The notes under the pieces are model-generated. The model made no database searches, was not told the DNA's origin, and saw nothing but the letters and a program-made list of their open reading frames with translations. Position numbers and translations under genes: made by a program. This document shows, one piece after another, positions 1-37,540 of a stretch of 37,540 nucleotides of DNA (its first letter is position 1; the number at the start of each line of letters is the position of its first letter). The DNA is from Fibrobacter sp. (GTDB lineage: Bacteria; Fibrobacterota; Chitinivibrionia; Chitinivibrionales; Chitinispirillaceae). The stretch is from assembly GCA_012515615.1 (NCBI GenBank), contig JAAYYB010000169.1:1-37540 (forward strand). The letters are read 5' to 3'.

Positions 1-2
1 CA

Positions 3-2060
3 AGCGGTCTGATTCTGATTGTAATCGGTGGAAGTACTGAACTCATACTGCTTCTGATTCTGCTCTGTGGAATAATTCTTCTATTCACCGCTGCCCGAAT
101 ACGGCGAACATACAGTGCATCACTTATTCCAGTGAATAAAAGATATCTGGATTCTCAAACAGTGTTTAGAGAGCTTGGAAACTGGGGGGATGAGCGGCTG
201 TGGCCTGTTATAGAGGAGTACTCAAGCTCCCGGAATGCGGATATGAGAATGATGTCTGTCAAACTGTTGGCGTCGACTGGCAGCGGAAGGTCATTTGAAG
301 AGCTGGTGAAATTGTACGATAGAGAAGCAGACACGGCATTAAAAGAGCTCATAGCCCGGTCTATGGGAAGGTTTTACGCTTATAATACCAGGCCTTTTAT
401 CGAGAAATTGTTGAAAGAACCCAACCAGAGGGTTCGGGCAAATGCACTTTATTCGCTAAACAGAATGAACTGCAACTGGAAGAGGCATTTGAAACCTCTG
501 GTCAAGCAATTCCTGTTTGAAAACAGTATTCGGGTGCAGATAGAGGCGGCCTGTTTTTTGTGGGAGGCGGGGGAAACTCATGACCGGGAAAATGTGACGG
601 CCTTTTTAAATGGGCTGCTTGGAAGTACTAATCCAAACCGGCGCTCTGCAGGCTTATACCTGATAGGGCTTTTAAAGCCTGCTGATTGGGGGGAAGTTCT
701 TGTTGAAAATCTGACGTCAACCTCTCTTCAGGTATTCAGAAAAAGCATCGAGATAATTCTCCGATCGGCAGCTCCGGCGGTTAAATCAAGAGCGTTGCAG
801 AAGGTGCAGACACTTGGCCGGGAGCATATTGCAATAACAGGGAGAACCATTGACGTGATAGGAAGCTCTCTGTGGGATACTCTTGTCGGTTTTCTTCCGC
901 AGGCCTCAAACAGAAGAATGGTTTTTGAGCTGGTAAGATCATTGAGGTTGATAGCTGATTCGATCCGTTCTTCAGGGCATAAATGGTCCTTATCTGAGGA
1001 CACGGCAGTAACGATCAATAATTGGATCATAAATGAGCTGGAGAATGTGTACAGAGATGGTTTTATCTGGTACAAATTCACTGAGGCCAATCGTAGCAGA
1101 GAGATCACAGGGGTGCTTGAGAATGCCCTTCGTGAGAATATCATCCGCACCTGTGAGTGGGCGGTAAACGCGATGGTTTTACTTGATAAAAAGGGAGTTT
1201 TATCCTGGCGTCATAATGATATCAACATCAAAGAACGTGCTCAGAGGCATGATCTGATAGAGATAATTGAGAGTACGTCGTATCAGCGGATCGGATCACT
1301 GGTTTTACCGCTGTTGAAAATAAACTCATGGGAATATATCTACAAGGCAGGGAAAAGTAACTTCCATTTTAAAGATAAGGCAGCACAGAATGGATTGTTG
1401 TATTTTATCAGTTCAGATAACAGGTGGCTCTGTTTTTGTGGACTATATACGTATGCACTTTTATCAGTGGAGAAAAAACCGGATCCGGCGGTTACTGAGG
1501 TGCTCAGGATGCTAGTGAATGATCCCAGCCCCCAGATTTCCCTTGCGGCCCGCGATATCCTTGAAAATCAGGCTCAGACCGACATCAAAAAGAGTCTCGC
1601 TTTTGAATATCTGGAGAGGGTACTGCTTTTTAAAAAGTGTTCCCTGTTTAAAAACGTGGGTGCTGAAAAACTCCTGGAACTGGCTGAAATTGCTCAGGAA
1701 GCGGCTTATGAAAAAGATTCTGTTATTTCGGCTCAGGGACAGATTTCAGATCATCTTTATCTTGTTAAAAAAGGAAGTATACGAGTCGTTAAAAGCAACG
1801 GACCTGTAGAGAGGGTTCTTTCAACTGTAAGGGAGGGAGAGACTTACGGTGAGATAGGACTCTTCACTCAGGCAACCCGTTCCGCGAGCGCTGTAGCGAA
1901 CGAAAATTGTGAGCTTTATATAATTAAAAGGGGACCGTTTAAAAAACTGCTCCTGGAGATTCCTGATATCGCTTACAGCCTTCTTGAGGTGCTCAGTGAA
2001 CGGTTGAGAAAAAGCGGGGAGGAGATGGTGGAAATCAGGAGTGCGCTAAGGGATTCCTGA
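3..2060 (+). CDS. C-terminal part of a membrane protein (possibly nucleotide-transporter/MFS-like) with HEAT-like repeats and a C-terminal cyclic-nucleotide-binding domain; 5' end lies outside the window
   Basis: The track ORF begins at a GTG at 132, but the same frame is open to the left edge and encodes a hydrophobic stretch (SGLILIVIGGSTELILLLILLCGIILLFTAARIRRTYSASLIP). HEAT-like repeats follow, then a cNMP-binding fold (KDSVISAQGQISDHLYLVKKGSIRVV...GETYGEIGLF...RSASAVA). Confidence 0.8.
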   Translation, partial: SGLILIVIGGSTELILLLILLCGIILLFTAARIRRTYSASLIPVNKRYLDSQTVFRELGNWGDERLWPVIEEYSSSRNADMRMMSVKLLASTGSGRSFEELVKLYDREADTALKELIARSMGRFYAYNTRPFIEKLLKEPNQRVRANALYSLNRMNCNWKRHLKPLVKQFLFENSIRVQIEAACFLWEAGETHDRENVTAFLNGLLGSTNPNRRSAGLYLIGLLKPADWGEVLVENLTSTSLQVFRKSIEIILRSAAPAVKSRALQKVQTLGREHIAITGRTIDVIGSSLWDTLVGFLPQASNRRMVFELVRSLRLIADSIRSSGHKWSLSEDTAVTINNWIINELENVYRDGFIWYKFTEANRSREITGVLENALRENIIRTCEWAVNAMVLLDKKGVLSWRHNDINIKERAQRHDLIEIIESTSYQRIGSLVLPLLKINSWEYIYKAGKSNFHFKDKAAQNGLLYFISSDNRWLCFCGLYTYALLSVEKKPDPAVTEVLRMLVNDPSPQISLAARDILENQAQTDIKKSLAFEYLERVLLFKKCSLFKNVGAEKLLELAEIAQEAAYEKDSVISAQGQISDHLYLVKKGSIRVVKSNGPVERVLSTVREGETYGEIGLFTQATRSASAVANENCELYIIKRGPFKKLLLEIPDIAYSLLEVLSERLRKSGEEMVEIRSALRDS

Positions 2061-2154
2061 GATGCCGGTTATTGCTGTACCCGTGATTTTAACATATAAT
2101 TAAGAGTCTGATTAATTTTTAAATAAACACATTTTTGAAGGGAGGACTGCTGGT

Positions 2155-3648
2155 ATGAGGTTTCGATCTGCTTTGAAATTAATAGCCTGTTTGTCCGTTT
2201 TAGCTTTTGTGATCGGGTGTTCGCAAAAGACAGAAAAAAGAGAGATTAGTGTGCTTCTTCGAATGATGCCGTCTCAGGAAAGATTTTTCAGAGAACTGAT
2301 TATTCCTGAATTCGAGAAGCAGAATAGCTGTAAAGTATCCATCACCACATTCACAAATGAATGGGATATTGAAAGGATTCTGAAGCTTGAGGAATCCAAG
2401 AAAGATCGCCAGCGCTCCATTACCCTGGTAAAGACCCCGTTTGAGATGGCGCGTGTTCTGGTAACAAAGGGATATATGAAGGATCTATACTCTGTTACCG
2501 ATTCCGCAAAGGTGCTTCAGGATCTTGCTGAGTATCATCAGCTGGCTTCCGGTCTGGGATATTTCAATGGCAAGCCTTATTATATTCCCCGTAAACTTGA
2601 AACAAGAATTCTTTTCTACCGCAAATCCAAAGTAGCGGATGCGGTTTCAAAATTTGAATCACACCGCAAGAGGATAAATGCGGAGCTCAAAAAACAGAAC
2701 GGGATTGGACTTCCTGCGCAGTATGTTCTGGAGAGTGATCCGGGCCAGTGGGACTTTTATGATCTCTATGTCGCAGGTTCAATCTGGGCAAATGAGGAAT
2801 ACAATGGCGTAAAGATGGGCAGAATGGCACATCGTGGGGCACGGTATGCCGGTACCGCGCTTGACCTTGTTGACAAGTCTTTACAGCTTGGAGCATCACG
2901 AGAGGATATTCTTCGGTTAACTTCAGATAAGACCGTTGAAACATACCTGTGGGAAAGAATCTTTGTAAAGAACGGCTTGTATAATCCCGGTATGTGGCAG
3001 GATCCCTGGAAAGGCGCAAATATTTACACGGCTGTAAAGGATGGAAAAGTATTCCTGGCGTCGATGCAGCAGATTGACGTGTTTTTGATTCATGGCTGGA
3101 AAGATGATCCATCAATGCCCAGTTATCTGCCGGATGAAGGAGACATGGGCCTTTCTGTAGTTCCCAAAGCTGTCGCTTTTGAGCTTGATGAAGCCGGGAA
3201 ACCGGTTTATGAAGGCAGCAGAGCAATTTCTACTGGCGGCTGGTGGTGGGGAATTCCCAAAACCAGTCCGCATGCAGAACTGGGATATGCTCTGGCAAGA
3301 TTCATAACCAGCAGGGAGAATCAGGCAAAGGAGTGCTCGCGATTCGGAATGGTTCCTGTAAGAAAGGACATCATCAATAATCTTCCTCAGGTTTTTGATC
3401 AGGGTTGGGTAGGTGAAATTTTCCAGACTTCAATCAAGCAGATCGGAATAAATGAGCTTACAACGGTTCCGCTTGTCAAAAGTTATGCTGAAATGAGCCA
3501 GAATCTCATTGATGCCTGGTACAGTCTCTGTATTGAGTATGAGGAGATCGACGGGGAACAGATGAATTTCTCGACAATGAAGATGAGGCTGGCAAGCGAT
3601 TATCTTGAAAAGCAGAAGAAGCTTCTGGGAGAAGACTATCCGGAATGA
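2155..3648 (+). CDS. Extracellular solute-binding lipoprotein of a sugar-type ABC transporter
   Basis: Lipobox-type signal peptide (LSVLAFVIGC), SBP-like C-terminal region, GGAGG RBS, followed by two permeases and an ATPase. Confidence 0.85.
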   Translation: MRFRSALKLIACLSVLAFVIGCSQKTEKREISVLLRMMPSQERFFRELIIPEFEKQNSCKVSITTFTNEWDIERILKLEESKKDRQRSITLVKTPFEMARVLVTKGYMKDLYSVTDSAKVLQDLAEYHQLASGLGYFNGKPYYIPRKLETRILFYRKSKVADAVSKFESHRKRINAELKKQNGIGLPAQYVLESDPGQWDFYDLYVAGSIWANEEYNGVKMGRMAHRGARYAGTALDLVDKSLQLGASREDILRLTSDKTVETYLWERIFVKNGLYNPGMWQDPWKGANIYTAVKDGKVFLASMQQIDVFLIHGWKDDPSMPSYLPDEGDMGLSVVPKAVAFELDEAGKPVYEGSRAISTGGWWWGIPKTSPHAELGYALARFITSRENQAKECSRFGMVPVRKDIINNLPQVFDQGWVGEIFQTSIKQIGINELTTVPLVKSYAEMSQNLIDAWYSLCIEYEEIDGEQMNFSTMKMRLASDYLEKQKKLLGEDYPE

Positions 3649-3652
3649 GGGA

Positions 3653-4549
3653 ATGAATTCTCCTGTAAAGAGCCTTTCCGAATTTGTAAAAAAAGCGTGG
3701 CCGTTATTTCCGGCCGCGCTTTACCTTATAGGGTTTTTGATAGTAGTTTTTGTTTACCTGCTGGGCTTGAGTCTTTCAGATCCTGCTGCCGGGATAGAGT
3801 TCCCTTCCTTCAAACTGTTTCAGATCCTCTTTGCTGACAGTCAGTTTCAGAGTGCACTGATCAACACGTTGCTTTTCACCATTGCCGGAACACCGCTTGA
3901 GCTTCTTATCGGCTTTCTGCTGTCATTAATGCTGTACCAGAGTTTTATGATGAGAGGTATAGTGCGCAGCATTTTCCTTATCCCGTTGGCTGTGCCGGCT
4001 CTGGTTACGGCAATGCTGCTTTATATCCTGTTTGATTTTCCGGGCGGTCACATAAACCATCTGCTTTCAGGAAATTACTGGTCATTGCCTGCAATAATCA
4101 GTGAGCCTGTAAACTGGAGAGGATCGCAGTTCTTCGCGATGGGAATCTCTTTACTTGGAAAAGTGTGGAGAGATATGCCCATTTCGATGCTGATACTTTT
4201 AAGTGGACTCAACAGTATTGATCCGGAACTGTTTGATGCAGCAAAAACGATGGGGGCATCATTATGGAAAAGGATCTTTTCGATCATCATACCACTGATT
4301 ATTCCATCTATGTCTATAGTGGTACTGCTGCGTTCCGTTGAGATGTGGAAAGAGTTTATCTTTCCTTTTGTACTTGCAGGCAGATATGATCTTTTGGGTA
4401 CATTGATAGACTTTTTCTATAATGAAATCGGAAATTCCAACAAAGCTGCCGCTGTAGCCATAATAATGGTGGCGTGTATTGTGCTGACAACGATGATTTT
4501 AATGAAAATTATGGATATGCTGCAGAAATTACTGCTGAGGCGCGCATAG
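3653..4549 (+). CDS. ABC transporter permease (MalF/UgpA-like)
   Basis: Multiple TM segments and EAA-type loop (FDAAKTMGASLWKRIFSIIIPLIIPS). ATG at 3653 after GGAATGAGGGA is a better start than the track start at 3605. Confidence 0.87.
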   Translation: MNSPVKSLSEFVKKAWPLFPAALYLIGFLIVVFVYLLGLSLSDPAAGIEFPSFKLFQILFADSQFQSALINTLLFTIAGTPLELLIGFLLSLMLYQSFMMRGIVRSIFLIPLAVPALVTAMLLYILFDFPGGHINHLLSGNYWSLPAIISEPVNWRGSQFFAMGISLLGKVWRDMPISMLILLSGLNSIDPELFDAAKTMGASLWKRIFSIIIPLIIPSMSIVVLLRSVEMWKEFIFPFVLAGRYDLLGTLIDFFYNEIGNSNKAAAVAIIMVACIVLTTMILMKIMDMLQKLLLRRA

Positions 4550-4550
4550 A

Positions 4551-5402
4551 ATGGCCATAGAGAGAAGACAGGCACCGATGACACCGGGAAAGAAGGTGAT
4601 CTGGGGGACCGGAATACTAATAGGCCTTTTTATAGTAATGGGCCCGGTGTATTTGCTTGTAAAGTACTCGATCAGCGACATTCAAAGTATTAACACCGGA
4701 GGGGACCCGATACCATGGTGGCCATTTGATCCAACCCTGCAGATTTTCCTTTATTTATTCAAAGACCAGCATTTTTACCATGTCCTGCTCAACAGTGTTA
4801 TTGTTGCATTTTCTACAGTCATGTTATCCATGGCTCTGGGTATACCTGCTGCTTATGTTCTTGGCAGATACAGAGTGCCGGGGAGAAAGGCTCTTCTCCT
4901 TGGAATAATCTCTGTCCGCCTGTTCCCTGATATTGCTTCTGTAATACCGGTTGTGGAGTTTTTTATCCATATTGGAGCCCATCAGACATACTGGGGGGTA
5001 GTGCTGGCGCACACTCTGTTAGCCTTACCATATGTGATTTTTATCGGGATCGGTGCTTTTGAATCTATCCCTTCTGATTTGGAACAGCAAGCCTGGGTCA
5101 TGGGTGCAGGTTCATTTCAGACTTTTTTCAAGATTCTGCTTCCATTGGCTGTTCCCGGGCTTGCTGCAGCTGCGATCTATACATTTTTACTCTCATGGGA
5201 TGAGTTTATCTTTGCATATTTTCTCATGCTGGGAAAGCAGGAAATTTTCACACTGACATTATACCTCAACGGAATAAAATATGCAGAGCCCCAGAACCTT
5301 CTGGCTGCAATTTCTGTCTGTTTGAGTGTGCCGGTTGTAATTTTCAGTCTTATGGTTCAGAAGTATATGATAGCCGGTGTTTCTACCGGTTCTGTGAAGT
5401 AG
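4551..5402 (+). CDS. ABC transporter permease (MalG/UgpE-like)
   Basis: EAA-type loop (EQQAWVMGAGSFQTFFKILLPLAVPGLAA), TM-rich, adjacent to the first permease. Confidence 0.88.
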   Translation: MAIERRQAPMTPGKKVIWGTGILIGLFIVMGPVYLLVKYSISDIQSINTGGDPIPWWPFDPTLQIFLYLFKDQHFYHVLLNSVIVAFSTVMLSMALGIPAAYVLGRYRVPGRKALLLGIISVRLFPDIASVIPVVEFFIHIGAHQTYWGVVLAHTLLALPYVIFIGIGAFESIPSDLEQQAWVMGAGSFQTFFKILLPLAVPGLAAAAIYTFLLSWDEFIFAYFLMLGKQEIFTLTLYLNGIKYAEPQNLLAAISVCLSVPVVIFSLMVQKYMIAGVSTGSVK

Positions 5403-5411
5403 AGGAAACAG

Positions 5412-6521
5412 ATGGCTGATGTGATCTTACAGTCAATAGTCAAGAAGTTCGGAAACAGCACCATTATTGACAATCTCAGTATGAGCATTAATGATGGTGA
5501 GTTTGTTACATTGCTGGGACCATCGGGCTGTGGCAAAACGACTCTTCTGCGGATGATTGCAGGACTTGAGACAATTGACAGCGGTGACCTTATGGTAGCG
5601 GGGAAGAGATACAACTCGCTTCCTGCCCAGAAACGTCGTATAGCGATGGTGTTTCAAAGCTATGCACTGTTTCCACATATGACTGTACAAAAAAATATCC
5701 TTTTCGGTCTGCAGATAAACGGCGTTTCCAGGCTTAAAATGCAGCAGAAGCTTAAATGGGCTGTTGGTTTTCTTCATCTCAATGGGCTGGAGGACCGGTT
5801 TCCGCGCGAGATCTCAGGCGGTCAGCGCCAGAGGGTTGCACTTGCAAGAGCGCTGGTTCTGGATCCTGATGTGCTGCTTCTTGACGAGCCGTTGAGCAAT
5901 CTTGACGCGGCGTTAAGGGAAACCGCTGTTGAGGAGCTTAAGCGCATCCACAGGCATGTGGGGAAAACCATCATCTATGTCACCCACAATCAGGTAGAGG
6001 CAATGAGCATGAGTGAGAGGATAGCGCTCATCAATAACGGCCGCATTGTTCAATATGATTCCCCGACAATTCTCTATGACTCTCCTTCAAATATCTTTGC
6101 AGCTGAGTTTATCGGCAGTCCACCCATCAACATCTATGACGGGGAGATTCAGGCGGAAGGAGATGTCACGGGAATAGTAACTGATATTGGATTCCTGAGA
6201 ATTGACAAGGAGAGGGCTTCCAGATTGAGGGACTTTGGCGGAAGGAAGGTACGGATAGGTATCCGTCCCCAGTGCATCTGTTTTTCCGGGCACAAAGACA
6301 GCAGAAGGTCCACGGATTCAGAGATCGATGTTTCTGTAGAATTGGTGGAGAACCTTGGAGATAAGTATCTTGTAATAGGAAGGAATATCAGCGGGGCGGT
6401 TGTCCGTTTTCTGATAACCCGTGATGAGGATATCATTCCTGAGAGAAAAATGAAAGTTTTTGTTGACGGACGAAGAATCCATATCTTTGATACATCAACG
6501 TTGTTGAACATTTTAAGTTAG
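5412..6521 (+). CDS. ABC transporter ATP-binding protein (MalK/UgpC-like, with TOBE-type C-terminus)
   Basis: Walker A GPSGCGKTT, signature SGGQRQRVALARAL, Walker B VLLLDEPLSNLD, H-loop YVTHNQ. Confidence 0.95.
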   Translation: MADVILQSIVKKFGNSTIIDNLSMSINDGEFVTLLGPSGCGKTTLLRMIAGLETIDSGDLMVAGKRYNSLPAQKRRIAMVFQSYALFPHMTVQKNILFGLQINGVSRLKMQQKLKWAVGFLHLNGLEDRFPREISGGQRQRVALARALVLDPDVLLLDEPLSNLDAALRETAVEELKRIHRHVGKTIIYVTHNQVEAMSMSERIALINNGRIVQYDSPTILYDSPSNIFAAEFIGSPPINIYDGEIQAEGDVTGIVTDIGFLRIDKERASRLRDFGGRKVRIGIRPQCICFSGHKDSRRSTDSEIDVSVELVENLGDKYLVIGRNISGAVVRFLITRDEDIIPERKMKVFVDGRRIHIFDTSTLLNILS

Positions 6522-6532
6522 AATGTTAGGAT

Positions 6533-6910
6533 ATGAACTGGATAAAATTTAGTGCGTTAACTCTGTTGATTCTTGTAGTTCCGCTGTCTGGAATCAGCTG
6601 CAGCGGAGAGAGTGATGAGGCGGCAAAGAAAAAGCTTGAGGTAATACTTGAGGATGACCTGAAGGCCATTCTTGAAGGAATTCCCGATACGGCTCTTATA
6701 GAGAAGCCTTATTACAATCTGTTTTCTTATAAGCAATACGATAAAGGAAACTACTCCAAGAAAGCTGAGGCTGACTTTTTTTTCATGAAGAGTGTGCATG
6801 TTAAGATAGTCAGAAAATACCGGTATCACAGATCGAAGCGGATGTGGGAACGATACTATAATGAGTATGGGTTCATTTCTGAAAAAGCTGATTCTGCGGG
6901 GGATAAATAA
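6533..6910 (+). CDS. Small hypothetical lipoprotein
   Basis: N-terminal signal with lipobox-like PLSGISCSG; follows the ATPase gene by 11 bp. Confidence 0.6.
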   Translation: MNWIKFSALTLLILVVPLSGISCSGESDEAAKKKLEVILEDDLKAILEGIPDTALIEKPYYNLFSYKQYDKGNYSKKAEADFFFMKSVHVKIVRKYRYHRSKRMWERYYNEYGFISEKADSAGDK

Positions 6911-7946
6911 CCTTGCAGTTGTCCTCTGCTATATTTTCTGCCTGACCTTTTCTGGTTCTGCAGCACCACCTCTTCCAGAAGACCTCCACAAATGGGCTCT
7001 GTCATCCCTGGACAATGTTTACAATGAAGAACTAAAAGAGGCGGAAGAGGTTGCACGCAGAATAATCAGAAAATATCCTGATCACCCGGCCGGTTATTTC
7101 ATTCAGGCTGTTGTGATTGATGCCTGGATGTTAAAATTTCAATCAAATAAGAAGGAAAATGAGCTTTACCGATACTGCGATCTGGCAATTGAGAAAGGAG
7201 AAAAACTGCTCAGCAAAGAACCCGGTAATGAATGGGCAAAGTTTTTTATCGGAGGAGCAGATGGATATAAAGGCACATATGAAGCCAGATATGAGCGTTG
7301 GATCACTGCCTTCAGGTTTGGATGGAAAGGTGTTTCTGTGCTGCTGGAACTTCAGGATTCAAAAAGTGATATAATTGACATTAACTACGGTGTGGGTAGT
7401 TATGATTACTGGCGCAGTGCACTGATGAAAACTCTGTGGTGGATGCCGGGAATAGAAGACAAACGGGAGAGTGGAATTCAAAAACTTTATAAAGCCCGTC
7501 AGAGGGGAGTTTACACAAAAAACTTCGCTTCATCTGCGCTTGTTGATATTCTGTTAAATGAAAAGCGTTTCGAAGAAGCCCTGAAGATTGCCGATGAGAT
7601 GCTTGAGAGATACGGCAGTTCTACAGTTTTTCAATGGGGAAGAGCCCGGTCGCTTTTTGGGTTAAAGAGGTATGATGAAGCATCCAAAAGTATTCAGGTT
7701 ATTTTAAGTAGAGTAGAAGCAGATCCGCAGGATAACCATTATAATGCTGCTTTGTGCCATTTGTGGCTGGCAAAGATCGCGCTTGAATCAGGACAATTTG
7801 ATCAAGTCATTGCAGAGTGCAACAGAATCGGGCATTATGTTTTTAATGATGAGATAAAGAAAAGACTGGATAAGCCGTTCTCTGAAGCCAGAGATCTTAG
7901 AAAACGGGCTCTTTCTGCACAGCAGAAAGCGGAAGAAAAGCAGTGA
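6861..7946 (+). CDS. TPR-like repeat protein with N-terminal hydrophobic/signal segment
   Basis: TPR-like helices (EEALKIADEMLERYGSSTVFQWGRARSLFGLKRYDEASKSI); overlaps the preceding ORF by 50 bp if the first ATG is used. Confidence 0.75.
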   Translation: MSMGSFLKKLILRGINNLAVVLCYIFCLTFSGSAAPPLPEDLHKWALSSLDNVYNEELKEAEEVARRIIRKYPDHPAGYFIQAVVIDAWMLKFQSNKKENELYRYCDLAIEKGEKLLSKEPGNEWAKFFIGGADGYKGTYEARYERWITAFRFGWKGVSVLLELQDSKSDIIDINYGVGSYDYWRSALMKTLWWMPGIEDKRESGIQKLYKARQRGVYTKNFASSALVDILLNEKRFEEALKIADEMLERYGSSTVFQWGRARSLFGLKRYDEASKSIQVILSRVEADPQDNHYNAALCHLWLAKIALESGQFDQVIAECNRIGHYVFNDEIKKRLDKPFSEARDLRKRALSAQQKAEEKQ

Positions 7947-7994
7947 AAACAGGCTGCTGTTGCTCTGTGTGCAGGTGCATGATTTTACCTGAAT

Positions 7995-8022
7995 ACCGGG
8001 ATAGTTCAGCTGGTAGATAGCA
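7995..8022 (+). pseudogene. tRNA-like 5'-half fragment (acceptor plus D-arm only)
   Basis: ACCGGGATAGTTCAGCTGGTAGATAGCA closely matches the first 26 nt of the intact tRNA at 8449 (GCCGGGATAGCTCAGTTGGTAGAGCA). No matching T-arm or 3' acceptor strand follows. Confidence 0.5.
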
Positions 8023-8100
8023 CAGAATTTGGTAGGGGCCGTGTCCTGGCATACGTGTTAAGTTAAGCTACAATCTATATAATTAAGCAGATTTTTTCTA

Positions 8101-8127
8101 AAAAGTGGTTAAACGCCACTTTTTTTC
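8101..8127 (+). terminator. Rho-independent terminator-like hairpin
   Basis: AAAAGTGG-ttaaacg-CCACTTTT followed by TTTC; 8-bp perfect stem plus T tract. Confidence 0.7.
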
Positions 8128-8136
8128 TTGCTATAA

Positions 8137-8161
8137 CCGATAGCATGATATATGCTATCGG
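8137..8161. repeat. Perfect inverted repeat (10-bp arms, 5-nt spacer)
   Basis: CCGATAGCAT-gatat-ATGCTATCGG. Confidence 0.85.
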
Positions 8162-8448
8162 ATAAAAGGATATCCTATGAACCCAAAACAACGTATCTCC
8201 TGGCCCCTAAAACCCCCACTGAAAGTGACGAATTATTATCCATGCCGGAAGACCGTCATGGGCAAGACTTTCTACGTGTCAGATTCTTATTACAAGCAGC
8301 ATTTTTTTCTTCCACGTCTCTTATGGAGTATTTCTCTGGGGCTAACACAAGTAAAGTCAGACAGGCCTGCAAAATATAGAGAATTATGTAAGATAGTAGA
8401 ATGTCGCACCGGGCAAAAAGTGGCGGAATTTATATTAAAAACGCAATC

Positions 8449-8521
8449 GCCGGGATAGCTCAGTTGGTAGAGCAATTGATTCGTAATCAGTAGGTCAGGG
8501 GTTCGAGTCCCCTTCCCGGCT
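8449..8521 (+). tRNA. tRNA-Thr (anticodon CGT)
   Basis: Cloverleaf by eye: GCCGGGA/TCCCGGC acceptor, GCTC/GAGC D-stem, ATTGA-TTCGTAA-TCAGT anticodon arm, AGGGG-TTCGAGT-CCCCT T-arm, discriminator T. Confidence 0.93.
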
Positions 8522-8708
8522 TTGTTCTTTCAAGGATACGGAGTCTCTCGTATCGAGGTTTGAGAAATCATGGGGAATAGATGCCCTTATCGGGCTTGAT
8601 CTTTTTCGCCAAAGCCGAATCACGATTGATTATGAAAGTTCAAACATCATTTCTGAACCGTATAATGTAGAGAAATGAAACCAAATGCCGGCCTGGAGTT
8701 AGGGTTTT

Positions 8709-9470
8709 TTATAAAACGATAAACCTTATTCCAAACCTGATCTGCCAGTTGGAACCTGGTACTTTCGGCGGAGCTTCCAGATTAGTGGCATCTTTTTCGT
8801 AAACCGCAGTGTATCCTTTTTCCTCGATGCGTTTTTTCCACGTGAAACTCATCTGTTCGAAGGCGACTTCGCCAAAAACAGCAGTCAAATCAGAAAGCGG
8901 GATGTCAATTCCGATCAAACCGAGCAGTCCTAAGGCGGGTGTAGATTTGATTTTACCTTCACGGTTATCTACATCTGTCCCGGTTACAGTTACAGTCTCG
9001 TATACAGCCTCGTAGGAAAGGGAATTCCAGAAAAACCCTATGCCCACCCCTGTATACATGTTAAGCAGTTCGAGAATTTCAAATCTTGGTACCACAAGCG
9101 CTTTGATTCCGAACAGCTGTGCCTTATACTCGATACTGCTGTCAGTAACAGTGGCTCCTGCCAGTGTACGGACGTTCCTGGTTTCCAGACCGGGTATTTT
9201 TCCTGAATATCCGAATGCGGCCTGGAGTGCCACGTTTTCCATCATGAAATACTGTACTCCTGCATCGAGTTTTATACCCTGCCCGTAATTGAAGTATTTG
9301 TCTTCTCTTTCGGAAAGAATCTGGTTATCAAATGTATGTGATGAAAACGTTAGTCCTCCGGTGGGGAACCCGAATCCCAAAGAGGTAAAGATGTTAAGTG
9401 TTTCATTAGTTTGTGCCAGTGTAAAAGAAACCGCCGCGAGTACTATAAGTAAGATTTTTCTGCAATTCAT
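8709..9470 (-). CDS. Putative outer-membrane beta-barrel protein
   Basis: Signal peptide (ILLIVLAAVSFTLAQT), alternating beta pattern, C-terminal aromatic/hydrophobic strand (WQIRFGIRFIVL). Confidence 0.6.
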   Translation of the reverse strand: MNCRKILLIVLAAVSFTLAQTNETLNIFTSLGFGFPTGGLTFSSHTFDNQILSEREDKYFNYGQGIKLDAGVQYFMMENVALQAAFGYSGKIPGLETRNVRTLAGATVTDSSIEYKAQLFGIKALVVPRFEILELLNMYTGVGIGFFWNSLSYEAVYETVTVTGTDVDNREGKIKSTPALGLLGLIGIDIPLSDLTAVFGEVAFEQMSFTWKKRIEEKGYTAVYEKDATNLEAPPKVPGSNWQIRFGIRFIVL

Positions 9471-9496
9471 ATTACCTCCTTAGTGAGGAACCCTGT

Positions 9497-11092
9497 TCAG
9501 GAATAGACTCTGTAATCTATCTCAGGGAAAATATTATTGTGCGATTCAAGAAGTGAAATAAAGTCGAAATCGTATCTGTTATTCTGTAAATCTTCATAGA
9601 GCCGCAGGAAGTTTGCGATGTGTTCTTTTGTGCGCCTCTGTGCATATTGAACCATCGTGCCTGTTTTCATGATGAATGCCCAGTCGCTTGACTCGGCAAG
9701 AAGCAGTTCGCGCGCCATCTGATTAAGTAACCGCTTCAGGTTCTGATCTGGATCGGGGAATTTCCTGGCGCAGTCAATCATCCGCTCTTCCATCCGGTGC
9801 AGATGACGGTAGATCCAGCTGTTGCACTCCTGAAGCCAGACCTCAGAGTAGCCGCCCTCGCCCCAGGATGAGAATGCCGGCTGACAGTGCTGGTTTGAAG
9901 GATAGATTTTAAGGTAGTCTGAGGGTGTTGCAAGGGAGATGGTATCCTGTTCGAAGGAGATTTTACGAATAAGAAAATTCAGCCATTCAGGGCCCTCATA
10001 CCACCAGTGCCCGAACAGTTCAGCGTCGTATGGGGCCACGATAATCGGCTTGCGGTCCATCATGGAACTCAGATGTTCGACCTGTTTCTGGCGGTTGAAC
10101 ATGAAATTTCCAGCATGCAGGGCAGCGGTTCTGATCCCCTCATCCCGGTTATAGGGCTGTTTCTCGTTTCCTTGCCCTGTTACTTTATGGTACTTGATAG
10201 ATGTACTGGTTCTTGTGCCGATAGGGTCGATATAGGGCGCTATGTAATCCATGTCAAGATCAAAGCCGATGTCACGATAGAAGTCACGGTAGGATGGGTG
10301 GCCCGGGTAGCCTTCCTGGGCACTCCAGACTGATTTTGATGATTCAACATCCCGCCCGAAAGCCGCCACTTTTGTGTCTTTACAATTAACAGGTGCGTAG
10401 ACTCCATGTTTGGGCAGTGGATCGGCATGGAGAATTCCATGGGTTTCCAGAAAAAAATATCCTATACCCGCTTCGTCAACAAATTTCTCGACACCGGGGT
10501 AGTATCCGCATTCAGGAAGCCAGATACCTGGAGGATTTCGGCCGAAAAAACGCTGATAAGAATTGACAGCGGTCAAAATCTGTGCCCGTACAGCATTTGG
10601 GTTTACCTGCATGTTAGGCAGGTATCCATGAGTTGCGGCGCAGGTGATGATCTCCAGAAAACCAAGATCCTGGAATTTCTTGAAGCCCTTTGTGGCATCA
10701 GCCCCGTATACATTGTTAAAAAGATTCCGGCAGAGCGTAAACCTGCTCAGATACATCTCTGCTATAGTATGGAACTTTGTGTTTTGTGTTCGGTTGAGTT
10801 CTTTTTCTGTCAGCTCAATAAGATTATTTAATCTTTTCTGATAGCGCTCCTGCAGCAGCCCGTCAGCCATCATTGAGCAGAGTGTAGGTGTAAGCGACAT
10901 AGTGATTTTAAACGGGACACCGTCGGAAACCAGGTTGTCAAATATTGCAAGCAGAGGCAGATAGCACTCGGTCATGGCCTCATAAAACCAGTTCTCTTCC
11001 AGCATGTAGTCGCATTCAGGATGCCTTACATAGGGAAGATGGGCATGAAGCACAAGACTCAGGTAACCTTTTGTAGTGTTATGGCTGTCCAT
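9497..11092 (-). CDS. GH57-family glycoside hydrolase / 1,4-alpha-glucan branching enzyme-like (with DUF1957-type region)
   Basis: Motifs LHAHLPYVRHPE, GIWLPECGYYPG, PYDAELFGHWWYEGPEW typical of GH57 branching enzymes. Confidence 0.92.
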   Translation of the reverse strand: MDSHNTTKGYLSLVLHAHLPYVRHPECDYMLEENWFYEAMTECYLPLLAIFDNLVSDGVPFKITMSLTPTLCSMMADGLLQERYQKRLNNLIELTEKELNRTQNTKFHTIAEMYLSRFTLCRNLFNNVYGADATKGFKKFQDLGFLEIITCAATHGYLPNMQVNPNAVRAQILTAVNSYQRFFGRNPPGIWLPECGYYPGVEKFVDEAGIGYFFLETHGILHADPLPKHGVYAPVNCKDTKVAAFGRDVESSKSVWSAQEGYPGHPSYRDFYRDIGFDLDMDYIAPYIDPIGTRTSTSIKYHKVTGQGNEKQPYNRDEGIRTAALHAGNFMFNRQKQVEHLSSMMDRKPIIVAPYDAELFGHWWYEGPEWLNFLIRKISFEQDTISLATPSDYLKIYPSNQHCQPAFSSWGEGGYSEVWLQECNSWIYRHLHRMEERMIDCARKFPDPDQNLKRLLNQMARELLLAESSDWAFIMKTGTMVQYAQRRTKEHIANFLRLYEDLQNNRYDFDFISLLESHNNIFPEIDYRVYS

Positions 11093-11112
11093 ATTTATTC
11101 TAAATCTGAAAC

Positions 11113-11781
11113 TCAGAAGGAGGATGATCCCAAATAGGGCGTATTGTCCGAAATCTCACTGTGAGCTTTAACTGTGGATCTCTTTACCATAGATGATTTT
11201 GCGGAGAACTGAATCAGCTGTTCTGTTTTTTCTGAAAACCATTTCTGATCGATCGTTTTACTGACGTCTGTTTGTGGTGGAGGTAATGTACCTGTTTCGC
11301 TGATGAATGAGTAGTTGCCATGTGAATTAATGGTGCCAAATTCAAACCGGTGCGGTTCTCCGGGTCCGGGCACATTTATGAATTGCTCGAAGCTGTTCCG
11401 GCAGATGTCAAAATGATGACTGGCAGGCTGTCTGTCTTCCTGTCTGCCCTTAACGGTAAGTACTATTTTGGATCCAAGCTGAGATTCTGATGTTTTTCTT
11501 TTAAGAGTTTCGGGGGTGAATTCCCAATATACAAAAGAGGTCAAGGGATCTCTGGGAATAGCACATACATAATCCTGATCATACTTCTGGGGGATATCGG
11601 TGCTGAATTTATAGCGTGGACCGTTGTTTGATGATTTCTTTACTTGTGGCACAGCAGAGGCGTTTCCGGATCTGGTCGAATCCGGATTTCTGCTTTTTCG
11701 GCCTTGACTGGAGTTTTTCCGCACGCTTTTGGTTTCAGGTTTGGAAACTTTGTTCAGCCTGGATCCCATTATTTTCTCCAT
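11113..11781 (-). CDS. DUF4912-like protein
   Basis: Central region (YDQDYVCAIPRDPLTSFVYWEFTPETL...) resembles DUF4912; adjacent to GH57; low-complexity basic N-terminus. Confidence 0.65.
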   Translation of the reverse strand: MEKIMGSRLNKVSKPETKSVRKNSSQGRKSRNPDSTRSGNASAVPQVKKSSNNGPRYKFSTDIPQKYDQDYVCAIPRDPLTSFVYWEFTPETLKRKTSESQLGSKIVLTVKGRQEDRQPASHHFDICRNSFEQFINVPGPGEPHRFEFGTINSHGNYSFISETGTLPPPQTDVSKTIDQKWFSEKTEQLIQFSAKSSMVKRSTVKAHSEISDNTPYLGSSSF

Positions 11782-11811
11782 AGAGTCTCGAAAAAGAGCG
11801 CGCTGAACCGG

Positions 11812-13056
11812 TCAATAGCTGTCCTGAGCGGATTGATACCATTTCCTGCCGGCGTTTATTCCCAGATAAATTCCTGCAAACTCTTCTGTAAAGTTCTTGA
11901 AATTGCTGTCCCATCTTCGGCCGTATTCCAATACAATGTCAAAAAGTCCTCCACCGTCCCTGAGCGGAAGACCTGTGCCAAGAGTAAAGGCGAATTCAGC
12001 CGCATCGGGAGTCGGGAGCTGGGAGTACCTGAATCCTGCGCGGTACTGCATTATCTCGTAATACTTCGGAGTAAGGAGGTTTGGGGCGGGTATATACTCA
12101 GTTCCGATAGAGAAATTGTAGGCTCTGTCATATTTATCTGATTTTTTGCTTATTTCAGAATAGAATCTCTCCCACAGCGTAGCCCCGATTTCCATAGCAG
12201 CAAACCATTCTGGCGATATCCTGTAAGATGCTCCCAAAGCCATGGAGGGAGCAGGTTTAAGATCGTAGCTTGATTTCCTTGTGATTATCGAGTCTTTGAA
12301 GGGGGAATCTGCCTTTACTCTTGTACCTTTGATGGTTCTGATGTCTGTGGCGGTGCCGGAAAAGACATACTGTCCTGAGATACCCAGTGTAAAATCTTTG
12401 AGTGATGTCTGAACTCCGGCTCTGATACCATTACTAGTAAAAGCGGTGCGTGTTGAATCAATCAGTGTGTCGCTCAGGAGTCCTTCTGTTTTCCTGATCA
12501 GGGAAGAGTTGCTTTTGTAATAAAGCCGCTGATAGGCGATTCCGACTGTGGCCCATTTCCTGATTGGTATACCCCATCCGGCCTGCCAGTTGGCAGTCCC
12601 ACCGTTTCTGACCAGGGCCAGATCTTCTGTTTCTTCAAGATTTCCGATACGGTAATCTCTTGACAGTCTGAAGTTAAGCTCTGTATCGGTTTGCTGAGAA
12701 TAGGAGAAGCCAAGGGATCCGATGATTCCCAGTGGAAATGAAAAGGACAGAACCCTTGGACTGAAACCCATATGGCTTGTCCTGTCACCGTTGTCAAGAA
12801 TATTCAGCAGATCCAGCGCAAAGACCGCACTGAAAACAGCTCTGTTCACATTGCCCAGATTTGCCGGATTGTCGCCCATCCCGTAGTAATCATCGGCTAC
12901 ACCTGTTCCCGCTCCGCCAATGGCAAGTGATGGTCCATTGGAGTTCTGCAGAGGAAGACCGAACGGGTATTGAAGCCCCAGAACCGACTGGGAATAGATA
13001 ATCGCTGCACTGAAAATCAGAAGCAGGAACGTCAAGAACATTTTATTATTTGACAT
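11812..13056 (-). CDS. Putative outer-membrane barrel protein (FadL/PorV-like architecture)
   Basis: Signal peptide; SLAIGGAGTGVADDYYGMGDNPANLG motif typical of this class; extended beta-strand pattern. Confidence 0.6.
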   Translation of the reverse strand: MSNNKMFLTFLLLIFSAAIIYSQSVLGLQYPFGLPLQNSNGPSLAIGGAGTGVADDYYGMGDNPANLGNVNRAVFSAVFALDLLNILDNGDRTSHMGFSPRVLSFSFPLGIIGSLGFSYSQQTDTELNFRLSRDYRIGNLEETEDLALVRNGGTANWQAGWGIPIRKWATVGIAYQRLYYKSNSSLIRKTEGLLSDTLIDSTRTAFTSNGIRAGVQTSLKDFTLGISGQYVFSGTATDIRTIKGTRVKADSPFKDSIITRKSSYDLKPAPSMALGASYRISPEWFAAMEIGATLWERFYSEISKKSDKYDRAYNFSIGTEYIPAPNLLTPKYYEIMQYRAGFRYSQLPTPDAAEFAFTLGTGLPLRDGGGLFDIVLEYGRRWDSNFKNFTEEFAGIYLGINAGRKWYQSAQDSY

Positions 13057-13070
13057 GTTAAACTTTTCTG

Positions 13071-14351
13071 CTACTTAAAGGTTGATAGGACAACATTGAA
13101 AACCGGTTTTCTCCACTCCACTCTTTCCCAACTGATATTTTTTACATCATCAAACTTGTTGACCTGGATGTAAAGGTAAACTGTGGAAGGACGGGTGGAT
13201 CTTAAGCTTTGAAGGTGTCTGTCTACGAAAAGAATGATGGAGTTGGTCATTTTACCTGATTTGTCATATTCAGCTTCTATGTTTAATTTTCCGGACCCGA
13301 TCAGAGAATCCAGTACAATTCCATCCTGAATCAGTTCATCAGAGAGGTAATGGCGAACAGAAAAAAGGGAATCCTTTTTGTCTAAATTCTCATATGAAAG
13401 TGGTCTTAATTCCAGACCTGCAGAAAGAATTTCGTTGAACCCGGTTGTACTCATCGTGTCCCAGAGTGATGAGATGTCGATCTGGAAGACTGCGGTGCGT
13501 TCAGATGCGCTTGAAGAAAGCGGCTTGTCTTTGACTTCACCGATATCATCTTCGAAGGCTATGTAGTTGCTGTAAGAGGCGCCAGTCAGAGAATCTATGC
13601 GGGTGATGACGGAATCCTTCTTGTTTATTTTCTGGGTTCTTTTGTGTGCAATTTTCATTACAGGTGAACGGAGTCTGACAAAACTTGAGTCATTTTCGTT
13701 GAAAAGACAAAAACTGAAGGTTGATTTTAAAGAGTCGCAGGGGTTGGTACATGAAGGGTCTTTTTTATCAGGACAATCGTCAAGACATTCCTGATAAGCC
13801 AGACAGGCATCAAATATTGATTGTGCCAGATCAGAGTCCTCGATTTCAACATTGAGTTTTTTGCTGCTTGTGTCCCGGACAAGTTTTCCGATGAGCATAC
13901 CGGTCGGGTCTGAAGTACGGGAATATTTCTTATTCTGGGAGCATGAATAAAGAGTCAGATTATGAGTTTCAAGAGATCTGGTACCAAAAGAGATCGTGTC
14001 GAAGGAAAGGGAGATGGCAACCAGCTTATCTTTGGTTTGAAAACGCCGGCCCACATTTTTCCCTATGACAAATTCCGTGAAACCAGTTGTTGTGTATCCC
14101 TCTTTAGAGCCGGCAGCAATGACACCTGTGTGTATACCAAATCGGGTATTATTTTGGTCGGGGATGCTGAAGGCGTCTGTTACGATGCTGTTGTTTCGGT
14201 AAAAAGTCTGAAAGTTCTGGTCAATATTTACTGCAGAAGGATTATAACTGCTGACAATATCTCTGCCTAGACCGGTTGAATCTTCAAGATCCGAGCATGC
14301 CAGGATTAATGGCAGCATCGTTATTAATAATCTGGTAATTTTCTTTATCAT
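13071..14351 (-). CDS. Hypothetical lipoprotein with Cys-rich insert
   Basis: Lipobox (LLITMLPLILACSD); internal ACLAYQECLDDCPDKKDPSCTNPCDSLKSTFSFC. Confidence 0.65.
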   Translation of the reverse strand: MIKKITRLLITMLPLILACSDLEDSTGLGRDIVSSYNPSAVNIDQNFQTFYRNNSIVTDAFSIPDQNNTRFGIHTGVIAAGSKEGYTTTGFTEFVIGKNVGRRFQTKDKLVAISLSFDTISFGTRSLETHNLTLYSCSQNKKYSRTSDPTGMLIGKLVRDTSSKKLNVEIEDSDLAQSIFDACLAYQECLDDCPDKKDPSCTNPCDSLKSTFSFCLFNENDSSFVRLRSPVMKIAHKRTQKINKKDSVITRIDSLTGASYSNYIAFEDDIGEVKDKPLSSSASERTAVFQIDISSLWDTMSTTGFNEILSAGLELRPLSYENLDKKDSLFSVRHYLSDELIQDGIVLDSLIGSGKLNIEAEYDKSGKMTNSIILFVDRHLQSLRSTRPSTVYLYIQVNKFDDVKNISWERVEWRKPVFNVVLSTFK

Positions 14352-14621
14352 TACACCTGCCGGGAGATTGTTAAAAGTGAGTTCTGGTACAGCGGATAAG
14401 TACCTCTGATATGAATAGATAAAAATAGGTTTGAGAGCTCAGGTAAGTCAAACTCTTCATTGTGTTTCCATAAGATTAAATTTTTACGGAATCGGCTTTC
14501 AGTTCAGCTGATTTTTAAGTATTTTCGTTTAAGAGGTGAACGCTGCTTAAAAAGGCAGCGGCCGATTTTTTGACCTATATCGATAGATCTGCCTTTCAAA
14601 TCTCATCCTGTCTGGAATTTT

Positions 14622-16082
14622 ATGAATAATCACCAGATTAAACGGGCTTCCGAATGCAGCATCCTTGTGGTGGACGACGAGGAGATTATCTGTGATGTTC
14701 TCAAAGATGCTCTTGAGCCTTTTTACAAAGTCACCGCCTGCAACAGCGGCAAAGAGGCGCTGAATCTGATAGGTCAGAATGATTATGATATTGTTATTAC
14801 CGATCTGAAGCTGCGGGATATTTCCGGGATTGATGTTCTGAATTTTATTAAAAACAGGGATGAGTATGCGGAGGTTATTATAATCACCGGTTATGCATCC
14901 CTGGATACAGCGACAACGGCGATAAATCAGGGCGTTAATTCATACCTGTTAAAGCCGCTGGATATTTCAGATTTTCTCATTCAGGTGGAAAAAGCGGTGG
15001 CATCAAGGCTTTTTCACCTTAAGAGCCTGAGTATTATGCATCAGTCCGAAGGTATTTCCACAGAGGTCAAGGAACACCTGTTTGATCTGTCATCGCTTTA
15101 CTTCTTTACAAGAAAACTGATGCTTTCCCTTGAGGTTTCGGAGATAATGCGCATAACTCTTGAGGAAGCGAATCAGAAGATGGGATCTGTTCTTTCTGTG
15201 ATAAGTGTAAACCTGTTCGGGTTTACGGAAGTTTTCGCTATGCCCTCATCGGGAGAGATAGATCCAAAGGAGGTCAGCAGGCTTCTTCTGGGCATGCATC
15301 AGAAGACAATGCCTCTTGTGGACAAGGAGAGGTTTTCAGAAGGCGAAGTGCCGTTATTTGTTTACAAGGGCAAGAAGGGTAAAGCTCCCGGGATCAATAC
15401 ACTCTATCCATTGAGCGTTCCAATGATGGTGGGGGGCAGGGCGGTCGGGTCTCTTACGGTGTTCTACGATAGTCAATCAAAGATCAGCACCGATCAGAGC
15501 CAGTTTCTTTATGTTTTCAGCTCCATGGTTTCATCTGTGGTTGAACACGGATACACAGCTTTGCAGGCACGGCGACAGGCGAAAACAGACAGCCTCACCG
15601 GGATAGCCAACCACAGGCTTTTTCAGGAAACTCTGGACAGGGAAATCGCGCGGGCAAACCGGAAAAATGGTTTGTTTTCGCTTCTTTTGATCGATATCGA
15701 TGATTTCAAGAAAATAAATGATACTTACGGTCACCAGGTTGGTGATGCTGTATTGATAGATTTGACAAGAAGGCTTTCTGCGATGATCAGGGCCTGTGAT
15801 CTTTTCGCAAGGTACGGAGGGGAGGAGTTCGCCCTGGTGCTTCCCGATACAGATCTGGCCGGAGCAGAGATCCTTGCTTCAAGAATTATACAAACCGTTT
15901 CTTCAAAACCTTATTCTTCTCCTCAGAACCTGATCTATTACACGATCAGTATCGGGCTGGCTGTATTTGACTGGAATGACAACATTAAAAAAGACAGGCT
16001 GATCGAAGTCGCTGACAGGGCACTTTACACATCAAAAAGAAATGGAAAGAACAGGTTTACAATTGGCAGTATTTCAGTATGA
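14622..16082 (+). CDS. Response regulator with REC, GAF-like and GGDEF domains (predicted diguanylate cyclase)
   Basis: REC motifs (VVDDEE, VITDLKL, ITGYAS, LKPLD); GGDEF with RYGGEEFALVLPDTD. Confidence 0.93.
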   Translation: MNNHQIKRASECSILVVDDEEIICDVLKDALEPFYKVTACNSGKEALNLIGQNDYDIVITDLKLRDISGIDVLNFIKNRDEYAEVIIITGYASLDTATTAINQGVNSYLLKPLDISDFLIQVEKAVASRLFHLKSLSIMHQSEGISTEVKEHLFDLSSLYFFTRKLMLSLEVSEIMRITLEEANQKMGSVLSVISVNLFGFTEVFAMPSSGEIDPKEVSRLLLGMHQKTMPLVDKERFSEGEVPLFVYKGKKGKAPGINTLYPLSVPMMVGGRAVGSLTVFYDSQSKISTDQSQFLYVFSSMVSSVVEHGYTALQARRQAKTDSLTGIANHRLFQETLDREIARANRKNGLFSLLLIDIDDFKKINDTYGHQVGDAVLIDLTRRLSAMIRACDLFARYGGEEFALVLPDTDLAGAEILASRIIQTVSSKPYSSPQNLIYYTISIGLAVFDWNDNIKKDRLIEVADRALYTSKRNGKNRFTIGSISV

Positions 16083-17350
16083 AAATAAAATATGCTCTGA
16101 TTTCATCCTTTATAGTTGGCTACAGCACAATTCTGGAACTGGTACGATGGCTCATTTTTCCCTTTTTAAAAGGAATCAGTGAGAGAAAGGGCTGGGATCT
16201 TGCTGCCAGGCAGCGTTTCCCATATTCGATTAAGGATCACAGGAACAGGGCGGTTGTGTGGGTTCATGCTGCATCTTTAGGCGAAGCAAAACTTCTGCAC
16301 AAATTTCTTGAGATTCTCGAGCAGCGTCATCCTGAAGACCTCTACCTCGTAACTGCCGCAACACGCAACGGCGTCCAGTTTCTTCAGGAAAGGCCCACCA
16401 ACACCATTTGCGCGACGGGTTTTCTGCCGATAGATACAATTCCGCTTATAAAAGGGGTGATTGAGCATTTCCGGGTATCCCGTGTCTGGCTGCTTGAGAC
16501 TGAGCTATGGCCATCCATGCTCTGGACCTGCAAGCGTAAAGGAATCCCGGTAGGTATTGTGAATGCACGGATAGAGGAAAAGTCTTTTGTCAATTACCGG
16601 CGGCTCAAAGGGGTGCTGCAGTATCTGTTTGAATGTTTTGATGTGGTTCTGGCGCAGAACGAGACATACGCGGCCCGATTTACACAGCTAGGTGTGAAGA
16701 GCGATAATATTCACATCGTTGGAAATTTAAAGAGCCACATAATGATAAAACGCCCGCCCAGAAAAGAGTGGCTGGCGCTCAGAAAGGGGCTTAACCTCAA
16801 CGACAGCCAGTTTGTGATTACAGCAGGATGTGTGCATGCACAGGAGGGCAAGGCGCTCAAAACATGCTTTGATATTCTGAAAAACAGCAATATGCCCTGC
16901 AAACTTATCATAGTTCCCCGTTATCTTGAGGAAGTTCCGGAGCTGCTTGCTCAGATGGATGGAAATGTGGTCCATATCCGGGACATTACCACTTCAAGTA
17001 AATGGGAAATCTGCCTGATTGAAAAAATCGGTATACTTGACGATATGTACAAAATCGCTGATGCTGCGATTGTGGGCGGAACATTCGATTCCACAGGCTG
17101 TCATAATGTCTGGGATCCCGCAAAGTACGGCATTCCCGTATTTTTCGGTCCCAGCTACCACACCCAGAAAGACGGATGTGAAAAATTGATGAATGCAGGT
17201 GTTGGCTTCAGGGCAGAAAGCCCTGCGGAACTGGCCTCGGCTATCATCAGAGTCATGAAGACTGATGCAAAGAAGTTCGTAAATGCTCAGATCATGTTCA
17301 AGGAAACAATTAACAAAAGCCAGTCGGTTCTGGAGCCGCTTATCCCATGA
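16079..17350 (+). CDS. waaA: 3-deoxy-D-manno-octulosonic acid transferase
   Basis: VWVHAASLGEAKLL, WLLETELWPSMLWTCKRKGIPVGIVNARIEEKS, VIVGGTFDSTGCHNVWDPAKYGIPVFFGPSYH. Confidence 0.93.
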   Translation: MKIKYALISSFIVGYSTILELVRWLIFPFLKGISERKGWDLAARQRFPYSIKDHRNRAVVWVHAASLGEAKLLHKFLEILEQRHPEDLYLVTAATRNGVQFLQERPTNTICATGFLPIDTIPLIKGVIEHFRVSRVWLLETELWPSMLWTCKRKGIPVGIVNARIEEKSFVNYRRLKGVLQYLFECFDVVLAQNETYAARFTQLGVKSDNIHIVGNLKSHIMIKRPPRKEWLALRKGLNLNDSQFVITAGCVHAQEGKALKTCFDILKNSNMPCKLIIVPRYLEEVPELLAQMDGNVVHIRDITTSSKWEICLIEKIGILDDMYKIADAAIVGGTFDSTGCHNVWDPAKYGIPVFFGPSYHTQKDGCEKLMNAGVGFRAESPAELASAIIRVMKTDAKKFVNAQIMFKETINKSQSVLEPLIP

Positions 17351-18462
17351 CTGAGAGTATTGCAAAGGTTTATATCCTTGCCGGTAATGACAGTGTGGGA
17401 AGAGAATACACACGAAAAGGTATAATTGAAAAGATCGGCAAGCTGCATGATCCGGTTTTGACCGAGAGATTTGATACCGGAAATGGTGATTTTTCCCTTT
17501 TCATACAGAATATCCTGACCCCGTCGCTTTTCCAGGAGACCCGGATTTTTCTTGCCGGTCATGCTCAGGAATTGAGCGACCCTGATATACGGGAGCTTAA
17601 CAAACTGCTTGACAATCCTCCACCTGACTGTTACCTGATAATCGAAATTGATGAAGATAAGAAGGGCAAGGAGCAGGAATCTAAAACCGCAAAGAAACTC
17701 AGCGCATCCAAACGTGCCGCCAGTCCTGAGATCCGGTTTATGGAATTTCCGAAGCCACCGGATTACAAGATAGGGCAGTGGCTTACAACACAGGTTCCAC
17801 AGCTTTTTGGAAGGAGTATTTCCAAGGCCGATGCCGATTACCTTTCTGATCTGGCAGGCTCAGATATCGATACGCTATACTCTGAGCTGCAGAAAATCGA
17901 TATTCATTTACCCGCCGGACAGCGGATCGACCGGAATGCCATCGAGCTGATAGTAGGAGCATCGAGGCAAATGACTGTTTATGAACTGGCGTCTGTACTT
18001 TCGCAAAAACAGTTTCCCAGAGCTCTAACTATTTTAGATTCCCTGTTTTCAACCGGTTTTTATGCTCCCCTTATGATATCGGCTCTTTTCAGGCATTACT
18101 GGGCTCTTTTCAGGATACGCCGTTTTGCAGAAGCAAATCCGCAGGTTATCAAGACATTTCTGAACTCCCGTGGATTTAACGATCCGGAGCAGAATGCCGC
18201 GGCCTTTGCGATCGGGAGGGCGAGTGGACTTCTTGCGGCTGGTGAACAGAGAAAGGTTTATCCTGTTATCATTGCATCGGGAATTGTGCCGCTGGCCAGG
18301 AAATTCAGCGATGAAGAGCTGACGGTTGTGCTTAAGTGGCTTCTGGAGTTTGATGCTGGGGTGAAGAGTGGAAGGGTTGAGGGAACAGAGCAGGAAGTGC
18401 AGATTTTTTGTTTCAAGATCGCCAGAGTTTCAGAGCTGATCAGGAGTGGTATTGCTGCGTGA
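17347..18462 (+). CDS. holA: DNA polymerase III subunit delta
   Basis: HolA-like architecture (VYILAGNDSVGREYTRKG..., LSDLAGSDIDTLYSELQKI, ALTILDSLFSTGFYAPLMISALFRHYWALFRIRRF). Confidence 0.82.
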   Translation: MTESIAKVYILAGNDSVGREYTRKGIIEKIGKLHDPVLTERFDTGNGDFSLFIQNILTPSLFQETRIFLAGHAQELSDPDIRELNKLLDNPPPDCYLIIEIDEDKKGKEQESKTAKKLSASKRAASPEIRFMEFPKPPDYKIGQWLTTQVPQLFGRSISKADADYLSDLAGSDIDTLYSELQKIDIHLPAGQRIDRNAIELIVGASRQMTVYELASVLSQKQFPRALTILDSLFSTGFYAPLMISALFRHYWALFRIRRFAEANPQVIKTFLNSRGFNDPEQNAAAFAIGRASGLLAAGEQRKVYPVIIASGIVPLARKFSDEELTVVLKWLLEFDAGVKSGRVEGTEQEVQIFCFKIARVSELIRSGIAA

Positions 18463-19193
18463 GGTATTTTTTCAGGGTTGAGTATGATGGGAGCCGCTAT
18501 GGAGGCTGGCAGCGTCAGCCTGACACGGAGAGTATTCAGGGGCATATAGAGAAGGCCTTTACGGTTGCGCTCAGGGCTCCGGTTTCTATTACCGGCGCAG
18601 GCCGAACCGATGCGGGGGTACATGCAAAGAGACAGGGTGCCCATCTTGATTTTTATGGAGCAATAGACCCGGGAAGATGTCAGTTGTCGGTAAATGCGCT
18701 TCTTCCTCCAGAAATTGCCATTTACAATCTGCAGCAGGTGGATCCGTCTTTTCATGCCAGGTTTTCTGCAGTGAGCCGTCTTTACCGTTACTATATCTGC
18801 TTTAAAAAGCAGCCGCTGTGGTTCAATCGGGTCTGGAGGCTTAATCACAGGGTTGACTGGGATAAAGCGCGTTCTCATCTTCCTGCAATCGAGGGAAAAC
18901 ACGATTTTGCGGCTTTTATGGCTTCCGGCTGTGGAACGGAAAATTCGATCTGCACAGTGAAGCAGGTATCGCTTGAAAAAGATGATGATATTTTGTTATT
19001 TACAATTGAAGCAGACAGATTTATTTATAAGATGGTAAGATCTATTGTCGGCACTCTGGTTGATATCGGCAGAGGCAGACTGGGTATCACAATGGAAGAA
19101 ATAATTAAACGCAAAGACCGCAGGCTGGTTGGCGAAACTGCTCCGCCTTTCGGGCTGGTTCTGGAAAACGTTCAGTACCAGGGGGTGGACTGA
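18459..19193 (+). CDS. truA: tRNA pseudouridine(38-40) synthase
   Basis: RVEYDGSRYGGWQRQP, GAGRTDAGVHAKRQGAH, FIYKMVRSIVGTLVDIGRG. GTG at 18459 overlapping the holA stop (GTGA) is the likely start rather than 18408. Confidence 0.95.
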   Translation: MRYFFRVEYDGSRYGGWQRQPDTESIQGHIEKAFTVALRAPVSITGAGRTDAGVHAKRQGAHLDFYGAIDPGRCQLSVNALLPPEIAIYNLQQVDPSFHARFSAVSRLYRYYICFKKQPLWFNRVWRLNHRVDWDKARSHLPAIEGKHDFAAFMASGCGTENSICTVKQVSLEKDDDILLFTIEADRFIYKMVRSIVGTLVDIGRGRLGITMEEIIKRKDRRLVGETAPPFGLVLENVQYQGVD

Positions 19194-20431
19194 TGCGCCG
19201 GGTTGAAGAAAAGACATCGGTTTATTTTCTCTTTCTTATACTGGGAATAGGTGCCGGTCTCATTGCGGGTGGGGAATTCATGCGCCGTATATATAACGGG
19301 GATCTGCCGTTTATTTCCAGAAGCAAAGCTTCTTCCGATACAGTCTACGTGGAACCGCAGAGATCTCCGGTTTCAGATCAGCAGACCACCGGAACAGTTG
19401 ATGATAACCTCAGTCTGTCAAGGAAAAATGCCATAGTGGCATCAACAAAACTTGTTGCCCCATGTGTAGTAGGTATAGTTGTCACTCAGATTCAGGTGGT
19501 TAAAAACCGGTACAGTAACGATGACTTTTTTGATTTTTTCTTCGGCCCGGAGCTCATGCCAAGATACCGCCAGGTAGAGAGCATCGGGTCCGGTTTTGTT
19601 ATCCGCAAAGACGGCATGATCCTGACCAATTATCATGTGGTGCAGAACGCCGCGAAATTGTATGTAAATTTTTCTGACGGTCGGCGCATTGAGGGAGTTG
19701 TTGTGGGAGCCGATGAGAGGTCGGATCTGGCTGTAATAGCGGTCAAGGGTGAGAATTTCAGATGCGTGAAGTTCGGAAATTCCGATGAAGCTATGATCGG
19801 GGAATGGGCCATAGCAATAGGTAATCCGTTTTTGAATTTTATCAACGATGCACATCCGACAGTCACGGTCGGTGTAGTAAGCGCACTTGACCGCAACTTC
19901 GCCCCAACGGAAGGGGTTTACTATCAGGGAATGATTCAGACTGATGCCGCTATCAATCCGGGCAACAGCGGAGGGCCCCTGGTCAATGCGCTTGGAGAAG
20001 TGATCGGTATAAATACTTTTATTTACACCGGATCAAACGCAAACAAGGGATCCATAGGTATAGGTTTCGCCATTCCGATAAACCGGGCAAGGAAAGTTGC
20101 CGGAGAGCTTATCGAATATGGCAAACGCAGGCAGGTATGGACCGGCATATCTGTTCAGGACTTGAACCGCTCGATAGCGCTCTCACTTGGCTACGATGGT
20201 ACCGATGGAGTAGTGATAGTCAGTGTTCAGCCTGAGAGTCCGGGTCACAAAGCCGGACTGCGTCCGGGAGATATAATCCGCCGGATGGGCAACAGGCACA
20301 TTCAGACACATGCTGATATTGATGGTTTTTTTCTCGATTATTTTGTTGATGACAGGGTTAAGATGATGATTGTCCGAAAAAGCAAACCTGTTGAGATCAA
20401 TCTGACACTGAGTGAGTATATCGGGAAATAA
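19193..20431 (+). CDS. HtrA/Deg-type serine protease with one PDZ domain
   Basis: Membrane anchor; triad context LTNYHVV, RSDLAVIAV, INPGNSGGPLVN; C-terminal PDZ. Confidence 0.93.
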   Translation: MRRVEEKTSVYFLFLILGIGAGLIAGGEFMRRIYNGDLPFISRSKASSDTVYVEPQRSPVSDQQTTGTVDDNLSLSRKNAIVASTKLVAPCVVGIVVTQIQVVKNRYSNDDFFDFFFGPELMPRYRQVESIGSGFVIRKDGMILTNYHVVQNAAKLYVNFSDGRRIEGVVVGADERSDLAVIAVKGENFRCVKFGNSDEAMIGEWAIAIGNPFLNFINDAHPTVTVGVVSALDRNFAPTEGVYYQGMIQTDAAINPGNSGGPLVNALGEVIGINTFIYTGSNANKGSIGIGFAIPINRARKVAGELIEYGKRRQVWTGISVQDLNRSIALSLGYDGTDGVVIVSVQPESPGHKAGLRPGDIIRRMGNRHIQTHADIDGFFLDYFVDDRVKMMIVRKSKPVEINLTLSEYIGK

Positions 20432-20463
20432 CATTTTCAGGGCATTTTGCAGAAAGGGCCTGT

Positions 20464-20760
20464 ATGGCTGTTCCTTTAAAAGAAAAACGGACTACCACAA
20501 TAGTACTTGTGGTGCTGGTTGGAATTTTGATCGGGTCGTATCTTAACAGTATTGTCGCCATGCTGCCGGGAGGCCAGAGTGTGGTAAAGACATTCTTTAC
20601 ATACAGCATCCCGTTCGGTATAGGTGACTTTGTCAATAACAAACCAGTCTTGATAGACCTGTACGCAATAAAGTTTCAGTTTGGTTTTATGATAAAATTC
20701 AGTTTGTTATCTATAATAGGGATATTTATCAGCCTTTACTTTTTCCGCTGGTACAGATAA
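20464..20760 (+). CDS. DUF4321-like small membrane protein
   Basis: Two TM segments with VLVGILIGSYLNSIV and a C-terminal ...IIGIFISLYFFRWYR end. Confidence 0.6.
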   Translation: MAVPLKEKRTTTIVLVVLVGILIGSYLNSIVAMLPGGQSVVKTFFTYSIPFGIGDFVNNKPVLIDLYAIKFQFGFMIKFSLLSIIGIFISLYFFRWYR

Positions 20761-20809
20761 AAAAACTACCGGGTCCATATGCCCGATCAGTTTACAGGAA
20801 GGTAATAAG

Positions 20810-22243
20810 ATGGCGTTTTTAAACATGAGTGTTTCCGGGTTGGCCGCCAAGACCCGAAAAAAAGAGATCGGGTGTGTTGAAGCCCTGAAACAGTCGCTCG
20901 ATTTGATAAAAAAAGAGGACAGCAGCCTGCATTCATTCATCTCAGTGCAGGAAAAAGAGGCCCTTGAGAGGGCTGAGATGCTGGATTCCTTACCTGATGA
21001 ACGCAGAAAGCAGATGCCGCTTTTTGGCGTTCCTGTAGCCGTGAAAGATAACATCTGCACCCAGGGCGTTGAGACAACCTGCGGTTCGCGAATGCTTCGG
21101 GGATTCAAACCGCCCTACAACGCAGCCGCGGTGGAAATGCTTCTCGATGCGGGGGCAGTGATTGTAGGTAAGACAAATCTTGATGAGTTTGCGATGGGAT
21201 CGAGTACCGAGACTTCCGATTTCGGGCCCACCAGAAATCCTGCCGACAGGGAGAGAATTCCCGGGGGGTCAAGCGGGGGAAGCGCCGCGGCCGTCGGAGC
21301 CGGACTGGTTCCTGCCGCTCTGGGGTCAGACACGGGGGGATCAATCAGGCAGCCCTGCAGCCATTGCGGTGTTGCGGGCCTGAAGCCGACTTACGGCAGA
21401 GTTTCCCGTTACGGTCTTGTCGCGTTTGCGTCGTCGCTTGATCAGATCGGGCCTATGGCTTCTGATGTACGGGATCTGGGCCTTGTTCTTTCCGTTATTT
21501 CACGTGAAGACAAACGTGACTCCACTTGTGCAGGTAAACCGTTCAGGGAACCGGATGATCTCTATAGCGGTGACATCAGAGGCTTGAGAATCGGTCTGCC
21601 CCGGGAATATTTCGGGGACGGGTTGTCAGATGAAGTAAGAAGGCCCCTCATGGAAACTCTACAGCGGCTGAAGGATGCCGGAGCCGAGGCTGTTGACATA
21701 TCTCTTCCCAATGTTTCTTTTGCCATAGCCGTTTATTACATCATCTGCACCGCTGAAGCGTCCTCAAATCTTGCCCGGTACGACGGGGTAAAATACGGTT
21801 ATCGTGACCTGAACAGTTCCTCTCTTACCGATATGTACAGCGAAACCCGAAGACAGGGGTTTGGTGCCGAAGTAAAGAGGCGAATAATGCTTGGAACATA
21901 TGTGCTAAGCTCAGGGTATTACGATGCCTACTATCTGAAGGCAGCAAAAGTAAGAACACTTATCAGAAATGATTTCAGCAACGCATTTGAAAAATGTGAT
22001 GTTCTGATGTCACCGGTGACACCTTCACCTGCCTTCAGGATCGGGGAGAAAGTGAATGACCCTTTACAGATGTATCTGACCGATATCTACACCGTGTCGG
22101 CAAATCTGGCTGGAATTCCGGCATTGAGTGTACCATGCCCGTTCGCGGGGAAACTTCCGGTCGGGGTTCAACTGATGGCACCGCATTGGCGGGAAGACAC
22201 GCTTCTCCGTTCGGCTTTTGCGGTTCAGGAGATGAAGGCCTGA
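20810..22243 (+). CDS. gatA: Asp-tRNA(Asn)/Glu-tRNA(Gln) amidotransferase subunit A
   Basis: Amidase signature GSSTETSDFGPTRNPADRERIPGGSSGGSAAAVGAGLVPAALGSDTGGSIRQP. Confidence 0.96.
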   Translation: MAFLNMSVSGLAAKTRKKEIGCVEALKQSLDLIKKEDSSLHSFISVQEKEALERAEMLDSLPDERRKQMPLFGVPVAVKDNICTQGVETTCGSRMLRGFKPPYNAAAVEMLLDAGAVIVGKTNLDEFAMGSSTETSDFGPTRNPADRERIPGGSSGGSAAAVGAGLVPAALGSDTGGSIRQPCSHCGVAGLKPTYGRVSRYGLVAFASSLDQIGPMASDVRDLGLVLSVISREDKRDSTCAGKPFREPDDLYSGDIRGLRIGLPREYFGDGLSDEVRRPLMETLQRLKDAGAEAVDISLPNVSFAIAVYYIICTAEASSNLARYDGVKYGYRDLNSSSLTDMYSETRRQGFGAEVKRRIMLGTYVLSSGYYDAYYLKAAKVRTLIRNDFSNAFEKCDVLMSPVTPSPAFRIGEKVNDPLQMYLTDIYTVSANLAGIPALSVPCPFAGKLPVGVQLMAPHWREDTLLRSAFAVQEMKA

Positions 22244-22806
22244 TGGCAGGGATCCACCTGATGAGGAATCCTTTCAGACTGCTTTCCAGACCACATGTAG
22301 CATTTGCAATTATAGCCTTTTTTTTTGTCGGATGTGCCCCATCTGTCAGGTATAGCCGGAATTCCGCTCAGCCTGCGGTCTCATCGAAACAGTATCTTGT
22401 CCCCGGGGACTGGGATTACAGGAAAAACTATAGAATACCTCAGTCCCGTCTTACCGCAGTTATCTCTTCTTACATCGGAACACCTTACCGGTACGGCGGG
22501 ATGAGCAGAAAGGGATTAGACTGCTCGGGCCTTGTGTGTCTGGTGTATCGGGAGGTCAGTCACGTGAAGCTTCCGCATTCGACAAGGAGACTCAAGAATT
22601 ACGGAAGGGCGGTTCCACTGTCACAGGCCAGTCAGGGGGACCTTGTGTTTTTCAAAGGTTCTTCAGGCAGGGTTAATCATGTCGGTATTTTTCTTGGCAA
22701 CGGGAAATTCGCACATGCAAGCAGCAGTAATGGCGTGATTTACAGTAATCTGAGTGAAAAATATTATGAACAACGTTTCTGGGGTGTACGGAGGTTATTT
22801 AAATGA
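22243..22806 (+). CDS. NlpC/P60-family peptidoglycan hydrolase lipoprotein
   Basis: Lipobox FFFVGCAPS; GTPYRYGGMSRKGLDCSGLV, GDLVFF...NHVGIFLGNGKFAHASS. Likely start 22243 (TGATG overlap with gatA) rather than 22135. Confidence 0.92.
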   Translation: MAGIHLMRNPFRLLSRPHVAFAIIAFFFVGCAPSVRYSRNSAQPAVSSKQYLVPGDWDYRKNYRIPQSRLTAVISSYIGTPYRYGGMSRKGLDCSGLVCLVYREVSHVKLPHSTRRLKNYGRAVPLSQASQGDLVFFKGSSGRVNHVGIFLGNGKFAHASSSNGVIYSNLSEKYYEQRFWGVRRLFK

Positions 22807-23651
22807 AAATAGCTTTTCAGGGTGAGCGCGGGGCTTTCAGTGAATTGGCTGCTATTGAGCATTTCGGGCCTTCTGCTAAACTGCGGGCTCAACCTGAATT
22901 CCCGGATGTTTTTAAAGCCGTTGCAAGCGGCGAGTGCCACTACGGTGTTGTGCCTATCGAAAACTCTCTGGCAGGGAGTATTCATCAGAATTATGATCTT
23001 CTTCTTGAGAGTAATCTTTTCATTGCCGGAGAGGTTCTTTTACGCATCGGACATTTTCTTATCTCAAACAGAGGTGTAAAGAAATCACAGGTAAAAAGGG
23101 TTTTCTCTCATCCGCAGGCGCTTGCTCAATGCAAAAAATATCTCAATGCCTTTACCGGTACAGAAAAGATTCCTTTTTCCAATACAGCTCTGGCTGTAAA
23201 GAAAATCAGGGAGGAAGGGCTTAAAGATGCCGCTGCAATAGCCTCTATTCAGGCTGCGATCGACTTCAAGATGGATGTGCTTGCCTCTAATATTGAGGAC
23301 AATAAATGGAATACCACCAGATTTCTGGTGGTGGCCAAAAAGTCAGTAAAGCCCTCGGGCAATCTGCCTCTCAAGTCCTCGGTTGTTTTTTCGATGAAGA
23401 ACATTCCAGGGGCCCTGTTCAAATGCCTTGGCGCGTTTGCGTTGAGAGACGTAGATCTCTTTAAAATTGAATCGCGCCCGGTGCATGGAAAAGGATTCAA
23501 GTATCTCTTTTATCTCGATTTTGAAGGGTCCCCGACAAGTGAGGTCCAGCGTAATGCACTTGCCAATTTACAAGAAATAACCCAGTTTTACCGTTTCCTG
23601 GGCTCTTATCCACAGGGAAAACCGGTGCAGCCAAAATACGGGAAAAGGTAG
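22803..23651 (+). CDS. pheA: Prephenate dehydratase with ACT domain
   Basis: IAFQGERGAFSELAA, YGVVPIENSLAGSIHQNYDLL, NTTRFLVV, and ACT region with GALFKCLGAFALRDVDLFKIESRP. Confidence 0.93.
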   Translation: MKIAFQGERGAFSELAAIEHFGPSAKLRAQPEFPDVFKAVASGECHYGVVPIENSLAGSIHQNYDLLLESNLFIAGEVLLRIGHFLISNRGVKKSQVKRVFSHPQALAQCKKYLNAFTGTEKIPFSNTALAVKKIREEGLKDAAAIASIQAAIDFKMDVLASNIEDNKWNTTRFLVVAKKSVKPSGNLPLKSSVVFSMKNIPGALFKCLGAFALRDVDLFKIESRPVHGKGFKYLFYLDFEGSPTSEVQRNALANLQEITQFYRFLGSYPQGKPVQPKYGKR

Positions 23652-23771
23652 GTCTTTTCTCTGTATCTGATCAGGATTAAACGCAGAGTCCCTGCGTCTG
23701 CTCTACTTTATGCCCCCGGTTATTTTCATCCGGGGCTTGTTACCGGCAGGTATGAGGGATATAATTATAAT

Positions 23772-25079
23772 ATGGGTAACAAACCGGCAATTCTGTTTTT
23801 GATCCTGATAGTCTCTTTTATTGCAGATGTCAGAGCCGTGGTTCTGTTTGAAGATTATTTCAGCAATGAATCTCAATCGATTCTCAACTGGACCGGCGTG
23901 ATTAATAATGGTGGAAGTATTGGCTACGGTGGTGGCTGTGCAGCGATTGACAATTCAGGATCTGTAAACTCGGCAATGGCAATTCATAATATGCCTCTTA
24001 AACCACCGGACTTTACATTTTCAGGAAGAGTAGTGACAGATGATCCCGGCGCGGGGATAATTTTTTGTTTGAGCCGTTCCAGCGTGGGGACCAGCGGCTA
24101 TGCAGTTGTGACCGGTGAAGGCGGTGTTTATGCTTACAAATACAGTCCGGGGGAGATTAGTGAGCTGCATTCGGAGAGTAGCCCTTTTGTCAGAAAAAAA
24201 GACAATCTGATCTCTGTGAGCAAAAAAAAGGAACGGATGACTGTTTTCTGTAACGGGTACTTTGTTTTTACATTCATCGATTCCGCTTACAATACTGGTG
24301 ATATCGGTCTTCTGGTTCAGCCTTACACATCGGCGGATTTTGATGATATTCAGTTCAGGGAAGAAACGTATGATTCTACCAGATATGCCTGTTTCAGTGA
24401 TGATTTTTCGGTTCCTGGTAATTATGGTTGGATTTTCAGCGGGAGTGGAAAGCTTGAACGGGAAGAGGGTTTTCTCGGCATAGTTACATCAACTCATCAG
24501 AAAGCCTACTACGGGCTTCATATCCCATTGACAGATTTTACCCTGAAGACGGATGTAAGCTTCAGTGGAGGTGACAGCAGTATTCTTTGCGGTTTTTTTG
24601 TTCTTTCAGATTCAGTCCGGCAGTTCTTCTGTATAAATCGCAGGGGAGAATGTGCTTCTTACAGTGACGGCGGGGATACAGTTACCGGTTACCTTGACAA
24701 GGCAGGCCCGGACGGGTGGAATAATCTGGAGCTGAATAAAGAAAGCGATTCGCTGATATTTTCTGTCAACGGGACTATCATGGGGAAAGCAGACGGAAAA
24801 TCTTTGTATGAGGAAGCAGGACTGTTTGTTTCTTCAGGTGCGGCGGTGATGTTTGATAATTTCAGGTTAACTGATCCGCTGGGATGTAATAATGTGACCG
24901 CAGTCAGAGTTTACAGGCAGATAAGCGGTGTGCAAGAATCGATAGCCGGTCTGAATGCAGATATGCTGGGAAGAAAGCTTCTTTCCGGCAAGGCATCAAT
25001 GCTTCTGGTAAAAACGGGTAAATCAGGAAGCCATAAGAGGATGAGGCTCCGCGCCTTTGGGGCGCGGAGTATAGATTGA
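23772..25079 (+). CDS. Secreted protein with two tandem LamG/DUF1080-like beta-sandwich units
   Basis: Signal peptide; two similar units (LFEDYFS...DFDDIQF and CFSDDFS...MFDNFRL). Confidence 0.6.
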   Translation: MGNKPAILFLILIVSFIADVRAVVLFEDYFSNESQSILNWTGVINNGGSIGYGGGCAAIDNSGSVNSAMAIHNMPLKPPDFTFSGRVVTDDPGAGIIFCLSRSSVGTSGYAVVTGEGGVYAYKYSPGEISELHSESSPFVRKKDNLISVSKKKERMTVFCNGYFVFTFIDSAYNTGDIGLLVQPYTSADFDDIQFREETYDSTRYACFSDDFSVPGNYGWIFSGSGKLEREEGFLGIVTSTHQKAYYGLHIPLTDFTLKTDVSFSGGDSSILCGFFVLSDSVRQFFCINRRGECASYSDGGDTVTGYLDKAGPDGWNNLELNKESDSLIFSVNGTIMGKADGKSLYEEAGLFVSSGAAVMFDNFRLTDPLGCNNVTAVRVYRQISGVQESIAGLNADMLGRKLLSGKASMLLVKTGKSGSHKRMRLRAFGARSID

Positions 25080-25262
25080 TCAGTTTTTTGCCATTGCTTT
25101 AAGGCACTTCATACAGATCTTGATCTTTTTAGATGTTCCGTCAATGGTCTGTTTGATGGTGCGCAGATTAGGATAGAAAATTCTCTTACTGACATTGTGC
25201 GCATGTGAGATAGTGTTCCCTGATTGTGGGTGTTTTCCGCATATTTCGCAAGTTTTGGACAT
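25080..25262 (-). CDS. rpmB: 50S ribosomal protein L28 (Cys-containing form)
   Basis: MSKTCEICGKHPQSGNTISHAHNVSKRIFYPNLRT...KICMKCLKAMAK. Confidence 0.95.
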   Translation of the reverse strand: MSKTCEICGKHPQSGNTISHAHNVSKRIFYPNLRTIKQTIDGTSKKIKICMKCLKAMAKN

Positions 25263-25481
25263 AATTCCTCCCGATATTTATTTCAGAGTAATTTTTAAAT
25301 ATACTTTTTGACGGGGGGCTGTCAAAGAAATACCGGAGAGATCGGAATATCTGTCTTTGAGAAGAAATTCTGAGAGCTGTGCTGAAAATGACTGCGTTGT
25401 TTTTTTCTCGCAATTTGGGAGATGAATAGTTATACTATGTATTTGCGCCATTTTGAAAATTGCCAATAGTGACGAGGAGAA

Positions 25482-26324
25482 GTGATGCTTGTTCGTTGCT
25501 GGGGATCCAGAGGTTCCATTCCCGTAAGTGGCCCTGAATATTGCCGGTATGGCGGGGATACCACCTGTGTAGAGGTACGGTCCAGGGAAGGTGATCTGAT
25601 CATACTTGATGCAGGCACCGGAATCAGGAATCTTGGGGACAGGCTGATACGGGAGAAGACCAGGAAGGTTAACATCCTTTTCACGCACCTTCACCTCGAT
25701 CATATCATGGGCCTTCCTTTTTTCAATCCGATTTATAACCGGAAATTCAGTATCAACATTTACGGATGTCCATTCAAGGTGTCCAGTTTTGAAACCGCTC
25801 TGCATGGAATAATGAAGTCACCCTATTTCCCGGTGGACCTTCGGCAGCTTCCGGCCAGAGTGCGTTTCAAGGATATCATGACCAAGTCTTTCAATATTGG
25901 GTCCGTGAAGATAAAGCCGATTTACCTGAATCACCCAAATGGCGGACTGGGTTACCGGCTTGAGGAGAACGGAAAGGTATTTGTTTTTCTAACGGATAAT
26001 GAACTGGGGTATGATCTTCCGGGAAGTCAGCCATTTGAGTACTATCAGGACTTCTGCAGAGGTGCGGATCTGTTGATTCATGATGCGGAATTTGACAGGG
26101 AAGAGTACAAAAAGTTCAGGGCCTGGGGACATTCCATGTATACGGAAGCAGTAGAGCTGGGGATAAAGGCTGGTGTGAAGAGGCTTGGGCTTTTTCATAT
26201 ACACAACCGGCGTACCGACACTCAGCTTGAATCCTTCCTTAAAGATTCAAAACGGATAATTGACAAAAACGGTTGCGGGATGGAATGTTTTATTGTAGGA
26301 AATCAGTTTGAAATCAATGTGTAG
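25482..26324 (+). CDS. MBL-fold metallo-hydrolase
   Basis: WGSRGSIPVSGPEYCRYGGDTTCVEV; THLHLDHIMGLPFF; LTDNELGY; LLIHDAEFD. Confidence 0.9.
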   Translation: MMLVRCWGSRGSIPVSGPEYCRYGGDTTCVEVRSREGDLIILDAGTGIRNLGDRLIREKTRKVNILFTHLHLDHIMGLPFFNPIYNRKFSINIYGCPFKVSSFETALHGIMKSPYFPVDLRQLPARVRFKDIMTKSFNIGSVKIKPIYLNHPNGGLGYRLEENGKVFVFLTDNELGYDLPGSQPFEYYQDFCRGADLLIHDAEFDREEYKKFRAWGHSMYTEAVELGIKAGVKRLGLFHIHNRRTDTQLESFLKDSKRIIDKNGCGMECFIVGNQFEINV

Positions 26325-26465
26325 CAAATTCGGTTTAAGTCTTGTCTGTTTCTCAAAATGTATTTCCGGATGTGTACTGCGCGCAGGAATTGTGCTAAAG
26401 TTCTTTATATCTGCTTACCTTAATGATACAATCAAAAATGATTTAGTTGAATCCTCAAAGCCGGA

Positions 26466-26494
26466 TTGCACTTAAAAGTTGGATTTGCTATATT
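26466..26494 (+). promoter_or_regulatory. Sigma70-like promoter upstream of the sigma factor gene
   Basis: TTGCAC - 17 bp - TATATT, about 70 bp upstream of the ATG at 26567. Confidence 0.55.
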
Positions 26495-26566
26495 TTATCA
26501 TTTTTTCCAGAGTACCGGAACAAGATTATTATAGCTGGAATTTTATATATGAGGTGAAACGAGAGT

Positions 26567-27415
26567 ATGGAAAAATCGCAATTTCTTCCTGAGGAGGGAT
26601 CGCTTGCACTTTATCTTAAAGAGATCGGGAAAAACAGGAGTCTGACGATTGAAGAGGAATCCAAACTGGCGGTCAGGATACGCAAGGGTGACCGGAAGGC
26701 TTTGGAGAGACTGGTAAAGGCAAATCTCCGGTTTGTAGTAAGTGTGGCCCGTAATTATCAAAATCAGGGGCTTCCCTTAAGCGATCTTATAAACGAGGGA
26801 AATCTTGGTTTGATAAGGGCGGCAAAGCGTTTTGATGAAAAAAAGAATTTCAAGTTTATCTCTTATGCGGTCTGGTGGATCAGACAGGCGATACTTCAGG
26901 CCCTGGCAGAGCAGTCTCGTATTATCAAGCTGCCGTTGAACCGGGTCGGCACAATTCATAAAATCGGCAAGATGCGCAGCAAGCTGGAGCAGAAGTACCG
27001 CAGGCTGCCCAATGTTGAGGAGCTTGCGGCAGAGCTGAATATTGATGAGGCTGAAGTGCAGGAGACAATAAAGATCGGCAACAGCCACATGTCTTTAGAC
27101 GCCCCGCTTCAGCAGGGGGAAGACTCAAGGCTGATAGATATACTGCAGGATGAAGATCAGGAGCAGCCCGATGACGGCTTGATGGAGATCTCTCTGCAGG
27201 AGGAGATTAACCATACACTTGAGACTCTCAGTGAGAGGGAAAAAGAGGTCGTGCGGCTCTATTTTGGAATAGGCGAGGAGACCTCTCATACTCTGGAGGA
27301 AATTGGCCAGCGTTTTAATCTGACCCGGGAAAGAGCCAGGCAGATAAAGGAGAAGGCTCTCAGGCGGCTGAAGCACTCATCACGCAGCAAGCGCCTTCTT
27401 GCATACAGATCATAA
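26567..27415 (+). CDS. RpoD/SigA-type sigma-70 factor, short form without region 1.1
   Basis: [17 protein letters not shown], region 2 [39 protein letters not shown]...[13 protein letters not shown], region 4.2 [27 protein letters not shown]. Confidence 0.93.
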
Positions 27416-27490
27416 AAAGATCTGCAGAAGAGTGATTATTTGTTATATTAAATAGTAGTGCATTGATAGTGTACCCCATTGGAGGCCGAA

Positions 27491-27838
27491 ATGTTACGGT
27501 CATTTGGCTGGTTGCTGTTTGCAGTACTCATACAGTTTGCGGTATCATCGGTAGATGCTTCGGAACCGGTACGGGATAATAAGAATTCTTCGAAATTAAA
27601 GAATTCCTTTCAGTCCAGACCTTATACCAGCAATCAGGATATCGCATTTATCTCTGTCATGGGAAGTCGTCCGGACGCAAAAAAACTGCAGGGTTTCCGG
27701 CGCGCGGTTCTTTTCAATGCACAGGGTGAAATTGTGCAGAAAGTAGACATGGGGACAGACTCCATTTATTCATTAGACAAGATGATTCAGGATAACAGTA
27801 AAAAGGGCCCGCTCTTTATACGCATGTACCGGAAGTAA
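27491..27838 (+). CDS. Small secreted hypothetical protein
   Basis: ATG at 27491 follows GGAGG (27481-27485); the track start at 27479 (TTG) overlaps the RBS. N-terminal signal peptide. Confidence 0.55.
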   Translation: MLRSFGWLLFAVLIQFAVSSVDASEPVRDNKNSSKLKNSFQSRPYTSNQDIAFISVMGSRPDAKKLQGFRRAVLFNAQGEIVQKVDMGTDSIYSLDKMIQDNSKKGPLFIRMYRK

Positions 27839-27841
27839 TTT

Positions 27842-28066
27842 TCATTTTAGATCTTTAAAATTCATTTGACAGTACCCTCCCCTTCTTTTTCGGCGAGGCA
27901 AACCCCTATTCTTATTGGCGTACCAACCGTAATAGCGAATCTGGTGCTCACCTTTATCCGGTATATGTTGCGTAGCTGTAGCAAGAAAATCCAAATGGTA
28001 GGGACCAGAAGTTTTGCAAGTAAAATTAAAATGGGTGAAAATATGAGTAATCCTGATAGAGCTCAA
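27842..28066 (-). pseudogene. C-terminal remnant of an IS91-family (Y2) transposase
   Basis: Minus-strand translation contains HLDFLATATQHIPDKGEHQIRYYGWYANKNRGLPRRKRR, similar to the conserved IS91/IS801-type C-terminal motif; no catalytic part present. Confidence 0.7.
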
Positions 28067-28143
28067 AAGGGCGGGAAAGGAAAGATTGTTTAAATCTGGC
28101 GTACGCTGTTTTTCCGTCTTTCTCTTTTTTCATATCAAGAGTG

Positions 28144-28173
28144 TTGACTTTTTCTTAATCTCTGTTTTATATT
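28144..28173 (+). promoter_or_regulatory. Sigma70-like promoter for rplM-rpsI
   Basis: TTGACT - 18 bp - TATATT (or 17 bp to TTATAT) upstream of rplM. Confidence 0.5.
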
Positions 28174-28221
28174 CAACAGACTTATCCATAAATCGAAATT
28201 TGTATTTCAGGATGGAATGAC

Positions 28222-28650
28222 ATGAAAACTGTTGTTGTGGACACAAAATCAATTGAGCGTAAGTGGTTTGTGCTCGATGCTACCAATCAGGCCCTCGGAA
28301 GGCTTGCATCAAAGGCTGCTCAGGTTTTGATCGGGAAAGATAAGGTTGCTTATTCTCCCAATCAGGATCATGGGGATTTTCTGATTATTCTTAATGCAGA
28401 AAAGGTAATGCTGACTGGAACGAAAGCGGAGACCAAAGAGTACTTCCGTCACTCCCGGTATCCCGGTGGAGGGAAGTTTCGATCTTTCCAGGAGCAGATG
28501 AAGCTTGATCCGACAAAGGTTCTGATTCATGCAATTCATGGCATGGTTCCCAAAAATGCACGTGGCAGGGCTATAATGAAAAAGCTCCATGTGTATTCCG
28601 GGTCAAATCATCCCCATACTGCACAGCAGCCCACTGCCTTAAACATCTAG
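28222..28650 (+). CDS. rplM: 50S ribosomal protein L13
   Basis: KWFVLDATNQALGRLASKAAQVLIGKDK, HAIHGMVPKNARGRAIMKKLHVYSG. Confidence 0.97.
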   Translation: MKTVVVDTKSIERKWFVLDATNQALGRLASKAAQVLIGKDKVAYSPNQDHGDFLIILNAEKVMLTGTKAETKEYFRHSRYPGGGKFRSFQEQMKLDPTKVLIHAIHGMVPKNARGRAIMKKLHVYSGSNHPHTAQQPTALNI

Positions 28651-28669
28651 AAAAAAGGAGCTGGTCATT

Positions 28670-29059
28670 TTGGAAAACAGGTATTCTGCGACCGGTAAAC
28701 GTAAAAACGCAATTGCGACGGTAATTGTCCGGCCCGGCAAGGGTGAGCGGATTATAAATGGCAGGACTATTCAGGAATATTTGATGAGCGATGTTCTTGT
28801 GAAGGACACGGAACAGCCTTTGCAGTTACTGCAGGTTGCCGAATCTTTCGACGTAGTCGCAAGTGTCAGAGGCGGTGGACTCAGTGGTCAGTCCGGTGCT
28901 ATTCGTCTTGGAATTGCCAGAGCGTTGGCTCTTATAAGTGAGGAGAATCGTAAGGCTCTGCGTAAAAGCGGATTTCTTACCAGAGACTCCCGTGTAGTTG
29001 AACGTAAGAAATATGGTCAGGCAGGAGCCCGCAGAAGGTACCAGTTCTCTAAGCGATAG
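28670..29059 (+). CDS. rpsI: 30S ribosomal protein S9 (TTG start)
   Basis: ATGKRKNAIATVIVRPGKG, GGGLSGQSGAIRLGIARAL, LTRDSRVVERKKYGQAGARRRYQFSKR. Confidence 0.97.
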   Translation: MENRYSATGKRKNAIATVIVRPGKGERIINGRTIQEYLMSDVLVKDTEQPLQLLQVAESFDVVASVRGGGLSGQSGAIRLGIARALALISEENRKALRKSGFLTRDSRVVERKKYGQAGARRRYQFSKR

Positions 29060-29104
29060 TTCCTATTCCTACTGTAAGATATTTCCGCTTATTCGGGAAA
29101 ATTC

Positions 29105-29141
29105 CGTTCGTGCCGGGTTCGCCAGACACGAACGTTTTATT
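29105..29141 (+). terminator. Terminator-like hairpin between rpsI and rpsB
   Basis: CGTTCGTG-ccgggttcgccaga-CACGAACG followed by TTTTATT. Confidence 0.6.
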
Positions 29142-29269
29142 TGGAAAATTCAGGTCAGTTTTCACAATAATTTCACACGGCGGGAGCGGAAGACGGGTGC
29201 TGATCCGGGTGGACAGTAATCTTTCCGTTATGAGACGTCGTGGAAGTTTAACCCAATTAAGGAGTTTGT

Positions 29270-30121
29270 ATGTCTAATTTATCTGTGCAAGATCTGCTTG
29301 ATGCGGGCACTCATTTCGGTCATCAGACAAAGCGCTGGAATCCCAAAATGAAGCGCTTTATACTCTGCCCCAGAAACGGCATCTATATCATTGATCTCAA
29401 TAAAACTCTTCTTACAGTCGAGAAATTCATTCAGCGTGTTCGCAAGGAAGTGTTAAAGGGTGGAAAAGTGCTGTTTGTCGGCACAAAGAAGCAGCTTAAA
29501 GACTGTATCAGGGAGGAAGCTGAACGCTGCAAGATGCCCTATGTGACTGAGAGATGGCTGGGTGGAATGCTTACAAATTTCCAGACAATCCGCCAGAGTG
29601 TTGCCAAACTGGAAAAAATAGAAGCGATGGAAACAGACGGCACAATTGAAGCTCTTCCTAAAAAAGAGCGGGGACTTCTTGCTAAAAGAAAAGAAAATCT
29701 TATCTCTGTGCTCAGCGGTATCCGTGATATGCGCAAACCCCCAAGCATCATATTTGTGGTTGACACAATAAAAGAGCATATTGCAATCGCAGAAGGACGC
29801 AGGCTTCATATTCCTATCGGTGCCATTGTAGATACAAACTGTGACCCGGACGTAGTCGATTATCCTATTCCAGGCAATGATGATGCAATTAAATCGGTGC
29901 AGCTGATTGCCCGTGCGGTTTCTGATGCAATTCTTGAGGAAAATGTCAATATTTCAGCTGCCGAGATGATGGAGCAGGAGGCCGCAAAGTCTGAAGCTGC
30001 GGCTCAGAAAGATTCTGTCGTGGAGAGCGAAACAGAAGAAGTTTCTGAGGGAGCCGAGGGTGCAAAGAAAAAGCCCCGCGTCATCCACAAGAAAATCGTA
30101 AAGTTTACTGAAGAAGAATAA
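29270..30121 (+). CDS. rpsB: 30S ribosomal protein S2
   Basis: LLDAGTHFGHQTKRWNPKMKRFI, ERWLGGMLTNFQTI, IGAIVDTNCDPDVVDYPIPGNDDAIKS. Confidence 0.97.
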   Translation: MSNLSVQDLLDAGTHFGHQTKRWNPKMKRFILCPRNGIYIIDLNKTLLTVEKFIQRVRKEVLKGGKVLFVGTKKQLKDCIREEAERCKMPYVTERWLGGMLTNFQTIRQSVAKLEKIEAMETDGTIEALPKKERGLLAKRKENLISVLSGIRDMRKPPSIIFVVDTIKEHIAIAEGRRLHIPIGAIVDTNCDPDVVDYPIPGNDDAIKSVQLIARAVSDAILEENVNISAAEMMEQEAAKSEAAAQKDSVVESETEEVSEGAEGAKKKPRVIHKKIVKFTEEE

Positions 30122-30162
30122 GACTGGGTCACCGGATCAAAAGGAAAAAGGAGATTAATAAA

Positions 30163-31038
30163 ATGGAAATATCAGCCGCACAGGTAAAAGAGCTCAGGGA
30201 AAAGACCGGGCTGGGAATGATGATCTGCAAGAAGGCTCTGATCGAGTCAAATGGCGATATGAATCTGGCCATCGAGAACCTTCGTAAACAGGGTCAGGCC
30301 ACTGCTGCACGCCGTGCAGGCAAAGCCGTAAAAGAGGGAAAGGTCACAATTGTTACAGAGCCCTCATGCGGAATTGTTTTTGAGGTTAATTCCGAAACAG
30401 ACTTTGTTGCCAGAAATGAAGATTTTATCGATTTCGTTGCTAAGCTTGGAAAACTTCTGATTCAGGAAAAACCGGCAGATATCGAAGCTGCCAGGAACCT
30501 GACATCTCCGGTTTTCGGCGGTCAGACTGTCGAAAACAGACTTACAGAACTTATCGGTAAAATCGGTGAGAACATTACTTTCCGCAGATACTCTAAGATG
30601 GAGGCCAATCCTGCAAATGAACGTCTGTTCTCATATCTTCACGGAAACGGAAAAATCGGAGTGTTCGTAAAAGTATCAGCTGACAAGGAACTTGACAGCC
30701 AGGCAATGGCCGATCTGGGAAAAGATCTGGCAATGCAGGTAACGGCTGCCAATCCTATGGCGGCAAACAGGGAATGTATCAGCGCTGATGTTATAGCTAA
30801 AGAGAAAGAAATTTATTTTACCCAGGCACAGAGTTCGGGGAAACCGGAGAAGATCTGGGACAAAATTGTCGAGGGCAAGCTTGTGAAGTTTTACCAGGAA
30901 GTGGTTCTTACAGAGCAGGCCTTCATAAGGACTCCCGACATCAGTGTTACTGACCGGATCAAAGAGGTTGAGAAACAGACTGGTGCAAAGATCAAAGTTC
31001 TTGACTTTGTGCGGCTTGAACTTGGCGCAGAGGAATAA
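30163..31038 (+). CDS. tsf: Elongation factor Ts
   Basis: VKELREKTGLGMMICKKALIESNGD, VFEVNSETDFVARNEDF. Confidence 0.96.
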   Translation: MEISAAQVKELREKTGLGMMICKKALIESNGDMNLAIENLRKQGQATAARRAGKAVKEGKVTIVTEPSCGIVFEVNSETDFVARNEDFIDFVAKLGKLLIQEKPADIEAARNLTSPVFGGQTVENRLTELIGKIGENITFRRYSKMEANPANERLFSYLHGNGKIGVFVKVSADKELDSQAMADLGKDLAMQVTAANPMAANRECISADVIAKEKEIYFTQAQSSGKPEKIWDKIVEGKLVKFYQEVVLTEQAFIRTPDISVTDRIKEVEKQTGAKIKVLDFVRLELGAEE

Positions 31039-31046
31039 GAGTTTAC

Positions 31047-31760
31047 ATGGAATCCAGGTTCAAAAGGGTACTTTTGAAGCTGTCCGGCGAGGCATTGGCC
31101 GGTGGAAGAGGGTTTGGCATTGATCCGCCGGTTATTTCTTCAATAGCCGGCGAAATTGCTGAAGTGCATGCAGCCGGTGTTCAGATCGGGATTGTTATCG
31201 GTGGAGGAAACTTCCTTCGCGGTGCAACCACTCAGGGTGTTTCACGGGTAGCCGGGGACACGATGGGAATGCTTGCAACGGTGATAAACTCTATCGCCCT
31301 CAAAGAGTACCTGAACAAACATAATTGCCCATCCAGAGTTCTTAATGCGGTCAACATAGACCGGGCAGGGGGGTATTTCACTCCTTCCGGAGCAGTTGAG
31401 TGCATGCAGAATGGTGAAGTGGTGATAATTGCGGGCGGGACCGGAAATCCATTCTTTACAACTGATACTGCCGCGGCTCTCAGATGTGCCGAAATCGGTG
31501 CTGAGGTTCTCCTCAAGGCTACAAAGGTTGACGGGATCTACGATAGTGATCCTGTAAAGAATCCATCGGCGGTACGGTTTGAGAGTATCAGCCATGGAGA
31601 GGCTCTGGCAAAAGGTTTGAAGGTTATGGATGCTACAGCGTTTTCTTTTTGTCAGGAGAATTCAATCCCTATTATCATCTTCAAGCTGCTTGAAAAAGGT
31701 AATCTCCGCAGATGTTTAGAGGGTCAGGCTGTAGGGTCAATTATTAAAACAGGAGAATAG
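31047..31760 (+). CDS. pyrH: UMP kinase
   Basis: RVLLKLSGEALAGG, VIGGGNFLRGA, GGTGNPFFTTDTAAALRCAEIGAEVLLKATKVDGIYDSDP. Confidence 0.97.
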   Translation: MESRFKRVLLKLSGEALAGGRGFGIDPPVISSIAGEIAEVHAAGVQIGIVIGGGNFLRGATTQGVSRVAGDTMGMLATVINSIALKEYLNKHNCPSRVLNAVNIDRAGGYFTPSGAVECMQNGEVVIIAGGTGNPFFTTDTAAALRCAEIGAEVLLKATKVDGIYDSDPVKNPSAVRFESISHGEALAKGLKVMDATAFSFCQENSIPIIIFKLLEKGNLRRCLEGQAVGSIIKTGE

Positions 31761-31763
31761 CAG

Positions 31764-32327
31764 ATGAGTGCTTTGGATCTTATCCAGTCGGAAACTACAC
31801 AGAGAATGCAAAAGGCAATAGAGAGTCTTAAAAAAGATCTCTCAAGAATCAGAGCTGGAAGGGCCAGTCCGGCGCTTCTGGATGGATTGACTGCTGATTA
31901 TTATGGCTCTCCTATGCCGATTAACCAGATTGCAAATATTTCTGTTCCAGACCCGCGTATGATCGTTGTTCAGCCGTGGGAAAAAAAGATGCTTACACCC
32001 ATTGAGAAAGCGATTCAGACATCAGATCTGGGGTTAAATCCTCAGAATGACGGAAATATGATTCGCCTTCCGATTCCGCCGCTTTCAGAAGAGCGCCGCA
32101 AGGACCTCTTCAAGAACTGCAAAAAAGTCGGTGAGGAGAGTAAGGTTGGTATCCGGAATATCAGGCGCGATTCAAATGAAAAGCTCAAGAAAGCGGAAAA
32201 GGATAAGGATGTCACTCAGGATGAATCAAAGAAGGGTATGGATGATATCCAGAAATTGACTGATAAATTTATTAAAACGGTCGATGAGCTTCTTATCAAC
32301 AAAGAAAAAGAGATAATGGAACTCTGA
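31764..32327 (+). CDS. frr: Ribosome recycling factor
   Basis: RIRAGRASPALLDGLTADYYGSPMPINQIANISVPDPRMIVVQPWEK. Confidence 0.97.
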   Translation: MSALDLIQSETTQRMQKAIESLKKDLSRIRAGRASPALLDGLTADYYGSPMPINQIANISVPDPRMIVVQPWEKKMLTPIEKAIQTSDLGLNPQNDGNMIRLPIPPLSEERRKDLFKNCKKVGEESKVGIRNIRRDSNEKLKKAEKDKDVTQDESKKGMDDIQKLTDKFIKTVDELLINKEKEIMEL

Positions 32328-32360
32328 TCTGAAAAGTCGTTTATAAGATTTTGATACCAG

Positions 32361-32397
32361 AAATGCCGGAGAACTAAAAAACTCCGGCATTTTTTTG
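32361..32397 (+). terminator. Rho-independent terminator after frr
   Basis: ATGCCGGAG-aactaaaaaa-CTCCGGCAT followed by a T7 tract. Confidence 0.88.
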
Positions 32398-32556
32398 TGT
32401 GTGGTGAATTTTGAAGGTTACGATACCAACGCCGATGCTGATTCCGGCCCGGCAAGGAAAAACACTGGTGTTTGTAAAGGGAATCTGTGTGGCATGGTCG
32501 CCTCGATCGTGTTTTGCATTGCCCTTGCCACGTGGAAGCAGGCTTGTGTATATGGC

Positions 32557-32729
32557 TCATACCTGACTTATGCACCCGGATCAGGGCGAATTGCACTTAT
32601 CCCTTGTGCATAAAGGCTTTCACAAATCTTGATGTACCACCGGTGTGGTGCACCTGCGATTTGTTCAAGCCTTTCTACTACAAGGCCTAAACGTACTTCG
32701 CCCTTCCCGGATGCATAAGTTAGGTCATA
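32557..32729. mobile_element. MITE-like inverted-repeat element (163 bp, 32562-32724) with candidate TCATA target-site duplication
   Basis: Left end CCTGACTTATGCACCCGG pairs with right end CCGGATGCATAAGTTAGG (rc CCTAACTTATGCATCCGG, 16/18 identical). Imperfect complementarity continues to a centre at CCAC-CGGT-GTGG. TCATA occurs immediately outside each end (32557-32561, 32725-32729). Confidence 0.65.
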
Positions 32730-32846
32730 TCATCTTTTTTCGCAGAACGTATATTTAAAAATCTATATTCGTTAAATTACGTCACCAGCCGGAATCTACG
32801 GCAACTTGTAAAAGCGTTCCGTATATCAGGAAAAAATACTCAAGAG

Positions 32847-33554
32847 ATGAACATTCCCACGCATATTGGAATTATAATGGATGGTAATGGACGGTGGGCC
32901 CGGCAGAGGGGTCTGCCCAGATCAGCCGGGCATCGTGCAGGAACTGATGCGACGCGGGAGATAGTACGTGCCTGCGGGGAGCTGGGGGTTTCTTATCTGA
33001 CCACATATGTCTTTTCTGCAGAAAACTGGGGCCGACCCAGCACAGAAGTTTCCTTACTGATGGATCTTCTGGTGGAGATGACAAAAAAAGAGATCTCCAA
33101 CTTGAATGCAAACAATGTCCGGTTAAGGGCAATAGGTGACCTCTCGCGTGTTCCTTCAAAGACCCGTAAAGCCCTTCTGAATGGAATTGAAGAGACAAAG
33201 AATAATACCGGCCTGAATCTTAATCTGGCTATAAGCTACGGGGGGCGATCCGAGATTATTTCTGCAGTCAGGGAATTTGCCAGAGATGCAGTCCGGGACC
33301 CATCCCTGATTGATAAACTTGAGGAATCATCATTCGGAAAATATCTCTATACAAAAGATATCCCGGATCCGGAGCTTATTATCAGAACAGGCGGAGATAA
33401 GAGAATAAGCAATTTTCTGCTTTGGCAGGCTGCATATTCAGAGCTTTATTTTACTGATGTCTTATGGCCTGATTTCAACAAAGACAGCCTGGTTAATGCG
33501 ATAGAAGATTTTAACAGACGCGATCGCAGGTTTGGAAAGGTAAAAGAGTCATGA
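32847..33554 (+). CDS. uppS: Isoprenyl transferase (undecaprenyl diphosphate synthase)
   Basis: HIGIIMDGNGRWARQRGLPRSAGHRAG, TTYVFSAENWGRP, PELIIRTGGDKRISNFLLWQAAYSELYFTD. Confidence 0.97.
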   Translation: MNIPTHIGIIMDGNGRWARQRGLPRSAGHRAGTDATREIVRACGELGVSYLTTYVFSAENWGRPSTEVSLLMDLLVEMTKKEISNLNANNVRLRAIGDLSRVPSKTRKALLNGIEETKNNTGLNLNLAISYGGRSEIISAVREFARDAVRDPSLIDKLEESSFGKYLYTKDIPDPELIIRTGGDKRISNFLLWQAAYSELYFTDVLWPDFNKDSLVNAIEDFNRRDRRFGKVKES

Positions 33555-34441
33555 GGCTTTCTAATTTAGGAAAGCGGCTTTTGTTTGTCCTGTGGTCAGT
33601 ACCACTTGGGTGGTGGCTGATAAATTCTACTCTTACTGTTCTTCCCAAGTCTGTTGCGATTGTTTATCCGGCTCAGGTTGCGATAATAGCTATAATTCTG
33701 ATAGCCTGCTTCGAGTATACCCGGATGCTGGGTATTTTTTATCCCCGAAATGCGTTCTGGCTCGGCTATATATGGCTTGGGGCGTATTTTGTGCTTTATT
33801 TTGACCGGGAAAACATAATTCCATCGGATCTGAGCATCTATACACTTTTGATGCTGGTAGCATTAGAGGCGTTTATCTGGGGGAAAAGAAACCAGAGGAA
33901 GCGCTGGGTGAGGGCGAGTCTGTTTTTCAGTGGAATAGCATTCCTTTCTATTGCGGGTACATCATTGCTGAGCTTGTACAGGGAACCTTTTCAGTCGCTG
34001 TTTATTCATCCGGACCACCAGATGCTTTCCCAGGTTGGCATAGTCATAGTAATAGCGGCGATATTTATGTGTGATTCTGCTGCTTACATTTTCGGATCTC
34101 TTTTCGGCAAAACGCATTTCAGCAGTATAAGTCCGAATAAAACGGTTGAAGGCAGTGTTGCCGGCCTTACAGCGTCAGTGCTGGTCAGCGGTATAGGGTG
34201 GTGGTATCTTGCCAACCCTTCCTATCCTCCATGGCTGGGTATAGTGCTGGGTGTGTTTATCGGGGTTTTCGCACAGGTTGGGGATCTTCTGGTCTCTTTA
34301 ATGAAGAGGTATTTCCGTGTAAAGGATGCTTCAGACATAATTCCAGGTCATGGGGGCATTCTTGATAGATTCGATTCAGTTTTTTTTACCGCTCCTGTAC
34401 TTTCGCTTTTTGCTTATCTGGTAAGCAGATTCTTCGGGTAA
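33551..34441 (+). CDS. cdsA: Phosphatidate cytidylyltransferase
   Basis: Multi-TM; CDSAAYIFGSLFGKTHFSSISPNKTVEGSVAGL, GDLLVSLMKRYFRVKDASDIIPGHGGILDRFDS. Confidence 0.96.
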   Translation: MRLSNLGKRLLFVLWSVPLGWWLINSTLTVLPKSVAIVYPAQVAIIAIILIACFEYTRMLGIFYPRNAFWLGYIWLGAYFVLYFDRENIIPSDLSIYTLLMLVALEAFIWGKRNQRKRWVRASLFFSGIAFLSIAGTSLLSLYREPFQSLFIHPDHQMLSQVGIVIVIAAIFMCDSAAYIFGSLFGKTHFSSISPNKTVEGSVAGLTASVLVSGIGWWYLANPSYPPWLGIVLGVFIGVFAQVGDLLVSLMKRYFRVKDASDIIPGHGGILDRFDSVFFTAPVLSLFAYLVSRFFG

Positions 34442-34444
34442 CAA

Positions 34445-35602
34445 ATGGATATTTCACAGTCTAGAATATTGCTGCTGGGGTCTACCGGCTCTATCGGGAC
34501 AAGCGCACTTAATTGTATCAGAAGGTTCGGAAGCCGTTTCAAAGTAAACGGGTTAGCTGCCGGAAAAAGAGTTGATGAACTCATTTCTCAGATAAGAGAG
34601 TTCAAGCCCCAGAATGTTTACTGTGCTGATCCCCGGGGAGCTGAGAGGATAAGAAACGAATTCGGATCATCTGTGCGTGTGTGGGGCAGTCTTGAAGAAA
34701 TAGTGAAGGAAACTGATTGCGAAATCGTACTCAATTCTTTAGTGGGGGCAGTCGGTTTCAGGCCCACGGTAGCTGCGCTTGAGCTTGGAAGACGGGTGGC
34801 GCTGGCAAATAAGGAGAGTCTTGTAATCGGAGGTGATTATATAAGGAGTCTTCTTGCGAAGGGAAAAGGAGAACTGCTTCCGGTGGACAGTGAGCACAGC
34901 GCGATACTTCAGTGCCTGTCGGGAGTAGAAAGATCCACAGTTGAAACAATAATTCTTACAGCATCGGGGGGGCCATTCCGTAATCTTCCGGTTGAGGGTT
35001 TTGAATCAATAACACCGTCTCAGGCATTGAATCATCCTACCTGGTTGATGGGACCCAAGATAACGATAGACTCATCAACATTGATGAATAAGGGTTTTGA
35101 GGTAATCGAGGCGCATCATCTGTTCTCTCTTCCTTATTCGCGTTTGCGGGTCTGGATACACCCTCAGTCAATTATTCATTCACTTGTAGAGTTTCATGAC
35201 GGTGCGATAATGGCGCAGTTGGGACTTCCGGACATGGAGCTTCCGATCCAATATGCTCTTGGTTATCCCGAGAGGCTTCCGATAGGCGGCAGGCGTTTGT
35301 CGCTTCCGGAAATAGGGAGGCTGGAGTTTGCGGATCCGGATCTGGGCCGTTTTCCCTGTCTTAAGCTTTGTATTGAGGCGGGTGAGGCAGGCGGGACAGC
35401 TCCGGCTGTGGTGAATGCGGCAAATGAGATGGCGGTGGAGGCGTTCTTAAATGGAATGATTACTTTCAAGCAGATAGCAGAGATCGTGGCATACTCATTG
35501 CACAGCCATAAGCCTGAACCTGCTGATTGCTGTGAAATAATAGAAGAGACAGACCGGAAGATCCGGAAAACAGTTTTAAACGAATTTCTATCAAAAAGGT
35601 AA
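34445..35602 (+). CDS. dxr: 1-deoxy-D-xylulose-5-phosphate reductoisomerase
   Basis: LLGSTGSIGTSALNCI, ALANKESLVIGG, LLPVDSEHSAILQCL, WLMGPKITIDSSTLMNKGFEVIEAHHLF. Confidence 0.97.
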   Translation: MDISQSRILLLGSTGSIGTSALNCIRRFGSRFKVNGLAAGKRVDELISQIREFKPQNVYCADPRGAERIRNEFGSSVRVWGSLEEIVKETDCEIVLNSLVGAVGFRPTVAALELGRRVALANKESLVIGGDYIRSLLAKGKGELLPVDSEHSAILQCLSGVERSTVETIILTASGGPFRNLPVEGFESITPSQALNHPTWLMGPKITIDSSTLMNKGFEVIEAHHLFSLPYSRLRVWIHPQSIIHSLVEFHDGAIMAQLGLPDMELPIQYALGYPERLPIGGRRLSLPEIGRLEFADPDLGRFPCLKLCIEAGEAGGTAPAVVNAANEMAVEAFLNGMITFKQIAEIVAYSLHSHKPEPADCCEIIEETDRKIRKTVLNEFLSKR

Positions 35603-35605
35603 GAA

Positions 35606-36943
35606 ATGTTAGTTAGCGCATTATCAGTAGTTCTGGGTTTGCTAGTTTTAGGCGTACTGGTCTTTGTTCATGAACTTGGTCATTTTCTGGCGGCCAAGTC
35701 ATTCGGGGTAAAGGTGCTGGCTTTTTCTCTGGGGTTTGGCAATCCCATTCTGAAGAAAACCTGGAAAGGTACAGAGTATCGTATAAGTTCTATTCCCTTT
35801 GGTGGATATGTGAAGATGGCCGGTGAGAACCCGGAGGAGCCCAGATCTGGTGAACCTGGGGATTTTACATCAAAGCCGGTTTGGCAGAGGGCAATTGTGG
35901 CTGTTGCAGGACCGGCAGCGAATTTTGTAACCGCAATACTTATGCTCTGGGTTGTTTACATGTGGGGAATCGACAAGCCTCTTTATTACGATCGTCCGGT
36001 GATAGGGGCCGTTTCTGACAGCTCTGCGGCCAGGAACGCCGGTCTTATGGCCGGTGACAGTGTTATCTCGATTAACGATAAAGTTGTAAAATCCTGGGAA
36101 GATATCGAGACAGCATTTGCACAGCAGGAGCAGGAGTACAGTTTTAAATATTTTAGAGGAGGCGATCAGGGTACAGCGGTGCTGCAGATGGACAACAGCA
36201 GCGGTGCACTGCCTAAAAACCCTACCGGAGGAGTTCTTCCACCGCTTCCGGCCATCGTAGCGGATGTAAATAAAGGATCACCGGCTGCTGAAGCAGGCAT
36301 GAAGTCCGGAGATACTGTAGTTTCCATAGATGGTCAGAAGATCCATTCATGGTTTCAGCTGATGGAGATTGTTTCAAAGAACAATGCAGAAACGCCGCTT
36401 CTTTTTCAGGTCAAGCGTGGCGGTGACTTTGTCTCCATGGAAATGACCCCTGAATTTGATAAGGAGACGAAGCGCTACCTTATAGGAATAAGAGTAAGTG
36501 AAGGGGAAGCAAGGAAAGTCAGGTACATGCCTGCAGTTGCGATGCAGAAGGGGCTGGACAAGTCATGGGAGTATACAACCATGATTTTTGATGTAATCGG
36601 GAAGCTGGTATCACAGAAGGTTTCTGCTAACAATCTTTCAGGGCCCCTGGGCATAATTCCTGCATCTGGTTTCATGGCGCTTCAGGGTCTCTCTCCCATA
36701 CTGAACTTTATGGCACTTATCGGGATAAACCTGGCTGTGCTGAACCTTCTTCCGCTGGTTATTACAGACGGAGGTTTGCTGCTGTTTCTTATACTTGAAG
36801 CGATCCGCAGGAAACCTTTGCAGGTAAAAACACAGATGGTAATAAACAAGATTGCCATCCTGTTTTTCCTGATGCTGTTTCTTTTTGTCACATTTAATGA
36901 TGTAAAGAGACTGCCGGATTATTTCCGGCTTTTCGGAAAGTGA
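35606..36943 (+). CDS. rseP: RseP/MmpA-type site-2 zinc metalloprotease with two PDZ domains
   Basis: VFVHELGHFLAAKSFGVKV, two PDZ-like segments, C-terminal NLLPLVITDGGLLLFLILEAIRRKPL. Confidence 0.93.
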   Translation: MLVSALSVVLGLLVLGVLVFVHELGHFLAAKSFGVKVLAFSLGFGNPILKKTWKGTEYRISSIPFGGYVKMAGENPEEPRSGEPGDFTSKPVWQRAIVAVAGPAANFVTAILMLWVVYMWGIDKPLYYDRPVIGAVSDSSAARNAGLMAGDSVISINDKVVKSWEDIETAFAQQEQEYSFKYFRGGDQGTAVLQMDNSSGALPKNPTGGVLPPLPAIVADVNKGSPAAEAGMKSGDTVVSIDGQKIHSWFQLMEIVSKNNAETPLLFQVKRGGDFVSMEMTPEFDKETKRYLIGIRVSEGEARKVRYMPAVAMQKGLDKSWEYTTMIFDVIGKLVSQKVSANNLSGPLGIIPASGFMALQGLSPILNFMALIGINLAVLNLLPLVITDGGLLLFLILEAIRRKPLQVKTQMVINKIAILFFLMLFLFVTFNDVKRLPDYFRLFGK

Positions 36944-36971
36944 CAACCACAACCATTTCGAAGTAATTCGC

Positions 36972-37053
36972 AAGATTAAGGAATTTCAGGAAGAGGGCGT
37001 TCCCAATACAAGCAATACACAAGATTAAGGAATTTTAAGAAGAGGGCGTTCCC
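36972..37053. repeat. Tandem-like direct repeat, two ~33-bp copies offset by 49 bp
   Basis: aagattaaggaatttcaggaagagggcgttccc (36972-37004) and aagattaaggaattttaagaagagggcgttccc (37021-37053). Confidence 0.85.
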
Positions 37054-37423
37054 TCTTTCGCTCCAGCCCGTCGAAGACGCCGGTCTTCCGCTATCACCCC
37101 GTGTTGTCCACCAGTTATGCAGGCAGGAATGACTATCACATTTGCAAACGTCCTTGCGGCCGCAGTAGCGAACTGGTGGTAGATTAAAACTTATTATAGC
37201 CTCGAAGAATTCAAGCATGTTGGATTCAATAAAAAAATAAGGACTCTGTTTTAAGACAAAAATATTTGTTAATGGGCTCTGTGTACCATGGTTGCCCTGG
37301 ACCGTGCCTGGCGCAAGGTAGGAAACCCTGTGCTGACAGACGTAAGCCCTTTCGGGATAAGGAAAAAGAGTGGTGTATTTGCAGAATTCGTTACTTTCTT
37401 ACGAAACCACCAAAGATTCCTTT

Positions 37424-37540
37424 AAAACTTTCTACTTTCTACTTGTGATTTGCGACTTGTGACTTGTGACTTGTGACTTGTGACTTGTGACTTGTGACTT
37501 GTGACTTGTGACTTGTGACTTGTGACTTGTGACTTGTGAC
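37424..37540. repeat. Heptanucleotide tandem array (GTGACTT)n with degenerate left border; continues past the window edge
   Basis: AAAACTT TCTACTT TCTACTT GTGATTT GCGACTT, then (GTGACTT)x11 plus GTGAC. Confidence 0.97.

Follow-up and report, generated by a model that had tools for sequence, protein, structure and literature searches.

A dispersed palindromic MITE, probably mobilised by an IS1380-type transposase, between frr and uppS in a Fibrobacter sp. genome

The gap between frr and uppS in a contig of Fibrobacter sp. (the window, 37,540 nucleotides) carries a near-full-length palindrome of 163 bp at positions 32562-32724, with TCATA on either side. We are practically certain that this palindrome is a copy of a MITE, on account of the copy number of its family, its terminal repeats, the 5-bp duplications that flank many copies and an empty orthologous site. 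The fuller account, that the copy was mobilised in trans, likely by a transposase of the IS1380 type, landed between frr and uppS and then decayed, is in our judgement very probable. As far as database searches go, the MITE family appears to be new, and it represents a kind of element that is already known. Judged by RpsB, the nearest named genomes are MAGs of the Fibrobacterota, one from Fibrobacter sp. and one from Chitinispirillia, at 79-80% identity.

Read on the window strand, the locus runs TCATA, CCTGACTTATGCACCCGG ... CCGGATGCATAAGTTAGG, TCATA, with the 163 bp of the element in between, and its termini are complementary at 16 of 18 bp (Table 1). A previous reading made from the letters of this DNA (hereafter the sequence-only reading) had reported the palindrome, its 16/18 ends and the flanking TCATA, and all of these details could be confirmed; the other copies in the genome agree with the window copy to the first and the last base that it had named. 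Because the element is repeated genome-wide, neither the palindrome nor its bounds can be attributed to chance. The element, below the limit of about 600 bp for a MITE, contains no ORF of at least 80 aa and no transposase gene. The window copy folds whole into one long hairpin of -82.3 kcal/mol, against -39.6 +/- 3.9 kcal/mol for 200 dinucleotide shuffles (z = -10.85), in agreement with the folding that had been expected of it.

Table 1 Features of the frr-uppS region of the window.
Feature	Positions	Strand	Basis or remark
frr	31764-32327		flanking gene, left of the element
Probable intrinsic terminator of frr, TGCCGGAG-N10-CTCCGGCA-T7	32364-32396	+	read from the sequence; upstream of the insertion
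Left TSD copy, TCATA	32557-32561	.	perfect 5-bp repeat
Palindromic MITE, 163 bp	32562-32724	. (orientation arbitrary; window strand as reference)	folding and genome copies
Left terminal inverted repeat, CCTGACTTATGCACCCGG	32562-32579	+	203 genome matches with up to 3 mismatches
Central hairpin, GTACCACCGGTGTGGTGCAC	32634-32653	.	sequence and folding
Right terminal inverted repeat, CCTAACTTATGCATCCGG on the - strand	32707-32724	-	sequence and genome end scan
Right TSD copy, TCATA	32725-32729	.	perfect 5-bp repeat
TATATT motif, likely -10-like element of the uppS promoter	32750-32755	+	20 bp downstream of the insertion
uppS	32847-33554		flanking gene, right of the element

A similarity search of the element's own genome, a 5.05 Mb draft in 430 contigs with 6.6% contamination, returned 40 places on the query strand with 80-100% identity. 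The search that had been suggested with the sequence-only reading thus reveals a dispersed multicopy element and not a single-copy sequence. When the terminal repeats were sought with at most 3 mismatches, 203 matches were found in the 5.05 Mb (104 forward and 99 reverse), whereas the reversed pattern used as a control gave 0 forward and 1 reverse. The pairing of ends and the census of copies were performed on 0.94 Mb, about a fifth of the genome, in 75 contigs chosen such that nearly all contained matches. This portion yielded 60 paired elements and 42 full-length copies, the latter about 71-96% identical to the window copy. The window copy shares 94% identity with their consensus, which is 165 bp long; several other copies have identical termini save for a G/A difference at position 4. 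Two length classes, of about 144-169 bp and about 57-70 bp, are accompanied by paired elements of odd lengths (32, 38, 87, 94, 101, 132 and 140 bp). By eye, several short forms look as though the long form had lost an internal segment between short direct repeats, e.g. AAGGGA or AAGTGC, and we infer that the short forms mostly arose in this way. The small form may nevertheless have a long history, since it also occurs, at ~62-68 bp and decayed, in G003, a genome from a different genus within the same family. According to a crude ORF test, 51 of the 60 elements are intergenic and their orientation is unbiased relative to the genes. One contig breaks off precisely where a MITE copy has its right terminus (G000:C306:9417-9579); these repeats thus interrupt the assembly, and the true copy number is probably higher.

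Both flanks could be read for 59 elements, and 24 of these have perfect 5-bp flanking repeats, whereas re-pairing the flanks 20,000 times gave a mean of 3.07 and a maximum of 11. By size, perfect repeats flank 16/33 full-length and 6/20 short elements. Only one element shows a flank match over 6 bp, indicating that the duplication length is 5 bp rather than 4 or 6. The target follows the pattern T-(A/T)-N-(A/T)-A (TWNWA), with T at position 1 in 105 and A at position 5 in 106 of 118 cases. The proposal that TCATA is a 5-bp TSD of the window copy is therefore sustained by duplications across the family (24/59 against 3.1 expected).

For the copy at C360:12112-12274, we found an uninterrupted orthologous site in a genome of the same genus (G001), where a single CCATA stands in place of TCATA-element-TCATA; the left-hand alignment of the two loci exceeds 300 bp and continues across the junction. 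At the frr-uppS junction, neither G001 nor any of at least ten further relatives with the two genes contiguous carries the element. In G001 the right flank of this junction aligns from the duplicated word (TCATT), and the left flank is too diverged; the empty site at frr-uppS itself is, on this alignment, half shown. For the copy in C299, too, the right flank alone aligned with G001. The empty-site comparison proposed earlier thus gave a one-word empty site for the C360 copy and, for the window copy, absence of the element next to one aligned flank. Conservation of the element at frr-uppS in distant relatives, which the sequence-only reading had named as the case that would speak against a MITE, was not seen, as these relatives lack it. 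More broadly, the full element was matched in none of 30 relatives, and a few decayed small elements occur in two other genera of the same family. An exact 20-mer from the core was absent from the GTDB species genomes (a set from which the element's own genome was possibly left out) and from viral contigs, and blastn against plasmids and phages detected no similarity to the element.

Numerous short intergenic palindromes of several sizes could also be expected of REP/REPIN-type palindromes, which a single-strand HUH (Y1) transposase mobilises. HUH insertions are not known to duplicate their target. Here, exact 5-bp duplications are far above chance, the terminal inverted repeats extend to the last base, and the empty site holds a single copy of the duplication. 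We consider the REP/REPIN reading to be refuted by the 5-bp duplications and give it a negligible probability. The stability of the hairpin raises a different alternative, namely a conserved structured RNA (a long hairpin sRNA or riboregulator) at frr-uppS, or a functional hairpin-RNA family at many loci. In addition to the z value given above, two-sided changes are weakly in excess among the copies (24 cells versus 16.0 +/- 4.4 in shuffles), as such an RNA might produce. Against it, the orthologous frr-uppS junctions of the relatives examined are without the element, and no Rfam family reached its threshold, the best being a weak microRNA-precursor match of 28.6 bits where the cut-off is 160. 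Moreover, the paired fraction across 39 copies (0.898) equals that of shuffled ones (0.897), terminal, interior and mismatched columns all deviate equally from the consensus, by ~10%, and the copies have no preferred orientation relative to genes. This even decay, with almost no compensatory change, gives no sign of a conserved RNA function and fits inert copies, so that an RNA function is very improbable. The long hairpin RNA contemplated in the sequence-only reading accordingly finds no support, since no Rfam family matches at threshold and the two arms decay independently.

The arms of the consensus, derived from 39 full-length copies, contain eight transversion mismatches, all of them T/C, or A/G when the opposite strand is read. 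Three tandem pairs, at consensus positions 20-21, 39-40 and 59-60, account for six of these, and two are single, at 30 and 50; the spacing is thus ~9.5-10.5 bp, roughly one per helical turn, with tandem pairs ~19-20 bp apart. On the other strand, the tandem TC/CT mismatches correspond to 5'-GA-3'/5'-GA-3'. The pattern was noticed post hoc, and the mismatch columns are no better conserved among copies than other columns. That the hairpin mattered to the active ancestor, so that its structure was under selection while the MITE was active, seems to us an improbable reading; if it were true, the mismatches could reflect a strand-specific single-strand structure (ssDNA or RNA) or could keep a long palindrome viable. 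The pattern may instead be a relic of the palindrome's origin. Strand-specific wobble pairing was also considered, as the minus-strand consensus folds better (-109.5 versus -91.1 kcal/mol), and it was dropped because transition mismatches split only 5 versus 1 (p = 0.22), with the copies pointing in the opposite direction (143 versus 99).

With regard to the mobilising enzyme, an IS1380-type transposase is the probable candidate, in view of three features: the MITE has CCT ends, its target duplication measures 5 bp, and IS1380 elements from a related genus agree with its end at 12/14 positions. The MITE ends begin with CCT on both sides. Ends starting with CC(T/C) and a target duplication of 4-5 bp characterise IS1380 elements. 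In a genus of the same family, IS1380 copies open with CCTGAATTATGCAT or CCCGAATTATGCAT, ~159 bp before the transposase match, and IS1380 left ends match the MITE end CCTGACTTATGCAC at 12/14 positions in the genome G009 and 11/14 in the genome G015; for one comparison, a 12/14 match has p = 3e-6. When related-genus copies at different loci are compared, their mutual homology begins 4 bp outside the left end, and the right ends of the G009 and G015 copies were not found. Among described members of the IS1380 family, ISEcp1 has the ends CCTAGATTCTACGT and 5-bp repeats, one of which is TCATA (PMC7864471), and IS1247 generates a 5-bp duplication (PMC3281130). The own genome contains only one IS1380 gene, which is decayed, with three in-frame stops, and whose relatives are distant; GTTGAATTATTCACCCGG, just before its ATG, matches the MITE end at 14/18 positions, and its right end is not recognisable. 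Across this gene and four other DDE_Tnp_1 loci of the draft genome, we found no intact transposase, IS1380 or other, with the MITE ends; the four other loci have no matching ends. Likewise, no convergent end pair at 1-3 kb with matching duplications, as expected of a full-length parent, was present in the 0.94 Mb, and a scan of the IS1380 loci of 60 relatives for both MITE ends gave no autonomous element. As the genome is a draft of many contigs with some contamination, an autonomous copy could be missing from the assembly. Since no autonomous IS1380 with the same ends was found in the genome, membership in IS1380 is likely and not established. The IS1380-like parent guessed in the sequence-only reading is hence favoured by the ends and the TSD and is still without its autonomous element, and the search for an IS with the same TIR met only the decayed gene and its left-end-like motif.

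The competing explanation is that a transposase outside IS1380 (e.g. one of IS1634/IS4 type, or from a DDE family not yet described) moved the MITE and has since disappeared from the genome or is missing from the assembly. IS1634 elements likewise give 5-6-bp duplications, the own genome is without an intact partner, and the 30 relatives are without a full-length match, all of which would suit such a mobiliser. It is opposed by the 12/14 end match to IS1380 of a genus of the same family and by the 14/18 match lying directly before the start codon of the own decayed IS1380 gene, and the IS4-like element that was examined has unrelated ends (TAGGGGCC...). We regard a mobiliser outside IS1380 as unlikely.

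Several further observations concern transposase genes. At three different loci in G009 and G015 (L182:1342, L200:1342 and L190:1342), IS1380 copies have the left end CC(T/C)GAATTATGCATAAA with CTAG directly before it, which suggests that these copies prefer a CTAG target. A match in G015, CCTGACTTTAGCAC, near IS1380 fragments was not counted, as it points away from the gene. The IS4-like transposase (DDE_Tnp_1) of the own genome (L112, G000:C389:12826-13569) has inverted repeats TAGGGGCC...GGCATACGTGTTAAGTTAAGC; it may be an intact IS and is unrelated to the MITE.

Under an IS1380-type origin, a DDE transposase supplied in trans, most likely of that type, would recognise the ends CCTRACTTATGCACCCGG and move the element. 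Insertion would occur into an AT-rich 5-bp target (T-A/T-N-A/T-A) that is duplicated in the process, TCATA in the present case, and the window copy would have inserted beyond the frr terminator and ahead of the uppS promoter. Point mutation and internal deletion after insertion would then have led to the shorter size classes.

ERIC is nearly fully self-complementary, and the element resembles it in that almost its entire length is self-complementary; it differs from ERIC in sequence, size and target, and probably also in the transposase family. ERIC and RUP use a TA target, and the new sequence family, with its 5-bp TWNWA target and IS1380-type ends, is in these respects unlike known MITEs. 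It shares with the prokaryotic MITEs reviewed to date, i.e. ERIC, Correia/NEMIS, RUP, Chunjie and others (PMC10969869), a short, non-coding sequence with terminal inverted repeats, target duplication, high copy number, a mainly intergenic location, a strong hairpin, and truncated and internally deleted variants. With the IS1380 family (ISEcp1, IS1247, ISPme1) it has in common the CCT ends and the 5-bp duplication, and it differs from IS1380 insertion sequences by the lack of a transposase inside and by a body that is one long palindrome. In the literature searched, no MITE with an IS1380 parent is named and Fibrobacterota MITEs are seemingly undescribed. For this phylum, the results define a MITE family whose boundaries are clear, whose target preference has been measured and for which an empty site is known, and they tentatively tie MITEs to the IS1380 family, whose best-known role is the mobilisation of beta-lactamase genes. 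They also call for caution in annotation, as the frr-uppS hairpin should not be taken for a regulatory RNA. The biology is otherwise that of an ordinary mobile element.

At the insertion site, a GC stem and T run after frr were also seen by eye in several relatives; a consensus terminator scan, with a loop limit of 8, missed the frr candidate, whose loop is N10. TATATT precedes uppS in 12 of 13 orthologous intergenic regions, and from this recurrence it is likely to be a conserved -10-like promoter element of the phylum. The window copy is probably neutral at frr-uppS, although an effect of the element on the upstream portion of the uppS promoter is conceivable. For the remaining ~150 bp of the gap on the left side of the MITE (32416-32561), no clear counterpart exists in relatives, where the frr-uppS gap mostly measures 140-300 bp, and this stretch may be a second, older insertion.

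Elsewhere, G001 retains a lone right end of ~23 bp (L209:1490-1518; C222:3794-3811). Reading CCTGACTTATGCACCCGGGAAGG on the gene strand, it forms the leader of a gene whose product resembles, by eye, a sugar-phosphate-isomerase-like protein, and it contributes part of the probable ribosome-binding site (GGGAAGGAGG-CGAC-ATG), so this MITE end has possibly been exapted.
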